The notes below the pieces were generated by a model. That model did not search any database. It worked only from the letters and a program-made list of their open reading frames with translations, and was not told the origin of the DNA. 64,000 nt of DNA from Deltaproteobacteria bacterium. Lineage in GTDB: Bacteria; Desulfobacterota; Binatia; Binatales; Binataceae. The DNA lies in the NCBI GenBank assembly GCA_021831785.1, contig JAKBMB010000006.1, positions 62,001 through 126,000 on the forward strand, read 5' to 3'. Below, piece after piece: positions 1 to 64,000 of the stretch (position 1 is its first letter; every line of letters starts with the position of its first letter). Both the position numbers and the translations under genes were made by a program.

Positions 1-778
1 TCGCTGGAGGCACGCGTCCTTCCGTGCGCGGCTGGTCCGCGGTCACCGACGCCGGGGAGTCCGAGCAAATGTCATCGCGCCCGGTATGTTCCCGATGCAC
101 GTGAACACAACTTTATTCATCTAAAGTGACCTTTGATTAACTTTCGTAGTTTAATACTAGCGCGCCGGCTAGGCAAGGGGGGGTGCTGAATCAGGCGTAT
201 GTGGCGCTCGCCACGCACCCCAACCGCGGCCCGGCCAAGGCGTTTCCCCGGTATAGGTCGCCCAGAAGCCGCCTTAGGGTTGTTCGACGGCAAAAGCCGT
301 CATTGTGGGTCTAATAAGCCGAGCTTTTTCGGCGCATTGTTTGCCGTCTTCGAGCGGCGATCTTACTTCGACGAGCCGTTTACGCCGCGCCGCCTTCCGG
401 CGTTGCGCCCACTCTTGTCATCAGGAGAAGCCGTCGTTATCAGCGCTCGGTGAGCTGCTCGGCATGCATCATTTCAATCTCACGCGCCGTGCATTTGGCG
501 CGGTGCTTGCCGTACAACTCTTAGTGGTAGCTCAGGGCAGCCAAGTTGAGACTTCAACCTCGCTGCGATATAAGACAGAGGGTCAGGAGTAGGGCGCCAG
601 AGTAGTCGCCCGAGTCCGGAGAGTGCCCGTCAAGAATATCCTTGGTATTCGCGACAGTCCGGTGCGCCGCCCGTTCATTCGCGTACGAGCAATCGGTTCG
701 GAATCTCGGGTGAAATCTACCACCTGGATTTTTACAATCCCTCAGTTCTAGGCCGAGCGGAATAGCGAGGGAAGTGTG
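1..778. other. Upstream non-coding region
   Basis: I see no convincing gene here. A frame open from the window edge runs about 41 codons to a TGA near 126 and could be the tail of a gene outside the window, but its composition is not persuasive. AT-rich sequence around 105-160 is the likeliest promoter-bearing part. A short GCCGA/TCGGC hairpin lies near 320. The segment 627-634 (ccgtcaag) weakly resembles the repeat found before the dimethylformamidase operon. Confidence 0.4.
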
Positions 779-1840
779 ATGAGTGCGAACAGAGACGAAG
801 CGAGTGAGCTTGGAGTCGGCCCACCGCAGGTTCTTGCATCGGCCGCGACCGGCGTGATCGAATTGATCAGACGGATGGGCGGAGACGTCGATCGCATCTT
901 CGGCGCCACTCGCATAGACACATCGGTCCTCGACAGCCCGCTTAACGAACTTAGCCTCAAACAATACTGCGAGCTGTTTGAGCAGGCCGCGCGGCAAACG
1001 CAGTACGACAATTTCGGTCTGCGATTTGGGCACGGCTTCCAACCAAAACAGCTTGGCGCGTTAGGGTATCTCGCGATCAATTCGCCCACCATGGCCGCGG
1101 GGCTGCGCAATTTGTGCGATTATTTTCCGGCCCACCAACAAAGCTCGACGTTAGCTCTCCGCGAAGACCGCGAATTGCTGTATCTGGACTACCAGATCAA
1201 CGACGGTTCGATCGCCCGACGGCGCCAGGACGCTGAGTTGTCACTCGGCATGTTCTGCAACATTTTTCGCCACTGCCACGGCTCGCGCTGGAGACCAATC
1301 GAGATCCATTTCGAGCATCCTAGCCCTTTGGAGCCCAAGGAGCACGAAGCGCTTGTCGAAGCGCCGGTGGTCTTCTCCCAGCGCATCAATTCGATCGTTT
1401 TCCGCCGCGCCGACCTCGAAGGTGCAATGCCCGACCCCGATTCCTATCTGTTTAGCCTGATTGAGCCGTTCATGCGCAAGCGGCGCGCCCGCCCGCGCCC
1501 TGATGATCTGGTCGGCCTGGTACGGCGGAAGATCGAAGCTCATCTCGATAACGGCAATCCGCGCATTAAGAAAGTGGCATCCGAACTGGGCCTCACGAGT
1601 TGGACACTGCATCGGCGCCTTCGCGATCTTAACGTCAACTTTCACGACTTGGTGCGTGGCGCTCGGCGTCAACTCGCGCTGCGCTATCTCTCTGAAGCCC
1701 ATCTTCCCTTGACTGAGGTGGCCTTCCTACTGGGATACTCCGAGCAAAGCGCCTTCACTCGCGCCTTCAGGCAATGGACCGGGATGGGGCCGGCGCGCTA
1801 TCGGCGCTTGCTTGTCACGGCGCGAGAGCGGCGAGAGTAG
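779..1840 (+). CDS. AraC-family transcriptional regulator
   Basis: A DNA-binding activator or repressor of about 353 residues. The N-terminal two thirds resemble the arabinose-binding-like ligand domain of OruR/ArgR-type AraC proteins. The last 100 residues carry two helix-turn-helix motifs (VASELGLTSWTLHRRL and VAFLLGYSEQSAFTRAF) and the typical PARYRR ending. The ATG at 779 is preferred because GGGAAG precedes it by four bases; a GTG lies directly before it. It converges on the minus-strand amidase and transporter operon, whose promoter holds AraC-like direct repeats, so it is the natural candidate regulator. The ligand is unknown; an amide or amine is inference. Confidence 0.9.
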   Translation: MSANRDEASELGVGPPQVLASAATGVIELIRRMGGDVDRIFGATRIDTSVLDSPLNELSLKQYCELFEQAARQTQYDNFGLRFGHGFQPKQLGALGYLAINSPTMAAGLRNLCDYFPAHQQSSTLALREDRELLYLDYQINDGSIARRRQDAELSLGMFCNIFRHCHGSRWRPIEIHFEHPSPLEPKEHEALVEAPVVFSQRINSIVFRRADLEGAMPDPDSYLFSLIEPFMRKRRARPRPDDLVGLVRRKIEAHLDNGNPRIKKVASELGLTSWTLHRRLRDLNVNFHDLVRGARRQLALRYLSEAHLPLTEVAFLLGYSEQSAFTRAFRQWTGMGPARYRRLLVTARERRE

Positions 1841-1923
1841 ATGCTGTCGGCGGTGGCAGCGGAAAATCTCACGACGTGCGCGACAAGCGCCGGCGCCCGG
1901 TTCCGACTGCGCGGACCACGAGA

Positions 1924-3348
1924 TCAAACTGCATTCTTTGCCTGCGGGCCTTCCGGTTCGTCGCAATACCCAAGCGCCTCGCCGGCATCTTTGCTGTAGC
2001 TAATGCGCGACCAATTGATTAAGTGATGCGGTCCGATGTCTTCCCCGACCGAGCTATGGCCGTAATAGCCGGTGCCGATTACGATTGAGGGCGCCCTACT
2101 GCCATCCGACTCGACAGTCCCAGAGCTGCATGGGTTGTTGGCAATGATTCGCAACGCCTTCAGTGCCGACGCGAAGGCCATGATGGTTCCGGGGTCGCGG
2201 CTATGGATAGCGGCCGAATGGCCCCCGCCGGCGTACCGCAAAATCGCGCGGCTAACATCAATCCCCGCCTCAGCGTAGCGCACGCGGCAAAGACCCAGGA
2301 CCGGAAAAAGCTTTTCACGGCAAAACGGTTCCTCCGGTACGGCTAGATCAAATGGCGCAAGCAGTACCTTTGTTTTGGGTGGAACACGAAAGCCCGCCTG
2401 ACCGGCGATCCACACGGCGTGCTTTCCCGTGACGGCCGCTTCGAACCGCCCGCCGGGAAACAGATATTTTCGCAGCCGATCGCGCTCGACCGGGGAGCAT
2501 AGATGCGCCCCGTAGGCCTTCAGATGGCGCAGCAGCCGGTCGGCAATCCCTTCCTCGACGATCAGGACGGATTCGCTGGTGGACAGAAGCGAATTGTCAA
2601 ACGACTTGCTGGCCGCAATGCACTTGGCGGCCTTGGCCGCATCAGCCGTTGCGTCGACCAACACCGGCACATTGCCTGGCCCCGCGCCGATCGCCGGATT
2701 ACCCGAGCGGTGAGCGGCCCGTAGGACGCTCATTCCGCCTGTGGCGAGGATGACATCGATCCTCGGGTCGCACATGAGCGCCTCGTTAAGCTCCAGGCTG
2801 GGCTCGTCGATGACCTGGATGGCACCATCTGGCGCACCGGCTCGCAGTGCCGCGCTGGCCAGAACTCGCGCTGCGCCGGCGGAGCAGATCTTAGCTCGTG
2901 GATGGGGACTCACAATGATTGCGTTGCGAGTCAACAGCGCGCAAATTATCTTGAAGAGGACCGTGGACACCGGGTTGGTCGACGGCGTGAGCGCAAACAC
3001 CACGCCGGCCGGCCGCGCCACCGCGACCAGCCTGCGCACTGGATCAAGGCGCGTACCGACCAAGAGCTCGCGGCGGTAGTACCCAAAGGTGCCGCGGGTG
3101 CACAATTCAATCTGCGTCCGCTTGTCCTCAGCCACTCCGAAGCCGGTTTCCCGCACGGCTTTTTCGGCGTAGTAGGCCGCCCTGGCGAAGCCAGCCTCGG
3201 CGGCTGCGTGTGCGATCCGGAGCGTTCGCTCCCGGTCTAATCGGGAGAAGGCGCCCGCGGCCCAGCGCGCGCGCCCGACCATCATGCGCACCCGCGCAAG
3301 GTCCAGTGCAAGCTCGTTCGCGGCGTCAGGCGCGATCAGTTCTGCCAT
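1924..3348 (-). CDS. Acylating aldehyde dehydrogenase homologue with Ser at the catalytic Cys
   Basis: 474 residues, the length of CoA-acylating aldehyde dehydrogenases (AdhE N-domain, EutE/PduP, sulfoacetaldehyde dehydrogenase SauS). Family hallmarks are present: TPSTNPVSTVLFK near 121, TRNAIIVSPHPRAK near 140, and GAGPGNVPVLVD near 222. Where the family has SKTFDN-x3-C, this protein reads SKSFDNSLLS, so the nucleophilic Cys is Ser256 (codon TCC at 2583-2581). Canonical thioester chemistry is therefore doubtful; the protein may have altered activity, be inactive, or carry a sequencing error. It is the last gene of the operon and overlaps the aminotransferase end by 13 bases. A partner converting an aldehyde made by the aminotransferase is inferred. 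Confidence 0.85.
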   Translation of the reverse strand: MAELIAPDAANELALDLARVRMMVGRARWAAGAFSRLDRERTLRIAHAAAEAGFARAAYYAEKAVRETGFGVAEDKRTQIELCTRGTFGYYRRELLVGTRLDPVRRLVAVARPAGVVFALTPSTNPVSTVLFKIICALLTRNAIIVSPHPRAKICSAGAARVLASAALRAGAPDGAIQVIDEPSLELNEALMCDPRIDVILATGGMSVLRAAHRSGNPAIGAGPGNVPVLVDATADAAKAAKCIAASKSFDNSLLSTSESVLIVEEGIADRLLRHLKAYGAHLCSPVERDRLRKYLFPGGRFEAAVTGKHAVWIAGQAGFRVPPKTKVLLAPFDLAVPEEPFCREKLFPVLGLCRVRYAEAGIDVSRAILRYAGGGHSAAIHSRDPGTIMAFASALKALRIIANNPCSSGTVESDGSRAPSIVIGTGYYGHSSVGEDIGPHHLINWSRISYSKDAGEALGYCDEPEGPQAKNAV

Positions 3349-4844
3349 GTGCGAGCTCCCGTTGAATTCCGCCCGAGATCTTCATCGCCGCTCACGGAAG
3401 ACCCGCCCGCTGCGCCTCTTGGATGGTCGGATCCGGAAAGAGCCCCCGTTTTTTCATCGCGCGCTTGCTTGAGGCGGTTGCGGCCGACCGCGTGGCCAAC
3501 CTCGGTAACGAGCTCGGCGGAGCGCCGCGCCGCGGGCGATCGACGAGCATTCTCGGGCCGCGCCCGCTTGCGCAACCCGCGCACTTCCCGCCGCGCCTCG
3601 CCGATCGACACCTCGACTCGATCAAGCAGCTCTTCGCACAGCTCGCGCGGCATAAGAATGCCCGGTTTAAACTGAAGGACACGGGGATCAAGGCTCGAGA
3701 AGATAGCCCAGACTCCGTTGCGGTACAGCGCCCTCATCACGTACATGGCGCCGCGCGGATGGTCGAATTCCAGGCCCATGACCAAGCCATTCTGGCGGAT
3801 GCCGATGAAGAAGTCGCGGTAGAGGGCCTGTATCTCGCGCAGCCCGGCGCCGATCAGTTCGGATATATACTGCACGAACGAGCGCACCTCGGGCCGCTGG
3901 CATATCTCCAGCACCTTGAGCGCCACGACGCAGCCGAGCTCGGCGCCGCCCGTCGTTGACATATGGCCAAAGCCGTCTTGCTTGAGCCAGCCTGCGTGAC
4001 GCTTGCCGACCACAGCGCAGGCGAGCGGATAAATGCCGCCGCCGATACCTTTGGCGGTCACCAAAATATCCGGCTCCACGCCGTATTTCGTGATTGCCCA
4101 CATCTGCCCGGTGCGCATCAGTCCGGTCTGGACTTCGTCGGCGATGTAAAGCGCGCCGTACTTCTCGCACAACCGCTTGACCCCGGGTAGATAGCCCTCT
4201 TTGGGCATGGGAAAGCCGTAGGTCGCCGGAATCGTCTCCATAAGCACGCCCGCCGCGTCGCGCCCCTTGAGTGCCCGCTCCATAGCGTCGAGATCATTGA
4301 ACGGCACCTGCGCGAAATCTTGCGGCGCACCTTCGCTGAGGAACAATTTCGAGAAGCGCTGGTCCCCGGTGCATACGGCGAGCCCCGTGTGGCCATGATA
4401 GGCCTTGATGATGGAAACGATCTTGCGTCGCTGCCTGGCGTGCCGCGCGGTCTTTATCGCGATGTCAATCGCTTCGCCGCCCGCACTACCATAGATCGTG
4501 TACTGCAGCTCGCCCGGGCAAACTTTGGCCAACTCTTCGGCGAGCGCCGTGCGCGCCAACGAGGGAAAGTGATGATTCCCGATGTCGAAGCGTTTCATCG
4601 CCTCGATCAGCGTCGCGATCAGCTCCGGGTTGCGGTGGCCGAGATTGTAAGTGCCGCCGTTCAGATGCACGTCGATAAGGCGTTTGCCGCTGATATCGTA
4701 GAGGAAATATTCTTCGCGCCGATCGATCACCAGATCGATGCCAAAGTCCTTCCAGAACTGAGTCTTACCAGGGTTCCAAAAGGTTTTGGACCGTTCAAAG
4801 AAGTCCTCCTTCGAGGCGTATGACCTGAAGCCGTAGTTGTACAT
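3336..4844 (-). CDS. Class III (omega) PLP aminotransferase
   Basis: A pyridoxal-phosphate aminotransferase of the acetylornithine/GABA/taurine type. Visible motifs are GSAGGEA at 119-125 (phosphate binding), AYHGHTG near 148, DEVQTG at 236-241 and TAKGIGGG with the Schiff-base Lys265. It moves an amino group from an omega-amino substrate to a keto acid and releases an aldehyde. A strong GGAGGAG site precedes the ATG. The enzyme fold should end near residue 430; the last 70 residues are Arg/Ala/Ser-rich, look disordered and run over the start of the next gene. Substrate is not deducible. Pairing with an acylating aldehyde dehydrogenase recalls taurine-sulfoacetaldehyde routes, but that is inference. 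Confidence 0.9.
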   Translation of the reverse strand: MYNYGFRSYASKEDFFERSKTFWNPGKTQFWKDFGIDLVIDRREEYFLYDISGKRLIDVHLNGGTYNLGHRNPELIATLIEAMKRFDIGNHHFPSLARTALAEELAKVCPGELQYTIYGSAGGEAIDIAIKTARHARQRRKIVSIIKAYHGHTGLAVCTGDQRFSKLFLSEGAPQDFAQVPFNDLDAMERALKGRDAAGVLMETIPATYGFPMPKEGYLPGVKRLCEKYGALYIADEVQTGLMRTGQMWAITKYGVEPDILVTAKGIGGGIYPLACAVVGKRHAGWLKQDGFGHMSTTGGAELGCVVALKVLEICQRPEVRSFVQYISELIGAGLREIQALYRDFFIGIRQNGLVMGLEFDHPRGAMYVMRALYRNGVWAIFSSLDPRVLQFKPGILMPRELCEELLDRVEVSIGEARREVRGLRKRARPENARRSPAARRSAELVTEVGHAVGRNRLKQARDEKTGALSGSDHPRGAAGGSSVSGDEDLGRNSTGARTWQN

Positions 4845-4949
4845 CGACGCTCCTCCGAGCGGGCGCGAAGGCGCTCGCAGTGTGCGCTGTTAAGGCCGCG
4901 TCTGACGGCCCCGCGCGAAAAGGGGTGCTCTGGCTGGACCTGTTTTTTT

Positions 4950-5723
4950 CTATTCCAGCGCCATGAGCGACTCCGGAAGCACTTGGCCGCCGTCGATGAC
5001 CAGAGTTTGGCCGGTGATGTAGGCGGCCTCGTCCGAGGCAAAAAACAAAGCTGCATGAGCGACGTCTTCAATCGAGCCTAGTCGCTTCAGCGGAATCGAA
5101 GCGGCCATCTTTTCGAGATAATCGGCGCCAAGGCCGTCGAGACCCTCGGTTTTGATGTTGCCGGGCATCACCGCGTTGATGGTAATGCTGTACGGGGCGA
5201 GCTCGATCGCGGCTGTGCGAATAAAGCCGAGTTGGCCGGCTTTGCTGGCGCCGTAATGCGCCCACCCAGGGTATCCGGTAATCGGTCCGGTGATTGACGA
5301 TACCACCACGATCCGCCCCTTGCCCTTGCGCTTCAGCGCCGGCAGGCAGGCCTTGATGGCCAGGAACGTTCCCTTGAGATTGACCGAGAGAACTTCGTCC
5401 CAGCACTCGGGTGTGAGGTCATCAAGCTTGGCGGCAGGGTAAATTCCGGCGTTGGCGCACAAAATGTCAATCCCGCCGTGGCGCTCGACCGCCGCCTCGG
5501 CCATGCGCTGCATGTCGGTCCAGTTGCCGACGTCGGCAGCTAAGGCCGAAGCCATGGCGCCTGTCGCCCGCAGTTCGCTCATCGCCGCCTCGGCAGCTCC
5601 GGGGTTACGCGCGACACCGAGCACACGGGCGCCATTTTTCGCAAAGACCCGCGCAATTCCCCTGCCGATGCCCTTACTGGCGCCGGTGACAATGACGGAT
5701 GACCCCGCGATCGATGTCAGCAT
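4950..5723 (-). CDS. SDR-family oxidoreductase (FabG-like)
   Basis: A 257-residue short-chain dehydrogenase. It has the NAD(P)-binding TGASKGIG at 13-20, the NAG structural motif, the catalytic Ser (SSITG) with Tyr-x3-Lys (HYGASKAG), PGNIKTE, and the IDGG C-terminal motif of classical SDRs. It interconverts a hydroxyl and a carbonyl in the cytoplasm. GGAGG stands before the ATG, which supports this start. It lies between the importer genes and the aminotransferase on the same strand, 105 bases before the latter, so it probably handles an alcohol or ketone intermediate of the imported compound. The exact substrate cannot be told. Confidence 0.88.
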
Positions 5724-5865
5724 CGATAACCTCCTTTATCAGGGCCCCGGCCAGTTCGCGCCACCGCCCGCGGCGTGCCCCGCAACAACCGTCAGCGCGG
5801 GCCCAAGGAACGCCCGCCGCAGCCGTTGCGGCGGACGCACGCCGGCTCGCCCGCCCCGCGGGTTT

Positions 5866-6897
5866 CTACTTTTGCGCGGGCGCCATCTCCTTTGGCTGGA
5901 TGGCGCTCAACTGGCGGGAGCCGCGCGGCCGCAGATGACGCCCGAGCGCTTCCAGGCCGCCATAAAGGCCGTTAGGCCACAGGACCGCAAACAACACGAG
6001 CATCAAACCCAGCCCGAGAAGCCTCCACTCGACGAACTCTTTCAAGACCTCGTCCACCACCATGAGAGCTGTAGCCCCGAGTAACGGCCCCCATATTTGT
6101 CCGACTCCGCCGATAATCATCATCGACAAGAGAAAGAGGGTCTGCGAGAGATAAAGGGTGTTGGCCCCCATCACCCGGAAATGTCCGGCGTAAACCGCCC
6201 CCGCCAAACCGGTAAACAGCGCCGAAGCCGCGAAAACCAGAAGCTGATATTTGAACCGGCTGATGCCGCGAGATATGGCATAGACGGCGTTGTCGCGCAT
6301 TGCCTGGAATGCAAGCCCCAGGGGGCTGCGGATGATGAACACCGAGAAGATCGTGGCCGCGCAGAGCACCCCCAGCGCGAGGAAATAGTCGCCGAAGGCC
6401 GTGTACTTGTAAGGCAAGAGCTGGTGAAAACCGAAGTCGCCGTACCCGGTCAAACCTCGCGTCCCGCCGGTGAAGTTGCGGCAGGTAACTCCTTCCATAT
6501 AGAAGCACTCGGTGTCAGTGATGATTAGCAAATACATAGTTTGCGTGATCGCCAGCGTGAGCAGCGCCACGTACGCGCCCCGCAGCCGCAAGCACGCGAC
6601 GCCGACCAGCGCGCTGAAGATCGCCGCCGCCAAGCCGCCGGCGAACATCGCCAGCCATAGCGACCAGCCGAGGTAAAGCCCCAGCATCCCGGTCGCGTAG
6701 CCGCCAACCGCGAAAATGGCCATCTGGGCCAGCGAGAATACGCCCGCCACACCGAACACCAGGTTCCATTGGGTTACCACTGTCGCCCAGACAAAAAACA
6801 GCGTCATCTCCTCGATAACGTAACGAGTTGGCCATGCGAAAGGCACGAGTATCGCCACGATGAGGGCTAAAAGACCGATGGTTGCATCGCGCCTCAT
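5866..6897 (-). CDS. livM: Liv-type ABC transporter permease, LivM family
   Basis: An inner-membrane permease of the hydrophobic amino acid/amide uptake (HAAT) family. About 343 residues with roughly ten hydrophobic segments. Family sequence is clear: AIFAVGGYATG, an arginine-rich cytoplasmic loop near FIIRSPLGLAFQAMRDN, and MMIIGGVGQIWGPLLGA. I start at the ATG at 6897 (MRRDATIGLLAL) because the longer reading frame would overlap livH by 160 bases with non-membrane, Cys/Ser-rich sequence. It partners LivH in forming the pore. Confidence 0.9.
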   Translation of the reverse strand: MRRDATIGLLALIVAILVPFAWPTRYVIEEMTLFFVWATVVTQWNLVFGVAGVFSLAQMAIFAVGGYATGMLGLYLGWSLWLAMFAGGLAAAIFSALVGVACLRLRGAYVALLTLAITQTMYLLIITDTECFYMEGVTCRNFTGGTRGLTGYGDFGFHQLLPYKYTAFGDYFLALGVLCAATIFSVFIIRSPLGLAFQAMRDNAVYAISRGISRFKYQLLVFAASALFTGLAGAVYAGHFRVMGANTLYLSQTLFLLSMMIIGGVGQIWGPLLGATALMVVDEVLKEFVEWRLLGLGLMLVLFAVLWPNGLYGGLEALGRHLRPRGSRQLSAIQPKEMAPAQK

Positions 6898-6913
6898 CGC
6901 ACCGCCGCAGGGC

Positions 6914-7792
6914 TTAAAACCGCTGTGTCGAACCGCGGCCGAACACGCCGTAAGGTCGCCAGACAAGCGTGAGAATGATGAGCAACAGCATGGCGGGGAA
7001 GCCAAAACGCACGCCGAGAAAAAACTGCACGGCCGCTTCGAAGATGCCCAGCGCGAAGGCCGCGTATAGGGCGCCATAGATGTTGCCTAATCCGGCCACG
7101 ACGCACACGATAAACGCCTTGAGCATAGGGTCGTATCCCATCGTGGGCGCCAACGTAGTAATGGTGCTGAGCATCACCCCGGACAGCGCGGCCAGCACGC
7201 CCGCGATTGTCAGAACCTGGAGGTATACGACCTTTACCGGTACGCCCATCAGCAGAGCGGCGGCGCGGTTCTGCGACACGGCCCGGATCGCCCGGCCCAT
7301 CCTGGTGCGCTCAAGCACCCATCCCACCGCTATCATCGCGACGATCGACATAACCAGAATGCCGATGCTCTCGTAAGGGATGTAGGTAGCGGCGATATTT
7401 ACGCCCCCCTCGATACGTATCGGCTGCCTGAGCGGATAGGCTCCGAAGGTTTGCAGCACCACGTTCTCGAAAATCAGAGCGAGACCGACGGTGGCGATGA
7501 TGACGTTGGTCTCGAAGGTCGCGCTTTCGAGCATGAATCGAACGACGAAGAAATAAGTCCCAGCGCCAACGGCGGCGCCCGCAAGAGCGGCTAAAGCGAG
7601 TGCGAGTGGCGCGGACATGCCCAAGAACACCGCGCCGGCGTACGCGGCGTAGCCACCGACCACCAGAAAGGCGCCCTGCGCCATGTTAAGCACGCCAACC
7701 GCACCCCATGCGAGCGATAAGCCGATCGTGCTTATTGCGTACATCGCTCCCAGCGTGAGTCCGCTCACCAGAATCTGCACAAAGGTGTTCAC
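6914..7792 (-). CDS. livH: Liv-type ABC transporter permease, LivH family
   Basis: 292 residues, almost wholly membrane-spanning. The N-terminus QILVSGLTLGAMYAISTIGLSLAWGA and GVLNMAQGAFLVVGGY match the LivH family, as does the loop RTRMGRAIRAVSQNRAAALLMG that docks the ATPases. A GTG start lies nine bases after the livF stop. With LivM it forms the transmembrane channel for the solute delivered by the downstream-encoded periplasmic binding protein. Confidence 0.92.
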   Translation of the reverse strand: MNTFVQILVSGLTLGAMYAISTIGLSLAWGAVGVLNMAQGAFLVVGGYAAYAGAVFLGMSAPLALALAALAGAAVGAGTYFFVVRFMLESATFETNVIIATVGLALIFENVVLQTFGAYPLRQPIRIEGGVNIAATYIPYESIGILVMSIVAMIAVGWVLERTRMGRAIRAVSQNRAAALLMGVPVKVVYLQVLTIAGVLAALSGVMLSTITTLAPTMGYDPMLKAFIVCVVAGLGNIYGALYAAFALGIFEAAVQFFLGVRFGFPAMLLLIILTLVWRPYGVFGRGSTQRF

Positions 7793-7801
7793 GGACGCGC
7801 G

Positions 7802-8527
7802 TCAGCTCCCCAGGTAAGTCTCAAGCAAGTCTTGATGATCGAAGAGCGCATGCGGCGCGCCCTCCCAAACGATGCGTCCGTCGTCGAGAAGGTAGACCAG
7901 GTCGGCGATGTCCACGATGCGGTTGGCGTTCTCCTCGACCAGCAGAATCGTCCGGCCGCGCGCCTTTAGATTGGCGATTACGGAGTACACTTGATCTATC
8001 GCGAGCGGGGCGAGCCCCAGCGAAGGCTCGTCGAACATTAAAAGCTCACCGCCGGACATCAGCCCGCGGCCGATCGCCAGCATGCGCCGTTCGCCGCCCG
8101 ACAGTGTGTTCGCGGTCTGGAGCCGCCGCTCCCACAACGCCGGCAACAGCCCGTAAACCTCCTCCAGCCGCCGAGACGCCACCGCGTTCGCCGCCGGAAG
8201 GTACGCCCCCATCATCAGGTTGTCCGCGACGCTCATCGCGGAAAACAACAAGTCGCCTTGCGGGACGTGCACGATGCCCTGTGCGACTATGTTGTTCACT
8301 CGCCGGCCGACGATGCTCGTTCCGCCGAATCGAATATCGCCGGCCGTTAACCGCAGCAGTCCGGAGACGCAGCGCAGCAGCGTCGTCTTGCCATGGCCGT
8401 TAGGACCAATCAGCGTGGCCAGTTTGCCTTTGGCCAGCGTCAGCGAGACGCCGCGCAATACCTCGTGGTCCCGGTAGCCCGCAACCAGGCCGCGAATTTC
8501 GAGCAGCGCCGGAGCATCCATCGTCAT
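7802..8527 (-). CDS. livF: Liv-type ABC transporter ATPase, LivF family
   Basis: A 241-residue nucleotide-binding subunit. Walker A is GPNGHGKTTLL, the ABC signature LSGGERRMLAIGRGLM, Walker B LLMFDEPSLGLAP, and the switch His lies further on. It overlaps the livG stop as ATGA, indicating translational coupling. It drives import through LivH/LivM together with LivG. Confidence 0.93.
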   Translation of the reverse strand: MTMDAPALLEIRGLVAGYRDHEVLRGVSLTLAKGKLATLIGPNGHGKTTLLRCVSGLLRLTAGDIRFGGTSIVGRRVNNIVAQGIVHVPQGDLLFSAMSVADNLMMGAYLPAANAVASRRLEEVYGLLPALWERRLQTANTLSGGERRMLAIGRGLMSGGELLMFDEPSLGLAPLAIDQVYSVIANLKARGRTILLVEENANRIVDIADLVYLLDDGRIVWEGAPHALFDHQDLLETYLGS

Positions 8528-9315
8528 GAAGCGGCCACGAGCTGGGACAACCGCCGCGCCGTGGCGTCGCCCAGATATACCGAGACAACCGTAGGATCGC
8601 GCACCATACCTTCGGGTGAACCCTCGTAGATCTTTTCCCCATGCTGCATGATAATAATCCGCGCGCAGAGCTGGACCATGAACCGCATGACGTGCTCGAT
8701 CAGAACGATCGTCAGGCCGCGGCCTGACAATGATCGAACAACCTTCATCACTCGATCGATTTCGCTGGGATTAAGACCACCCACCGGCTCGTCCAACAGC
8801 AACAGCAAAGGCTCGGTCGCCAGCGCGCTGGCGAACATGGCAAGTTTACGGTCAAGTATGGGCAGATTCCTGATGGGAACCTCCGCGCGCTCGCGCAACC
8901 CAACCGCCTCCAGCGCGCGATCGGCCCGCGCAAGCGTGCCGCGATCGAAGACCAGCGGCGGCATCAGACGCAGTCTATGGCCGTAGGCCGCGCCGATCAC
9001 GACGTTCTCACGCAGCGTCATGCTGTCGAAAGCGGCAACGGATTGGAACACACGCGCAAGCCCGCGGTGGCAAAGCTCCTGAGGCGAGGCCGTGATCACG
9101 TGCTCGCCATTGAATAGAATAGAGCCGGCATCGGCCGGCTGTAGCCCGGCGATGACGTCGAACAAGGTGGTTTTGCCGGCGCCGTTGGGCCCGCCGATAC
9201 CGACTATTTCTCCCGCGCGCACGTCGAAGCTGAGCGCCCTCACGGCTGCCATCGCGCCATAGTATTTCGACACGCCTTGACATGACAGCAGCGCCGCGGA
9301 GTTACCGGCGGCCAT
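8524..9315 (-). CDS. livG: Liv-type ABC transporter ATPase, LivG family (variant signature)
   Basis: 263 residues. Walker A GPNGAGKTTLF and Walker B LLLLLDEPVGGLNPSE are intact, and the long LivG insertion is present. The signature segment, usually LPYGxQ in this family, reads NLPILDRKLAMFASALA and lacks the glycine. Similar diverged signatures occur in some HAAT ATPases, so this may be a family trait and not decay; the site would be completed by LivF's normal LSGGE. One base separates it from the binding-protein gene. Confidence 0.9.
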   Translation of the reverse strand: MAAGNSAALLSCQGVSKYYGAMAAVRALSFDVRAGEIVGIGGPNGAGKTTLFDVIAGLQPADAGSILFNGEHVITASPQELCHRGLARVFQSVAAFDSMTLRENVVIGAAYGHRLRLMPPLVFDRGTLARADRALEAVGLRERAEVPIRNLPILDRKLAMFASALATEPLLLLLDEPVGGLNPSEIDRVMKVVRSLSGRGLTIVLIEHVMRFMVQLCARIIIMQHGEKIYEGSPEGMVRDPTVVSVYLGDATARRLSQLVAAS

Positions 9316-9316
9316 G

Positions 9317-10693
9317 TCACCCTCTCATCCACGGCGGCAGCTTGAAGCTAGCAGTCTGGTAAGGCGGCGGAGCGATCAGCTCGGGCTCCTTCTTGTAATC
9401 CTGGATCTGCAGATATTGATGCGGCATGCCCAGCGAAGGATCCTTCGTTGCGTCGGGATACGGAATGGCGGCCTGCTCCGGGACGAAGAAGCGCGTCGTG
9501 CCCATCACGCCGCGATAGATCATCGTGCGCAGCCGGTCCGCTACCTTGCGATTCTGATCGAATTCGCCGGGTCCGCTGGTGCCCCCGGCGACCGCCGCCG
9601 CGAGCGCGTAATAATGAGCGCTATCGTACACCTGCGCCGCGACCAATGGGCTGGCCGAAGGTCCGAATCTCTTCTTGTAGCGCCGATTGAAATCCTCGCC
9701 GATCTGGTCGCGCAGCGAGGCGATCACGGTTGAGTAGAGCACGCCATTGGTGGCCTTGCCGCCGATTTCGCGAAAGGCCGCCAGCGACGGCCCGTACTGC
9801 ATGTAGACGAGGCTGCCGGTCGGGTTGGGGGTGAACTGCAGCATGAACTGTGCTAGGTCTTGCGGCACCCAGTGGGTGACCGCGACTACCGCAGGCGGGT
9901 CGTTGCGAATCTTCGCCAGCGTCGGCCCCCACTCCGAGATCGGCACCACGACGGTCTCGGATAAGCTGATCTTCCAGCCATAGTTCTTGGCCTTCGCTTT
10001 GATAGCATTGGCGATGACCACGCTGTAGTTCTGGGAGCCCGTGACCACCGCGATTTTGTTATTCGGCCGCTTCCAGTGTCCTGATTCCCCCAGGCCATTG
10101 AGGAAAGCGAGCAGACCTTCACCGTACCAGTACTCGGCCGGATCGCCCATGAAGATGCCGAAGTACTTTTTCGGATTCTTGCCGACCGTGCTGTGATGGA
10201 CGATGTCGGTGTTGTGATGGATGTAGATGATGCCGGCGTCGGCGATGCTGTCATACTCGGCCGTGACGGCGCCGGTGTTATAACCGTTTACGATAGCGTG
10301 CACGCCGTAGCGGTCGATGAGCCGCTGCATCGCCGGAATAATGTTGTCAGCGCCCTGTTCCTTAGTGTCCTCGAAGTGCGGCTCAAGCGGCCGACCGAGG
10401 ATGCCGCCGAGCATGTTTATCTCGTCGCAGGACATCTCAAGCGCGCGTTTGAACTCGATGCCGTCGGCGGCCGCCCACCCGGTCAGCGGCACCCCCGCGC
10501 CGATCGGGATCGGCTTGTTGTCAGTTGTCTTGCCGGCTTCCTTGGCTTGGCTATTGATCGCCGCGAGCATGCCGCTTCCGAGCGCGACGCCTGCGCTTGC
10601 GGCCGCGCCGACCGCGCGCTTGAGGAAGTTGCGCCGGCCCGGTTCCGTCGCTGCAGCGTTTTCGCCGCGTGCCATGGGGATTTTTGTGTGCAT
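9317..10693 (-). CDS. Periplasmic substrate-binding protein of a Liv/amide ABC importer
   Basis: A Peripla_BP_6-type ligand-binding protein of about 458 residues, akin to amide/urea receptors (AmiC, UrtA, FmdD) and LivK. The N-terminus holds a Tat motif, RRNFLKRA at 20-27, before a hydrophobic stretch, so it is exported folded. IPIGAGVPLTGWAAADG and MSCDEINMLGGILGRP match the start of the binding fold. I start at the ATG at 10693 because AGGAG precedes it and the signal peptide follows; an upstream extension of 85 residues in the same frame is basic and overlaps the dimethylformamidase gene. Position next to the amidase genes suggests it binds an amide or its product. Confidence 0.9.
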   Translation of the reverse strand: MHTKIPMARGENAAATEPGRRNFLKRAVGAAASAGVALGSGMLAAINSQAKEAGKTTDNKPIPIGAGVPLTGWAAADGIEFKRALEMSCDEINMLGGILGRPLEPHFEDTKEQGADNIIPAMQRLIDRYGVHAIVNGYNTGAVTAEYDSIADAGIIYIHHNTDIVHHSTVGKNPKKYFGIFMGDPAEYWYGEGLLAFLNGLGESGHWKRPNNKIAVVTGSQNYSVVIANAIKAKAKNYGWKISLSETVVVPISEWGPTLAKIRNDPPAVVAVTHWVPQDLAQFMLQFTPNPTGSLVYMQYGPSLAAFREIGGKATNGVLYSTVIASLRDQIGEDFNRRYKKRFGPSASPLVAAQVYDSAHYYALAAAVAGGTSGPGEFDQNRKVADRLRTMIYRGVMGTTRFFVPEQAAIPYPDATKDPSLGMPHQYLQIQDYKKEPELIAPPPYQTASFKLPPWMRG

Positions 10694-10761
10694 CTTTGTT
10701 TCTCCTGGTCTTAACGTTTCGCGATGCAATTGCGCTCCGGCTCCCGGCACCGGCGCTGGGC

Positions 10762-13011
10762 TCAGAACGGTCTTTCGTCGAGGAACCGCCTGAGCACGTT
10801 GCTCGTAATCCGGGACACGTCGTTGTCGTAATTGTGGTGCGAAAGGCTTCCCGCCCAAGCGATAGAGCCGGTGGCGAACACCGCTCCGCCGCTTGGAGTT
10901 TCGTAAAACACGATATCGGCGCGGACCAAGTCGTTTTCCCCACCGCACAGGCCGGGAGCGTTGATCAAGATCTCCTCTAACACGACCATATAGATCGGCG
11001 TGTGGTTCTCGGAAGAAGCCAGCACGAGCGCGTTTGGCGGTGTGCCCAGCAGGCGGTCGGCTCGATCTAATTCAAGACCGGCCGCGCCTCCGCCGATCAG
11101 GCCGAAATTGCCGATCAGTTCATCCTTGTCGACTCCCTCGAAGATGAAATTCACGCGTGAGTCGAAACTTTCTTTGGTGCGGCGATAATACGAGGAGAGG
11201 TCGAAGCCTTGCGCCGAGAACCCGACTCCGGCCATCTTTTGCGGGGCGAGACCTTGACGGCGCCAGAGCCCGCCGTGCTCCCCGGTAAAGCTGTGGTAAT
11301 ATTCGCCGGGCTCGGCGGCCCAGGCGCGAATGCCGCCCTCGGCGCGGCGCACCTCAATTACACCCGGCTTGGTCGGATGGTACGCGATGCGCCAGTACCA
11401 CGCGTTGCCGCCGGTATAGATAAGCCGCCCACCGGCCTTTTTAAACGCGTCGAGCGCATCCCACATTTGCTTCGACCAGTACTCGTGATGAGTCGAGGTC
11501 ATGAAAACGCGGTAAGGCGCGATTGCCTCGTAGCCTTCGGCGTGCAAGTCTTCGTCGGTAATGCAGTCGTAGTCGAACTTCATCGCCTCGAGCCAGTCGA
11601 TGATGTGTGTGTCCGCGTTCATCTGCCAGAGCGAGGAGCCCTTGCCTCCCAGCCATGATTGATATTTCGGCCGCATTGTCAGAATCGGCCTAAGCCGCGA
11701 GGAGTAGCATACGCCGCTGCCGTCCGAGTGGGTGTCGTAGCAAGAGTAGCCGTATTCGCGGTGTTCGTGGAGAAATACGTCTACGGGCTGAAGCGCGACG
11801 ACGCTGCCGGTCAGGAGCTCCGCGAGTGCGGCATCGGTGGCCATGTGCTCGTTTGCATAAGCCATGTAGCTAGCCGTAGGCACCACGAAGACCAGTTTGG
11901 ATGTGGCTTTCCCGCGCTCCGGTCTGATTACGAACGGTATAAAGTCCTCGTCGTCTTCAGTCGCGACATGCGCGGCGTAGAGGCCGCTTTGGAGACCTGC
12001 CGGTGCGGTGAAAGCGAAGTCGGCCTCCCATCCGGCGTCGTAGAGGTCGTCGTCGTGAAAGTGGATGGCCCCATACTGCTCGGGTTTGTGCCGCCAGCAC
12101 ATTTCTTCGCCGGTCCAGTTCCAGCCGGTCATCGCGCGGGCGGGGAGATTTAGCGTCTCGCCGTGGTGACGATTGGGTGACACGTCGATGATTTGCTCTG
12201 TAGTGATTTGTTTGGAGAAGTCCCATAGCCCCACGATCGCGCTGCTCAGCGAATGAGGTGGATCGCCGCCGCGCAGTTGCTCCATTTCGAGTCGAGACAG
12301 CACCCGGTCGGCTAGCGATGGCCGATCGATCTTCCCGTTGTAGTGCCCGTCCGTCCGCGCGCGGCCGTTGGACGTCTGTGCGTAATGGGCGGCGACGACA
12401 AACGGCGCGCCGTTGGCATGACGCGGCCTCACCTTCGCGGTGCGTCGCAACTCGGCCGACGTGTCTACCTTGGCATACGCCACTAGCGGGTCCTGATAGA
12501 GGCAGACCTCGCCGTTTGCCGCGTTGTAGCTGGCAGCCACGAAATACCACTCTCTGGCCAGCATTACCTTGCCGGTCCGGACGTCTTCACTCGCGCCTGT
12601 GCCGTCGCCGAGCGTGAGCACCAACCCACCTTGGTCATCGAGGCCGAGAATAAAGCCCGCGCCTGACTTGGCGTTCCAACGGCTTAATATGCTCTGACGC
12701 CCTTTCTCCGGAGTGGTCGGCCACACCATCGCTTGGACGGAAAAGCTGCCTAGCTGCTCAAAGGCGCGGTGGTTGGGGATGACGATGCACGAACCAGGGC
12801 ATATCGCTTGCTTGCGTCCCTTGTAGGTGCCCTCGAGGTCGCTCTTAACCGCCCGCTCTTTATATCCTGGGCCCTCGGGATTGGTGTCGCCGTGAATAAT
12901 CCGCACAAGGCGCGCCTTGTAGTTCGAAGCCTTTTCGCAGGACACCATGAACCGAATCGTCTCGCTTGGGCACACACTAATCTTGTCGCTATAACCCATG
13001 ATTTGTTTCAT
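10762..13011 (-). CDS. dmfA2: N,N-dimethylformamidase large (beta) subunit-like iron amidohydrolase
   Basis: 749 residues, close to the roughly 760 of Paracoccus DMFase large subunits, which hydrolyse dimethylformamide to dimethylamine and formate with a mononuclear iron. Residues about 85-250 look like a concanavalin/laminin-G-type lectin fold (FSVQAMVWPT ... WYFVAASYNAANG). The catalytic part begins near 300 and shows PTASYMAYANEH (Tyr382/385), GYSCYDTHSDG (Tyr425) and STHHEYW (His508, Glu510), matching the Tyr-Tyr-Glu iron ligands and nearby His reported for the enzyme. It follows the small subunit gene by about 50 bases. Family assignment is firm; the true substrate could be another N-substituted amide. 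Confidence 0.88.
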   Translation of the reverse strand: MKQIMGYSDKISVCPSETIRFMVSCEKASNYKARLVRIIHGDTNPEGPGYKERAVKSDLEGTYKGRKQAICPGSCIVIPNHRAFEQLGSFSVQAMVWPTTPEKGRQSILSRWNAKSGAGFILGLDDQGGLVLTLGDGTGASEDVRTGKVMLAREWYFVAASYNAANGEVCLYQDPLVAYAKVDTSAELRRTAKVRPRHANGAPFVVAAHYAQTSNGRARTDGHYNGKIDRPSLADRVLSRLEMEQLRGGDPPHSLSSAIVGLWDFSKQITTEQIIDVSPNRHHGETLNLPARAMTGWNWTGEEMCWRHKPEQYGAIHFHDDDLYDAGWEADFAFTAPAGLQSGLYAAHVATEDDEDFIPFVIRPERGKATSKLVFVVPTASYMAYANEHMATDAALAELLTGSVVALQPVDVFLHEHREYGYSCYDTHSDGSGVCYSSRLRPILTMRPKYQSWLGGKGSSLWQMNADTHIIDWLEAMKFDYDCITDEDLHAEGYEAIAPYRVFMTSTHHEYWSKQMWDALDAFKKAGGRLIYTGGNAWYWRIAYHPTKPGVIEVRRAEGGIRAWAAEPGEYYHSFTGEHGGLWRRQGLAPQKMAGVGFSAQGFDLSSYYRRTKESFDSRVNFIFEGVDKDELIGNFGLIGGGAAGLELDRADRLLGTPPNALVLASSENHTPIYMVVLEEILINAPGLCGGENDLVRADIVFYETPSGGAVFATGSIAWAGSLSHHNYDNDVSRITSNVLRRFLDERPF

Positions 13012-13062
13012 TTTTCGTGCCTCCGCGTCGTATGCCGCGCCCGGCGCTCCAAAATCGCGGCC

Positions 13063-13362
13063 TCAATCGCCTAGATTCTCGCCTGCGTATTTCGCCCAAC
13101 GCTGTTTGAAAACATACCACTCGGCCTGTTCAATCGACTGGAAGACCTCCTCGGTCATTCGAATGCGTTCGCCACGCGCGCCGGGCAGTACGGCCAGCGT
13201 CCATTCTCGATGTGGGCGGGTGCAGATTAAGACGTACTTGCCCGCCATCGGCTCGCCGCGAAACAAATTCAAGATGCGCTGCAGATTGGGGGAATGATGC
13301 CCGATGGGGGTCTTCTTGAACTCCTCGACATACGCTTTGTCCTCAGGTCTTATTTGGTACAT
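13063..13362 (-). CDS. dmfA1: N,N-dimethylformamidase small (alpha) subunit-like protein
   Basis: About 99 residues, shorter than the roughly 130 of Paracoccus alpha subunits. The pattern HHSPNLQRILNLFRGEPMAGKY followed by R-x-W and a C-terminal helix ending in VFKQRW agrees with the alpha subunit pattern H-x-SP-x-LQR-x2-N-x-FR. GGAGG before the ATG at 13362 decides the start over a codon ten residues upstream. It is the first gene of the operon and stabilises the large subunit in known DMFases. A leader of about 80 bases separates it from the predicted promoter. Confidence 0.8.
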   Translation of the reverse strand: MYQIRPEDKAYVEEFKKTPIGHHSPNLQRILNLFRGEPMAGKYVLICTRPHREWTLAVLPGARGERIRMTEEVFQSIEQAEWYVFKQRWAKYAGENLGD

Positions 13363-13444
13363 TTGAGCCTCCGACCTGCCTGGCCTTCGCACCGCGGACG
13401 AGCAATCATCCGCTCGTCGGCTGAGACACCCCTCGGCATACAGT

Positions 13445-13505
13445 AACTGACCTTATATTGTGTATCGCTCCGATGGCTTGACAGACGATAACAAATCCTT
13501 GACAG
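13445..13505 (-). promoter_or_regulatory. Predicted AraC-type operator and promoter of the dmf operon
   Basis: On the minus strand the octamer CTGTCAAG occurs twice, at 13505-13498 and 13484-13477, exactly 21 bases apart (two helical turns, the spacing of araI half-sites). Downstream lies TATAAG at 13457-13452, and a 17-base spacer places the -35 at 13480-13475, inside the promoter-proximal repeat. That is the class II arrangement of AraC activators. The start of transcription would be near 13445. The repeats read as TTGACA on the plus strand, but no matching -10 or plus-strand gene follows. Confidence 0.5.
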
Positions 13506-13529
13506 CGGTGGAGCGGCGGGTGATTGCGT

Positions 13530-14540
13530 TCAGCCGAAACGGCGCAGGTAGTCTTCAGCCAGATGACAAGTGATCTCGGTAAATGGGACGCCGTGCTGGC
13601 GAGCGAGGTCGGTCTCGGCGTGAGAGCCTATCCACGCGACCAGTAGCAAGCGGCGCAGCATTATGAACGTTGGGATCTCCGCGGCTTCCTCGCGCGCAAG
13701 GCGAGCGGCTTTTCGATATCCGATGGTCCAGGCCTCGACCAACTCCGGCACGTCCCGATGATGCTCAATAAAGCTCAGCGCCGCGCCGAGGTCGTAGAGA
13801 TGCCAGCTAAAGCCGCAGTCGTCGAAATCGATGACCTTGGTCCGTTCTCCTTCAACCAAGAGATTGGCCAGCCGCAGATCGGCATGGACGAGCCCAAAGC
13901 GATCCGGTGGCGCGCCGTATGCCTCCAGCCGGCGCCTTATCGTGGCCGACATGCGCTCCAGGATGCGGCTGCGCGCGCCATGCACGCCCAGTCCGTCTTG
14001 CCAGCGCCCCCAGATCGGCCGCTCTCCAAGCGTCGTCTCATAGTCCCACCGCTGGCGCACGAACCCGACCGGCCGACGCCACGCCCTCGCCTGCAGATGC
14101 ATGCGCGCGGTAATCTCGCCAAGCCGCTCGAACGCGGCGCGCAGATCGTGTTCGCTCGGCTCCCGTCCGTGCAAAAATTGGAACATCACGGCATGGCGCG
14201 GCTGAGGCAGTTCAGGGCTGTGCAGGGTCTGGATCAACGAACCGTCCTTGGCCGCAATGGGTTCGGGCGTCTCGACCCCCGCTTCACAGCGCAGCGCGGT
14301 CATCCACAGCAGCTCCGAGCGAATCGCCTCGAAGCTGTGATACCCGAGGCGATGCACCCGCAGGATTGTCAGCACCCCGTTCGTCGGGTTTTCCACGCGA
14401 AACGTGGTGTTCTCGGAATGATTAATTGCAGTTACGATCGTCTGTTTCGGCAGGCCGTAGTGCTCTACCGCGGCCTGAGCTAGGCGATGAATTCGTACCA
14501 GGAGCTCTTGCGTCGAAATCGCCTCCATCGCTTTAGTCAA
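13530..14540 (-). CDS. Aminoglycoside phosphotransferase-fold kinase
   Basis: A 336-residue APH-family small-molecule kinase (homoserine kinase ThrB2/stress kinase SrkA-like group). The catalytic loop is VHADLRLANLL (His219, Asp221, Asn226) and the metal-binding motif VIDFDDCGF (Asp238). An N-terminal lobe with NTTFRVENPTNGVLTILRVHR resembles the ATP-binding sheet. It may use the internal ATG four codons in (MEAIS). Substrate unknown. It ends the long minus-strand run that begins at ruvX and abuts the dmf promoter region. Confidence 0.8.
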   Translation of the reverse strand: MTKAMEAISTQELLVRIHRLAQAAVEHYGLPKQTIVTAINHSENTTFRVENPTNGVLTILRVHRLGYHSFEAIRSELLWMTALRCEAGVETPEPIAAKDGSLIQTLHSPELPQPRHAVMFQFLHGREPSEHDLRAAFERLGEITARMHLQARAWRRPVGFVRQRWDYETTLGERPIWGRWQDGLGVHGARSRILERMSATIRRRLEAYGAPPDRFGLVHADLRLANLLVEGERTKVIDFDDCGFSWHLYDLGAALSFIEHHRDVPELVEAWTIGYRKAARLAREEAAEIPTFIMLRRLLLVAWIGSHAETDLARQHGVPFTEITCHLAEDYLRRFG

Positions 14541-14726
14541 TTTCCCATCCGGATCGGATGCTGTTGCTATTAACCCATCGGAGAGCGTCCGAGTAAGCCG
14601 CCTTACGAATCATAGTCAGCTTGGCAGCGCGCCGCTTGACCGCGCGAAACGGAGATTTGACAGTCACGCGCACGTGACACCGGCAGGAAAGGCGAGCGCG
14701 CATTCCACGGCATCTTCGCCGCACTT

Positions 14727-15302
14727 TTAAAAGTTGGTCCGAGCGGCCTGGCGGGCCGCAGTCCAGTCGCGCAGGGCCGCGCGCGTGGTGCGAAAGGCGA
14801 TCTCTTTCCAGGGGATAAGCTCTGGCGCGAAGTAAGCGACCTCGGATGCTTCCTCGGAGGTCCTCGGCGGCTTGTCTGTCGGCGCGGCGAGGTAAACCGC
14901 GACCACCGTGGGCGGCCGCGGCTCGCTCCAATAAAGACCCAACAAATTTTCTACTCGCACATCCATCCCCACTTCCTCCAGTGTCTCGCGCGCCGCGGCT
15001 TGCGCCGGACTCTCGCCCAAGTCCACGTATCCGCCGGGGAACGTCCACCGGCCGAGTTGCGGCTCGACGGCGCGGCGCAGCAGCAGCAGCACGCGGCCGT
15101 TTTCCACCACCAAGCAGCCGGCCACCAGTTTGGGGCTCAAAAAGGCAACGTAACCGCATCGCGAGCAGACCCGTTGACGGCGTCGGTCCGGCAACACGAT
15201 GCGCGAGGTCATGGCGCCCCCGCAGAGCGCGCAAAAATTAATCTCGCGCGGATAGCGATGCTGGATGTAATGTTTTACCTCGACCGGCTCATCACGGCTC
15301 AT
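14727..15302 (-). CDS. Nudix hydrolase with N-terminal zinc ribbon (NudC-like)
   Basis: About 191 residues. A zinc ribbon with Cys pairs at 24/27 and 46/49 (CALCGG, CSRCGY) precedes a complete Nudix box at about 91-113 (G-x5-E-x7-RETLEEVGM). Such proteins hydrolyse nucleoside diphosphate-linked compounds, for instance NADH or ADP-ribose. I prefer the ATG at 15302; the longer frame begins with TTG at 15329. Same strand as the VWA genes before it. Confidence 0.85.
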   Translation of the reverse strand: MSRDEPVEVKHYIQHRYPREINFCALCGGAMTSRIVLPDRRRQRVCSRCGYVAFLSPKLVAGCLVVENGRVLLLLRRAVEPQLGRWTFPGGYVDLGESPAQAAARETLEEVGMDVRVENLLGLYWSEPRPPTVVAVYLAAPTDKPPRTSEEASEVAYFAPELIPWKEIAFRTTRAALRDWTAARQAARTNF

Positions 15303-15409
15303 GCGACTTCCCCATGCCGCGTCGGCCAAGCGGTTGCCGCTGAGCTCGGCGGCAACGGCCTTTGCCGTTTATCATCCCGCGGCCGCGCGCGCCGACGAGC
15401 GCCCCGCGT

Positions 15410-17989
15410 TTAGCCCGTCAGTCGGCGCGCAAACGCCTCGGCGACCAAAAGCAGCATCGCCATCACCAGCAAGGCGAACCGCCCGGAGACGCGCCGCTCC
15501 AGCGTCGGCCGTGAAAGCGAGACCTCGTTCACGGAAGGATTGAGGCGGCCGCCGGTAGCGCCGGCCAGACGCTCCAGCAAGCCGTAGTTAGGATACGGCC
15601 GCGCCAGCTCCGCGAGCACAGCCGGGCTTACGGTGTAGGCCATCGGCGGAAAGGCCGCGTCCTCATCTTTGGCGCCGGACTTGAGCGTGATTTGGTAGAC
15701 GCCCGGCTCGGGAGCATCGAGGCTCGCGCTGAGTTCTCCCGGGGCGTCCTGCGAGAGCGTCATCTGCGCGCTGCTCCCGTCGGGGCGTTCAACCGTCGCG
15801 CTTAGCGTGGGCAGCAAACGCTCGGTCTCGGGGCTATAGCCAATAAGCTTGAATCTGAGCTGGCCGTTGTCGTAGCCGAGCTCGACGGCGTAGTTGGCCG
15901 CCGGCGCCTCGGAGCGCCCCGCCATCCAGCCCAGCATCTGATCCCAGAGACGATAAAAGACGTTGGCCCGCAGCCAATCGGCCGACCAGCGCCCGCCGGC
16001 GTCGGTGGTGACCGCCAGCGTTTTGCCCGCGCCGAAATGCCAGCTTGCAACCAGGGGCTCGCGCCGGCCGTCGTGCTCGACGTAAGCGTCGAGCCGCGCA
16101 CCGGGCTTAAGCTCCGTGCTCACGTAGCCCTTAATCGGGGGCAACACGTCACTGCCGGCGCCCTTGAGCAGCGAATCGCCCGGCGTTACGCGCGGGCGGA
16201 ATTCCTTCTCGACCATCGTCAGCTCGCCGCCGTGCTGGTCCACGTCGCGAATCGTTATCTCGGGCAGCGTGCTGGGGCTGTCGGTCTGGTAGAACGCGCC
16301 GCCGCCGTAGCGGCTGATCGCGGCCAGCAGGTCCACGTTGGCCTCGCGGCCGATTGCGATCGTCGAAATCGTCACCGCCCCTTTGCGATGCATGTTGGAG
16401 ACCAGGTCGTAGTACATATCCGCGGTGCCGCCGGTCTTGCCGTCGGTCAAAATCACCACGTGCTTTATCGACGCCGGGCTCGAGGCGAGGCCGCGATAGG
16501 CCTCCTGGAGCGCTGGCAGCAGGTACGTAGTGCCTTGCGCTCTCAACCGATTGACCATTTCGGCCAAGTACGGCCGGCTGGTCCTGACCGACTGAAGCGG
16601 CACGACTACGAACGGCTGCGAGTCGAAACCGATCACGCTCAAGAAGTCGTCGTCGTTAAGCGAACGCGCCGCGGCGAGCGCGGCGGCCTTGGCGTATTCG
16701 AGCTTATTGTCGCGGCCCATCGATCCCGACTTGTCGATTATGATGACCAGCGCGCGCTGCGGCTTGCGGCGCTCGGGGGGCTTCATTTCCACCGGAAACG
16801 CGCGCGCAAGCCGGCTTTCCGTCCAGCCGCCGAGACCGAAGCTGCGGTCGCCGCCCACCATCGCCAGCGAGCCGCCGCGCTCGGCGTAAGCGAGCAGGTC
16901 GCGGCGCGCGGCGGAAGCCAGCTCGGCGCGCGCGACATTGTTAAGCAAGATCGCTGCGTAGCCGCTAAGCTCGTCCAGCGACTGGCCGGGCTCCGGCGCG
17001 ATCACTTCGGCGTCAAGACCGCGTTGGCGCGCCACGCTTTGCAGATAGCGCGCCTCGCGCGGCTTTCCGGTCAGAATCAGGACCTTGCGCTGCGCGCCAA
17101 TCCCGACCCATCCGTCAAGCGAGTCGTCCTCGCCATAAGCGTCTTGCGCGCGGTCAGCGGGGACGAAAGCAGCGCGATACGAGCGCAGCCCGGCGCTCTG
17201 CGCGCGAACGGAAAAGTCGACCCGCGTGAATCCCGGGGCCAAGACCACCTGGCGGGTCTCCAACGGCTTATCCTTTTCGAACAACTCGACCTGTCCCGCC
17301 GCCGGCGCGCGGTTCGAGTTTAGCATCGTGACGCTCACGACGAACTGTCCGCTCGTAGCCAGCGCGTGCGGCAAACTCATGGCGGTCATCGCTACGTTGG
17401 GCAAAGCCGCGGGCGGCGGCGGCGAAAAAATGTAAAGCCTGCTTTGGGTCGCGGCCAAGGCGTCGAGCGCAAGCTGCGCCTGCCCGCGGTTTTCCCATCC
17501 GTCGGTCACCAGGACGGCGGGCCCCGCGGCGCGCCCGCGCGCGCTCGCCAGCGCGCGCAGAGCGGTCTCCAGATTGGTCGCCTCGGGCGCGCAGCGCGCG
17601 CAGCCCGCGCCGGTGAGCGCCTTGACCGCCGCGCCGACCGTGGCGCGCTCGGCGCGGCCGCCGAAGATGATCGCCGGGTCGTCGTCGCGAAATTTAAGCT
17701 CTTTGCGCACCAGTGCCGTGGTCCACTGGCGCATCGGCTCCGCGATGCTGCGCGAAAGGTCGAGCAGCGCCGGCCGCGCCTGGCCCTCGAACCGGCTGAT
17801 GCGCTGCGGGTCGCCGAGGGCGAGCACCATCAACGCGAGCATCGCGGCCCGCATCAGCGGCGCGATCATCCGGCGCGGCGCGCGCGCTTGCCACAGCGAC
17901 CATGCGAGCAGAAGGCCGACCCCAAACAGCAGGTAGAGCGCCGACGGGTGGAGCCACGTCACCCCGCGCGCAAGGTCCTCCCACCTCAC
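15410..17989 (-). CDS. Large membrane VWA protein with two MIDAS motifs
   Basis: 859 residues. Two N-terminal membrane helices (about 15-32 and 44-59) precede a first VWA-like domain with D-x-S-x-S at 77-81, then a glutamine-amidotransferase-like Rossmann segment (about 303-395, VLILTGKPREARYL ... GGDRSFGLGGW). A second, canonical VWA domain starts at IIIDKSGSMG (419-423), and a C-terminal helix anchors the tail. Its start overlaps the stop of the 600-residue neighbour as ATGA. Genes of this form sit with MoxR ATPases and DUF58 proteins and are thought to act in envelope or complex assembly; precise role unknown. Confidence 0.8.
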   Translation of the reverse strand: MRWEDLARGVTWLHPSALYLLFGVGLLLAWSLWQARAPRRMIAPLMRAAMLALMVLALGDPQRISRFEGQARPALLDLSRSIAEPMRQWTTALVRKELKFRDDDPAIIFGGRAERATVGAAVKALTGAGCARCAPEATNLETALRALASARGRAAGPAVLVTDGWENRGQAQLALDALAATQSRLYIFSPPPPAALPNVAMTAMSLPHALATSGQFVVSVTMLNSNRAPAAGQVELFEKDKPLETRQVVLAPGFTRVDFSVRAQSAGLRSYRAAFVPADRAQDAYGEDDSLDGWVGIGAQRKVLILTGKPREARYLQSVARQRGLDAEVIAPEPGQSLDELSGYAAILLNNVARAELASAARRDLLAYAERGGSLAMVGGDRSFGLGGWTESRLARAFPVEMKPPERRKPQRALVIIIDKSGSMGRDNKLEYAKAAALAAARSLNDDDFLSVIGFDSQPFVVVPLQSVRTSRPYLAEMVNRLRAQGTTYLLPALQEAYRGLASSPASIKHVVILTDGKTGGTADMYYDLVSNMHRKGAVTISTIAIGREANVDLLAAISRYGGGAFYQTDSPSTLPEITIRDVDQHGGELTMVEKEFRPRVTPGDSLLKGAGSDVLPPIKGYVSTELKPGARLDAYVEHDGRREPLVASWHFGAGKTLAVTTDAGGRWSADWLRANVFYRLWDQMLGWMAGRSEAPAANYAVELGYDNGQLRFKLIGYSPETERLLPTLSATVERPDGSSAQMTLSQDAPGELSASLDAPEPGVYQITLKSGAKDEDAAFPPMAYTVSPAVLAELARPYPNYGLLERLAGATGGRLNPSVNEVSLSRPTLERRVSGRFALLVMAMLLLVAEAFARRLTG

Positions 17990-19788
17990 GACAAGATTCC
18001 TCCGGTGGCGCGGCGGCGGCGATGAGCCAGGGCGGCCTCCAGCGCGGCCAGCGCCAAGGCAGCGGCGATGAGCTTCGGCGCCAGATACGACTTGGTCTCG
18101 ATCTCGACCGGCGCGCCGGCCTCCGGCGCCAGCGTAACTTCGAGCGGCGCGGGGCTCGCAAGATTCGATTCACTCAGAGTGTCGAAATTTACCGCACGCA
18201 GCGTCCGGCGCTGAGCACCGAGCAGTTGATAGATTCCCTGCTCGACCGCCCCGTCGAACACGCTTGCGGGACGCACTGCGAAGGTGGCGCCGGAAGGCGC
18301 GATGATGCGCGCGACGTCCGGGGGAATGCGCCACGGCCGGCCGGCGCGATAGGCCTCGGCGGGCGACAGCAGGCGGCCGAGATAACTCAAAACGTTTAGC
18401 GTGAACACCGACATCGGCAAATTGAGCTTCCCCAGGTAGGGGAACGGCACGAAACCGAGCGCGACATAACGCCGGCCGTCGCGCTCGCCGGTCAGGACGA
18501 GACCGCCGCTCGCGCCGTCGGCGACCGCCTCCATCCACGGATGCGGACCGAAGAACTCGCCACCGCGCGGCTCGAACAGGCGAAAATTGACGCCGTCCGT
18601 GAGCGGGTTTGGCCGCCGCCAGCCCATAAATTGGACCGCCGCGGCCGGCTGCGTGACGAAGCCGAACGGCGGAGTTGAGCCGGGCGGCATCACCAACAGG
18701 GCGTTCGCGTCCGGCAGCTCCTTGGGTGCCGTGTACTCGAAGATCGCGACGTCGGCGGACAACGAATCGTCGGGCGTGTATTTTTCCGGCGCCTCGACCC
18801 GTACGCGAACGCCGGGCAGCGCGTCGAGCCCGGCGGCGTCGGACGCCACCGGCGACACGAACAAAATGCTCATCTCACCGCCGCTGCCGGGCACGGCGTA
18901 CGCGGTGTTATCGAGCGCGAACTGGTCGGCGGGCTCAAGCTGCAAGCGAAAGAAAGGGGCCGCCGGAAGGTGGGGAAAATCTACCGCGGCGAGCGCGCCT
19001 GGCGCAAGGTTGAGCTCCTTTACGGCCAGCGGTTTGGCGGCGTCGCTCACGGTCAAGCGCAAAGCGGCTGCCTGCGCGCCGAAGTTCGCCGCCGCCGCCC
19101 GCGCCTTCACGGTCTGACTGTCCAGAGCCTCGCGCTCCACGGTAAACGGACCCAGGGCGAAATTCGCGATGGAGGCTCCGATTGTCAGTCCCACGACGCG
19201 GCCGGGCGCTGTCGGCTTGAGCGGATGGCTGCTGACAACCACGATTTGCGCATACCTGGTGCCATCGGCGAGCCGCGCGATCAGCTCGCCGACGGCGCCC
19301 AGGTCCTCAGCAGCGTCGAGCGGCTTAAGCGCGCCGAGCGCCACCCTCGCTCCGCTCTCGCCCAAAAGCGGCGGGCCCAGCGGATGGGGAAGCGGAGCGG
19401 TCAGGTAGACCGTGATTTCATCCTTGCTGCCGCTCAAAAACGCAAGCAGACGGGCGCGCGCGGCGTCGAACCTTGATTGTCCCGACGGCATCCTGGCCTG
19501 CATCACGGCCGAGTTGTCCAGCACCACCGCGATTGGCTTTCGCTTGCGCGCCAGGTAGGGCTCGGCGGCCGCGAGCGCCGCCGCGACGAGGATCGCCAGC
19601 TCCGCGAAGAACATCCAGTCCAACCGCGGACGGCCCCACTTTCTGCGGCCTTGGCCGGCGCCCAGCGCTCTAAAGGCGAGCAGGCTTGAGACCACGACGC
19701 GATTGGGCCGCTCGCGCACGAGGTAGGCGAGCACCAGCACCGGAACCAAAGCGCCCAGCCATAAACCGAACGGATAGAGCAGTCCCAT
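17986..19788 (-). CDS. BatA-type aerotolerance/VWA membrane protein
   Basis: 600 residues with an N-terminal BatA-like region: helix at 5-24, VVVSSLLAFR, helix at 57-78. A VWA-like domain begins at VVLDNSAVMQ; the MIDAS reads D91-N-S93-A-V95, so the last Ser is lost and metal binding is doubtful. A long beta-rich middle and a final hydrophobic helix follow. It is coupled to the 859-residue VWA gene. In the family such proteins cooperate with MoxR-type ATPases at the inner membrane. A 358-base gap separates it from the DUF58 gene upstream. Confidence 0.78.
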   Translation of the reverse strand: MGLLYPFGLWLGALVPVLVLAYLVRERPNRVVVSSLLAFRALGAGQGRRKWGRPRLDWMFFAELAILVAAALAAAEPYLARKRKPIAVVLDNSAVMQARMPSGQSRFDAARARLLAFLSGSKDEITVYLTAPLPHPLGPPLLGESGARVALGALKPLDAAEDLGAVGELIARLADGTRYAQIVVVSSHPLKPTAPGRVVGLTIGASIANFALGPFTVEREALDSQTVKARAAAANFGAQAAALRLTVSDAAKPLAVKELNLAPGALAAVDFPHLPAAPFFRLQLEPADQFALDNTAYAVPGSGGEMSILFVSPVASDAAGLDALPGVRVRVEAPEKYTPDDSLSADVAIFEYTAPKELPDANALLVMPPGSTPPFGFVTQPAAAVQFMGWRRPNPLTDGVNFRLFEPRGGEFFGPHPWMEAVADGASGGLVLTGERDGRRYVALGFVPFPYLGKLNLPMSVFTLNVLSYLGRLLSPAEAYRAGRPWRIPPDVARIIAPSGATFAVRPASVFDGAVEQGIYQLLGAQRRTLRAVNFDTLSESNLASPAPLEVTLAPEAGAPVEIETKSYLAPKLIAAALALAALEAALAHRRRRATGGILS

Positions 19789-20146
19789 CTGCCCGCGGCT
19801 ACTCCCCGGCTACAAGGTTATACCGGCTTGCCCACGTTGGGCCGCCCGAATGCACTCTACGGCGCCTTTCGCGGCCGCCGGCGCCGGCGCGCGTCAACGC
19901 TTCTCGCATAACTTCAGGCGGCTGGCGTCCAACCCAAACGCCTCGCGCCGAGCTAAATATGTCCGGCGAGACGCGCACCCCATGATACTTACAGCTCGAA
20001 GCACCGACGGAAGCATCTACCGGCAGGCGTATCCAAAGGACAACGGCCGCGCCCGAGGTCGCCTGCACTCTCGCTGGCGCGAGCTCCTCGCCGCCCGCCC
20101 AAGCGGCGCAAAGCCGGCGCGACGGCTTAGTCGAAAGAGCAAAGCA
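19789..20146. other. Gap inside the moxR-VWA gene run
   Basis: No gene with convincing composition lies here. The gap breaks an otherwise tight minus-strand run between the DUF58 and BatA-like genes. It is long enough for a separate promoter for the two VWA genes, but I could not recognise one. Confidence 0.4.
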
Positions 20147-21046
20147 TTAATTCACTAGGTCGAGCTGAGCGGCCGCTTTGATAAAAAATTCTTCAAACGA
20201 CTCGCCGGTGTTGTAGAACGCGTAACGCATGCCTTGCCTAAGGCATACGGCGCGAATCTCGCGCGCAAGCCTCAAAAGCGTCTCATGGTATCGCGCGCGT
20301 TCTTTTTCGCTTACCGAAAGGCGCAGCCGTTCGCCGGTTTCGGCGTCGATCAGCTCGGCCTGGCCGTTTATACCTTGGCCTTTAAGTTCGCTCGCGCCAA
20401 GAACTTGAATCGCGCCTACGTCCATGTTGGCGGCGGCGAACAGCCCTAGCCCGCGCCTGATCGAATTGAACAGCATGAGAAAGTCGGAGACGACGAAGAC
20501 CTTGCCGGCGCGCTTGATCAAGATTAGCTCTCGCGCGAGGGCCGCGGCCAAGTCAAGCGCCCCGGTGGGCTTGAACTGGACTAGGGCGCGCGCCAGTTCC
20601 GCAATCCGGCTGCGTCCCTGCACAAAGGCGGCGGCGGTGGGAACCGGCCGCCCGCTCAACATCCGCAGCATCACGCGGTCGCCCTCCGACAGCGCCACGT
20701 ACGCCAGCGCCAGAGCGATTGCGACCGCCGCGCGAAATTTGTTGTCGGCGGCGGGATAAGCCATCGAGGCGCTGTCGTCGAGGAAAATATAGGTGAGCAA
20801 GTCTTCTTCCTCTTTGAACAGCTTGACGTAAAACTTGTCGGTTCGCGCGTAAAGTCCCCAATCGATATAGCGAAAGTCGTCGCCGAGCGCATAGGGACGG
20901 AAATCGCTGAACTCCAGCGACGAGCCCCGCCGCGGCGACAAGTGGGACCCGCGGCTCATCCCGGCGAACTCGCGCTTGCTGCGCATCCGCAGATGGTCCA
21001 AACGCGCGATGAGTTTGGGCGTCAATTCGGGAATTAGCTCGAACAT
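20147..21046 (-). CDS. DUF58 domain protein
   Basis: 299 residues of the DUF58/VWA-like family usually encoded beside MoxR. The signature DFRPYALGDDFRYIDW (48-63) is complete, followed by FLDDSASM with a D-x-S-x-S metal site at 90-94. There is no membrane segment before the domain, so it is probably cytoplasmic or peripheral. Two bases separate it from moxR. Function is known only by association with MoxR chaperone-like ATPases. Confidence 0.88.
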   Translation of the reverse strand: MFELIPELTPKLIARLDHLRMRSKREFAGMSRGSHLSPRRGSSLEFSDFRPYALGDDFRYIDWGLYARTDKFYVKLFKEEEDLLTYIFLDDSASMAYPAADNKFRAAVAIALALAYVALSEGDRVMLRMLSGRPVPTAAAFVQGRSRIAELARALVQFKPTGALDLAAALARELILIKRAGKVFVVSDFLMLFNSIRRGLGLFAAANMDVGAIQVLGASELKGQGINGQAELIDAETGERLRLSVSEKERARYHETLLRLAREIRAVCLRQGMRYAFYNTGESFEEFFIKAAAQLDLVN

Positions 21047-21048
21047 CG

Positions 21049-22065
21049 CTAAATGCGAGGCCGCCGTAGCCGCTTGATTACATGGTCGAGAATCGTCTCC
21101 GCGCTGACATCCTCGGCCTCGGCCTGGAAGTTACGCAGCAGGCGATGGCGCAGGGCGGAGACGATCACGTCCTCGACGTCTTCGTAGCTCACGCTGACGC
21201 GCCCGCCGAGCAGCGCGTTGACCTTGGCGCCCATGATCAGGGCCTGGGCGCCGCGCGGGCTGGGACCGAAGCGCAGATACTGAGTCGCCTCGGGAATCGC
21301 GGCCGCGCTGCCCGGCGTGCATGAAGTAACAATCGCGATTACATACCGCTCCAGCGGCTCGGCGATCATTACTTCGCGCACCAAGGACTTAAGCCGCTCC
21401 ACTTGCGCCGGCGCGTGGGGCGGGTCGAAAACGGCCTTTACCTGGGCCAGGGCGACGCCCGTGGTGCGGCTTAGAATTTCGCGCAGTTCCTCGGGCTTGG
21501 GCGGCGCGATCACCACCTTAAAGATAAAGCGGTCCATCTGCGCCTCGGGCAGCGGATAGGTGCCCTCCAGTTCGATCGGATTTTGCGTGGCGAGCACGAA
21601 AAAGGGCGGCGCGAGAAGGTAGGTGTTGCCGAAGACGGTTACCTGCCGCTCTTCCATCGCCTCGAGCACCGCCGATTGCGTCTTGGGCGTAGCGCGATTG
21701 ATCTCGTCGCCAAGCACGATATGAGCAAAAATCGGCCCCGGTTTAAACTGAAAGTCGCGCCGTCCGTCTTCTTCCATCAGAACCTGGGTGCCGACGATAT
21801 CCGAGGGCATTAGATCGGGCGTGAACTGAATGCGCTTGAAGCTCAGCCCGAGCGCTTCGCTGACCGTTTTTACCATCAGGGTCTTGCCCAGACCCGGCAC
21901 GCCTTCGATGAGCACGTGGCCGCCGCAGAACAGCGCGCTCAACACCCTGCGAATCGTGGCTTGGTTGCCGACAATAACTTTGCCGACCTCGGCTTCGGCG
22001 CGTTTGAAAACCTCTCTGAACTCCGCCGCCCGCTCAGCCGGCGTCATCCTTGGAGCGACTCCCAT
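21049..22065 (-). CDS. moxR: MoxR-family AAA+ ATPase
   Basis: 338 residues. Walker A GVPGLGKT at 55-62, Walker B IVLGDEINRA near 116-125, sensor 1 VLATQNPIELEGTYPLPEAQMDRF, and an Arg-rich lid at the C-terminus. MoxR ATPases remodel or insert cofactors into partners bound by VWA proteins. The ATG at residue 7 is a possible alternative start. It heads a tight pair with DUF58 and likely serves the two VWA membrane proteins downstream. Confidence 0.92.
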   Translation of the reverse strand: MGVAPRMTPAERAAEFREVFKRAEAEVGKVIVGNQATIRRVLSALFCGGHVLIEGVPGLGKTLMVKTVSEALGLSFKRIQFTPDLMPSDIVGTQVLMEEDGRRDFQFKPGPIFAHIVLGDEINRATPKTQSAVLEAMEERQVTVFGNTYLLAPPFFVLATQNPIELEGTYPLPEAQMDRFIFKVVIAPPKPEELREILSRTTGVALAQVKAVFDPPHAPAQVERLKSLVREVMIAEPLERYVIAIVTSCTPGSAAAIPEATQYLRFGPSPRGAQALIMGAKVNALLGGRVSVSYEDVEDVIVSALRHRLLRNFQAEAEDVSAETILDHVIKRLRRPRI

Positions 22066-22111
22066 CCTTGATAATCCCGTAATCCTATAGTCCTTATAAT
22101 TGTCCCTGCCG

Positions 22112-23626
22112 CTAGCGCAGCAAATCGCGATAGCGCGGGGGAACTAGTTGCTGCTCTTGAGGATTCGCCGGAATAGGCCCCGCCGGCAAAGGCAGGTTAG
22201 CATACGGTGTGGTCGCTTTTGAGGGCGCCCCGCCGATTACAACTTTGCCGCCCGCGCCGGTCTGCGCAGTCTCGGGAATACGCACCATGACATAGCGCGC
22301 ATCTTTGACTCCGAGCGGCGGGCCATGCTCGCCCGGCTGGTAAAATCGCGCATAAGCCGCGGGCACCGGAGTCTCCCCAAGGTGCGTGTCGCCGTGGCCG
22401 GTGCCGGAGTTTTTCGTTCCTAGGCCGGGCTTGGGTTTCGCCTCGCCGCCGGCCATCTCGCGGGCGCGCGGACCGGGCTCGCTTGCGCTCTTATTTTCAG
22501 GCGCTTGCCGCGGCTGGTTTCCGGGGCGCAATGCATTCTTTTCCGCTTCGCCGCCGTGTACCTGGTCGTGCTGGCCCTCGCGATTATTCTCGCCGGTCTC
22601 GGTCGAGGACTTCTGGCCGCCGGTGGAACCGGTCTCCAGTTGCTTTTCAGCCTCGGAGAGCTCGTTTCGCGCCTGTTTGATCAGGCCCTGGTCTTTCGTT
22701 ACGCCGGCATTCTGCCGCTCTCCGGCGCCGCGGCCCTTGCCGCTTTTTCCTCCCTCGCCCTGACCCTGGTTCTCCTTGCCGGAGCCGGCGGCGCTCCGGC
22801 TAGCCGAGCCTTGACCTGCGCCCGCGCCCGAGCCGTGGGCGGATTTAGCCTGGGGTTTTTCCGGGTTCTTCTTGCTCGATTCCCTATGCTCCAATTCGCG
22901 CTGGAGCGCGGCAATCCGTGCGAGCTTTTCCTTGTCACTCAGATTAGGATTGGTCAGGGCTTGCGCGCCGGCGCGCAGGTCTCGCGCAAGCGCCTGCGCG
23001 TCAGGGGCGGCTTTGTCGATTTCATTTGCCAGCTCGACGAGCCGGCGCGCCTGGCCATAGTACGGCGGCCGCTGCAGGCGCGAGAACAGGGCTAGCGCGC
23101 CGATGAGCAGCGTTATCCAGGTCGAGGCGAGCAAAACGCCGCGCCCGAGCAGGCGCGGCTTATCTAAACGGAAGCGACGCATGGGATCGAAAGCAACGAG
23201 ATATTCGCTCGCACGCCGCCAGAGAATCGGAAACAACGGGCTGCGCGCGGCGCCAGCTCCGGCCCCGGTTGACGCTATCATCTCGGCAAAGGTCAAAATT
23301 TCCTGGTGCGCGTTGATCTCGCCGTCAATTTGCGCCGCCAGATGCGTCACATTTTTGGCCTCGCCGTAGGCGCGCCACGAGCGCCAAGCGCTCATCGCCA
23401 GACCCGCGCCGGCCAGCGCCAGAAGGCCGATTCGGATGCGCGAAGCGGCGGTCAAGCTTAGCGTGACTCCCATGCGCTCCCACGCCCGGCCACTGCTCTG
23501 ACCAAGCGCCAGGGCCAAAAGCGCGGTCAACAGGCAAACCGGACCGCTGAGCAGCATTGCGTTAAGCGCGGCGACCCGGCCCGCTCGCTCCCGGGCCAGA
23601 TTGATGATTTCAACCGGGTTGACCAT
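22112..23626 (-). CDS. Membrane protein with long disordered Gly/Ser/Gln/Glu-rich region
   Basis: 504 residues that I do not assign to a named family. Helices lie at about 24-42, 66-84 and 168-186. Residues about 215-260 are predicted coiled coil (LARIAALQRELEHRESSKK). From about 265 to 430 the chain is low complexity with repeated GSGAGAGQGSASRS, GKENQGQGEGGKS and GEAKPKPG stretches, and the last 70 residues look folded again (YARFYQPGEHGPPLG ... VPPRYRDLL). This layout occurs in DUF4175-like genes beside moxR operons. It lies 46 bases before moxR on the same strand, so a structural partner of the VWA complex is likely. Confidence 0.65.
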   Translation of the reverse strand: MVNPVEIINLARERAGRVAALNAMLLSGPVCLLTALLALALGQSSGRAWERMGVTLSLTAASRIRIGLLALAGAGLAMSAWRSWRAYGEAKNVTHLAAQIDGEINAHQEILTFAEMIASTGAGAGAARSPLFPILWRRASEYLVAFDPMRRFRLDKPRLLGRGVLLASTWITLLIGALALFSRLQRPPYYGQARRLVELANEIDKAAPDAQALARDLRAGAQALTNPNLSDKEKLARIAALQRELEHRESSKKNPEKPQAKSAHGSGAGAGQGSASRSAAGSGKENQGQGEGGKSGKGRGAGERQNAGVTKDQGLIKQARNELSEAEKQLETGSTGGQKSSTETGENNREGQHDQVHGGEAEKNALRPGNQPRQAPENKSASEPGPRAREMAGGEAKPKPGLGTKNSGTGHGDTHLGETPVPAAYARFYQPGEHGPPLGVKDARYVMVRIPETAQTGAGGKVVIGGAPSKATTPYANLPLPAGPIPANPQEQQLVPPRYRDLLR

Positions 23627-23629
23627 TGC

Positions 23630-24718
23630 TCATCGCGTCGTTGCCTCTAGCGGGCCGCGGTTGCCGGCGCCGGCCGCTCCCGGCGCAGCGCGCGGCGGCG
23701 GCGCCTTGGCGCCGCTTTGCGTCCGCGTTGCTTTGCGCAGCGCGGCCACGGCGCGCTGATGCTCGGGAAGCGAGCGGGAGAAAACGTGCGTACCGTCATT
23801 GCGCGCTACAAAGTAAAGGTAGTCGGTATGCGCAGGATATAGTGCCGCGTTAATCGCCGCCAATCCAGGGCTTGCTATCGGACCCGGCGGCAGGCCGGTA
23901 AAATCGTAAGTATTAAAGGGCGACTCGGTATGCACCGCCTGGTAAGCCGGACGCAATATGCCGTCCGGGCTGTACTCCGCAGTCGGGTCCGACTGAAGCG
24001 GCATTCCCAGACGCAGCCGATTATAAAACACCCCCGCGATCAGCGGACGTTCCGCGGGGAGCTTGGCCTCCTTCTCGACGATCGAAGCCAGCGTCACCAT
24101 CTGATGGGTGGTGATGCCGAGGGCGAACTCGCGCTGCTCCACGTCGGGCGTCAAAACGGCATAAAAGCGCTCCAGCATCGCGGCGATCATCTGGTCGGCG
24201 CCGGCGACCGGGGAAAACCGGTAGGTCGCCGGGAACAGATAGCCCTCGGCGCCGGTCGGCCCCAAGTGCAGCAGCTTGACCACGGCTCCGCCGCTGGCCG
24301 CCCTGACGAAATCGTCCGCGCAGACCAGATGCGCGCGTTCGAGCCGCTCGGCGATTTGTCGTACGGTGAACCCTTCGGGAATCGCGGCCACCACGGCGAG
24401 CGACTCGCCTTTGGCAATATGAGCCAGCACCTGGTCGAGACGCTCGCTGCCTGGGAAGGCGTATTCGCCGGGCTTGAGCTCGCGATCAAGCCCGGTGAGC
24501 CGAGCGTAGGCTATGGTCAACCAAGTGCTGCGAACGATTTTCGCCCGTTTCAGCTTAAGCGCGATCGACTTGAGCGATTCACCCGGCTTGACCGAGACCA
24601 TGCGTGCTTGCGCAAAGGGCGCGGCCGGGTTAAACCAGACCAACAACGCAAGACCGGCGCAAAATACGGCGGCAGCCAGGCTTACCGCAATCAGCGCGCG
24701 CAACACGACGTGCCGCAT
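23630..24718 (-). CDS. mltG: MltG endolytic murein transglycosylase
   Basis: 362 residues with one N-terminal membrane helix (about 9-29), a LysM-like region (VSVKPGESLKSIALKLKRAKIV) and the YceG catalytic domain. LASIVEKEAKLPAERPLIAGVFYNRL contains the catalytic Glu (about 215), followed by MPLQSDPTAEY. It cuts nascent peptidoglycan strands at the inner membrane and ends their growth. The last 25 residues are Ala/Pro-rich. Pairing with ruvX (yqgF) upstream is common in bacteria and supports both calls. Confidence 0.93.
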   Translation of the reverse strand: MRHVVLRALIAVSLAAAVFCAGLALLVWFNPAAPFAQARMVSVKPGESLKSIALKLKRAKIVRSTWLTIAYARLTGLDRELKPGEYAFPGSERLDQVLAHIAKGESLAVVAAIPEGFTVRQIAERLERAHLVCADDFVRAASGGAVVKLLHLGPTGAEGYLFPATYRFSPVAGADQMIAAMLERFYAVLTPDVEQREFALGITTHQMVTLASIVEKEAKLPAERPLIAGVFYNRLRLGMPLQSDPTAEYSPDGILRPAYQAVHTESPFNTYDFTGLPPGPIASPGLAAINAALYPAHTDYLYFVARNDGTHVFSRSLPEHQRAVAALRKATRTQSGAKAPPPRAAPGAAGAGNRGPLEATTR

Positions 24719-24761
24719 TTGCGTCGCCGGCGGTCCCGACGCCCTTCGATTTCGCTAAGCA

Positions 24762-25280
24762 TCAGCTCCGCGCGCGAAAGGCAAGCCAGCTCTCCAGAAT
24801 GATTACCGCGGCAAGGCAATCGACCCTAGCGCGTCGCCTCGCTCGGGTGCCTGGGCCGCACTTAAGCCGCTCCCTGGCCTCGAACGTGGTCAGCCGCTCG
24901 TCGTGCATTTCGACCGGCAATTCCAGCGCTTGCGACAAACGCGCGGCGAACCGGCGCGCCGAGCGCGCCGCGGGGCCCTCGCTACCGTTCAGATTAAGGG
25001 GCAGGCCGGCGATCACGCGCCCAGCGCCCCGCTCGACAATCAGAGCTCGGAGGGCCGCCAAATCCTCCGCTTCCGAGCGCCGGCCCACCGCTCCGATCGG
25101 ATGCACCGCGATGCCGAGCGGGTCGGTGGCCGCCACGCCGATGCGTCGTTGTCCTAAGTCTAAAGCCACAACGACCGTGGGCTCCTCGCCGTTAGAGCTG
25201 GTCCGGGTCGCGGGCCTAAGATCCGTAACACGTATATCGGGTACGCCGCGCAAGTGTCTCGCCTGACTAAAATTTATCAC
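24762..25280 (-). CDS. ruvX: RuvX/YqgF-family RNase H-fold nuclease
   Basis: A putative Holliday junction resolvase or pre-16S rRNA processing nuclease. ALDLGQRRIGVA carries the first catalytic Asp, VIAGLPLNLNGSEG the central motif, DERLTTFEA the Glu-bearing motif and RVDCLAAVIILESWL the last Asp. The start is uncertain: a GTG at 25280 preceded by GGAG gives 172 residues and is preferred; the frame stays open upstream to 25388. Downstream is mltG at 43 bases. Confidence 0.85.
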   Translation of the reverse strand: MINFSQARHLRGVPDIRVTDLRPATRTSSNGEEPTVVVALDLGQRRIGVAATDPLGIAVHPIGAVGRRSEAEDLAALRALIVERGAGRVIAGLPLNLNGSEGPAARSARRFAARLSQALELPVEMHDERLTTFEARERLKCGPGTRARRRARVDCLAAVIILESWLAFRARS

Positions 25281-25388
25281 GTTGCTCCGGCGTGACGCAC
25301 TTAGCTGCGCGCTGACGCACTTAATCGACGCCTCCGGCCGGCGCAACGCGCCGCGCTGCGGGCAAGACGCTCGGCGCGCCAATTCCAT

Positions 25389-25881
25389 GGGCGCCGCGCG
25401 GAGGCCCCGCCCGCGCCCAATCGCTTCGGTTAAACCGGCGAAAAGCTTTGCGCGAGCTCAATGCCCGCACTGCGGGCGCATCGGTAAAGGCATCACGGAA
25501 AGCGGCCGAAAGCAAGGGCAATTCGGTGGCGCGGCTCGAAATCGTTGACGACCGGAGCTAATTCGGTGCAAGCTGCGAATCAGAGGAGAAAGAGCCAGCG
25601 AAAGCCGGAGTTTTGCAGCGAACCACGCGCAAAAAGCAGGCCGTAACCTGGGCGTCGGCTAGGAGCAGCGGTTTAAGTTCGCGCACTTCTAGGCTATTCT
25701 CTTGAAAGCTGGCCCAGCAGCCGTTCACGAAGCCTGACTCCGATGTGAAAGAGGCCATACTACTCTGCGTTCGCTTTTGAGGGCGGGACATTCAAGCCAG
25801 AGGCCCATTTGGAAGGTTTCTTTCGGCGCAATCCGCTCCACACGTTGCAGAGGTCCGGCAGCTAGGGCGAAAAAGCGTCAT
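25389..25881. other. Intergenic region between ruvX and the fur pair
   Basis: About 490 bases between divergent genes with no credible coding frame and no tRNA-like fold. A near-perfect palindrome GCCCGCA-C-TGCGGGC lies at about 25462-25476. It must hold the promoters for both directions, but I could not place them. Confidence 0.4.
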
Positions 25882-26181
25882 ATGGCGATACCGGCGGCGA
25901 CCTCAAAAGCAAAATCCTCGACGCAGGTTCTGGACGAATTGGTGGAGGTGGCCAAGCGCTGCGGGATAACGGTTCGGCGCGAGCGGCTGTTGCGGGAAAT
26001 CGGCTATCGAGCGCGCAGCGGCGCCTGCCGTCTTAAAGATAAGAACTATGTAATCCTGGATCGCGAACAGAGTCCGCCGGAGCAGCTTGAGGCCCTTGCC
26101 GAGGCCCTGCGCAAACGCCCTGTACAAGGACTCGAGCTCTCCGCGCGCGCCAAGCGCTTGCTCGGATTTGGCCGGGATTGA
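25882..26181 (+). CDS. Small conserved protein preceding fur
   Basis: About 99 residues, no family name that I can give with certainty. A helical N-terminus (VLDELVEVAKRCGITVRRERLLREIGY) is followed by a beta hairpin GACRLKDKNYVILDR and a helix with PEQLEALAEALRKR. Similar short proteins with this G-x-C-R-L-K-x-K order are, as I recall, frequent in deltaproteobacterial genomes. The ATG at 25882 is chosen because the upstream frame is unlike protein. Sixteen bases separate it from fur, so the two are probably co-transcribed. Confidence 0.65.
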   Translation: MAIPAATSKAKSSTQVLDELVEVAKRCGITVRRERLLREIGYRARSGACRLKDKNYVILDREQSPPEQLEALAEALRKRPVQGLELSARAKRLLGFGRD

Positions 26182-26197
26182 GGGCGTTACATAAGCG

Positions 26198-26701
26198 ATG
26201 AATCGCCGGCGGGAAACCTTGGTTTTCGAGCATCCCGCGCAAGCCTTGTCAGGCCGACCCACCGCCGAGGAATGGATCGAGACCTTTCATGCGCAGCTCA
26301 AGGAAAGAGGGCTTAAGTCTACGGCGCAGCGCGACGAGATCGCCCAGGCCTTCTATCGCATGGGCCGGCATATAAGCGCCGAAGAGCTTTACGGCGAGGT
26401 CAAGCAAGCCAACCCTCACGTCGGTTACGCAACCATCTACCGCACGCTTAAGCTGCTCAAGGAATGTGAATTGGTCTCCGAGCGCCATTTCGATGAAGGC
26501 CAGGCGCGCTACGAAGTACTCGGCGAACGCCATCATGACCATTTCATCTGCGAGCGTTGCGGGCGAATAATCGAATTCGAAAATCCGCAAATCGAGCGGC
26601 TTCAACAGGCGATCGCGCAGGAGATTGGCGCTAGCCTGACGCGCCACAAGGTCGAATTGTACGGGTTATGCCGCGATTGCCGCGGGGGCGTGAATAAATG
26701 A
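26198..26701 (+). CDS. fur: Fur-family metal-responsive regulator
   Basis: 167 residues with an N-terminal extension of about 25. The winged helix is LKSTAQRDEIAQAFYRMGRHISAEELY ... VGYATIYRTLKLL. The metal region shows GERHHDHFIC (His cluster and first Cys), CGRIIEFEN, and a C-terminal CRDC. With both Cys pairs and the HHDH motif it could be Fur, Zur or PerR; sequence alone does not settle the metal. It lies behind the 99-residue protein. Confidence 0.9.
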   Translation: MNRRRETLVFEHPAQALSGRPTAEEWIETFHAQLKERGLKSTAQRDEIAQAFYRMGRHISAEELYGEVKQANPHVGYATIYRTLKLLKECELVSERHFDEGQARYEVLGERHHDHFICERCGRIIEFENPQIERLQQAIAQEIGASLTRHKVELYGLCRDCRGGVNK

Positions 26702-26767
26702 AGCGCGGCCTCGACTATACCGGTTGGGTTGGCCGCGCGACGAACTTGCCTGACCTGGTGATAAGTT

Positions 26768-27868
26768 GTGGGAGGTGTGATGGGTGTGGAAGGTACGACG
26801 GGTATGATGAACGCCGCTAGCTCGAAGGAATCGACCGCGCGCGCTATAGCCGACAGACCGGACCCGGCATTGCGGTCCCGCTTGACGCTCAAGCGCGAGG
26901 GCGGCGCGCAGCCGTCTGGCGGCAAACCGTCCCCGACGGCGGAATTAAACCTCAAGTTCTGGGAGCAGCTCCTCTGCTACGGCATGGTGGGGGCGCTGCA
27001 TCTGCTCAGCCTTTTGCCGGACTTCTTGCTCTGGTGGCTGGGCGTGCTTGGCGGCAGGATCGCGTATCTGCTTGATCGCCGCCACGTGAGAGTCGGTCTC
27101 ACCAACCTTGCGATTGCCTTTCCGGAGCGTTCGGAGCAGGAACGGCGGCGAATTCTGCGGGCCTGCTACGTCAATCTCGGGCGTGGCGTTGCTGAGTACA
27201 TCCGCTTAGGGGGTTTTTTCTACCGGCGTCTTTTGCGGCGCGTGTGCTACGAACGTTTCGATTATTGGAGAGAGATAAAGGCCCGCTACCCGGGCCGCGG
27301 GTTAATCATTTTGTCCGCGCACTTTGGCAACTTCGAGCTTTTGCCGGCCGCACACGCGATGCATGGCTACCAGATAAGCTTGGTCCACCACACGCAGCGT
27401 TTCCACGCCGGCGACGCGCTCACTACGTTCGTGCGCCGTCGGCTGGGAGTGGGACTGTTCCGCAAGCATTCGGCCGCGCGCGCGGTGCTCAAGGCGCTCA
27501 AGGACGGCAAGGTGGTCGGCGTTTCATTCGATCAGAACGCCAAGCGCAGCGAGGCGGTCTTCGTGCCGTTTTTCGGCGAGCTCGCGGCCACCTCAAGCGG
27601 CCTGGCGCGGTTGGTGTCGATGGCGCGAGCGCCCGTGCTGCCGGTGTTTATCGTGCGCGAGAAAAATCCCCGCAACCATCGCATCGTGATCCTGGAGGAA
27701 ATTCCGATTCAACGCACGACGGACACCGAGGCTGACATCATGGCCAATACCGTGCGTTTTGTCCGCGCGGTCGAGGACATGGTGCGGCGCTATCCTGAAC
27801 AGTTCCTTTGGACTCACCGTCGCTATCGCACGCGTCCCAGAGGCGCGCCGAAAATCTACGACGATTGA
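26768..27868 (+). CDS. Lipid A biosynthesis acyltransferase (LpxL/HtrB family)
   Basis: 366 residues. The acyltransferase motif SAHFGNFE has catalytic His185 and Glu190 (H-x4-E). Family marks also include RRHVRVGLTNLAIAFPE and VGVSFDQNAKRSEAVFVPFFGE. The helix around 70-100 anchors it to the inner membrane. It adds a secondary acyl chain to lipid A, so an outer membrane with LPS is implied. The first 60 residues are polar and unrelated; a later start such as the ATG at residue 13 or 14 is possible. Its end overlaps the convergent CPBP gene by 13 bases. Confidence 0.88.
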   Translation: MGGVMGVEGTTGMMNAASSKESTARAIADRPDPALRSRLTLKREGGAQPSGGKPSPTAELNLKFWEQLLCYGMVGALHLLSLLPDFLLWWLGVLGGRIAYLLDRRHVRVGLTNLAIAFPERSEQERRRILRACYVNLGRGVAEYIRLGGFFYRRLLRRVCYERFDYWREIKARYPGRGLIILSAHFGNFELLPAAHAMHGYQISLVHHTQRFHAGDALTTFVRRRLGVGLFRKHSAARAVLKALKDGKVVGVSFDQNAKRSEAVFVPFFGELAATSSGLARLVSMARAPVLPVFIVREKNPRNHRIVILEEIPIQRTTDTEADIMANTVRFVRAVEDMVRRYPEQFLWTHRRYRTRPRGAPKIYDD

Positions 27869-28773
27869 CGCCGGCGCGGCGTGCCACTCAGCGGGCCAAG
27901 CAGCAACAGCACCGCGGTCAGCATAACCCAGGCCGCAGCGCCGCTCACCAGGGGCGGCCATCCGTACCCGCCGATCCATCGCGCCACGTTTTCCGGCGCC
28001 AAAGCCGCGTAGCGCCAGGACTTCGCGGCGAACACCAAGCCGGCGTGAAAACCGGTCGAAAAGTAAGCGGTGCGCGTCCTTTGGAAGGCAAGACCGAGCA
28101 CGAGACCCAGCAGGAACAAGCCGATGAACCCCGCAAGCGCGCGCAAAGCCATCAATCCGCGCAACGCGCCCTCAAGATTGCGTAGGCCGGCACCCATGTC
28201 CAAGCGGCTTATCTGGGCCCGCGCTTGCGGCCTGACCAGGTGCGCCGCGGCGTAAACGGCGGCGCTGGCGACAAGCGCCGGCGCCGCGCCGAATTCTTGC
28301 TGGAGGCCGTCGAGCAGGAAGGCCCGGAAAAAACCCTCCTCGATAACGCCTACGGCAAGACCCGTGGCCAAAGCCGCAGGCGCGTGCAGCACCAACCCTC
28401 GCAGGCCGACCATCTTGGGCGGACTCTGGAGCGCGGCAAGCAGCCAGAGCATCGCGACTCCCGCTATACCGGCAATCAAGCCGCGCAGCATCTTCGCGAA
28501 ATTTAGCCGCGGGCGCGCAAAGCCGCGCTCAAGGCGAGCGCCGAGCTTGAGCCGACGGCGCTGCCACAGCAAGGCCGCACCGATAGCCGCCATCGCTACC
28601 CGATCGAAGATGCGCGAGAACGGAAAGTGAAAACCCAGGCGACTTACGACGACGGCCGCCGCCGGCGTCACTAAGACGCTTACGAGCACGGCGGCAGCGA
28701 CCAATGACACCAGGGTCGCCGTGAAGGTCTTAGCTCGGCGCCTCTCGTCGTCGCCGCCGTCCGGGCGCATCAC
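27856..28773 (-). CDS. CPBP-family intramembrane metalloprotease
   Basis: 305 residues with about eight hydrophobic segments. Motif 1 is EEGFFRAFLL (Glu145, Glu146, Arg150), motif 2 AAVYAAAHL with the metal-binding His. These are the marks of the CAAX protease/bacteriocin-processing (Abi) family. The substrate is unknown. It lies eleven bases after the SDR gene on the same strand. Confidence 0.85.
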   Translation of the reverse strand: MMRPDGGDDERRRAKTFTATLVSLVAAAVLVSVLVTPAAAVVVSRLGFHFPFSRIFDRVAMAAIGAALLWQRRRLKLGARLERGFARPRLNFAKMLRGLIAGIAGVAMLWLLAALQSPPKMVGLRGLVLHAPAALATGLAVGVIEEGFFRAFLLDGLQQEFGAAPALVASAAVYAAAHLVRPQARAQISRLDMGAGLRNLEGALRGLMALRALAGFIGLFLLGLVLGLAFQRTRTAYFSTGFHAGLVFAAKSWRYAALAPENVARWIGGYGWPPLVSGAAAWVMLTAVLLLLGPLSGTPRRRQSS

Positions 28774-28784
28774 AATTGCCGCCG

Positions 28785-29516
28785 CTAACGCGAGACCCCG
28801 GAGCGCACCGGCTCGTACTGCGGCTCGAGCGTTATTTCGAGCGGGCAGGCGCTCTGCGGCGCGTCGAGCACGTGCATCACCGCCGCGGCGACGCTTTGTG
28901 GCGCAAGCATGCGGCTTCGATCCAGCGCCCGATTCGGCGGTATTAAAGATGTGTCGACTAATCCGGGGACGACAACCGCGAGCCTGATGCCGTAAGACCT
29001 AAGCTCGGCGAACGAAGCCCGCGTGAAGGCGATCAGGCCGGCTTTGGTCGCGGCGTAAATCGCCTCCTTAGCAGGCACCTTACGCGCTGCCGTTGAAGCG
29101 ATGTTGACGATCGCGCCGCCGCGGCCAAGCCGGATCATCTCACGCGCGACGATCCGTGTCAGCGCGATCGGCGCGCGCAAATTTAATGCCACCATGCGGT
29201 CAAGCTCTGCCTCGCTGCAATCAACCAAGAGCTTTCGTCCCGGCGCCCAGCCGGCATTATTTATCACCACGTCGATTCGTTGAAAATGATTCATCGCCGC
29301 CTCGACCAGCTCCTGCGGACCTTCGGCGCGGGTCAGGTCCACCGCAACGACGAGCGACCGCTGGGGGGTAAGGCCGCTCAGGCTACGGGTCTGTTCGAGC
29401 TCTTCGGCCGTTCGCGCGGCAAGGCACAGACTGATTGCGCGGCGCGCCAGCTCGAGCGCTATCGCGCGTCCGATCCCGCGTCCGGCGCCGGTGACAATTG
29501 CTACCCGTTCGCTCAT
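28785..29516 (-). CDS. SDR-family oxidoreductase
   Basis: 243 residues. Cofactor motif TGAGRGIG at 10-17, NNAG near 88, catalytic Ser in ASTAARKVP and Tyr-x3-Lys in YAATKAG, with VVPGLVDTSLIP behind. Closest in plan to 3-ketoacyl-ACP reductase-like or sepiapterin-reductase-like SDRs. It lies divergent from the phosphomannomutase gene, with about 200 bases between that must hold both promoters. Confidence 0.87.
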   Translation of the reverse strand: MSERVAIVTGAGRGIGRAIALELARRAISLCLAARTAEELEQTRSLSGLTPQRSLVVAVDLTRAEGPQELVEAAMNHFQRIDVVINNAGWAPGRKLLVDCSEAELDRMVALNLRAPIALTRIVAREMIRLGRGGAIVNIASTAARKVPAKEAIYAATKAGLIAFTRASFAELRSYGIRLAVVVPGLVDTSLIPPNRALDRSRMLAPQSVAAAVMHVLDAPQSACPLEITLEPQYEPVRSGVSR

Positions 29517-29721
29517 CGTTCTACCGTTGAATTCGCCTCAGACAGGCCGCACTGCAGCGTTTTCGGCCAACCGCCTCCAGATCGTTTGCTGCTGTGCCGC
29601 CGGTTAGCCGCAGTCCCGATGCAAGCGCGCGAAGTGGCAATATAGATCGCTGCCGGTTAAGATAAGCTAAGCTCGTTTGTGGTTTGCGGCAAAGGCCGCA
29701 GGCAAGGTTCAAGGGCGCAGG

Positions 29722-31077
29722 ATGAATCCCGAGGTTTTTCGCGAGTACGACATTCGCGGCGTCGTCGAGCGAGACTTTGACGACCGATTCGTGGCTGACT
29801 TGGGGCGCGCGTATGGCACGCTGCTGCATCGCGCCGGTCGGCAAAAGATTACGCTGGGGCGCGATTGCCGCCTTTCCTCTGATCGCTTGCACGGCCTGCT
29901 GCTCGGCGGGCTGCTTTACGCCGGCATCGACGTGACCGACATCGGCGTTGTTCCCACGCCGCTGCTCTACTTCTCGGTCGCGCACTGGGGATTGGACGGC
30001 GGCGTGATGGTCACCGGCAGCCACAATCCGCCCGAGTATAACGGCTTCAAACTGGCTGTCGGCGCGTCGACCATTTACGGCGAGCAAATTCAGGAACTGC
30101 GCCGAGTCATCGAGCGGCGGGATTTCCTCACGCCGTCCGCCCCCGGCCGTGTCCTCACGCGGGCGATTCTGCCCGCATACCAAGAGCTTATAAGAACCCA
30201 GTTCAAGTTCAACCCCGGGCTGAAGGTCGCCGTGGACGGGGGCAACGGATGCGGCGGCGCGGTCGCCGCGCCGCTGATGCGCGAGCTGGGGCTCGAGACC
30301 GTTGAACTGTTCATCGAGATGGACGGGCGCTTTCCCAATCATCATCCCGACCCAACGGTTGAGGCCAACATGCAAGACTTGATCAGGGCGGTCGCAAGCA
30401 GCCGAGCGCAGGTCGGCATCGCCTACGACGGCGACGCCGACCGGATTGGCGCCGTGGATGAGCACGGGCGCATCGTATGGGGCGACGAACTCATCGTGCT
30501 CTTCGCGCGCGCGATTCTCAAGCGCCAGCCCGGCGCCGCGATAATCGCCGACGTCAAATGCTCGCAGCGCATGTACGACGATATCGCGCGGCGCGGCGGC
30601 CGCGCGATCATGTGGAAGACGGGCCATTCGCTGCTCAAGAGCAAACTCAAGCAGGAGCGCGCCGTGTTTGCCGGCGAAATGAGCGGGCATATGTTTTTCG
30701 CCGACCGTTACTACGGCTTCGACGACGCGATTTACGCCTCCTTTCGCCTGCTCGAGATAATCAGCGCCGAAGGCCAAGGAATCGGCGCGCTGCTTGCCGA
30801 CCTGCCACCCGCGTTCGCCACGCCCGAGATTCGCGTCGAATGCCCTGACGACCGCAAGTTCGAGATCGTGCGCGAGGTCGCCGCGCACTTCCGCGCCCGC
30901 CATGACGTAATTGAAGTTGACGGCGTGCGGGTCAAGTTCGCCGACGGATGGGGATTGCTGCGCGCTTCGAATACCCAGCCGGCCCTGGTAATGCGCTTTG
31001 AGGCGAGCGACCGGCCGGCGCTGGCGGCCATTCGCCGGCAATTCGAAGACAAGCTCAAGGAGCACGGCCTCGTCTGA
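29722..31077 (+). CDS. manB: Phosphomannomutase/phosphoglucomutase
   Basis: 451 residues of the alpha-D-phosphohexomutase family. The phosphoserine loop is VTGSHNPPEYNG (Ser100), the metal loop DGDADRIG, the sugar-specificity loop GEMSGH, and the phosphate-binding loop RASNTQP. GEMSGH fits dual mannose/glucose-phosphate enzymes (AlgC-like). It interconverts mannose-6-P and mannose-1-P. The ATG at 29722 follows a purine-rich site and starts the family's FREYDIRG motif. The next gene uses its product. Confidence 0.92.
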   Translation: MNPEVFREYDIRGVVERDFDDRFVADLGRAYGTLLHRAGRQKITLGRDCRLSSDRLHGLLLGGLLYAGIDVTDIGVVPTPLLYFSVAHWGLDGGVMVTGSHNPPEYNGFKLAVGASTIYGEQIQELRRVIERRDFLTPSAPGRVLTRAILPAYQELIRTQFKFNPGLKVAVDGGNGCGGAVAAPLMRELGLETVELFIEMDGRFPNHHPDPTVEANMQDLIRAVASSRAQVGIAYDGDADRIGAVDEHGRIVWGDELIVLFARAILKRQPGAAIIADVKCSQRMYDDIARRGGRAIMWKTGHSLLKSKLKQERAVFAGEMSGHMFFADRYYGFDDAIYASFRLLEIISAEGQGIGALLADLPPAFATPEIRVECPDDRKFEIVREVAAHFRARHDVIEVDGVRVKFADGWGLLRASNTQPALVMRFEASDRPALAAIRRQFEDKLKEHGLV

Positions 31078-31079
31078 AA

Positions 31080-32156
31080 GTGGAGACCCGTCAGGTCAGG
31101 CCCGTTTGTACGCCAAGGGCGGCGCTGATTATCGCGGGCGGGTCGGGCTCCAGGTTCTGGCCGCTAAGCCGCGTACAACGGCCCAAGCCGCTGTTCAAGC
31201 TCGACGGCAAGGCCACGCTCTTGGCCGAGACGATCTTGCGCCATCAGCCGCTTATCGCGTCCGAACACATTTTCGTGATCGCTCCCGCTTCGTTGGAACA
31301 TGTCTTTAGGCGCGCCATCCGCGGCTTGGTTCCGGCGAAAAACCTGATTATCGAACCGCGCGCGCGCGGGACAACCGTGGCGATAGCATACGGATGCGCT
31401 CAGATAACGCGCCGGCTCGGTGAGAGCGTAATCGTCGTTGCTCCCGCCGACCATTACCTGGCGCCGGTGTCCGCCTTTCGCGCCACGCTCAGGACAGCGC
31501 TGAAGCTCGCCGTGGCCCAACAGGCGATCGTGCTGATCGGCATCACGCCGAGCGCGCCCGACACCGGGTACGGCTATCTCAAAATGGGGCAGCCGGCGGG
31601 CGGCGGCTTCGAGGTCGCGCGCTTCGTCGAAAAGCCGGACTTGGCGGCGGCCGAACGGATGCTCAGGGAGGGAGGCTTTCTCTGGAACGCGGGAATTTTC
31701 GTGATGCACGCGCGCGCGCTGGAGAGCGCCCTTCAAGCCTGTTGTCCGGCGCTGCCCGTCGCTCTCGAAAGGATCTCGCAAGCGGCGTCCGGCAAGGCGC
31801 GCGCGCTGTTCTCGAAACTGCGCTTCGACTCTTTCGACTATGCCGTGCTGGAGAAGAGTTCCCGCTTGCTCGCCGTGCGCGCGCGGTTTAAATGGCACGA
31901 CGTGGGGAGTTGGGAGGGTCTATGGAAAGTAACGCGCGGCAAACAAGACAACGCGCTGTGCGGCAACGTGCTGAGCTTTGACACGCGCGGCGTGATCGCG
32001 CACAGCCCGCGGCGCCTGATGGTGCTGGTGAGCGTCGAGGACCTCATCGCGGTGGATGCGGGCGATGCCATTTTGATTGCCCGCCGGTCCCGTTCCGAAC
32101 AGGTGCGCAAAGTCGTGGATGAACTCAAACGACGCAAGCTTGAAGGCTATCTATGA
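31080..32156 (+). CDS. manC: Mannose-1-phosphate guanylyltransferase
   Basis: 358 residues. The nucleotide motif AGGSGSRFWPLSRVQRPKP, FVEKPD, WNAGIFV and WHDVGSWEG mark the NDP-sugar pyrophosphorylase family with GDP-mannose specificity. It lacks the C-terminal isomerase domain of bifunctional AlgA/ManC enzymes, as many do. GTG start three bases behind the mutase stop; the two form a GDP-mannose operon for envelope glycans. Confidence 0.92.
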   Translation: METRQVRPVCTPRAALIIAGGSGSRFWPLSRVQRPKPLFKLDGKATLLAETILRHQPLIASEHIFVIAPASLEHVFRRAIRGLVPAKNLIIEPRARGTTVAIAYGCAQITRRLGESVIVVAPADHYLAPVSAFRATLRTALKLAVAQQAIVLIGITPSAPDTGYGYLKMGQPAGGGFEVARFVEKPDLAAAERMLREGGFLWNAGIFVMHARALESALQACCPALPVALERISQAASGKARALFSKLRFDSFDYAVLEKSSRLLAVRARFKWHDVGSWEGLWKVTRGKQDNALCGNVLSFDTRGVIAHSPRRLMVLVSVEDLIAVDAGDAILIARRSRSEQVRKVVDELKRRKLEGYL

Positions 32157-32262
32157 GCCGCCGCCCGATGCTCTGCGCGAACGGACGCCTTAAGCGCCGG
32201 CGTATCGCTCTTCCCGGCACGCGCAACACCATTTCTTAACGATTGCTCCGCACAACGCCGAG

Positions 32263-33000
32263 CTAGCGCGGCGGTTGCGCGGAGCGCGCATCGACTACTC
32301 GCGGCGCGTATAGGGTTTTAGTTCCATGCATGGCTGTCGGGTTCTTGGCGGATTCGGCAGCCGCCCGCGTTCTGCCGTCCTCGGCGATCAACAGCGCCCT
32401 CACCAGGAACGATTCACGCTGAAAAAAACCGTAGGTATGGAAGGAAGCGCCGAGCTTCAACAGCGCGTAATCCAGATGATGCACCAATTCGTGGATTAAG
32501 GTGCGCAAGAAGGTTTTGGGCGCCACCGGCTTATGGCGCCGGGCGGTGCGAGCCCAAAGCACGATTCGCGGCGGGCGCGTTCGCGGATAGAAAAGGCCGT
32601 GAAGCTCTCCACGGTGGTTGCGCGGGCGCACTCCGCGAACCTCGACCGCGGCGGGCGTCACGCCGAGCACGTAGGAGAGCGCGTCAAGCAATTGCTGCGC
32701 GGCGCGAGTGACCGCTCTCAGATCTTCAGTCTCCAACGCGGCGCGAAGCGCCGCGACTCTTGCCATTACGACGTCGGTTACCTTAAGCGGCAGCTCCGGC
32801 ACGCCGTCGCTGGCGAGATAGCGCCTTTGGTCTGCCGCCGAGAGCCGGTAAAAGTAGGCCGGTAACCGCTCCGGCACCCGGTCCGACGGCGGCGGCTGCG
32901 GCGGTTTTGGAGCCGGAAGCGGCACGCTTGGTCGCGTCGGCTTGGGCCGGGGTTCGGCCCCCTTGGTTTCGCTGGCTCGCCGAGAGCGGTAGGCGTGCAT
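32263..33000 (-). CDS. Putative HExxH zinc metallopeptidase-like protein
   Basis: 245 residues. The first 45 are Pro/Arg/Lys-rich and disordered. The folded part has a helical region (70-115) and then TLIHELVHHLDYALLK with His170, Glu171 and His174, plus SFHTYGFFQRES downstream, which could supply the third metal ligand. The arrangement recalls SprT/M48-like zincin folds. There is no signal peptide, so it is cytoplasmic. I do not recognise an exact family and no substrate can be given. Confidence 0.6.
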   Translation of the reverse strand: MHAYRSRRASETKGAEPRPKPTRPSVPLPAPKPPQPPPSDRVPERLPAYFYRLSAADQRRYLASDGVPELPLKVTDVVMARVAALRAALETEDLRAVTRAAQQLLDALSYVLGVTPAAVEVRGVRPRNHRGELHGLFYPRTRPPRIVLWARTARRHKPVAPKTFLRTLIHELVHHLDYALLKLGASFHTYGFFQRESFLVRALLIAEDGRTRAAAESAKNPTAMHGTKTLYAPRVVDARSAQPPR

Positions 33001-33677
33001 TCCGGTCCTAAGCTCCTCTTGGCCGTAAGACGCCGCGAGATAGCGAACCGCCTTCGGCCGCGATATCGAATCGCCGCGCCATCAACCGTGTCCCTATCGC
33101 CACCAGATGCTGATACTCAAGTCGCGCAACTTTCCGATTTTAGTGATATCCGTTAACTGGGACGCGGTCGTCTAGCTCGAACGCGATCATCTGAGCTGAA
33201 AGCCGCGCAGAATACCATAAGTAACATGGCGTTAAACGGTTGAGAAACGTAGTATGCGCACCACAGGCGATACACGCAGGTTTCGGGTCCTTTGGCCCTT
33301 TTTGCTGGCCGGCTGTCTTTTTATCTTTCCCGCTAACAGTTCTGGGGCTCGAAGATGCCTTGAGATGCGCCGGCTGCGGCAACTGGAGGAAGAGAACCGG
33401 CGGCTGAAGTCGATCGTGGCCGACCAGGCGCTGGACCTTCCGGCGGTCGGCCGTCGCGCCCACCGCTTGGCCAGCAGAGCTGGCCGGCGCGGTGCAACGT
33501 GCGCCGGCCTCGGATCCAAAACCTGACAGTTTTTCGGTCACCCTCGAAGAATGAACGGCGGCCGGAAATACTGTGGTAAGAAACGGTGCACCGACGGCAG
33601 GCGAAAGTGAATCAAAACTCCGACACCACTAACTTGCGAGTGGGATACCTAATGGGTTAAGGCCAGGAGGGCCGGCG
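33001..33677. other. Accessory-zone boundary with IS relic
   Basis: Apart from the IS3-type OrfA relic described separately, this stretch has no gene that I can support. The sequence 33530-33660 is non-coding and precedes the aldehyde dehydrogenase, whose AGGAGG ribosome site is at 33664-33669. Confidence 0.4.
33350..33460 (+). pseudogene. IS3-family transposase OrfA remnant
   Basis: A frame open over 33254-33526 contains MRRLRQLEEENRRLKSIVAD followed by QALDL, the conserved leucine-zipper end of IS3/IS911-type OrfA proteins. Sequence before it (a hydrophobic segment) and after it does not belong to OrfA, and no OrfB follows. It is a fragment of a lost insertion sequence at the border of the accessory zone. 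Confidence 0.6.
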
Positions 33678-35147
33678 ATGATGAATCAGCCAGTCGTACT
33701 TTCCGTACAAAAGGATATATCCGACTTGCACCGCGTGTTTGACAGGCAACGCGAAGCTTTCCAGAGCGGCCAGTATCCGAGCGTGCAAGCGCGGCGCCGG
33801 TTGCTTAAGCGGCTTGAAGCGATGGTGATCGGGCACGAGCGCGAAATTGCGCAAGTGATCGGCGCCGACTTCGGCCATCGCTCAGCCGACGAAACCAAAT
33901 TGCTGGAGGTGGTGCCGACTTTAAACGCTATCAGGTACGCCTATAAGCGCGCCGCGCGCTGGATGAAACCGCAGCGCCGGCACGTATCGATCACCTTTCA
34001 ACCTGGCAGGTCATGGGTCATTTATCAGCCGCTTGGTGTCGTGGGAATCGTCGTGCCATGGAACTACCCGCTGTATCTGGCGATAGCTCCTCTCACGGAT
34101 GCGCTTGCCGCCGGCAACCGCGCAATTATCAAGCCCTCAGAGTCTACCCCGCTTTTCGCCGAGCTTTTGCATCAAATAGTCCAGAGCAGGTTTGACGAAA
34201 GCGAAGTTGCGGTGGTGACAGGCGGACCTGACGTAGCCCAGGCGCTTTGTTCTCTACCCCTTGACCATCTTCTATTTACCGGTTCGGCCCGAGTGGCGCG
34301 CCAAGTAATGAAAGCGGCAGCAGAGAATCTCACTCCGGTTACGCTTGAGCTGGGAGGCAAGTCGCCTGCAATTGTGTGTCCGGATTATTCAATCGATAAA
34401 GCCGCGCGCAGCATCGCCCTGGGCAAATTCTTAAACGCGGGCCAGACCTGCGTTGCGCCGGATTACGTCCTGGCGCCGGCGGAAAAAGTCACGCAGGTTG
34501 CCCAGAGCGTTCTTGAATATGCACGCAGGTTTTACCCGCGAATTGATCACAACGGGGATTACACCTCGATAGTCAGCGGCCGGCATTATAAGCGTTTGCT
34601 TCAGGCGATTGAGGAGGCGGGGAGCGCCGGCGCCACGATATTACGTTATGACGACGTAAGGGCAGAGGAGCGAAAGATTGGTCCGACGATTGTGCTCGAA
34701 CCGCCCCGCGACTGTTTGCTGATGCGGGAGGAAATTTTCGGCCCGGTCCTGCCTATTGTCACCTACCGCACAATCGATGAGGCACTGGGCGAGGTTACGC
34801 GGCGTGAGCGGCCTTTGGCTCTTTATTGTTTCACCAATGACAAGCGGCTTCGCCAGCGCATCCTGATGAAGACGTTCTCGGGCGGTGTGACGGTCAATGG
34901 CACGCTGCTCCACGTGGCGCAAGAAGACCTGCCTTTTGGAGGCGTTGGGGCAAGCGGAATGGGCGCTTACCATGGCTTTGAGGGCTTCAAACGCTTCAGC
35001 CACGCCCGCGCGGTGTTTGCGGTGGGATTCATGAATGGCTCCGAGCTGCTTGCCCCGCCCTACGGGAAGCTAGCCCGACTGGTGGGCCGTTTGCTTATCG
35101 GCCGACGGAGACAAGCGCAGAGGCGGGTCCGTCAATTGAGGGGCTAA
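33678..35147 (+). CDS. Aldehyde dehydrogenase, coniferyl-aldehyde dehydrogenase type
   Basis: 489 residues of the class 3/CALDH branch of NAD(P)-dependent aldehyde dehydrogenases. Catalytic residues are Asn129 (VVPWNYP), Glu224 (TLELGGKSP) and Cys258 (NAGQTCVAPDY). The C-terminal end with a hydrophobic and basic stretch (KLARLVGRLLIGRRRQAQRR) may bind the membrane, as in fatty aldehyde dehydrogenases. It oxidises an aldehyde to an acid. The PQQ alcohol dehydrogenase 225 bases downstream would supply that aldehyde. Confidence 0.92.
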   Translation: MMNQPVVLSVQKDISDLHRVFDRQREAFQSGQYPSVQARRRLLKRLEAMVIGHEREIAQVIGADFGHRSADETKLLEVVPTLNAIRYAYKRAARWMKPQRRHVSITFQPGRSWVIYQPLGVVGIVVPWNYPLYLAIAPLTDALAAGNRAIIKPSESTPLFAELLHQIVQSRFDESEVAVVTGGPDVAQALCSLPLDHLLFTGSARVARQVMKAAAENLTPVTLELGGKSPAIVCPDYSIDKAARSIALGKFLNAGQTCVAPDYVLAPAEKVTQVAQSVLEYARRFYPRIDHNGDYTSIVSGRHYKRLLQAIEEAGSAGATILRYDDVRAEERKIGPTIVLEPPRDCLLMREEIFGPVLPIVTYRTIDEALGEVTRRERPLALYCFTNDKRLRQRILMKTFSGGVTVNGTLLHVAQEDLPFGGVGASGMGAYHGFEGFKRFSHARAVFAVGFMNGSELLAPPYGKLARLVGRLLIGRRRQAQRRVRQLRG

Positions 35148-35371
35148 GTGCTGGCGGGCTTCCCCTCTGGTCACGGCGCGACCGGTTCAACGGCGAAGAA
35201 ATTTGGCGTAACCTCGACTTCGACGCCAAGGAGCGCATTCGTTATGTGCGTGAGCCGCGGATAGCGCGGTGGTTTCGCGGCGCGCTTTTCAGTCGCATCG
35301 TGCCCCAGCTCAAAGACCGCGCAGCCTGGAGCGGAAGAAGTTATGGGGAGTAACTTGAGGAAAGGATTAAT

Positions 35372-37561
35372 ATGAGGATCCGTACGCTTCTCGCTGCGGG
35401 TCTGGGGGCTATAGTTTTGGCGGCGCTCGCGCGTTGCGGTTTTGCGGCTGAGGCTGCGGCGGATGACGGGCGGCTGCTCAGTGCCGAGACCGAACCCGGG
35501 CAATGGATGATGGTGGGGCGCGACTTTTCCGAGCAGCGGTTCAGTCCACTTACGCAGATCAACAAGGAAACCGTAAAGCGCCTGGGGCTTGCCTGGTTCT
35601 TTGCTACCGGCAGTCGGCGCGGCCTCGAGGCTACCCCGGTGGTCGTCGACGGCGTCCTCTATACCACCGGGACCTGGAGCAAGGTCTACGCCCTGGATGC
35701 CGCGAACGGGAAATTGCTGTGGAGCTACGACCCGCAGGTGCCGCGGCGATGGGGGGTTTACGCGTGCTGCGATGTGGTGAACCGCGGCGTCGCGGTGTGG
35801 CAAGGCAAGGTCTATCTAGGCACGCTCGACGGACGCTTGATCGCGCTCGAGGCTGCAACGGGCGAGCCGCTATGGTCGGTCCTTAGCGTGCCGCCGGATC
35901 GACCGTATACCATCACTGCCGCTCCGCGGGTCATCCACGGCAAGGTTATCATTGGCAACGGCGGTGCCGACTACGCCGGTGTACGCGGCTATATCTCCGC
36001 GTATGACGCCAATGACGGACACCTGGTATGGCGCTTTTACACGGTGCCGGCCTCTAAGGCGGAGGCCCAGCCGCCGGTTATGGCTAAGGCTGCTCAAACC
36101 TGGTCGGGCCGGAGCTGGCAGGCGGCAGGCGGTGGAGGCACGGTCTGGGGCGACCTTGCCTATGATCCCAAGCTAAATCTCATCTACTTTGGCACGGGAA
36201 ACCCTTCGCCATGGAATAACCGCATTCGCAACCCTGACGGAAAAGACAATTTGTTCACTGCCTCAATCGTCGCGTTGGACGCCGATAGGGGACAGTATCG
36301 GTGGCATTTTCAGACCACGCCGGATGATGCCTGGGACTACGACGCCGATCAAAATCTTGTGCTTGCCGACCTCGTGATAAACGGGAAGAAGCGCCAGGTG
36401 ATGATGCAGGCGAACAAAAACGGGTTTTTCTACGTTTTGAACAGGGTTACCGGCGACTTCGTCTCCGGCGGCGCTTTTGTCGACCAGAATTGGGCTAAAG
36501 GCCTTGAGCCCGGGACCGGCAGGCCAATCTTGGCCGGCCCTCCGTACGCGAGAAACGGAAAATTCGTAAACCCGTCGCCGCTTGGCGGCCACAACTGGCA
36601 GGCCATGGCGTTCAACCCACAAACGCGTTTGGTCTATATCCCAGCCAACCAGGCCCCTTTTCTTTACCAGGCAGAAAGCGGCTTTCAGCTTGTCCTAGGG
36701 CGCTGGGACACGGGACTTAACCTTGCGGCAGAGGCAGCTCCACCAGGAATCGATCCGCTCCTGCTGCGCGCGATTATCCAGCGGGTTGTGGCCGGACAGC
36801 TAATCGCCTGGGATCCGGTCGAAGAGACCGCACGTTGGCGGGTGCGCCAACCGCTGCCCTGGAACGGGGGCGTCCTTACTACGGCAGCGGGCCTGGTCTT
36901 TGAGGGGACTGCCGATGGCCGCTTTGTCGTTTACGACGCGGAAGACGGCAAGCTGCTTTGGCAACAACATCTCCCAAACGGGATTATCGCCGCCCCGATG
37001 ACCTATGCGATTGGCGATAGGCAGTACGTGGCCGTGATGATGGGATGGGGCGGCTCTTTCGGACTGCTCGCAGGGGAAGCGGCCAGAGTGAACGGAAGAG
37101 ATTACGCCGGCTACCTCCTGGTATACGCGCTTGACGCAGAGGCCGCCTTGCCCGCCCCTGAGCCGAGATTGCGCGGCATACCAGAGCCGCCAAAGATCGA
37201 TGCCGATGATCAGGCGCTGACTAATGGTGATCGATTTTATAACCAACTCTGCGCAGTATGCCACGGCGCAAATGCCATTAGTTCGAGCGCTTTGCCGGAT
37301 TTGCGTTACATGGATATGGATACTCATCGACAGTTCGACCGAATTGTTCTTGCAGGCGCGCTTAGCGAGCGCGGAATGGCGAGTTTCGCGGCTCTGCTCA
37401 CTCCCGAGCAGGTTAAGGATATACACGCGTACCTGGTAAGGCGGGCGCAGGCCACGCGCGACGCAAAGCTCGAATCCGAACGCTGGGCAGGAATCAAGAT
37501 GTTTTTTTACGGGCTAATCGCTCCGCTCCTCAATTGGCTCCAGGGGCTCAAGTTCAGCTAA
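35372..37561 (+). CDS. Quinohaemoprotein (PQQ plus haem c) alcohol dehydrogenase
   Basis: 729 residues: signal peptide (about 1-27), eight-bladed PQQ propeller, C-terminal cytochrome c with CAVCH at 627-631. Adjacent cysteines 132-133 give the vicinal disulphide over PQQ. The catalytic base is Asp322 in DDAWDYDADQN; a second Asp at 324 (+2) is the residue that coordinates lanthanides in XoxF and PedH and is Ala or Ser in calcium enzymes. The metal-ligand Glu of GGAEYG is Asp200 here (GGADYAGVRG, with one extra residue). It oxidises alcohols in the periplasm and passes electrons through its haem. Lanthanide use is inference. Confidence 0.92.
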   Translation: MRIRTLLAAGLGAIVLAALARCGFAAEAAADDGRLLSAETEPGQWMMVGRDFSEQRFSPLTQINKETVKRLGLAWFFATGSRRGLEATPVVVDGVLYTTGTWSKVYALDAANGKLLWSYDPQVPRRWGVYACCDVVNRGVAVWQGKVYLGTLDGRLIALEAATGEPLWSVLSVPPDRPYTITAAPRVIHGKVIIGNGGADYAGVRGYISAYDANDGHLVWRFYTVPASKAEAQPPVMAKAAQTWSGRSWQAAGGGGTVWGDLAYDPKLNLIYFGTGNPSPWNNRIRNPDGKDNLFTASIVALDADRGQYRWHFQTTPDDAWDYDADQNLVLADLVINGKKRQVMMQANKNGFFYVLNRVTGDFVSGGAFVDQNWAKGLEPGTGRPILAGPPYARNGKFVNPSPLGGHNWQAMAFNPQTRLVYIPANQAPFLYQAESGFQLVLGRWDTGLNLAAEAAPPGIDPLLLRAIIQRVVAGQLIAWDPVEETARWRVRQPLPWNGGVLTTAAGLVFEGTADGRFVVYDAEDGKLLWQQHLPNGIIAAPMTYAIGDRQYVAVMMGWGGSFGLLAGEAARVNGRDYAGYLLVYALDAEAALPAPEPRLRGIPEPPKIDADDQALTNGDRFYNQLCAVCHGANAISSSALPDLRYMDMDTHRQFDRIVLAGALSERGMASFAALLTPEQVKDIHAYLVRRAQATRDAKLESERWAGIKMFFYGLIAPLLNWLQGLKFS

Positions 37562-37593
37562 AAAGGATTTACTGCAACCTCGTGCGGGCCGGT

Positions 37594-37963
37594 ATGCCGA
37601 CGGTGCAAGCCGGCGAGAAACTCGCGCGAAAGTTCCGCGACATCGCCTGGCGGACGCATCAGCGCGAGCGCGTCGCCTCCGCGCTCGCTCCGCACCGCCA
37701 GCCGCTGGGTTTGAATTCGCTGTTTCCGTTCCCCAGGCACGTCCTGCGCAAGGGATTCGCGGCGGCCGGGCAGGAGTCGATGTGGTGGAATTGGGAGAGC
37801 GCTGGCCCGATCTGGAGGGTGGAATTCGCGACGGAACGCCGGCGGCATGGCCGGTGGGGTCTGAAGCCGGTCGCGGTGTTCCGCTTCCTCAGCGAGGATT
37901 GGTCGCCCTGGGTCGCGCTCGCGCGGATGCGCGAGCGGTGGCCGCGGCTCAACGATGTTTTCT
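37594..37963 (+). pseudogene. Unknown gene fragment
   Basis: The reading frame has protein-like composition (RERVASALAPHRQPLG, WWNWESAGPIWRVEF, FRFLSEDWSPWVALARMRE, with many Trp) but stops making sense near 37960, where the antisense PIN-like tail begins. It has no family name that I know. It overlaps nothing upstream if the ATG at 37594 is used. A truncated accessory gene is the simplest reading. Confidence 0.3.
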
Positions 37964-38359
37964 TTGCAAATCTGCTAGAAACTTATCCAAGTGAAGAACT
38001 CCGAAGCCGTTTTCCATTGGAACCGAGGAAAGCCGGTTACAAAGTCGAGAATCGTTTGTTACGAAAATCTCGGCCGTGGACGCCGCTATCACGTGTCGTA
38101 CGTCGGCGGCGGCGAACGGCGTGGCTGGACCGCAGACGACGGCGCCGCCTGGAAGCAAGGCGATACCGGCCTCCTCGAGAGCCGATCGAATAGCGGCTAG
38201 ATTGGCCCGAAGGGGTTTGCGCTCGGCACGTTCAAAGTGAGCGACAGTGAGCCTCGATACGCCGGCTCGGCGGGCCAATTGGGCTTGGGTGATGTCTAAC
38301 AGAGCACGAGCTGCTCGGCACGTTTCGGGGGTCGAAAGATCGTTATGGTCAGGCCGCAT
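37949..38359 (-). CDS. XRE-type HTH regulator fused to a PIN-domain tail
   Basis: About 136 residues. The first 80 form an XRE helix-turn-helix (ARALLDITQAQLARRAGVSR, LTVAHFERAERKP, IRSALEEAGIALLPGG) like solo Xre regulators. The last 50 (DVRHVIAASTAEIFVTNDSR, then LHLDKFLADLQ) look like the C-terminal end of a PIN ribonuclease, with TND-SRL as the late acidic motif; the PIN N-terminus and its first acidic residues are missing. It may be a chimera left by a deletion between an Xre gene and a PIN toxin gene. The ATG at 38359 abuts a palindrome, so the message may be nearly leaderless. Confidence 0.6.
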   Translation of the reverse strand: MRPDHNDLSTPETCRAARALLDITQAQLARRAGVSRLTVAHFERAERKPLRANLAAIRSALEEAGIALLPGGAVVCGPATPFAAADVRHVIAASTAEIFVTNDSRLCNRLSSVPMENGFGVLHLDKFLADLQRKHR

Positions 38360-38378
38360 CTTATACAATACGTATAAG
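38360..38378 (-). promoter_or_regulatory. Palindromic operator before the XRE gene
   Basis: CTTATAC-AATAC-GTATAAG is a perfect inverted repeat with 7-base arms and a 5-base spacer, directly in front of the ATG of the XRE gene. XRE regulators commonly bind such sites for autoregulation. AT-rich sequence behind it could carry the promoter. Confidence 0.55.
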
Positions 38379-38790
38379 GTTGTAAAAAATATCAATAGAA
38401 CCTGCTCAGCCCTGACCTTTCGGTGGAATCGACGCATCAGTCATCCGCGAATTTATCTGTTCCGGCGAGGAGCCGGATTGCGAGGTGCTTCGCCAAGGGG
38501 ATCAGCGCAACGAAGATTCCCTTGGTCAAGGCAAAGTGATTCGGCGTAGAGACCCTGGCCCGCGCCTGAGCCGGGAGCTTTGGCTCCTGGGCGCGCCACA
38601 GACGATGCCTTTGCCGCGCTGATTTGATGGCTGGCCGAGCTGGTGCGCCTGACACTCTCGCTTCGCCGCGCTCTTTGGTCTTCTTCGGCCAAAGACGCCC
38701 TGAATCGGCGCGATTTGGGTCGCCAGGCTTCTTCGATACTATGATTTTGGAAGGTTCAGGAGAAAATAACCACGGAGGTAATCGCGAACC
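38379..38790. other. Gap between the XRE gene and usp
   Basis: No gene that I can support. Long antisense frames exist here but have no recognisable domain. A GGAGGT ribosome site for the downstream usp gene lies at about 38775-38780. Confidence 0.35.
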
Positions 38791-39249
38791 ATGGCATTTC
38801 CCTACCGCAAGATTTTGTGTCCCATCGATTTCGATGACAACTCGCTTGGGGCGCTGGATAAGGCGATTGAAATCGCCCTTCACTTCGGTGCGACTGTAGC
38901 CTTGGTGCATGCCGTCCCGCTCGTGGTGCAATTCGGAGACGTCCCGATTCCTGTTGACCTCTACGAGGATCGAGAGAAGGCGGCCAGGGTAAAGTTGGCC
39001 GAGATTGCAGCACAGAAGCTTGCCGGCGTCGAGCACGAATCTATCGTGTATACCGGAGACGTGGCCGCCAGCATCCTTCAAGCGGTGGATAAGTTTAATC
39101 CCGACCTGCTCGTGATGGCGACCCACGGCCGTACGGGATTGGCGCGCCTGTTCCTCGGCAGCGTTGCTGAAGGCGTGGTGCGCAAAGCAAGCTGCCCGGT
39201 GTTGACGGTTCACGGCGCATCGCCGCAGGAACAGTCCAAGAAAAGCTAG
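38791..39249 (+). CDS. Universal stress protein (UspA family)
   Basis: 152 residues, single Usp domain. FPYRKILCPIDFDDNSLGAL starts the fold, and the ATP-binding motif G-x2-G-x9-G-S/T is present as HGRTGLARLFLGS. It is expected to bind ATP and aid survival in growth arrest. A good ribosome site stands before the ATG. It is a single gene between the XRE gene and the MFS carrier. Confidence 0.92.
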   Translation: MAFPYRKILCPIDFDDNSLGALDKAIEIALHFGATVALVHAVPLVVQFGDVPIPVDLYEDREKAARVKLAEIAAQKLAGVEHESIVYTGDVAASILQAVDKFNPDLLVMATHGRTGLARLFLGSVAEGVVRKASCPVLTVHGASPQEQSKKS

Positions 39250-39333
39250 GAAGTTACACGACGAGCTTTCACCAGCATTGAACGGGACGCCCCGCGCAAG
39301 GGGCCGGATAGAGCAAGATCGTTTCTCCCGCGG

Positions 39334-40563
39334 GTGCGCTTTGTGAAGAGCAGCGAACGGAAGGGCTGGCTAATCGTTGCCAGTCTGTTTATCACGCTTT
39401 TCATCGTTTTTGGCGCGGGTTACGACGCATCCGGTGTGTTCTTTGTCCCGATGATCAGAGATTTAAGCTGGAGCAGGACGCGGCTTTCTTCGCTCCAGAC
39501 CGCGCTCGCCCTTACCGCCGGGATCACCGCACCGGCTGTGGGATGGCTGATTGACCGAATCGAAGCCCGGGCCGTGGTGTCGGTCGGGGTCGCTCTTTGC
39601 GGCGCGGCGTTCCTGCTTGCCAGCCAAGCGAATTCTTTCAGGCTCATGGCCGCTGCCTACGTCGTGCTCGGCGCGGGAATTTCGGCGGCGACATTGCTTC
39701 CCTGCTCGCTGGTGATCGCCAACTGGTTCGGCGATCGGCGCGGAACGGCGCTGGGCATCACGATGGCCGGTACGTCGCTTGGAGGCATGGTGATGACGTT
39801 GGTGGCCGCGCGGGTTATCGCAGCTGCGGGTTGGCGCGCGGCTTTCGTTGCGCTGGCGTTGCCGATGTTCTTGGTCGCCCTGCCTCTGGTCGTGGGAACA
39901 GTTGCTACGCGACCGCCGGGGGAAAAGAACCCCAACGCCTCGGACGCGGCGTTGACCGTGCCGGGCCTGGACATCGGCCAAGCTCTGCGGGCGCGCTCAT
40001 TCTGGATGATCGCCTCGGCCCAATTCTGCTATTCCTTTGCGAGTGCCGGCGCAACTGTGCATACTGTCCCCTGCCTCATAACGATGGGCTATCGCCCCGA
40101 GCGCGCGGCCCAGGTCATGAGCGTGATTTTCGGCCTCGCGTCGTTGGGCAAACCTATCGTCGGATACGCCGCGGACTACCTGAGCGGGCGCAGCGTCCTT
40201 GCGATAAGTCTTGCGCTGGCGGCGCTCGGCCAGTTTCTATTGTTGGGCGCGCGAAGTGCTGCGATGCTTGGAGCCTATGCGCTGATTTACGGACCTATGA
40301 GTGGAGCACCCTTGGCGCTGATTCCGATGCTGATCGCGGACTCGCTGGGACTCAAACGCTTTGGTTCGGTTAGCGGCCTCACCGGGCTGTTCATGACAGC
40401 CGGCGCCGCGAGCGGTCCGTTGGTTGCCGGCTGGATTTTCGACCAAGGTCTCGGTTATGCGGTCGCCTATACGTTGTTTGTCGGGGCGCTGGCGGCGGGA
40501 GCGATAGCCGCTACGCTGTCCTCGCCGCTCATCGAGGACGAAACCTCCTCCAGCCGCGCGTAA
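39334..40563 (+). CDS. MFS transporter (monocarboxylate/oxalate-formate-like)
   Basis: 409 residues with twelve hydrophobic segments. The loop 2-3 motif is seen as GWLIDRIEARAVV and the repeat in the second half as GYAADYLSGRSVL. ANWFGDRRGTALGITMAGTSLGG resembles MCP/OFA-type carriers for monocarboxylates. GTG start at 39334 (a second GTG three codons on is possible). It could export or import small organic acids, which would fit the alcohol/aldehyde oxidation genes nearby; that link is inference. Confidence 0.85.
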   Translation: MRFVKSSERKGWLIVASLFITLFIVFGAGYDASGVFFVPMIRDLSWSRTRLSSLQTALALTAGITAPAVGWLIDRIEARAVVSVGVALCGAAFLLASQANSFRLMAAAYVVLGAGISAATLLPCSLVIANWFGDRRGTALGITMAGTSLGGMVMTLVAARVIAAAGWRAAFVALALPMFLVALPLVVGTVATRPPGEKNPNASDAALTVPGLDIGQALRARSFWMIASAQFCYSFASAGATVHTVPCLITMGYRPERAAQVMSVIFGLASLGKPIVGYAADYLSGRSVLAISLALAALGQFLLLGARSAAMLGAYALIYGPMSGAPLALIPMLIADSLGLKRFGSVSGLTGLFMTAGAASGPLVAGWIFDQGLGYAVAYTLFVGALAAGAIAATLSSPLIEDETSSSRA

Positions 40564-41072
40564 CCGCGGCGGGCGGCGCCGGTATGTCAGCGGTTCTTCC
40601 GTGCGGCAGCCGGTTTGGAGCGGTGCCGCGGACTGACGAAATGAAGCGAGCTGCGGCCACTCGATCCGTCGGCGAACTCGACCAGCAACTCGCGACGGCG
40701 ACCGTTCTCGATTCTGCGCAAAGCTCGCGCTACCCCGCCGCAGCGAAGCCGGCTCTGCCGACCATCGGCCGGCCTTAGACAGTCACCACCGTCTTCCCGG
40801 CATGAGTCGATCGCGCTGCGCTCGCCGTTGGTCCTGCCGAGGTCCTTATCCGTAAGCGCCGGCGATTTCCTTCCGCGCATCAGACACGCGAAACCAGGTG
40901 CTGGGCGTGGTCTCAATCGAGACCTCGCGCACGCGCGAAGCTGGTCTTTTCGATACAAAGGCATGTTGCCAAAAGCGCCACATTTGCGAAGCTTCTCCGT
41001 CAACGCGCCGCGGACTCCAAGGCGTTCGGTGTGGCGCGAATTTTGCGGCTTCCTAGGGGGATGGGCGTTTTC
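40564..41072. other. Gap before the toxin-antitoxin pair
   Basis: No confident gene. On the minus strand a frame at 40587-40780 reads ENGRRRELLVEFADGS, which looks protein-like, but the frame around it does not. It may be a relic. The promoter of the toxin-antitoxin pair should lie near its right end. Confidence 0.3.
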
Positions 41073-41417
41073 ATGGCCGAGGCGCGAAATGACAGGCGCA
41101 AACCGCGCCGGCACGCTGCGGATGTCAGCGAGAGTGCCATCGCCTTTTCGCCCTGCGCGGTTAGGCAGTTTCGCGCGCTATTACCTCAACAGCGTGTGCG
41201 ACTCAAGAAGTTGCTGACGAACCCGGTTCGTAAAGATGAGACCTCGGCGGACACGTGGTTCAGGCTGCAGAGAGCCTCGGAGTTTAGAGATTTTGAGGTC
41301 CGAATTGAGGATCTACGGGTTTTCTGCCGCGCCGTAAAACGCCAACTCCGCGTTGTGCTCCTCGGCAGCAAACGTGGCCAATGGCTGCTGATTAGCGGCG
41401 TGAAACTGACCCTATGA
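41073..41417 (+). CDS. RelE/ParE-like toxin
   Basis: About 114 residues. The middle (AVRQFRALLPQQRVRLKKLL) and the end (FRLQRASEFRDFEVRIEDLR, then VFCRAVKRQLRVVLLGSKR) follow the RelE/HigB fold: two helices, then a beta sheet with conserved Arg. AGGGGG at 41055-41060 sits 12 bases before the chosen ATG; the ATG at 41061 is an alternative. Its stop overlaps the antitoxin start as ATGA. The expected action is cleavage of ribosome-bound mRNA. Confidence 0.6.
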   Translation: MAEARNDRRKPRRHAADVSESAIAFSPCAVRQFRALLPQQRVRLKKLLTNPVRKDETSADTWFRLQRASEFRDFEVRIEDLRVFCRAVKRQLRVVLLGSKRGQWLLISGVKLTL

Positions 41418-41710
41418 GAATCGACAGTATCCGGGCCGTCAAGACCCATTTCAACAAGGTTGTAAGCCGGCTCGCCAAGGAAGGGCCGCTCATAATCACC
41501 AAGAACGGGCGCGCCTGCGCCCTGCTCATGCCTGTAACCGAGGAAACCGATCTCGAAGTTGTGGCCCTCTCTCAAAATAAGCGCTTCTGGCGGCTCTACG
41601 ACAGGGCGTTGGCGCAAGCCGAAGAACATGGTTGGACGCCCTTGAGAAAACTCGGCAAGGCCAGGCGCCGACGCCGTGGAAGCCAACCCGAAGCCGGCCA
41701 GCCGGGCTGA
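41414..41710 (+). CDS. Phd/YefM-family antitoxin
   Basis: 98 residues. SIRAVKTHFNKVVSRLAKEG and PLIITKNGRACALLMPV match the Phd/YefM DNA-binding fold; the C-terminal half (RFWRLYDRALAQAEEHGWTP) would wrap the toxin. The tail is Arg-rich. Toxin gene first, antitoxin second is the reverse of most relBE/phd-doc pairs but is known for higBA. Confidence 0.72.
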   Translation: MRIDSIRAVKTHFNKVVSRLAKEGPLIITKNGRACALLMPVTEETDLEVVALSQNKRFWRLYDRALAQAEEHGWTPLRKLGKARRRRRGSQPEAGQPG

Positions 41711-41734
41711 GAGACGGGTGGTGAGCGGAAAGTG

Positions 41735-42736
41735 ATGCGGCCACGGCGTCATCTGATTTTGAGCGTAGCGGTAACAGCGTTGCTGGCGGGAGTGGGCGTG
41801 GCGGCGCTGGGGCAGCCATCCTGGGTGCTCAGTCTTTTCGAAAGACGCGAGCGCCGGTCTCTGGTGGTTTCAGGCAACATCGAGGCGCACGAGAGCGTGC
41901 TCAGCTTCAAAGACATTCAGTCGCGTATCACCGTGCTTCCGTTCGATGAAGGCCAGTGGGTCGAGAAAGGAACCGTGCTGGCGCGCGTAGATGACGCGGA
42001 CTACCGCCAGCAGGTGGTGATAGCCGCGCAAACTCTACAAGTCCAGCAGCGGCAACTCGCTGCGGCCGTGCGCAACCTGGAGGCGGCCGAACGGACGGTC
42101 GCCAGCGACCAGGCCGACCTTGCGCAGAAGACGGTGGATTTTCGCCGCGACCAGGAACTCTGGAAACACGGAGTTATCCCTGCCCAGACCCGCGACCTCG
42201 CCGAAACCGCCCTCAAGCAATCTCGCGCGAACTACCTGCGCGACAAGGCCCTGCAAGCCGCAGCCAAGGCAAACGTCGCGGTCGCCCGCGCGAACGTCAA
42301 GAACGCGCAAGATAACCTGAGGCTGGAGCAGATCATCTTGGGTTATACGACGCTGTACGCGCCGTTCTCGGGCGTTATCTTGGTGCGAAATGCCGAACTG
42401 GGGGAAAACATGCAACCCGGGACGCCGGTATTCACCTTGGCTGACCTCGACCACGTGTGGCTGCGCGCTTATATCAACGAAACCGACATTGGTCGAGTGC
42501 GATTCGGTCAGGCTGCGCTGATCACGACGGATAGCTATCCCGGGCATAAGTACGCCGGCCGCATTTCGATGATCTCGGAAAACGCCGAGTTCACTCCCAA
42601 GAGCGTCGAGACCCACGCCGAACGCGTGACTCTCGTCTACCGAATCAGGATCGACATCGACAATCCGACCCATGAGCTAAAGCCCGGCATGCCGGCCGAC
42701 GCCGCTATCGAGCTCAAGCCCGCAGGCTCGCAATGA
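41735..42736 (+). CDS. HlyD-family periplasmic adaptor (YbhG-like)
   Basis: About 333 residues. One N-terminal helix (12-30), then VSGNIEAHESVLSFKDIQSRI, a split biotinyl-lipoyl domain, a coiled coil (about 95-185, rich in Ala/Gln/Lys) and a beta-barrel region ending with FTPKSVETHAERVTLVYRI. It links the inner-membrane ABC exporter to an outer-membrane channel. It starts the five-gene operon and overlaps the first ATPase gene as ATGA. Confidence 0.9.
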   Translation: MRPRRHLILSVAVTALLAGVGVAALGQPSWVLSLFERRERRSLVVSGNIEAHESVLSFKDIQSRITVLPFDEGQWVEKGTVLARVDDADYRQQVVIAAQTLQVQQRQLAAAVRNLEAAERTVASDQADLAQKTVDFRRDQELWKHGVIPAQTRDLAETALKQSRANYLRDKALQAAAKANVAVARANVKNAQDNLRLEQIILGYTTLYAPFSGVILVRNAELGENMQPGTPVFTLADLDHVWLRAYINETDIGRVRFGQAALITTDSYPGHKYAGRISMISENAEFTPKSVETHAERVTLVYRIRIDIDNPTHELKPGMPADAAIELKPAGSQ

Positions 42737-43674
42737 ACGATGCCGTTGTGAAGGTCGACAGATTGACCAAGCATTTTGCGGGCAGGCCGGTCGTTGAGGA
42801 CCTCAGCTTTGCCGTTCGGCGCGGAGAGATCCTCGGCCTGGTCGGCCCGGACGGGGCCGGCAAGACAACGACCCTGCGCATTCTTGCGGGCGTGCTGCCG
42901 GCGGATTCGGGTGCCGCGCGAGTCGCCGATCAGGATGTCATACGCGATCCCGAGGCGGTGAAGAGCCGCATCAGCTACATGGCGCAGCGCTTCGGGCTCT
43001 ACGAAGACCTTACGGTCGATGAGAACATTCGCTTCTACGCGGAACTGTTCGAGGTAGCCGCCGCCGTGCGAGAACAACGGGCGCGCGAGCTGCTCGCGGC
43101 CTGCGGCATGACACCGTTTCAGCGCCGGCTTGCGGGCCAATTGTCGGGCGGCATGAAGCGCAAATTGGGTCTGGTCTGCGCGTTAATCCATACGCCGCAG
43201 ATTCTGTTGTTGGACGAGCCGACGACCGGAGTCGATCCGGTATCGCGCCGCGAGCTCTGGAGCATTCTCTATTCGCTGGTCTTCCAGGGGGTGACGGTGC
43301 TGATCTCGACCGCTTACTTTGATGAAGCCGAACGCTGCCATCGGCTGCTGCTCCTCCATCGCGGACGCCTGCTTTTCTGCGGCACGCCGGCCGAGCTCAA
43401 GGGCAAGCTGCCGGGAGCGGTGCTTTCGCTAGCCTCGAGCGAGCCGCGACGGCTTCGCGCGGCGCTAGCCGGAGCCGACGGTGTGCTGAGCGCGATGGCG
43501 ATGGGAGACGCGCTTCACGTCGTGGTGGACGACCCGGCGCGGCGCATTCCTGAATTACGCGAGCAGCTTGGGGCCGCCGGGTTAGGGTTTGGCGATATTA
43601 CAACGATGGGGGCAACCGTCGAAGACGTGTTCGCCTATATGGTATCGCGCCAAGAGGCCGAGCGAGGACGCTAA
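42733..43674 (+). CDS. ABC exporter ATPase, first of two (YbhF N-half-like)
   Basis: 313 residues. Walker A GPDGAGKTTT, signature LSGGMKRKLGL, Walker B ILLLDEPTTGVDP. The C-terminal 90 residues form the regulatory region typical of drug/ABC-2 exporters. In E. coli YbhF two such domains are fused; here they are separate neighbours, two bases apart. Confidence 0.93.
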   Translation: MNDAVVKVDRLTKHFAGRPVVEDLSFAVRRGEILGLVGPDGAGKTTTLRILAGVLPADSGAARVADQDVIRDPEAVKSRISYMAQRFGLYEDLTVDENIRFYAELFEVAAAVREQRARELLAACGMTPFQRRLAGQLSGGMKRKLGLVCALIHTPQILLLDEPTTGVDPVSRRELWSILYSLVFQGVTVLISTAYFDEAERCHRLLLLHRGRLLFCGTPAELKGKLPGAVLSLASSEPRRLRAALAGADGVLSAMAMGDALHVVVDDPARRIPELREQLGAAGLGFGDITTMGATVEDVFAYMVSRQEAERGR

Positions 43675-43676
43675 GC

Positions 43677-44630
43677 ATGGTCGAACCACCCTCGATACTG
43701 GTCGAGGAGCTGGTCAAGCGGTTTGGCAGCTTTACGGCCGTCGACCGGGTGAGCTTTCGCATCGCCGGCGGCGAGATCTTCGGCCTGCTCGGTCCTAACG
43801 GCTCCGGTAAATCGACCATCATCCGTATGCTGTGCGGCCTGCTCACGCCGACCGCGGGCCGCGCCTCGGTGGTCGGGTTCAACGTAGCCAAGGAGCCCGA
43901 AGAAGTTCGCCGGCACATCGGCTATATGTCGCAGAAGTTTTCGCTCTACGACGACCTGCGGGTGATCGAAAACCTCGAATTCTTCGCCGGACTCTACGGG
44001 GTCAAAGGGACTCTGTTCAAGGAACGCATCGGCTGGGCGCTTGAGATGGCGGGGCTTAAGGGCAGCGAGGCTCTGCTCACGGGTGAGCTTGCCGGTGGTT
44101 GGAAGCAACGGCTTGCCTTGGGCTGCGCGGTCCTGCATCGTCCACGGGTGGTGTTTTTGGACGAACCCACCGCGGGCGTCGATCCGCTCTCGCGCCGGCG
44201 GTTCTGGGAATTGATTCACCAGATGTCGGCCGACGGCGTGACCGTGCTCGTCACGACGCATTACATGGACGAGGCGGAGTATTGTAACCGGCTCGCACTG
44301 ATCGACGCGGGCCGCATCGTTGCGGGCGGCAGCCCGAGCGAGATCAAGCGTACCGCAATCAGGGGCGACCTCTTGCTGGTAGAATGCGCGCCTCTCGGCC
44401 GCGGGCTTGAGCTGATCAAGAGGCAACCGGGCGTGCTCGACGCCGCGGTGTTCGGCGCCGCGCTGCACGTCGTGGTAACCGCGGCGGAGCGCGCCCGCAT
44501 CGAGCTTGCAGCCGCGCTGGCGTCAGCGGGCGTCGAGGCGTCCCGCATCGAACCCATCGCGCCGTCGCTGGAGGATGCCTTTGTGGCGCTGACGGGCGGG
44601 CATCCCGGCGGCAGTGAGCGGGCGCAATGA
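43677..44630 (+). CDS. ABC exporter ATPase, second of two (YbhF C-half-like)
   Basis: 317 residues. Walker A GPNGSGKSTI, Walker B VVFLDEPTAGVDP. The signature reads LAGGWKQRLALG, with Ala for Ser and Trp after the glycines, a mild divergence. It likely pairs with the first ATPase as a heterodimer. Its stop overlaps the permease start as ATGA. Confidence 0.93.
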   Translation: MVEPPSILVEELVKRFGSFTAVDRVSFRIAGGEIFGLLGPNGSGKSTIIRMLCGLLTPTAGRASVVGFNVAKEPEEVRRHIGYMSQKFSLYDDLRVIENLEFFAGLYGVKGTLFKERIGWALEMAGLKGSEALLTGELAGGWKQRLALGCAVLHRPRVVFLDEPTAGVDPLSRRRFWELIHQMSADGVTVLVTTHYMDEAEYCNRLALIDAGRIVAGGSPSEIKRTAIRGDLLLVECAPLGRGLELIKRQPGVLDAAVFGAALHVVVTAAERARIELAAALASAGVEASRIEPIAPSLEDAFVALTGGHPGGSERAQ

Positions 44631-45763
44631 ACTGGCGGCGCACGGTGGCCATCGGCCGCAAGGAATTCATTCAAGTCAGGCGCGATCCCCGCAGCCTTCT
44701 GATCGCCGTGCTTCTGCCGCTCATCCAGATTCTGCTCCTGGGTTACGGCGCGCGCCTGGACGCGGACCACATTCCGGTTTACGTCTACGACCAGGAGGCC
44801 AGTCAGAACAGCCAGGCCCTGCTCAAGCACTTCCAGGCCTCGCGCTATTTCGACGTGATAAAGGTGGTCGACAATTACCCGGCTCTGGTGCGCGCGATCG
44901 ACGCCGATCGTTGCAAGCTCGGCGTGATCATCCCCTGGGATTTTTCCCGGCGTTTGGACGACGCCCACCGGACCCAGGTGCAGGCGTTGGTTGACGGCAC
45001 CGACGATAATAGCGCCCAGCTCGCGGTGGGATACGCGCAGGCGGTGGTGGGCGCCTATTCCGACGATATTCAGCTCCAATGGTTCGCGTTGAAGGGTATA
45101 TCACAACAGGCTACCCAGCCGCTGTCGGTTGACTATCGGACCTGGTTCAACGAGGAGCTGGAGAGCAAAAACTTCATTATCCCCGGCACCATTGCTTTGG
45201 TAATGGCGCTGATGGGGGCATTGCTTTCCTCGCTCACCATCGCGCGCGAATGGGAGCGCGGCACGATGGAGCAGCTCATCGCCACGCCCGCAACGGCGAC
45301 AGAGATCATGATGGGCAAGCTTCTTCCCTATTTCGTCATCGGCCTGTTTGACGCCGCGCTGTGCACCGCGTTCGCGGTCGGATGGTTCGCGGTGCCGTTT
45401 AGAGGGAGCCTGGGCACGCTGTTCTTCACCACCGGCTTGTTTCTGGTGGTGATCCTGGGCATCGGCTACATGATCTCGGTCGCCACGAAGAGCCAGCTCG
45501 GAGCAAGCCAGTACGCGCTGCTCGTCACCCTGCTGCCGACCTCGATGCTGTCGGGCTTCGCCTTTCCCATCGACCAGATGCCGGCGCCGATTAGGGCTAT
45601 CACGTACGTAGTCTACAGCCGCTATTACGTGAGCGCGCTTAAGGGAATCTTTCTCGCCGGCAGCGGTGTCCGCGATCTGGCTCCGGAGATAGCGGCGATG
45701 GCGGTTTACGCCGGCGTGATCGTTTTTTTTGCCACCCGCGCCTTTCGTAAAAGCCTGCGCTGA
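44627..45763 (+). CDS. ABC-2 type exporter permease (YbhS-like)
   Basis: 378 residues. N-terminal helix with KEFIQVRRDPRSLLIAVLLP, a large periplasmic domain (about 50-175, including VDGTDDNSAQLAVGYAQ), then five helices with EWERGTMEQLIATPATATEI, the ABC-2 signature. It forms half of the exporter pore. Confidence 0.92.
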   Translation: MNWRRTVAIGRKEFIQVRRDPRSLLIAVLLPLIQILLLGYGARLDADHIPVYVYDQEASQNSQALLKHFQASRYFDVIKVVDNYPALVRAIDADRCKLGVIIPWDFSRRLDDAHRTQVQALVDGTDDNSAQLAVGYAQAVVGAYSDDIQLQWFALKGISQQATQPLSVDYRTWFNEELESKNFIIPGTIALVMALMGALLSSLTIAREWERGTMEQLIATPATATEIMMGKLLPYFVIGLFDAALCTAFAVGWFAVPFRGSLGTLFFTTGLFLVVILGIGYMISVATKSQLGASQYALLVTLLPTSMLSGFAFPIDQMPAPIRAITYVVYSRYYVSALKGIFLAGSGVRDLAPEIAAMAVYAGVIVFFATRAFRKSLR

Positions 45764-45775
45764 GGATCGGTCGTT

Positions 45776-46909
45776 ATGCTAGGTCGCATCTGGCGCATAA
45801 TCGTGAAGGAGTTCATCCAGCTCCGGCGCGACAAGTATGCCCGCTTCCGGCTAATCGTCCCGCCCATTATACAGATGCTGATCTACGGGTACGCCGCCAC
45901 CTTCGAGGTGCGCCGCGTGCCGATTGCGGTTCTCGACCTCGACCACAGCCAGGAAAGCCGGGACCTACTCGCGCGCTTTACTTTCACCGGCCGCTTCAGT
46001 GTCGCTAAAATCTTACGCGACGACCGCGACATCCCCCGAACCATCGGCCGCAGCAGCATCCCTATGGCGCTCAAGATTGAGCCCGGCTTTTCGGAGTCGC
46101 TGCGCAAGGGCCAGACCGCCCATTTGCAGGTGATTCTCGACGGCACGAACTCCAACACGGCGCTCGTCGCCGTAGGTTACGTCAACCAGATCGCCGCCAC
46201 CTTCACGCAAGAATACGCGCGCGGCCGTGTCGAGCGCCTGATGCCGGCGCTGGCGGCGATGGCACCGCAAGTCGAGCTCGAGCAGCGCCCCTGGTACAAC
46301 CCGGATCTGAACAGTCAGTGGTTTTTTGTCCCCGGCGTAATCGGCAGCATCACGCTCGTCCTGGTGGTGAATCTGACTGCCTTTGCGATTGTGCGCGAGC
46401 GCGAGATCGGCACGTTGGAACAGGTCATGGTCACGCCCATCAGGCCGGTGGAGCTGATCCTGGGCAAGACCGTGCCGTTTTTTCTGGTTGGCCTGGCCGA
46501 CGTTGCCCTTGTCGCGGCGGTTGGGACGCTGTGGTTTAGGGTGCCCTTTCGCGGCAATCTCCTGGTGCTACTGCTCGGAACGGTCCTGTTCCTGCTCAAC
46601 ACTCTGAGCATCGGGCTGCTGATCTCGACCCTCTGCTCGACCCAGCAGCAGGCTTTCGCCTCCGCCTTTTTCTTCCTCAACCCGGCGTTTATCCTCTCCG
46701 GGTTCAGTTTCCCGATCACCAGCATGCCCGCGGCGATGCAGTGGGTTACCTACGCCGATCCGCTGCGCTATTTTCTGATCGTGCTGCGGGGGACCTTCCT
46801 CAAAGGGGTCGGACTCGATGTATTGTGGCCGCAGATGGCGGCACTGGCCTGCCTCACGATAATCCTGCTGACGATAGGCGTGCTCCGTTTCCGGAAATCG
46901 GTGGATTAA
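45776..46909 (+). CDS. ABC-2 type exporter permease (YbhR-like)
   Basis: 377 residues, paralogous to the preceding permease: KEFIQLRRDKYARFRLIVPP, periplasmic domain with LDGTNSNTALVAVGYVNQI, then VREREIGTLEQVMVTPIRPVEL and five helices. It completes the exporter, likely for hydrophobic or cationic drugs as in YbhFSR; the substrate is not deducible. Confidence 0.92.
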   Translation: MLGRIWRIIVKEFIQLRRDKYARFRLIVPPIIQMLIYGYAATFEVRRVPIAVLDLDHSQESRDLLARFTFTGRFSVAKILRDDRDIPRTIGRSSIPMALKIEPGFSESLRKGQTAHLQVILDGTNSNTALVAVGYVNQIAATFTQEYARGRVERLMPALAAMAPQVELEQRPWYNPDLNSQWFFVPGVIGSITLVLVVNLTAFAIVREREIGTLEQVMVTPIRPVELILGKTVPFFLVGLADVALVAAVGTLWFRVPFRGNLLVLLLGTVLFLLNTLSIGLLISTLCSTQQQAFASAFFFLNPAFILSGFSFPITSMPAAMQWVTYADPLRYFLIVLRGTFLKGVGLDVLWPQMAALACLTIILLTIGVLRFRKSVD

Positions 46910-46923
46910 TCGCGGGTAGAACC

Positions 46924-46942
46924 GCGGCCAGCCCAAGGCCGC
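46924..46942. terminator. Hairpin between convergent genes
   Basis: GCGGCC-AGCCCAA-GGCCGC is a perfect 6-base stem with a 7-base loop lying between the stop codons of the convergent exporter and glycosidase genes. No U-run follows on either strand, so termination is only a suggestion from position. Confidence 0.25.
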
Positions 46943-46979
46943 TTGTACGCGGCTAACCGTTCGGGCAACCGCAACTCGC

Positions 46980-48257
46980 TTACTCGCAGCCGGGAGCCTC
47001 GGTGAGACTTAGACCGCTTTCCGTGTAAACATTGCGCGGATTCCAGAGCATCCAGCCATCCGAGCCAAATTTCTCCGCCGCCGTGATCTGCTCCCTTATC
47101 TCTTGGGCCCCGAAAGGGCGGCGGTCAAAAGCGTAATCACGGAATGCCTGGAGCCAGGGACGGAGTCTTACGGTCGAAATAGTGGTGCGCTGCTGGGCGC
47201 GTTCGAGCGAGCGATAAACGATCTCGTAGGGGTGCCGAACCGGATTGGGATAGCCGGGGATGCCGAACTGGAAGCCCGACGGGTACAGCATCGGCGAAAT
47301 GTAATCGACGATCCCCGGCAGGTCCTCGAGCTGCTGGCCGATTGCAGTGTCGTTGAGATTCCAAGCGACGTAGCCGAAGATGTCGGCGGCGAGAAAGACA
47401 TTGTATGGCACGAGCGCTCGGCGCACGTCCTCTAGGAAGCTGTCGATGGCATGGACTCGGTTGGACCGCGTGTTCGGCCTTGTGTATACAAGCCCCGGCG
47501 TGTCGGGGAAGCGGACGTAATCCAGTTGGACCTCGTCGAAGCCGGCCTTTGCGGCCTCGACCGCAACGGCGATATTGTACTTTCGGACCTCCGGGTCAAA
47601 GGGATTGGTCCAGGCGAGGTGCAGCCGATCGCTATAAAGCCTGCCGCCAAGGCAGTGCACGGCCAGCTCCGGCCTGGCTCGCGCGAGCCGGTCGTCGCTA
47701 AAGACCACGATTCGCGCGATCGTGTAGATGCCGCGCTCGCGCAGCCGGCGAACCTCCTGCGCAAGACTCTTGATGGTGATGGGGCTCTGCGCGCCGACCT
47801 GCGCCGCGAGCGGGATCGCGGTCGGATAGGCGATCAGCCCACGCTCGCTCTTGAGATCAATCACGGTGGCGTTAAGCTCCGTGGCCTCGATCAAGTTGAG
47901 CGCTTGCATGCGCAGCGCGCTGCTGCCGATGCCATATAAGGACAGGTAAAGCGCCTTGGGTTTGAGCGGCTGAAGCGCAATTTCCGGCTGGCCGCGCGAA
48001 AGCGACGAGGCCGGCACCGCGGCGCGCAGGTGGCCGTACGCGCGCGCGCCAACGGTACCGGCCTCGCCCTCGATCACGAATACGCCATCACGCCCCGTGC
48101 GCATGACCGTATCAGCGCGCGTGACGAAGGCGCCTTCAAGAGGCGCATGAGTCGCGGCATCGACCACTTTGCCGCTCAGCGATACCGCAGCGGCGGGCGA
48201 CGCCGCAGCCGCTACCACGAGGAAAAGTAAAGAGGTAAACCACGCCAACAGTTTCAT
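46980..48257 (-). CDS. Secreted DUF4015-type putative glycoside hydrolase
   Basis: 425 residues. Signal peptide (about 1-24), then a carboxypeptidase-regulatory-like beta domain (VSLSGKVVDAATHAPLEGAFV, about 25-95) and a TIM-barrel DUF4015 domain. Visible marks are ATVIDLKSERG, FDEVQLDYVRFPD (likely acidic active-site region), FLAADIFGYVAW, DYISPMLYPS and GWMLWNPRNVY. Such proteins are predicted to cut polysaccharides outside the inner membrane. It overlaps the deacetylase stop as ATGA, so both act on one glycan. Confidence 0.85.
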   Translation of the reverse strand: MKLLAWFTSLLFLVVAAAASPAAAVSLSGKVVDAATHAPLEGAFVTRADTVMRTGRDGVFVIEGEAGTVGARAYGHLRAAVPASSLSRGQPEIALQPLKPKALYLSLYGIGSSALRMQALNLIEATELNATVIDLKSERGLIAYPTAIPLAAQVGAQSPITIKSLAQEVRRLRERGIYTIARIVVFSDDRLARARPELAVHCLGGRLYSDRLHLAWTNPFDPEVRKYNIAVAVEAAKAGFDEVQLDYVRFPDTPGLVYTRPNTRSNRVHAIDSFLEDVRRALVPYNVFLAADIFGYVAWNLNDTAIGQQLEDLPGIVDYISPMLYPSGFQFGIPGYPNPVRHPYEIVYRSLERAQQRTTISTVRLRPWLQAFRDYAFDRRPFGAQEIREQITAAEKFGSDGWMLWNPRNVYTESGLSLTEAPGCE

Positions 48258-49168
48258 CGCATGTTTTCGAGCTGCGGCTGCGGCTCGAGGGATTCTCCTT
48301 CGACAATTCGCTCAAAGGCCCGGCCCTGGTCCGCCTCCGTCATCAGGTAGCGCGGCAGCGCCATTACATTGTCGCGTGAGGTTGCCGGCCGCCTTACGAT
48401 GCTGAAGCCGGCGAGGTAGCCGCATTCCCGCGCAAGACCGATAAGCTCATCGTCGTAAATGCCGAAAGGCCAGGCCAGCATGTCTACTTTTCCGCCGAGC
48501 TTGTGTTCGAGCCGGCCCTTGGATTTGACGAGCTGCTCGCGCACGAAGCGCCGATAGTCGGCCGGGCTCCGCCGCTGCTTTTCGATACGGAAGTTCGGAT
48601 GCCAGAAGGTGTGAGACTGAACGTCAAACAGGCCCGTTGCCTTGAGCTTGGCGAGCTCTTCCCAGGTCATGGCGTAGGAGGCATTGGAAATGGCGGAGGG
48701 ATAGATGAAGAGCGTCACGGGAATCTTGTATTGCTTGACCAGCGGCAGCATATCGCTAAAGACCGACACATGGCCATCGTCAGCCGTAATTACGATCGAG
48801 TTCGGCGGCGGCGGCGGTGCCTGGCCCAGGAAGTAGCGCACGACCCCACGCAGCGGTACGGCGGTGATGTGATGCTCTTTGAGGAAACGCAACTGGCCGG
48901 CGAATATCGCCGTCCTGACCGTCATGCTGTCGGTGACCCGCGCGCCAAAGCGGTGGTAAACCAAGATGGGGAGGCGCATCCGCCGCGATTGAGCCTGCGC
49001 CAGGGAAGCGCTAAGCAAGCCCGCAAAGAGTAATGTCAAACAGGCAAGCGGGACGAAGCTCCGAGTTAGAAGAGCATTTGGGCTTCGAGGGCCCACGGGG
49101 CCGAGTGCAAGCGCCGCAATCGAGGTCAGGCCCGTGCTCGAAGAGCGGATGGCGATCGCGCTGCGCAT
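48254..49168 (-). CDS. Polysaccharide deacetylase (NodB/PgaB-like)
   Basis: About 304 residues. Signal sequence with SFVPLACLTLLFAGLLSASLAQA. The NodB fold starts at LPILVYHRFG; motif 1 is TADDGH (usual TFDDG), motif 2 SHTFWHP with the two metal-binding His, and a late motif AWPFGIYDDE. It removes acetyl groups from N-acetylhexosamine polymers in the periplasm. The start is unsure: ATG at 49168, GTG at 49096 or an ATG at 49234 that overlaps the upstream gene. Confidence 0.85.
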   Translation of the reverse strand: MRSAIAIRSSSTGLTSIAALALGPVGPRSPNALLTRSFVPLACLTLLFAGLLSASLAQAQSRRMRLPILVYHRFGARVTDSMTVRTAIFAGQLRFLKEHHITAVPLRGVVRYFLGQAPPPPPNSIVITADDGHVSVFSDMLPLVKQYKIPVTLFIYPSAISNASYAMTWEELAKLKATGLFDVQSHTFWHPNFRIEKQRRSPADYRRFVREQLVKSKGRLEHKLGGKVDMLAWPFGIYDDELIGLARECGYLAGFSIVRRPATSRDNVMALPRYLMTEADQGRAFERIVEGESLEPQPQLENMR

Positions 49169-49176
49169 CGGCAGTG

Positions 49177-51552
49177 TCAGTAAAGCAGGTACTCTGTGCG
49201 CAGGCTTCGGAAGCGGTTTAGCGGCCGTTCCCACTGGCGTGCGATTGTTTTCGGATCGTCGCCGCGTCTAATAGCGCTTAGAACCCGGCGCGACCCAATC
49301 AGCCTCAGCGTCTGATCAACCCGAAATGCCGTCGGATAAAGCCGGAGCAATGCGCTGATGATCTCGACCCCGAGCGCCGGAGAATCCAGTTTGTCCCGAT
49401 CGATCAGCTCAATCCGGACGCCGTGGCACTTCCGGTCCTGGTACCGATCGGCCGCGGGCGTAAAATCCGCCGGCTTGAAAGCAACGCCGGGAATCTCCCT
49501 TCGGTTCAGATAAGCCGCGAGCTTTTGGCTGTCGATCCACGGCGCACCGACCACTTCGAAAGGCGCCGCGGTTCCGCGGCCAACGCTTACATTGGCGCTC
49601 TCGGCTAGCGCGACGCCGGGGTACAACACCGCCTCGGCGAGCGAGCGGAGGTTGGGCGACGGGTCGATCCAGCGCAGGCCGGTGTCGTCGTACCAGGCGG
49701 CCCGCCGATAGCCGCGCATCGCAATCACCTGGAGTCTCGCGCCGATCCGGTTTTCGCCGTTGAACATCCGGGCCAACTCGCCGATCGTCATGCCGTATCT
49801 GACGGGAAGCGGAAAATAGCCGGTGAACGATTCGAGCTCCCGGTCCAGCACCGGACCTTGAACCACGCCGGCGCCGATCGGATCGGGCCGATCCAGGATG
49901 TAAAAGGCGATCCCCTGTCTAGCGGCAGCCTCCATCGCGTAAGCCATCGTCGTGAGGTAAGTATAGAAGCGTACTCCCACGTCCTGAACGTCGAACACCA
50001 GCCCGTCGATCCCATCGAGCATCGCCGGAGTGGGCCTGATGACATCGCCGTAAAGACTGAACAGCGGCAGGCCCGACGCCGAATCCATCGCGGAACTCAC
50101 CTTTTCATCGAGCTTGCCGTATAGACCGTGCTCGGGAGTGAAGATCGCAACCAGCTTGACGCCAGGCACGGAACGAAAGAGGTCGATATCGGTTCTGCCG
50201 GCCGCGTCACGGCCGGTCTGGTTCGTGATCAGTCCGACTCGCAGGCCTCGAAGGGGCGCGAAATTTTCCGCTGCGAGCACGTCGATTCCCGCCGCCACCC
50301 TCAAATTATCGTTCTTGCGATCGGCGCTGGCTATCGCCGGGTAATAGCGCGCTAGACCGGGGAGACCCGCGACCACCTGTGTCGGCGTAAGCGGCCCTAT
50401 CAATGCGCAAACCTGGTTGATGATCTGCTTGCGCAAGGGTTGCGCGTCGCCGCGTCCGTCCGGGTATGTCCGGTTGGTCAAGACGATTACGTAGACCTTC
50501 GTGACAGGATCGATCCAGATCATGGCGCCGGTGAAGCCGGTATGACCGAACGAGCCTGCGGGAAATAGTTCGGCGCGATTGGAAGCGAATGGCGCCCCGA
50601 CGTCCCAGCCCAGACCGCGCAATCTCTCTCCGGCAGGCGTTGACGCGGGCTGGGTCATCTCCGCGATCGATGAACCGCTGAGGATGCGCACGGCTTTGAG
50701 CTGGCCTCCGTTGAGCAGCATCCGGCTAAAAACCGCGAGATCATCGGCGGTCGAAAACAATCCGGCGTGACCGGCAACGCCACCCATCCGGGATGCGCTT
50801 GGATCGTTGACCGTCGCGCGCCATAGTCCGTGCTCCAGCCGCTGGGTCGGAGCGATTCGCCCCGTCTGGCCGGGCGGCGGCTGGAAGTTCGTGTCGCTCA
50901 TGCCGAGGGGCCGGAAGATGTTGCGATTGCAGTAGACATCCAGGGGCAAACCCGAGACGCGCCGAACCAGTTCACCAAGCACCTCGAAATTCTCATCGCT
51001 GTAAAGGTAGCGCGCGCCGGGCGGAAACAGCGGCCGGTCCGCAACCAATAGGCTCATCGCGGCACCGTAGCCCGACCACTGTCGCCGCAGTTTTAGATCG
51101 GGCTTGAGCCCGGAATAGTGGGTCAACAGGTCGCGGATCGTGATTTGAGCTTTGCTGCTCGCCGCGAACTGCGGCCAATACCGGGCCGCCGGCGCGTCGA
51201 GGTCGAGCCTCCCGCGCTCAACCAGTTGCATTATGGCGATGGTGGTTGCAACGGCCTTGGTGAGCGAGGCAAGGTCGAAAATGGTATCGGCCGTCATGGG
51301 AACCGGGCTTGGTCCGAACGCTCGCAGCCCGAAGGCGCGCCGGTAGACGATATCGTCGCCCTGGCCGATAAGCACGACCGCGCCGGGGATGTGGCCGTTT
51401 GCGATCTCGCCGCGCACGATGCCAGCGACGGGAGCGAGTGACTGAGGCGAAAGTGATAACCGGCCGGGAGCCGTGGCATGACCGCGCGCCGGGTTTAGAC
51501 ACAAGCTAAAAGCAACCGCCAAAGCGGCGACCTTAATGCGCCGGGCTCGCAT
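49177..51552 (-). CDS. Serine beta-lactamase-fold hydrolase fused to NamZ-type (DUF1343) muramidase
   Basis: 791 residues in two enzymes. After a signal peptide, residues about 35-405 are a class C beta-lactamase/penicillin-binding fold with SLTK (Ser96, Lys99), HYSG at 145-148 and HTG near 330. Residues about 420-790 are a DUF1343 domain (VGLITNQTGRD, TPEHGLYG, FDVQDVGVRFYTY), the family of NamZ exo-beta-N-acetylmuramidase. Together they could trim peptides and sugars from cell-wall fragments, pointing to muropeptide recycling. It leads the three-gene glycan cluster. Confidence 0.9.
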   Translation of the reverse strand: MRARRIKVAALAVAFSLCLNPARGHATAPGRLSLSPQSLAPVAGIVRGEIANGHIPGAVVLIGQGDDIVYRRAFGLRAFGPSPVPMTADTIFDLASLTKAVATTIAIMQLVERGRLDLDAPAARYWPQFAASSKAQITIRDLLTHYSGLKPDLKLRRQWSGYGAAMSLLVADRPLFPPGARYLYSDENFEVLGELVRRVSGLPLDVYCNRNIFRPLGMSDTNFQPPPGQTGRIAPTQRLEHGLWRATVNDPSASRMGGVAGHAGLFSTADDLAVFSRMLLNGGQLKAVRILSGSSIAEMTQPASTPAGERLRGLGWDVGAPFASNRAELFPAGSFGHTGFTGAMIWIDPVTKVYVIVLTNRTYPDGRGDAQPLRKQIINQVCALIGPLTPTQVVAGLPGLARYYPAIASADRKNDNLRVAAGIDVLAAENFAPLRGLRVGLITNQTGRDAAGRTDIDLFRSVPGVKLVAIFTPEHGLYGKLDEKVSSAMDSASGLPLFSLYGDVIRPTPAMLDGIDGLVFDVQDVGVRFYTYLTTMAYAMEAAARQGIAFYILDRPDPIGAGVVQGPVLDRELESFTGYFPLPVRYGMTIGELARMFNGENRIGARLQVIAMRGYRRAAWYDDTGLRWIDPSPNLRSLAEAVLYPGVALAESANVSVGRGTAAPFEVVGAPWIDSQKLAAYLNRREIPGVAFKPADFTPAADRYQDRKCHGVRIELIDRDKLDSPALGVEIISALLRLYPTAFRVDQTLRLIGSRRVLSAIRRGDDPKTIARQWERPLNRFRSLRTEYLLY

Positions 51553-51575
51553 GGCTTAGACCCGGCGGTCCGAGA

Positions 51576-54122
51576 TCATCGAAGCCACAGTATCTCCCAG
51601 GCCTCCAGCGGAACCAGCGCGTCGGCGTGATGCGGTATAATGCGCGGCGTGTAGTGGTCCGCAGGCCGATCCTTCTTGACGGACGCCTGATAGAACCAGC
51701 CGTTGACCGCGCCGGTCACGGCCTCTACCTTCTCCATCGCAATACGCACAGGCTCGGCGCTACCACCTAGGGCGTCCGCATAAAGCTCGGCCCGGACCAA
51801 GTCGGAATCCAATCGGCCGAGATAGACCTGCACGCGCATCACGTACTGAGCGTTTTCTTCCTGCACGTAGAGGTTTCCGAACCGGACTTCGGACCAGTGA
51901 TGTCGAAGCGAGCTATACCATTCCTCAAGCTGGGAGGCCAAAGCGCCTTTATCGGCTGCTCGCCGCCGGTAACTCATGGCCGTCGGATAGTAGCAGCGTT
52001 CCGCGTACTCGCGCACCATCCGATTGCTCGAGAAACGTGGGGCGAGCCGGCCCATGCTGGCGCGGATGTGGGCGACCCACTTAACCGGTATCCCCCGTTC
52101 ATCGCACTCGTAAAAGGCGGGGACGACCTCCTGTTCGAGAAGGCGATAGAGCTCCTGCGCCTCCTGGGCGTCCCAGCGCGCATCTTCGTCATGTTCCTGC
52201 TGATCGCCCAAGGCCCAGCCGACTTCCGGAGCGTACGCCTCGGCCCACCAGCCATCGAGCTCGGAGAGATTGAGTCCGCCGTTGACCAGGAGCTTCATGC
52301 CACTGGTACCGCAAGCCTCCCATGGACGGCGCGGGGTGTTTATCCACAGGTCCACGCCTTGGACCAGCTCGGCAGCGAGCGCCATATCATAGTCCTCGAG
52401 GAAAGCCACTCTACCCCGCACTTCCGGGCGCCGGGCGTACTCTATCCATTCACGCACCATGCGTTTGCCTTCCTCGTCGGCCGGGTGCGCCTTGCCGGCC
52501 ACCACTAGCTGGGCGGGACGGTCGGCGTTGGTGAGAATGCGGGTGAGCCGTTCCGGATTGTGGAGCAGCAGATTCGGGCGCTTGTATGCGGTAAAGCGGC
52601 GGGCAAAGCCAAGCGTGAGCGCGTTGTAGTCGAGATGTTCAGCAACGGCGAGACCAACGCTATCGCCCAGCGCTGCGCGATGATGCACGGCGCGCCGCCG
52701 CACGAGTTCGACAAATGCTCGCCTGCTGTTCATTCGAAGAGTCCAGAACGCCTCGTCGCCGACACAGCGGACAGCTTGTTCGACTTCCTCAAGCGTGCCG
52801 ATCCAGCGGCCCTTGCCGCAGCTCTCGGTCCAAAACGCATCGGCGACTGCCGAATCCCAGGTCGGAACGTGGACACCGTTGGTGACGTGCCCGATCGGCA
52901 CCTCGGGCTCCGGCCAGCGCGGGAACAGCGACTGAAAGATGCGCCGGCTCACTTGGCCATGCAAGCGGCTCACCGCGTTTGCGCTTCCGCAGCCACGCAT
53001 CGCCAGGTAGGTCATGTTGAAAGGTTCGCTGGGATCATCAGCGTCGCGACGGCCCAGCGCGAGCAACTCCGGAAGGCCGATGGCGAGGTCCTTGACGTAG
53101 TCCTTGAAGTAGGCGGCGATCAGCTCGGTCGGGAAACGATCGAAACCCGCCGGCACCGGGGTGTGCGTAGTGAAGATGTTCCCCGCTCGCGTGCAGCGCA
53201 ACGCGATCCCGAAAGAGCAGCCGGTACGTTGCCTGAAATCCCGCGCCCGCTCGAGCACCGCGAAGGCCGCGTGGCCCTCATTAAGGTGGCAAACCTCGCA
53301 ATCAATCCCCAGTTCCCGGAGCAAGCGCCAACCGCCGACTCCCAAGACGATCTCCTGCTGAAGCCGCATCTCCGGGCCTCCACTGTAAAGTTCGCCCGTG
53401 ATGCCACGGTCGACCGGCAGGTTGAGCGGGTCATTGCTGTCGAGCAGGTAGAGCGTGACGCCCCCGACCACGACCTGCCAGCCGCGCAGATAAACTCTTC
53501 TTCCGAGCAATTCCACCGCCACGCGCAGCCATTCGCCGCCCGCGTCGCGCACCGGGGTTACCGGCAGCATCGCCGGATTGTTGTACGGAAAGACGGCGAC
53601 CTGATCACCGTCGGCGCCGATGGCCTGGCGGAAGTAGCCCTGCTGATAGAGCAGGCCGATCCCAACCAGCGGAACACCAAGGTCGCTGGCTGTCTTGAGA
53701 TGGTCGCCGGCAAGAATCCCGAGGCCACCGGCATAAATGGGCAGCGCCTCGCTCAGCCCGAATTCCATGCTGAAGTAGGCAACCGGCTTGAGCGCGTCCG
53801 GGCCATATGCGGTGGTAAACCATGACGGACGACGCAGATAGCGTTCCCTGGACTCCTGCAGACGCTGCAATTCCGTCATGAAGGCGGAATCCCGAACCAG
53901 CTCCTCAAGGCGCGCCAGCGATACGCTCTGTAAGATGAGCCAAGGATTGCCGGTTGCCTCCCAAAGCTCCGGGTCGACTTGTTCCCACAGTCGGTCGGCT
54001 TCGTGGTTCCAGCTCCAACGCACATCCAGCGCCAGGTCGCTCAGAGTTTCCAGTCCCGCCGGCAGCGTCCTTGGAAGGTAATGGCTGGCGGCTCCCCGGG
54101 CGCTTTCAGTCACGCCGTTCAT
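51576..54122 (-). CDS. glgP: Alpha-glucan (glycogen) phosphorylase
   Basis: 848 residues of the GT35 branch with an N-terminal DUF3417 region (LSDLALDVRWSWNHEADRLW). YFSMEFGLSEALPIYAGGLG binds substrate, HLNEGHAAF is typical, and the PLP-lysine lies in ACGTSGMKLLVNGGLNLS. It releases glucose-1-P from stored glucan. It follows the MFS gene by about 95 bases on the same strand and may supply energy in starvation. Confidence 0.94.
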   Translation of the reverse strand: MNGVTESARGAASHYLPRTLPAGLETLSDLALDVRWSWNHEADRLWEQVDPELWEATGNPWLILQSVSLARLEELVRDSAFMTELQRLQESRERYLRRPSWFTTAYGPDALKPVAYFSMEFGLSEALPIYAGGLGILAGDHLKTASDLGVPLVGIGLLYQQGYFRQAIGADGDQVAVFPYNNPAMLPVTPVRDAGGEWLRVAVELLGRRVYLRGWQVVVGGVTLYLLDSNDPLNLPVDRGITGELYSGGPEMRLQQEIVLGVGGWRLLRELGIDCEVCHLNEGHAAFAVLERARDFRQRTGCSFGIALRCTRAGNIFTTHTPVPAGFDRFPTELIAAYFKDYVKDLAIGLPELLALGRRDADDPSEPFNMTYLAMRGCGSANAVSRLHGQVSRRIFQSLFPRWPEPEVPIGHVTNGVHVPTWDSAVADAFWTESCGKGRWIGTLEEVEQAVRCVGDEAFWTLRMNSRRAFVELVRRRAVHHRAALGDSVGLAVAEHLDYNALTLGFARRFTAYKRPNLLLHNPERLTRILTNADRPAQLVVAGKAHPADEEGKRMVREWIEYARRPEVRGRVAFLEDYDMALAAELVQGVDLWINTPRRPWEACGTSGMKLLVNGGLNLSELDGWWAEAYAPEVGWALGDQQEHDEDARWDAQEAQELYRLLEQEVVPAFYECDERGIPVKWVAHIRASMGRLAPRFSSNRMVREYAERCYYPTAMSYRRRAADKGALASQLEEWYSSLRHHWSEVRFGNLYVQEENAQYVMRVQVYLGRLDSDLVRAELYADALGGSAEPVRIAMEKVEAVTGAVNGWFYQASVKKDRPADHYTPRIIPHHADALVPLEAWEILWLR

Positions 54123-54216
54123 GACCCTTAGATTGTACCAACCGCGCCGTCAGCAAATAAGCGGCGGACCGAGGCGCTAAGGCGCGCTCCGCGGGCGCGC
54201 CGGCCAAGCCTGCAAG

Positions 54217-55614
54217 TTATTCGGCGTTTTCGGCGCATGCCGCGCTGGTCAGCTCTTCGGGCGGGCGGATGTTGCGGAACAAGACGTAATAAAGGGTGGT
54301 GTTAAGCGCCTGCAAAATAGCTGCGCCTTCCAGGGGCAACCCAAGCCACACGTTGTCCATCAGGTAGCCGGAAAAGTAGGGGATTATCGCCATCGCGGCC
54401 TGCGAAGGAAAATTGGAAATGCCCGCGGCACTGGCGCGTTCCTGGGGCTCGATTATTCCCATCAGGTAAGACTGGCGGACAGGCACCGAGACCGTGTTGA
54501 AGACCGTGCGCAGGGCGTAAAACAGCGCCGCCAGCCAGAAGTTCGGCATCAGCGCCATCACCGCCAGCAACACGCTCGAAATGGCGCGGGTTATGATCAC
54601 CGTGCCCACCGCGCCCAGCCTGAAAGCCAGGCGCCCGGCGACCAAGAAGGGAACCGCGGCCGCGAGGTTGATAAAGAACAGCAAGCTTCCGAGCTGGACG
54701 GCGTCCGCGCCGAAACGCCGATAGAACCAGTAGACGATAAACGGACCGAACATGCCGATGGCAAGCCCGTTGGTAGCGTTGGTCACCATGAAACGCGCGA
54801 CGATTCGCCATGACCTGCGCGAAAGCCCCGACAAAGGGCCTCGCGCAGGTCGGGCCGGGAATCGCAAGTTTTGCGAACCGCGCCGGCGCGTCTCGCGCAC
54901 GGGAAGCACTGCCACAGCCATCAGGACCCCCACGAATGCGGTGAACAAGAACAGTACGTCATAGCCCTGAAGCAGTGTGAGGCGGGTGGTCCGGTGAACG
55001 AGCTGCGGTGCCGAAGCCAGCAGCGAACCTGCCGCGCTCGCTAGCACGCCGACGAATGAGAGCACGCCAAAGATCGTGGTACGGTCAAGGTCGCTCGAAT
55101 GTTCCGCAATCAGAGCCTGAGCCGCGGGATAAAAGGGACCCCATGCTCCCCCGCGGCCGGCGCCCCCGCCACCGCCGTAGGTCCCGAGCGCTCCGGCAAA
55201 GATGATAACGGAGAAGCTGTGCGAGAGACTGAATGCCACGCCGCTTGCCGCCACCATGAGCGAGATCAGGGCGATCAAGTTCTTGCGGCCGAGCCGATCC
55301 GAGAGAATCCCCACGCCTGCCGCCAGCAAAGCGCTCGCGATCGCCGTGACCGCCGAAAGGATGCCCAGTTGGACCGCCCCGTAGCCCAACACCGCGAGGT
55401 ACAACGGAATGATCACCGCCATGTAGCCTTGGGTAAGGCTGCGTAAGGCGCGGGCAACAAAGAGCCAGAACAGGTCGCGGTTCATCCAAAAGAGATAACG
55501 GTTCGGCTGCTGGCGGGAGACTTCATTGGAACCCCTTCCGCTCGGTTCGCCGGCTTCAAACCCGGACCCGGCGCGTCCCGACACCCCATCGGCGTAATTG
55601 TCGGTTTTCACCAT
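54217..55614 (-). CDS. MFS transporter
   Basis: About 465 residues with twelve hydrophobic segments. GILSDRLGRKNLIALISL is the classical loop 2-3 motif. The N-terminus up to residue 35 is polar. I favour the ATG at 55614 (MVKTDNYADG); an earlier ATG at 55707 would add Cys/Ser-rich sequence without support. A glycine run GTYGGGGGAGRGGAWGP lies after the fourth helix. Substrate unknown. Confidence 0.85.
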   Translation of the reverse strand: MVKTDNYADGVSGRAGSGFEAGEPSGRGSNEVSRQQPNRYLFWMNRDLFWLFVARALRSLTQGYMAVIIPLYLAVLGYGAVQLGILSAVTAIASALLAAGVGILSDRLGRKNLIALISLMVAASGVAFSLSHSFSVIIFAGALGTYGGGGGAGRGGAWGPFYPAAQALIAEHSSDLDRTTIFGVLSFVGVLASAAGSLLASAPQLVHRTTRLTLLQGYDVLFLFTAFVGVLMAVAVLPVRETRRRGSQNLRFPARPARGPLSGLSRRSWRIVARFMVTNATNGLAIGMFGPFIVYWFYRRFGADAVQLGSLLFFINLAAAVPFLVAGRLAFRLGAVGTVIITRAISSVLLAVMALMPNFWLAALFYALRTVFNTVSVPVRQSYLMGIIEPQERASAAGISNFPSQAAMAIIPYFSGYLMDNVWLGLPLEGAAILQALNTTLYYVLFRNIRPPEELTSAACAENAE

Positions 55615-55707
55615 TTTGCCATCAGCGCCATCAACGCGAGGAGCAAGTCCGGGCTGCGATGCTGCAAAGGCCGGCGCGCAACAGTGCGAACTCCGGCTGC
55701 GAAGCAT

Positions 55708-56242
55708 GCGATCGCGACAATCCTAGTCAAACGGGTTCCTGCCGGCCTAGCGCCGACGCGAGAAAACCTCTGCGTAGCCAACCTCGACAATCGAACGATC
55801 TTACGGCTAGATGCTAACACTAAACCGCTTACGGAGTCGCCCAGGCCCGCGGAAGACGGCCCTTCTCTTGCGGTTCGGCAGCGGCAGGAAGCGTCTGAGC
55901 GCTCATGACCGCTCCGCTCTCAACCGAACGCCCGCCCAAACCGCACCGTCGAGGATATACATCGCGTGAGCGTCGCTGCGGGCGCGCGAGGAGGGACCGA
56001 GTGCGGCGGTCTCGTCTTTGAGCGCGCGAATATCCCGACAACCCAGGGCGAGCAGCACGAAAAATTGCTTGCGGTCTTGCGCAATGCGAGGTGCGCGCGA
56101 GAGACGTGCTCGTGAGAGTCTGGTCCGAAACGGGCCGGCGCGGCGCGAATCTCGGCGGGTTTGCCGATCAGGGGTTCAAGCGCGGCCGTCGTTTCATCAG
56201 TTCGTTCAGTTCGGCTTCGGAAAAATTTGGCTGCTGCTTACC
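55708..56242 (-). pseudogene. Gap with a probable frameshifted gene relic
   Basis: No intact gene. On the minus strand, short protein-like pieces follow one another in different frames directly after prs: FSEAELNELM, then TAALEPLIGKPAEIRAAPAR and FGPDSHEHVSRAHLALR, then RKQFFVLLALGCRDIRALKD ending at a stop near 55903. Codon use looks coding in each piece. I cannot name the family; a decayed gene is the best reading. Confidence 0.3.
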
Positions 56243-57181
56243 TCATCGGCGACCCAGGAGCCGGCTCATCGACTCACCGGCGTTCAGCCGCCTCACTGTT
56301 TCGGCCAGCATCGGCGCAAGGCTCACCACCTGCAGCGGCAGCGAACCGTGCTCCGGCATCGAGAGACTGTCAGTGACCACGACGCGTTTGAGCGGCAAAG
56401 CTGAAAGCCGACGAATCGCGGGGCCCACCAGTAAGGCGTGGCTGGCGACGACGGTGATCTCGCGCAGACTTCCGGCGGCGATCAGGGCTGCCGCGGCGGC
56501 CTCGATAGTGCCGCCGGTTGATACCATATCGTCCACGATCACCGGCACGCGTCCGGCGACCTCGCCGGCAATCCCGCGCACCCTTACTTCTTCGCCGCTG
56601 AGGCGGGTCTTGTGGGCAATGGCGATAGGCCGGCGCAGCGACTCCGCGTAGCGCTCGGCGAGCTTAACCGCTCCCAGGTCCGGCGCAACGATTACGCTCT
56701 TGTCGGTGACCAGCTCCTCAATCGCGTTGGCCAGTAATGACACCGCGCTCAAGTGCTCCAATGGGATGCCGAAGAATCCTTCGAGCGAAACGCTGTGAAG
56801 GTCGACGGCGACAATGCGCTCGAAGCCGGCAACTCCCAGCGCGTCGGCCACCACGCGCGCGCCGATCGCCTCCCGCCCCCTTGCCCGGCGATCTTGCCGC
56901 GCATATCCGAGGTACGGAACGACCGCGGTGAGACGGGCTGCGCCCGCCCTCCGGCTGGCGTCAGCGAGGAAGAGCAATTCCATCAGGTGACCGTCCACCG
57001 GCGGACCCGTAGGCTGGACCAGGTAGACGTCGCAGCCGCGCACGCTCTCCTGGATTTCGGCATGCAGCTCGCCGTCGGGAAAACGGTCCAGAACGGAGCG
57101 GCAGACCCGGGTTCCGAGCCTTGCGGCGACCGAGTCTGCCAGCGACGGGTTTCCGGAGCCGGCTAGAATGACGAGCTTCAT
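56243..57181 (-). CDS. prs: Ribose-phosphate pyrophosphokinase
   Basis: About 312 residues. LVILAGSGNPSLADSVAARL opens the fold, RFPDGELHAEI is the ATP loop, VPYLGYARQDRR the flexible loop, and VIVDDMVSTGGTI the PRPP-binding loop. The ATG at 57181 fits family starts better than one nine codons upstream. It makes PRPP from ribose-5-P and ATP. In this block it is probably an extra, stress-linked copy, since a phosphoribosyltransferase fusion lies 5 kb away. Confidence 0.93.
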   Translation of the reverse strand: MKLVILAGSGNPSLADSVAARLGTRVCRSVLDRFPDGELHAEIQESVRGCDVYLVQPTGPPVDGHLMELLFLADASRRAGAARLTAVVPYLGYARQDRRARGREAIGARVVADALGVAGFERIVAVDLHSVSLEGFFGIPLEHLSAVSLLANAIEELVTDKSVIVAPDLGAVKLAERYAESLRRPIAIAHKTRLSGEEVRVRGIAGEVAGRVPVIVDDMVSTGGTIEAAAAALIAAGSLREITVVASHALLVGPAIRRLSALPLKRVVVTDSLSMPEHGSLPLQVVSLAPMLAETVRRLNAGESMSRLLGRR

Positions 57182-57438
57182 GTCGGTCCGCTCACATACG
57201 TTCGCCAATCATTCATTCGCTGTCATCTAGCAGCATTGGCCATGCCACAAATGATTAGCGCGACGCAACCCAAGCTTGGCGCAGGCGCGACATCAAACCG
57301 CTTAGCCCGGATTCGGAAGTGATGCTGATGGATACAGCTACGAACCCGATGGAAGCAGCGGCGAAGGGCACAATTGCGCAGAAATAGGCGTGCTTCCGGT
57401 CTTCTGAATGGCACGAACCGTGAAAAGGTAAGATCCGG

Positions 57439-59172
57439 ATGGCCAGATTTTCAGAAAATGCGCTGACCGTTCTCCAGGAACGTTATCTACGCCGGGACGA
57501 GAGCGGTCATACAATCGAAGACCCGGACGGGATGCTGCGGCGCGTGGCCGAGGCGGTGGCGGTTCCCGCCCGCGACTTCGGCGAGGATCCCGGGTACTGG
57601 GAGGAGCGGTTTTTCCAACGGCTGAACGCTCTTGAGTTTCTTCCCAATTCGCCGGCGCTGATGAATGCGGGAGTGCCCAACGGGCAGCTCGCGGCATGCT
57701 TCGTACTGCCGTTGCACGACGACCTCGACTCAATCTTCGGCGCGCTCGCGCTGGCGGCACGAATTCAGCAAAGCGGCGGAGGCGTCGGTTTCTCGTTCAG
57801 CGAGCTTAGGCCGGCCGGCAGCCAAGTCCGCTCCACCGGAGGAGTGAGCTCCGGCCCGCTGTCGTTCATGGAACTGTTCAATCATGCGACTACGGTCATC
57901 CGTTCCGGCGGCAGGCGGCGCGGCGCGAACATGGCGGTGCTTCGAGTCGAGCACCCGGACATCCGCGAGTTCATCAACGCGAAGCTCGTTCCACACGCGC
58001 TTGAGAATTTTAACCTCTCAGTGGGAATCACCAACGAATTCCTTCGTGCGCTTGACGCGGGCGCCAAGTTCGCGCTGCGGAATCAGCGCACGAGGCTGCC
58101 GATGGCCACCGTAGATGCGCGCGCCCTATTCGACGCTATGGTGGACGCTGCGCACGACTCAGGCGACCCGGGACTGCTTTTCCTCGACGAGATCAATCGT
58201 CACAATCCGACGCCGGCGCTGGGCCGGATTGAGACCACGAACCCTTGCGGCGAGCAACCGCTGTTGCCTTACGAATCTTGCACGCTCGGCTCGATCAACC
58301 TCGCGGCTTTTGCCCGAGAGGCGGACATCGATTGGGAGCGTCTGCGCGAGGCGATCCACGACGCCGTGGTCTTTCTCGACAATCTTATCGAAGCATCCCA
58401 TTACCCGGCCAAGGAGATCGAGTCGGCAACGCGGCAGAGCCGTAAGATCGGACTCGGCGTGATGGGGCTCGCCGATCTGCTGGCAGTGCTCGGTATTCCG
58501 TATGATTCCGACGAAGCGGTGGCGTTGGGCGAACGGATCGCCGCGGCGCTTACGCGCGAGGCGCGAGTCAAGTCGATCGAGCTTGGCGCGCGGCGCGGCT
58601 CGTTTCCGGCGTTGTCCGAAAGCATCTGGCCTGCCCGGGGCATTCGTACGCTGCGCAATGCGGCCGTAACCTGTGTTGCGCCGACCGGCACGCTGAGCCT
58701 GCTTGCGGGATGCTCGAGCGGGATTGAGCCCTTTTTCGGGCTCGCCAGCGTCAGGCGTGCGCTGGACGGGCGCACCTTGACGGAGGTCAATCGCGCGGCG
58801 CTTGATGCGCTCAAAGCGTTGGGCCCCAGCGGCCTTCGCGCGGTCAAAGAGATTTGCGAGCACGGCTCCATGCGAATGGTCCCAGGGATACCCGAAAAGC
58901 TTAAGCGGCGCTTTCCGATCGCGCTGGAGTTACATCCGCTCGACCATGTTCGGATGCAGGCCGCCTTCCAGAGGCATGTCGATGCAGCCGTTTCCAAAAC
59001 GGTCAATCTGCCGGCAACCGCTTCGGTGGACGATGTGCGGGAAGTCTTCGACGCGGCGCGAAGGCTCAAGCTCAAGGGCGTTACGGTTTACCGCTACGGT
59101 TCCAAATCAACTCAGGCGCTTTCGCTGGTTAACGATGAACGCGCCCCCGATTGCCGCGAGTGCGCGGTGTGA
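57439..59172 (+). CDS. nrdJ: Adenosylcobalamin-dependent (class II) ribonucleotide reductase
   Basis: 577 residues, on the short side for NrdJ. Reductase cysteines Cys87 (AACFVLP) and Cys281 (SCTLGSINL), radical Cys270 within NPCGEQ (Asn268, Glu272), SGGGVGFSFSELRP, and the C-terminal redox pair CRECAV (572, 575). It reduces ribonucleotides without oxygen need, using B12. No N-terminal ATP-cone is seen. It is divergent from prs with 257 bases between. Confidence 0.93.
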   Translation: MARFSENALTVLQERYLRRDESGHTIEDPDGMLRRVAEAVAVPARDFGEDPGYWEERFFQRLNALEFLPNSPALMNAGVPNGQLAACFVLPLHDDLDSIFGALALAARIQQSGGGVGFSFSELRPAGSQVRSTGGVSSGPLSFMELFNHATTVIRSGGRRRGANMAVLRVEHPDIREFINAKLVPHALENFNLSVGITNEFLRALDAGAKFALRNQRTRLPMATVDARALFDAMVDAAHDSGDPGLLFLDEINRHNPTPALGRIETTNPCGEQPLLPYESCTLGSINLAAFAREADIDWERLREAIHDAVVFLDNLIEASHYPAKEIESATRQSRKIGLGVMGLADLLAVLGIPYDSDEAVALGERIAAALTREARVKSIELGARRGSFPALSESIWPARGIRTLRNAAVTCVAPTGTLSLLAGCSSGIEPFFGLASVRRALDGRTLTEVNRAALDALKALGPSGLRAVKEICEHGSMRMVPGIPEKLKRRFPIALELHPLDHVRMQAAFQRHVDAAVSKTVNLPATASVDDVREVFDAARRLKLKGVTVYRYGSKSTQALSLVNDERAPDCRECAV

Positions 59173-59189
59173 CTGCCGTGACGCGGCAG
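59173..59189 (+). terminator. Hairpin directly after nrdJ
   Basis: CTGCCG-TGACG-CGGCAG, a perfect 6-base stem and 5-base loop, begins at the base after the nrdJ stop codon. No U-run follows, so it might only protect the message end. Confidence 0.25.
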
Positions 59190-59302
59190 GATCGCAGCGA
59201 TGCCGGTACGCCGGCCGCGTGGCCATAAGAGATGCGCCTCGGCGCTGCGCTTCGGCGCCGCGCGGGGCGCGAGATTGCGGCTAGCTTACGAGGGTTAACA
59301 GC

Positions 59303-59485
59303 ATGCCGGTGAACGTCGTTAAAACGTATGAAGATGAGATCGCATGGGAACGCGCTAAGGCTCGAGCCCGCGAGCAGTATCCCGATGCGACCGGAGAGCG
59401 CTTCTACAGAATCGTGATGGCGATCTATAAGAAGATGACTCACTATCGCCCGCATTCCAGGCACCGCTCCGAGCACGGATGTTGA
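59303..59485 (+). CDS. Small protein of 60 residues
   Basis: PVNVVKTYEDEIAWERAKAR and YRIVMAIYKKMTHYR form two amphipathic helices; the tail is His/Arg/Ser-rich. GAGGG precedes the ATG. I recall similar short highly charged proteins (VKT-x-EDE-x3-WERAK) as conserved unknowns in soil bacteria. It lies between nrdJ and the DksA-like gene within the stress block. Confidence 0.55.
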   Translation: MPVNVVKTYEDEIAWERAKARAREQYPDATGERFYRIVMAIYKKMTHYRPHSRHRSEHGC

Positions 59486-59724
59486 GCAGCCGCCGCCCAA
59501 CTCAAAACTCGGCAAGGTACGGATAAACCTAGTCGGGCGCCGAGGGACGGCGAGCGAGGTATGTGCCTGCACCGCGCTGTGAGAAAGAAAATCGTAGCGC
59601 GCTTCGATGCCCGGTTGATCACGATAGTAAGGATCGGACCCACATCTCCAACGCCTACCACATGGCGAAATAGCGCAAGCGCGGTTTAATGGCGACAACT
59701 AGAGGGTGAACCGTCGGTGATTGC

Positions 59725-60312
59725 TCAACCGGACCGCTTCTTTTGCGAGCGAGCGCGCCTCTTCTTTCGCCCCGGGGCCGATTCTGTTGGTTCCTCGGGC
59801 CCAAAAGGCCGTTGAAAGTGGACAGTCGCTTCCTCTTCCGGTCCGGTACTGCGGTATTCGCGTTGCGAAGGTTCCTCCATCTCTTCGGGCAAGGTCCATT
59901 GCTGATCGTATGGCGGGATCGTCGCGCCTTCGCCCCACCCTCGCTTCGCGCGATTGCGCTTTTCCTGACAATCGACGCAGTACGCGGCAAACGGGAGCGC
60001 AATTAGACGCTCGATAGGAATCGGCTCGTGGCATCCCAGGCACGCGCCGTACTTGCCGGCATCGAGCCGCGCGAGTGCCTCGTCAACGAACCGCAGTTTT
60101 TCCTCCTGACGCGCGATCAAGCCCGCGTGCATTTCGACATCGGCGGTAGAACGCGCCACGTCCATCTCGTCCGCAGGCGGAGGCTCGGCCTCCTGTTCCT
60201 GGTCGCGCCGCAGCTCTTTGACTCTTTCATAGGTCTCGTCGCGAAGCCGAACGAGCATATTTCTCAGCAGCTCGCGGCGCCCACCATCGGTGTTTATCGG
60301 TTCAAATACCAT
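59725..60312 (-). CDS. DksA/TraR-type zinc-finger protein with long C-terminal tail
   Basis: 195 residues. A long N-terminal coiled coil (about 12-85, with DEMDVARSTADVEM at the position of the DksA tip region) and a C4 zinc finger with Cys91, 94, 112 and 115 (CLGCHEPIPIERL ... YCVDC). DksA homologues bind the RNA polymerase secondary channel and alter promoter use with ppGpp. The last 75 residues (Glu/Pro- then Lys/Arg-rich) are unusual for the family. Confidence 0.85.
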   Translation of the reverse strand: MVFEPINTDGGRRELLRNMLVRLRDETYERVKELRRDQEQEAEPPPADEMDVARSTADVEMHAGLIARQEEKLRFVDEALARLDAGKYGACLGCHEPIPIERLIALPFAAYCVDCQEKRNRAKRGWGEGATIPPYDQQWTLPEEMEEPSQREYRSTGPEEEATVHFQRPFGPEEPTESAPGRKKRRARSQKKRSG

Positions 60313-60502
60313 ATCTTTGGGCCTTTTTGATCAACGACCTTCAACCGGCTTAATCGCAGTCTCTCGGCTCCGGCTCGCCGCAGCCGGATTCGGCGTGACT
60401 TCGCCGGGCTGACGATTCGCATGCGCTTGGTACGGGCGGATGGCGTCAACCAGCCAGCCACCCGCCCTTATACCGAGGCGATTCAGGACAAGCACGCGCC
60501 GT

Positions 60503-60991
60503 CTACGATGCGACGGTCATTTCCGGCAACGCCCGGCGCTCAGAAACGGATGCCAGCGTTTCCGACACGCTTTCCCCGGTGACCTGCACGCGCCTGCCCA
60601 TCGCTGCTTGACGCCGCGCCTCGCGGGCGATGTCATCGAGCGAGAGTATCCCGGCCAGATGCTCGTTCGGATCAAGCACCGGAAGCCGTCTCACCCGATT
60701 GTCGCGCATCAGCGCTTCGGCCTGGCTGATACCGTCACTGGCGTGACAGAAAATCACTTTGTGTGCCATCGCCGTACCAACCGGGATGGCCCAGAGCTGC
60801 TTGCCCTGGGTGTACGCGGCCATAGCGATGTCGCGGTCGGTAACGATGCCAACTACGCTGCCGTCGCCGTTGGCGCTGACGATGGGAACGCAACCGCAGT
60901 CGAATTCCCACATCAGCTCGGCGGCGCGATTGAGGGGGTCCGTCTCGGTACAAACCTTCACCTCGCGCGTCATTATTTGCTCGACTTTCAC
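60503..60991 (-). CDS. CBS-domain protein
   Basis: About 162 residues, two CBS motifs: VEQIMTREVKVCTETDPLNR with VSANGDGSVVGIVTDRDI, then CHASDGISQAEALMRDNRVR with LAGILSLDDIA. The pair binds adenine nucleotides in many homologues. GGGAGG seven bases before the GTG at 60991 sets the start and rejects a longer frame. It follows hsp20 on the same strand. Confidence 0.9.
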   Translation of the reverse strand: MKVEQIMTREVKVCTETDPLNRAAELMWEFDCGCVPIVSANGDGSVVGIVTDRDIAMAAYTQGKQLWAIPVGTAMAHKVIFCHASDGISQAEALMRDNRVRRLPVLDPNEHLAGILSLDDIAREARRQAAMGRRVQVTGESVSETLASVSERRALPEMTVAS

Positions 60992-61053
60992 GTTAAATCC
61001 TCCCGCATCACTGCTCACTTCACATTCAGTAGGCGCTTTGGGCTGTACTCGCC

Positions 61054-61572
61054 TCACACGGCTTCGCTCTTCTTCTCCGTGCCAGCTTTGGGAGCCTCGA
61101 CCTGGATTTTCACTTGCTTGGGAGCGGCCTCCTTGGGCATGGGCGCGGTCAGCTCCAACACGCCGTCGTGGTAGGTGGCTTTCAGGTCTTCAGCCTTGAT
61201 TCCCTGCGGTAGCGGGATCGAACGCTCGAAGGACCCGTACCGGATTTCGCGTCTGAAGAAGTCCGCCTTCTTGGTCTCGCGCTTATCCTCACGGTGTCCT
61301 TTAATCGTTAAGACCCCGGCCAGGACCTTAATGTCAACGTCCTTCGGATCGATGCCCGGGAGGTCGGTGCGCACCACGAACTTGCTGTCTTGAATGAAGG
61401 ATTCTATCGCCGGACGCGCCCCCGCAGACTCCCGCTCGCCGAAGAACTCGCGGTCGAAGGGCAAACGGCCGAACCAGTCGCGGTCGAAGCCAAATCTTTC
61501 GAGCATGTCATCGAACTCGCTGCGGAACCGATCCAACTCTCTCGACGGTCTCCATCTCTCAAGGAATCCCAT
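61054..61572 (-). CDS. hsp20: Small heat-shock protein Hsp20
   Basis: 172 residues. Alpha-crystallin domain from about 56 to 150: FVVRTDLPGIDPKDVDIKV, GVLTIKGHREDK, FERSIPLPQGIKAEDLKA and the motif YHDGVLELTAPMPK. The N-terminus is Phe/Arg/Asp-rich, as usual for oligomer contact. It holds unfolding proteins in the cytoplasm. Confidence 0.95.
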   Translation of the reverse strand: MGFLERWRPSRELDRFRSEFDDMLERFGFDRDWFGRLPFDREFFGERESAGARPAIESFIQDSKFVVRTDLPGIDPKDVDIKVLAGVLTIKGHREDKRETKKADFFRREIRYGSFERSIPLPQGIKAEDLKATYHDGVLELTAPMPKEAAPKQVKIQVEAPKAGTEKKSEAV

Positions 61573-61591
61573 TGTCTTTTCCCCCTGTCTC

Positions 61592-62926
61592 TTAGTTTTG
61601 CCCGCCCACGATTGAACGCGCTTCGGCGGGTCGTTCCGCTCTCAAAATCTCCTTCACCTCGTCGTCGGTCACCTGGTGGAAGTCGCGGTAGAATTGACCG
61701 ACGGCGAAGAAATTTCCGGGCGTCTCGAGACAGACAATTTCGTCAGCTTCGCCGCGCAACGCTTCCACGCTCTCCACCGGGGCGACCGGGACCGCGAGCA
61801 CGAGCTGTTTCGGTTTCTCCCGGCGCACGCCGCGCAGAGCGGCCCGGACCGAGGAACCGGTGGCAATTCCGTCATCGACAACGATCACGGTCTTGCCCGC
61901 GAGCGGAATCTTGGCGCGGCCGGCGCGGTATGCGGCTTCGCGGCGTTTTACTTCTTTCAACTGCCGCCCGACTTCAGCATCAACATATCCGTCCGGAACG
62001 CCGAGGTACTCGAGGATTTCCTGATTGAAGATCGCGCGCGGATGATCGCCGTCAACCACCGCGCCGATTCCCAGTTCCGCCTGGCCCGGAGCTCCAAGCT
62101 TTCGCACCACGATTACGTCGAGGGGGGCGCCTAATGCGTCGGCAACCTCTTTGGCGACAGGTAAACCACCGCGCGGGATGCCCAGCACGACCACGTTGGC
62201 GCCGGCGTAAGACATCAGGCGCCGCGCCAGCATCCGGCCGGCCGCCTCGCGACTTGGAAACGCCGTGGACGCTTGTGTGATAGGGTCGGTGGTCTCCCGC
62301 GCTTTTAGGTGGCGATTGAACCAGTTGGCGGCGAGCTCGGCCACTTGCTCCAATGTGCCCGGTTCTTCGAACAGATGCGTTGCTCCGGGCACGATGCTGA
62401 GCGACTTCTCGCAGCGCAAAACGCGGTAAGCCTTCTCGTTGAGCTCGATCACGCCGTAATCATTGCCGCCGACGATAAGCAGAGTAGGCGCTTTCACATC
62501 GGAAAGATGACGGAATGCGAGGTCCGGCCGGCCCCCGCGTGACACGACGGCGCGAATCGTCTGATCCTGTGCTGCGGCAACCAGCGCCGCGGCGGCTCCG
62601 GTGCTGGCACCGAAATATCCTAGCGGACGATCCTTGGTTTCGCTTCCGCCTCTCAACCAGCGCGTCGCATCAGCCAAGCGATGCGCGAGGAAGTCGATGT
62701 CAAACACATTGTCGCGGTCCGCAGCCTCGTCTTCTGTCAGGAGATCGAACAGCAGCGTACCGATACCGGCATTGCGCAACGCCTCGGCCACGAACTGATT
62801 GCGCGGACTCAGCCGGCTACTGCCGCTGCCATGGGCGAACACGGCCACTCCCGCGGCATCTTTGGGAATGACCAACTCGCCTTCCAGCAGCACGGAGTCC
62901 GAAGGTATAAAGACGTATTTTTTCAT
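61592..62926 (-). CDS. Alpha/beta hydrolase fused to phosphoribosyltransferase
   Basis: 444 residues. Residues 1-207 are a dienelactone-hydrolase-like fold with nucleophile Ser108 (FGASTG), Asp156 and His184 (GATHLFEEPG). Residues about 220-435 are a type I phosphoribosyltransferase: VVVLGIPRGGLPVAKEVA, RKLGAPGQAELGIGAV, and the PRPP loop VVDDGIATGSS at 350-359. The substrate is unknown. With prs in the block, a PRPP-using salvage or signalling step is plausible. Twenty bases before hsp20 on the same strand. Confidence 0.9.
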   Translation of the reverse strand: MKKYVFIPSDSVLLEGELVIPKDAAGVAVFAHGSGSSRLSPRNQFVAEALRNAGIGTLLFDLLTEDEAADRDNVFDIDFLAHRLADATRWLRGGSETKDRPLGYFGASTGAAAALVAAAQDQTIRAVVSRGGRPDLAFRHLSDVKAPTLLIVGGNDYGVIELNEKAYRVLRCEKSLSIVPGATHLFEEPGTLEQVAELAANWFNRHLKARETTDPITQASTAFPSREAAGRMLARRLMSYAGANVVVLGIPRGGLPVAKEVADALGAPLDVIVVRKLGAPGQAELGIGAVVDGDHPRAIFNQEILEYLGVPDGYVDAEVGRQLKEVKRREAAYRAGRAKIPLAGKTVIVVDDGIATGSSVRAALRGVRREKPKQLVLAVPVAPVESVEALRGEADEIVCLETPGNFFAVGQFYRDFHQVTDDEVKEILRAERPAEARSIVGGQN

Positions 62927-63395
62927 AGAATTTCGGCTACCTACTCAAGTTTCAGGTAAGCATCAGATGTGCCAGCCGTTCGAACCGAGCGCCGCCGGAG
63001 ATCCTGAACCGGTTGGAGCTCGCTGACGAAGTGTAGTCGACGCGATGACGGAAGACGGATGCAAAAGGCGCGGCGAGAAATCGACAGCGATCGCGCAGCG
63101 AACGGTGCGGCTCCGGCTTCGCGCGATTGCCAAGGACACTGATCCGGCGTTGTGGCGATTTTCACCGTACCGATATGCCTTGGGCGAAGCACGCCTTGGT
63201 GTTTCCGGTGCTATGGCGGATAACCGGCGCAACACGGCTGAGCTTAATTGCGCGCGACCGGGTGGGGGTTACGTTCACCAGCCGAGCGTCGAATCCAGCA
63301 AAAGGCTGCCGCCGTTAGACGCGATTTCTGAACAAGTGGCGCGGTTGGAACCATCGACCGTGGAGTTCGCGCGACCGCGGCGATCGTATAGCCGT
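62927..63395. other. Gap before the decayed redox genes
   Basis: No gene that I can support on either strand. It may hold the eroded front part of the rubrerythrin gene, but no ferritin-like motif survives that I can see. Confidence 0.3.
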
Positions 63396-63573
63396 TGCGT
63401 TGGTTCTTCGCTCAGGTTGCGCGGCGCCACAAGGAACATGGCAAAATTAAAAGAGACCCGGCGACTATTACGTCTGCGGCCAGGGTGGCTATACGATGGC
63501 CAACTTGGCCGCCGGCAAGCGCCTTGGCGCCAAGTACGAAGAAGTTAAGCAGTGCGAGCGACGCGGGTACTGA
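63396..63573 (+). pseudogene. Rubrerythrin C-terminal remnant
   Basis: At 63463-63573 the frame reads DYYVCGQGGYTMANLAA, then KRLGAKYEEVKQ, and stops. This matches the rubredoxin-like end of rubrerythrins (YYVCPVCGYT ... KCPVCGAKYEEF) except that three of four iron-binding Cys are gone (CxxC is CGQG; CPVC is RL with two codons missing). A preceding piece, FAQVARRHKEHGKIKRD, is in another frame. Both signs mean a dead gene. Confidence 0.55.
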
Positions 63574-63579
63574 AGCTCG

Positions 63580-63984
63580 GTGGGGGTCGCGCTTGCTGGG
63601 TTCCTCGCCGTCGTGCAAACGTTTCGCATCGATAGGAGTAATCCGCCTGCTGAAGCGGACGTGAACGCGCCGGCTCCGGTCAGGAAAGTGATGAAACGCT
63701 CGGGCTATGGGGGCCATTCCGACGAAACGCTCTGGCTCCGGCATTGCGACGTCGCGCCGGCGTCGTGGATGGTGGCCCATGAGCTTCGTCAGGTGCGGGC
63801 CAACTGAACTTGCCGGCCCCGGGGCAACTACAACCCGCCACAGCGGCTGAAGAAGCTCAAGGAAATTGATGAGGAGGTCGGCGACAGTGACATGCCGCCC
63901 TTATACTACGTCTATCCGATGCACATAGATGCTCGGCTGTCAGATGCGGCTCGTCAAGCGCTCAATGAGCGGACCGCATCGTAG
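63580..63984 (+). pseudogene. Haem-binding-domain protein, inactivated
   Basis: The frame has DRSNPPAEADVNAPAPVRKV, SDETLW, DVAPASWMVAHEL, then an in-frame TGA at 63805, then GNYNPPQRLKKLKEIDEEV, DMPPLYYVYPMH and ARLSDAARQAL to a TAG at 63982. This is the order of the Haem_bd family (RTNPP, CYDCHSNET, APVSWL, NYNP, MPLWYY-x-MH). The haem motif CxxCH is GYGGH here. The stop and the lost cysteines show it is broken. It follows the rubrerythrin relic by six bases, as such genes often pair. Confidence 0.7.
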
Positions 63985-64000
63985 TCAGAGCCCCGCAAAC

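Follow-up and report, generated by a model that had tools for sequence, protein, structure and literature searches.

An aldehyde dehydrogenase (AldDH) gene in the DNA analysed here, a stretch of 64,000 nucleotides referred to throughout as the window, encodes a serine where acylating AldDHs of the AdhE/EutE type carry their catalytic cysteine. The question raised by this locus is whether the serine is an error in the sequence, a mark of decay, or a change that has been retained, and in the last case what the protein may still do.

The catalytic position and the remaining active site

The replacement of the catalytic Cys, reported in the first-pass annotation, was confirmed by the codon (TCC), by translation of the ORF and by a phmmer alignment with the AdhE structures 6ahc, 6tqh and 3my7, in which SKSFDNSLLS lies under SKTFDNGVIC with no gap nearby. 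The AdhE structures match the whole chain of the window AldDH (E 3.4e-85), and the nearest NCBIfam model is the AdhE-type NF010378, with 407 bits over residues 17-451 and a curated cut-off of 951. The EutE-like and SauS NCBIfam models are also matched, and the AdhE, EutE-like and SauS scores are all below their curated cut-offs. A single-sequence structure prediction of the protein had a mean pLDDT of 34. The features of the locus are listed in Table 1.

Table 1. Genes and codons of the AldDH locus, in window positions
Feature	Position	Strand	Remarks
AraC-type regulator (QhpR model)	776..1840	+	Convergent with the AldDH gene; adjoins it in G001 too
AldDH homologue, AutC/RMM type, 474 aa	1924..3348	-	Ser256 replaces the catalytic Cys; no C-terminal encapsulation helix
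Ser256 codon TCC, in place of the catalytic Cys	2581..2583	- (GGA on +)	
Gln79 codon, replacing the conserved Lys (K94 of Cphy1178)	3112..3114	-	Coordinates computed from the ORF start
Class III aminotransferase-fold PLP enzyme, RMM partner of the AldDH; probable phospholyase or aminotransferase	3336..4844	-	PLP Lys265 kept
SDR, AutB-type	4950..5723	-	Top PDB matches 6ci9/6ci8, E 1.5e-97
Branched-chain/urea/amide-type ABC transporter: two permeases, two ATPases	5866..9315	-	
ABC substrate-binding protein	9317..10948 as listed	-	True start probably downstream, as the listed ORF overlaps the next ORF
N,N-dimethylformamidase-like large subunit	10762..13011	-	6lvb, E 4.4e-192
Small ORF, possibly the formamidase small subunit	13063..13392	-	By position only; no family match
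APH-fold kinase, AutD-type	13530..14540	-	Top PDB match 6ef6, E 1.2e-83

In the accessible text on the homologue Cphy1178 (PMC4762007), C269 is the nucleophile and H387, which lies within 2.5 Å of it, is proposed as its base, C269A and H387A both being inactive; E357 activates CoA, and N138 and K94 form the relay. Counted along the 4c3s alignment and our own alignment, C269, H387, E357, N138 and K94 correspond to S256, H377, E345, N125 and Q79 of the window protein. The base, H377, is retained in both Ser proteins found (the second is described below), and so are E345, N125 and the nucleotide-site residues. Position 79 is Gln in both, and each of the 33 other rows that are not gapped at this position has Lys. 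The earlier statement that the remaining family motifs are intact is thus only partly true: it holds for the His, Glu and Asn, and fails for the relay Lys.

Distribution of the serine and constraint on the gene

The same serine was found in a second species of the genus (G001), the only other one that the search brought up, where the motif reads SKAFDNSLLS, again with codon TCC, in a protein 67-69% identical to that of the window. The gene order there is as in the window: class III aminotransferase, AldDH, AraC regulator, then a sugar transferase and gyrA/gyrB. In two alignments every row from outside the genus (32 of 32 and 12 of 12) has Cys at the catalytic position, as do all ten RMM-type relatives (L009, L043 and L092-L099), the nearest outside the genus. 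In the comparison with close homologues proposed in the first-pass annotation, Ser is conserved within the genus (2/2 species) and Cys is present in all of these relatives outside it. A 36-row alignment has 2 Ser, 5 Pro and 29 Cys at this position.

Both Ser proteins form one clade (100/100) nested in the RMM clade (100/100). In a class-wide search of 148 genomes, RMM-type matches came from the window genome and G001 alone among the matches listed; the tallies of genome searches are to be read as "at least", part of the first-pass candidates having been scored. No relative was found in the viral contigs scanned with the RMM alignment, and no further AdhE/EutE-type AldDH was seen in the window genome. 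G001 also encodes another PLP enzyme and another RMM-type AldDH, adjoining a DeoR-like regulator (L041, G001:C115, 1422-3239); this AldDH keeps Lys79, and its contig ends upstream of the catalytic site. The RMM AldDH of L095 (G1050, about 8639-11157) is split over two ORFs in different frames, by a frameshift in either the gene or the assembly, and was excluded from the tree, the distance ratios and the seven-taxon column comparison. L043 and L092, whose aminotransferase is of another type, were excluded from the distance ratios.

Between the window and G001 the AldDH has a dN/dS of 0.207 (dS 1.12, dN 0.232), the highest among the six genes compared (aminotransferase 0.144, sugar transferase 0.108, AraC 0.104, gyrA 0.090 and gyrB 0.070). 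Of 144 columns without variation among the RMM Cys proteins, the window protein departs at 25 and that of G001 at 34, against 0-8% in leave-one-out controls. A further comparison used seven taxa, with the Ser rows lying outside them and their count thereby inflated; there, both Ser proteins depart at 21 columns that do not vary among the Cys relatives. The aminotransferase is also raised (14% against at most 8%), and the kinase (9%) and SDR (11%) are without acceleration, their controls reaching 16% and 12%. The AldDH distance of the Ser pair is 0.325, compared with 0.18-0.21 for Cys pairs at the same aminotransferase distance (~0.09-0.11). The ratio of AldDH to aminotransferase distance is 2.98 for the Ser pair, 1.75-2.23 for the five Cys pairs whose aminotransferases are about as far apart, and 3.05 for the near-identical Cys pair L096/L097. 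The two Ser proteins differ from one another at 26/149 invariant as against 103/288 variable columns of the seven-taxon comparison. Judged from these comparisons, the gene remains under constraint, which has relaxed to some extent.

These results bear on the four readings of the serine offered in the first-pass annotation: a new activity and a regulatory pseudoenzyme, both taken up below, a recent loss, and a sequencing error. That it was an error of sequencing or assembly has in its favour that the genomes are drafts; because a second species, in an independent genome and with a protein 31-33% diverged, shares the Ser, the codon and the gene order, this reading is excluded as far as sequence allows, and we regard it as vanishingly improbable. 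On the sequence evidence the change is fixed in the lineage, and is neither chance nor error. A very recent loss is unlikely, since the change is older than a species split with dS ~1.1. The view that the gene is not in general decay is supported by the dN/dS of 0.21 and by the open frame in both species.

An RMM/Aut-type operon without a shell

The PLP enzyme, SDR, APH-fold kinase and AldDH characteristic of RMM loci are all present in the window, and the catalytic motifs of the first three are in place; all four enzymes lie inside the stretch in 6 of the 10 RMM stretches examined. The top matches of the SDR (6ci9/6ci8) are what we take to be the M. smegmatis RMM aminopropanol dehydrogenase, and that of the kinase (6ef6) is presumably the M. 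smegmatis RMM amino-propanol kinase. The pathway may be read as a kinase step followed by a phospholyase step; the RMM kinase is reportedly the subject of a JBC paper of 2018 by Mallette and Kimber. In actinobacterial loci the AldDH stands beside a class III-fold PLP enzyme, BMC shell genes, an APH kinase and an SDR. The substrate of the RMM/Aut locus is proposed, in the accessible parts of two papers, to be amino-2-propanol or aminoacetone (PMC4207490, PMC6620236).

On sequence grounds, the window AldDH is the AldDH member of an RMM/Aut-type amino-alcohol pathway. Like AutC, the RMM/Aut CoA-acylating AldDH, with which it shares a clade (100/100), it has a PLP enzyme, an SDR and an APH kinase as operon partners, and its gene is adjacent to that of the PLP enzyme, which it overlaps at its start by 13 bases. 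Unlike AutC, it has Ser for Cys and Gln for the relay Lys, and no encapsulation helix. Such a helix is present at the C-terminus of the Cys relatives, for example REEIRRLILEELASLVRS; it is missing from both Ser proteins in a comparison of C-termini by eye, in which the end of the fragment L083/L095 was unreadable. Furthermore, the shell families PF00936 and PF03319 had no match in the genomes of the window organism or G001, and the controls, E. coli and Synechococcus, were both matched. The window locus therefore differs from RMM/Aut microcompartment loci in its genome having no shell genes, and also in the amidase and ABC transporter of its operon.

As the formamidase-like subunit and the transporter lie between the kinase and the SDR, the pathway probably begins with the uptake and hydrolysis of an amide. 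That a dimethylformamidase-like amidase and an amide/urea-type ABC transporter share an operon with RMM amino-alcohol enzymes (5866-14540) suggests that N-acyl amino alcohols or similar amides are broken down. The PLP enzyme has a C-terminal tail of ~80 residues (3336-3570) that is missing in three of four aligned relatives; the fourth, from RHA1, has a helix-like tail of another kind.

Possible roles of the serine protein

Loss of the catalytic Cys has a precedent in GRM1 loci, whose second AldDH has Ser or Pro in its place and is described as putatively inactive in the accessible parts of the sources (Axen 2014, PMC4207490; PMC8217296). As there, the window protein has had its Cys replaced, here by Ser, and is retained in an aldehyde-pathway operon; unlike the GRM1 proteins, it belongs to a separate clade, inside RMM, and whereas the GRM1 locus has another AldDH, with Cys, no other of the AdhE/EutE type was found in the window genome. 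In five further AldDHs of this phylum (L101-L105), each encoded ~6 kb from a Cys copy, Pro stands at the catalytic position and Gln at that of the His base (377). From this pairing and the Pro they appear to be GRM1-like pseudo-AldDHs. As the Ser proteins keep the His that all five Pro copies have lost, these seem to be different kinds of loss. A further comparison is human ALDH16A1, described in the accessible text of PMC10650815 as a pseudoenzyme; like the window protein, it is a retained ALDH fold without the catalytic Cys, and unlike it, it has lost the whole catalytic triad and is an animal protein of a non-acylating family. The literature search, with most subscription journals outside its coverage, gave no report of such a Cys replacement in an RMM/Aut AldDH or in a shell-less locus. 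Within that coverage, Cys-to-Ser and Cys-to-Pro AldDHs are known from GRM1 loci, and the same change in a shell-less RMM/Aut-type AldDH is apparently new.

The explanation that we favour, at a probability of roughly one in two, is that the protein is a pseudo-AldDH, which has lost CoA-acylating oxidation and been kept for another role. With both the Cys and the relay Lys lost, normal CoA-acylating oxidation is unlikely, and the retention of the frame, the place in the operon and the constraint argues for some role. An AutC-type AldDH of an RMM/Aut-type amino-alcohol operon, working without a microcompartment shell, would have changed its catalytic Cys to Ser and its relay Lys to Gln in the ancestor of the genus. 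NAD- and CoA-dependent aldehyde oxidation would most likely have been lost, and purifying selection may have retained a folded protein, probably able to bind NAD(H) and aldehyde, as a scaffold or regulator partnering the adjacent PLP enzyme. The aldehyde would be processed by other enzymes; since no second AdhE/EutE-type AldDH was seen in the window genome, these would be classical ALDHs or alcohol dehydrogenases. One classical ALDH, encoded 30 kb away (33678-35147) and with its GQTC motif intact, could take over this oxidation. Having to leave the aldehyde to other enzymes counts against a pseudo-AldDH. So does the retention of H377, E345, Asn125 and the nucleotide-site residues, which goes beyond the needs of a mere scaffold; and Cys to Ser is a milder change than Cys to Ala, the substitution tested in Cphy1178.

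Those retained residues would be accounted for if Ser256, with His377 and Glu345, formed a Ser-His nucleophile. The protein might then hydrolyse acyl-CoA or esters, transfer acyl groups or slowly oxidise or reduce aldehydes, for instance. The conservation of these residues in both species, with Gln in place of the His in the Pro copies, the closeness of the equivalent His to the nucleophile in Cphy1178 and the constraint on the gene are all consistent with this, and the change of the relay Lys would suit the loss of a CoA step. We nevertheless consider it a tentative alternative, as other invariant positions drift too, and a literature search that returned mostly general ALDH papers brought up no Ser-based ALDH. 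The narrower proposal of a serine-based member of the acylating AldDHs, with the relay Lys gone, the reaction changed (to the hydrolysis of acyl esters or acyl-CoA, for instance), and the pathway also without a microcompartment, is somewhat more doubtful still. Comparably doubtful is a slowly decaying relic, in which the AldDH step became dispensable once the shell was gone and the gene is drifting. The dN/dS above that of the other five genes compared, the changes at invariant columns and the distance ratio of the Ser pair would all fit such a relic, although the last is matched by L096/L097, and in the seven-taxon comparison the Ser count is inflated and the aminotransferase raised as well. 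Against decay, dN/dS is far below 1 across a dS of 1.1 with the frames open in both species, the differences between the two Ser proteins favour variable over invariant columns, and the start of the gene overlaps the gene upstream. In order of likelihood, the pseudo-AldDH therefore comes first, a Ser-His enzyme second and slow decay third.

In the locus, microcompartment-type AldDHs have lost their catalytic Cys for a second time and independently, found here alongside a missing shell and a missing encapsulation helix, in proteins that keep the His base lost from the inactive GRM1-like copies. It raises the questions of whether the AldDH step is needed in a shell-less amino-alcohol pathway, and whether the active site of an acylating AldDH may be workable with a serine.

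Follow-up and report, generated by a model that had tools for sequence, protein, structure and literature searches.

A haem-fused PQQ alcohol dehydrogenase from the Binatales with a putative lanthanide-type metal site

Introduction

In PQQ-dependent alcohol dehydrogenases the cofactor, together with a Lewis-acid metal, takes hydride from an alcohol, and the lanthanide enzymes have an extra aspartate that completes their site for a trivalent ion. The classification of these enzymes was reportedly set up by Keltjens in 2014. The solved structures closest to the enzyme described here are the quinohaemoproteins ADH-IIB (1kv9) and ADH-IIG (1yiq) of Pseudomonas putida HK5 and QH-ADH of Comamonas testosteroni (1kb0), which have a glutamate as metal ligand and a threonine two residues after the catalytic aspartate (hereafter the +2 position) and whose metal is calcium. 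The type III membrane alcohol dehydrogenase of Gluconobacter also contains a haem-fused PQQ subunit (8gy2 chain A); this has threonine at +2 as well, a longer C-terminus and membrane association, and works with extra subunits. PedH of P. putida KT2440 (6zcv/6zcw; PQQ-ADH type 2b) is lanthanide-dependent and has no haem domain, and XoxF (4mae, 6oc5, 6dam) likewise has no fused haem, is served by a separate cytochrome, XoxG, and forms a clade of its own. Both carry aspartate at +2, which yields a D-x-D motif.

XoxF and PQQ-ADH type 2b cannot coordinate lanthanides without the extra aspartate; type 2b is the only type besides the methanol dehydrogenases shown biochemically to use lanthanides, and the biochemically proven lanthanide enzymes (XoxF, ExaF and PedH) have so far been haem-free (PMC11996626). 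D-x-D outside XoxF is not new, because the same study reports the motif, by sequence, in most of 17 ocean PQQ families (PMC11996626). In the open-access literature searched we found neither a haem-fused lanthanide enzyme nor a haem-fused type II D-x-D enzyme or its repeated origin; an earlier mention at the level of sequence is possible. Here we describe such a haem-fused D-x-D enzyme, encoded in a 64,000-nucleotide stretch of Binatales DNA (the window), and compare it with its relatives.

Results

The window encodes a type II quinohaemoprotein

The open reading frame is intact, begins with an ATG directly downstream of a good ribosome-binding site (GAGGAAAGGA) and specifies 729 residues (Table 1). 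Its product scores 626 bits against TIGR03075 (NCBIfam, PQQ methanol/ethanol dehydrogenases; cut-off 480) and matches the Pfam families PQQ and Cytochrome_CBB3, the latter as a C-terminal cytochrome c. The AlphaFold model (pLDDT 90, pTM 0.91) and the sequence agree on the best solved structures, namely 1kv9 and 1yiq followed by 8gy2 and 1kb0, and the PedH and XoxF structures rank below these four. Together with the TIGR03075 score, the fold match to 1kv9 (E 2e-75) assigns the protein to the eight-bladed PQQ propellers of the methanol/ethanol family. Compared with 1kv9, 1yiq and 1kb0 it shows the same fold and domain order over its whole length, with 41-47% identity and a TM-score on target of 0.89-0.94, and it shares with them a vicinal cysteine pair, the asparagine and catalytic aspartate ligands, and a haem c with an axial methionine. 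This C-terminal haem c is of class I (CxxCH plus axial Met), and the sequence features are those of a type II quinohaemoprotein. The signal-like N-terminus points to periplasmic export.

In contrast to 1kv9, 1yiq and 1kb0, the protein ends in an additional helix (residues 703-728) that, judging from the model, may attach the enzyme to the membrane; in this putative contact, and in being a haem-fused PQQ subunit with a longer C-terminus, it resembles 8gy2 chain A. Most of the family lacks such a tail. Because a similar one occurs in the threonine-type enzymes L115 and L148-L154, the sequences indicate that the helix is independent of the change at the metal.

Table 1. Coordinates in the window of the gene, its notable residues and the upstream gene.
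Feature	Position	Strand	Evidence
Aldehyde dehydrogenase, upstream	33678..35147	+	Pfam Aldedh
Haem-fused PQQ-dependent (type II quinohaemoprotein) alcohol dehydrogenase	35372..37561	+	TIGR03075, Pfam, structure matches, AlphaFold
Predicted N-terminal signal peptide, approximately residues 1-26	35372..35449	+	By inspection: hydrophobic N-terminus; low pLDDT over 1-26
Vicinal Cys132-Cys133 (disulfide ring over PQQ)	35765..35770	+	Invariant in 46 rows; aligned with CC pair of 1kv9/1yiq/1kb0
Asp200 at the metal-ligand Glu position	35969..35971	+	Aligned with Glu of 1kv9 and PedH; Glu in five closest relatives
Ala202, one-residue insertion beside metal carboxylate	35975..35977	+	Gap opposite in 1kv9/1yiq/8gy2/1kb0/6zcv
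Phe273, just before the Asn ligand; as in PedH	36188..36190	+	Thr-type relatives mostly have Ile or Val
Asn277, metal ligand	36200..36202	+	Invariant in 46 rows
Asp322, catalytic Asp and metal ligand	36335..36337	+	Invariant in 46 rows
Asp324, lanthanide-type Asp (D-x-D)	36341..36343	+	Aligned with PedH WDFD; invariant in six-member clade
CAVCH haem c attachment site, residues 627-631	37250..37264	+	C627, C630, H631 invariant in 46-row alignment; Pfam Cytochrome_CBB3
Met669, axial haem ligand	37376..37378	+	Invariant in 46 rows
C-terminal amphipathic/hydrophobic helix, residues 703-728	37478..37555	+	Helix in AlphaFold model; conserved in window clade

The metal site contains an extra aspartate that is conserved in a six-member clade

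A sequence-only reading of this DNA had pointed to an aspartate two residues after the catalytic one in the motif WDYDAD, and to an aspartate with a one-residue insertion where the metal-ligand glutamate is expected. Both observations hold. The segment W321-D322-Y323-D324-A325-D326 is encoded at 36332-36349, Asp322 aligns with the catalytic aspartate of 1kv9, 1yiq, 8gy2 and 1kb0, all of which have threonine at +2 (WDFT/WDYT), and in the alignment to PDB chains the residue opposite Asp324 is the lanthanide aspartate of PedH (WDFD in 6zcv). The alignment to 1kv9 and PedH also confirms Asp200 and the inserted residue, the metal-carboxylate segment reading GGADYAGVRGY in the window protein versus GGAEY-GVRGF in 1kv9. 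PedH further resembles the window enzyme around the asparagine ligand (FGTGNP.PWN), whereas it retains the glutamate, lacks the insertion and is ~37% identical in the propeller; XoxF shares the D-x-D motif and the propeller fold.

Relatives were collected by searching the order and class of the genome as well as the orders to which two related genomes belong, and by a scan of public genomes. Five of them (L045, L046, L008, L146 and L147, with 77%, 70%, 62%, 59% and 57% identity to the window protein, respectively) form one clade with it at a support of 100/100; three of the six members belong to the window's order and three to the order of genome G528. Asp324 and the insertion are present in 6/6 members, whereas Asp200 is found in the window protein alone and the other five have glutamate. 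With its shorter side chain, Asp200 could bind the metal more weakly, a point against lanthanide use. Turning a threonine codon into one for aspartate (ACN to GAY) takes two or more base changes, and an asparagine codon lies one base from both threonine (ACY) and aspartate (GAY). As judged from the sequences, Asp324 is beyond chance: it is conserved together with the insertion in six orthologues, the corresponding residue is threonine in 149/207 haem-fused enzymes, and at least two base changes separate the two. In the genome of L008 (isolate REEB218, 2.7 Mb) no strong PQQ alcohol dehydrogenase was found besides the window enzyme's relative, which makes this genome a clean case for studying metal use.

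D-x-D recurs across the haem-fused family

Of the 207 distinct haem-fused enzymes collected, 149 have T at +2, 37 have D, 9 N, 7 S, 3 K and 1 each A and V. The underlying searches started from the window protein, and one of them took the peptide WDYDADQN as its pattern, so the counts do not represent population frequencies. The motif and insertion columns were removed before the trees were built. On the tree of haem-fused relatives D requires 12 changes, of which well-supported branches force 10 in a large quick tree and 9 in a careful tree of 53 rows; the bootstrap range (5%-95%) on the latter is 11-12. A single clade or origin of the haem-fused D-x-D enzymes was rejected on the 53-row tree (AU p 6e-51). 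The earlier proposal that the two changes together define a distinct lanthanide branch thus falls, since D-x-D appears at no fewer than nine separate places and Asp200, within its clade, in the window enzyme alone. The clade of the window enzyme is one of these D-x-D groups, and it is nested in a family in which the members of solved structure use calcium. The window enzyme groups with the haem-fused enzymes, separately from XoxF and the other haem-free D-x-D rows, and by the tree and by its best structural matches, which are of type II, it lies outside the XoxF and type 2b (PedH/ExaF) clades. We conclude that its lineage probably moved from a threonine-type (calcium) to an aspartate-type site, as one of several such moves.

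The reverse history, in which D-x-D is ancestral in the haem-fused family, threonine types arose by repeated loss and the lanthanide site of the window enzyme is an old inheritance, draws on the aspartate found in all of the haem-free XoxF-like and other paralogues, and on the view, repeated in PMC10409515, that the superfamily at large began with lanthanide enzymes. Against it, a two-state model of the 207 sequences favours gains, the no-gain model being 13 log units worse, with a midpoint root that is non-D; as the tree was rooted at its midpoint, the direction is provisional. Threonine-type Acidobacteria sequences without haem also adjoin the haem family, forming one group with the haem-fused rows at a support of 100. 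We regard ancestry of D-x-D as distinctly improbable; it concerns history and is compatible with lanthanide function.

Other changes around the metal

The one-residue insertion occurs in 18 rows, 10 of D type and 8 of N type, and in 0/161 of the others, and Phe273 is present in 30/37 D-type rows versus 11/161 rows of T, S, A, K or V type. After correction for relatedness both associations run in the expected direction and neither is significant (median p 0.125 each). The insertion was therefore rejected as a strict partner of D: its 18 cases are all D or N, and they amount to four independent pairs only. Asp200 was likewise rejected as a mark of lanthanide use, since 29 threonine-type rows (non-D, non-N) also have aspartate there, against a single case in the window clade. 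Of the lanthanide-type site as first read from the DNA, Asp324 therefore stands, through its conservation in the clade and the all-D-x-D genome described below, and Asp200 drops out.

Two further sets of sequences differ at +2. In L228, L231, L269, L270, L272, L273 and L274 the motif reads WD[YF]NS and every member has the one-residue insertion, so that asparagine with the insertion is possibly a third type of metal site. In the sphingomonad haem-fused enzymes L027, L029 and L035 lysine occupies +2 (WDYKAT/WDYKST) and the vicinal cysteine pair is missing at the aligned place; here a positive charge may replace the metal site. Such asparagine (9 rows) and lysine (3 rows) types illustrate that variation at +2 need not concern lanthanides, and the window residues might by the same token mark another specialisation, of redox potential or substrate, with the metal unchanged. 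We give this little credence, as Asp324 occupies the very place of the lanthanide aspartate of PedH and Phe273 also matches PedH.

Genome and neighbourhood

The genome encodes six PQQ alcohol dehydrogenases of the superfamily, five over the TIGR cut-off and one just under it. D-x-D is present in 6/6, and in 21/21 matches from the genome's order (E below 1e-100); none in either set is calcium-type. The XoxF of the genome lies on another contig beside an XoxJ-like gene (TIGR03871, over cut-off), and PQQ synthesis is encoded, with two PqqE-like proteins over cut-off. A search of the genome for lanmodulin gave none (best E 0.135), nor did a gene for lanthanide uptake come to light in the analysis. 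Next to the window gene we saw no xoxG, xoxJ or other lanthanide gene, and no partner subunit genes of the type III kind.

The aldehyde dehydrogenase gene upstream possibly supplies the next step of the pathway, acting on the aldehyde product. A conserved operon of the two genes was considered and rejected, as related loci show no synteny; the genes neighbouring the window enzyme's relatives differ from locus to locus. Elsewhere in the window, 49177-51552 (- strand) encodes a beta-lactamase-family serine hydrolase domain fused to the exo-N-acetylmuramidase NamZ, perhaps for cell-wall recycling, and 9317-13011 (- strand) encodes a protein that resembles the large subunit of N,N-dimethylformamidase and carries a lectin-like domain; a periplasmic binding protein is encoded next to it.

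Discussion

We propose, with a probability of about 0.65 and on the strength of sequence comparison, that the window enzyme is an alcohol dehydrogenase of the periplasm, wired through its own haem, with a light lanthanide as its metal. Lanthanide use is likely because Asp324 is conserved throughout the clade and because the other PQQ alcohol dehydrogenases of the genome are all of the same type. In the mechanism that we envisage, for which we infer the lanthanide occupancy, the electron route, the membrane contact and the substrate, a light lanthanide would be held in the PQQ site by Asp200 (glutamate in the relatives), Asn277, Asp322 and the additional Asp324. This trivalent metal would polarise the C5 carbonyl of PQQ, Asp322 would take the alcohol proton and hydride would pass to PQQ. 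Electrons would then move singly to the fused haem c and from there into the respiratory chain, which means that the first electron step would proceed without a separate XoxG-type cytochrome, and the C-terminal helix may hold the enzyme at the membrane.

The main competitor is a quinohaemoprotein that still uses calcium (or magnesium) and in which Asp324 is tolerated or has a tuning role. The solved homologues of the same family are calcium enzymes, the genome lacks lanmodulin and lanthanide genes do not flank the window gene. Moreover, the characterised membrane glucose dehydrogenase has D-x-D and binds Ca, Mg, Zn or Sr (PMC11996626), and because this promiscuous enzyme does so, D-x-D alone is not sufficient for lanthanide use. 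What speaks against a calcium site is that D does not vary across a clade spanning 57-77% identity to the window protein, that it arises repeatedly and accompanies further changes near the metal, and that the genome's PQQ alcohol dehydrogenases, XoxF included, have D-x-D only. On balance we consider a retained calcium site unlikely, though it keeps an appreciable share of the probability, and we favour the haem-wired lanthanide enzyme.

For the family as a whole we suggest tentatively, with the doubts slightly outweighing the case in favour, that lanthanide use arose at least nine times in haem-fused enzymes by replacement of threonine with aspartate, helped in some lineages by the insertion, and that these enzymes form a hidden, self-wired class. 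The many close pairs of D- and T-type enzymes provide a natural experiment on how a calcium site becomes a lanthanide site. If true, a haem-fused lanthanide enzyme would carry its own electron acceptor, which would be useful for bioelectrodes and for studying how the lanthanide-PQQ couple is matched to a haem. From their sequences, the haem-fused D-x-D enzymes appear to be a promising group of candidate rare-earth enzymes, and a lineage in which all PQQ alcohol dehydrogenases carry D-x-D suggests a reliance on lanthanides outside the well-studied methylotrophs.
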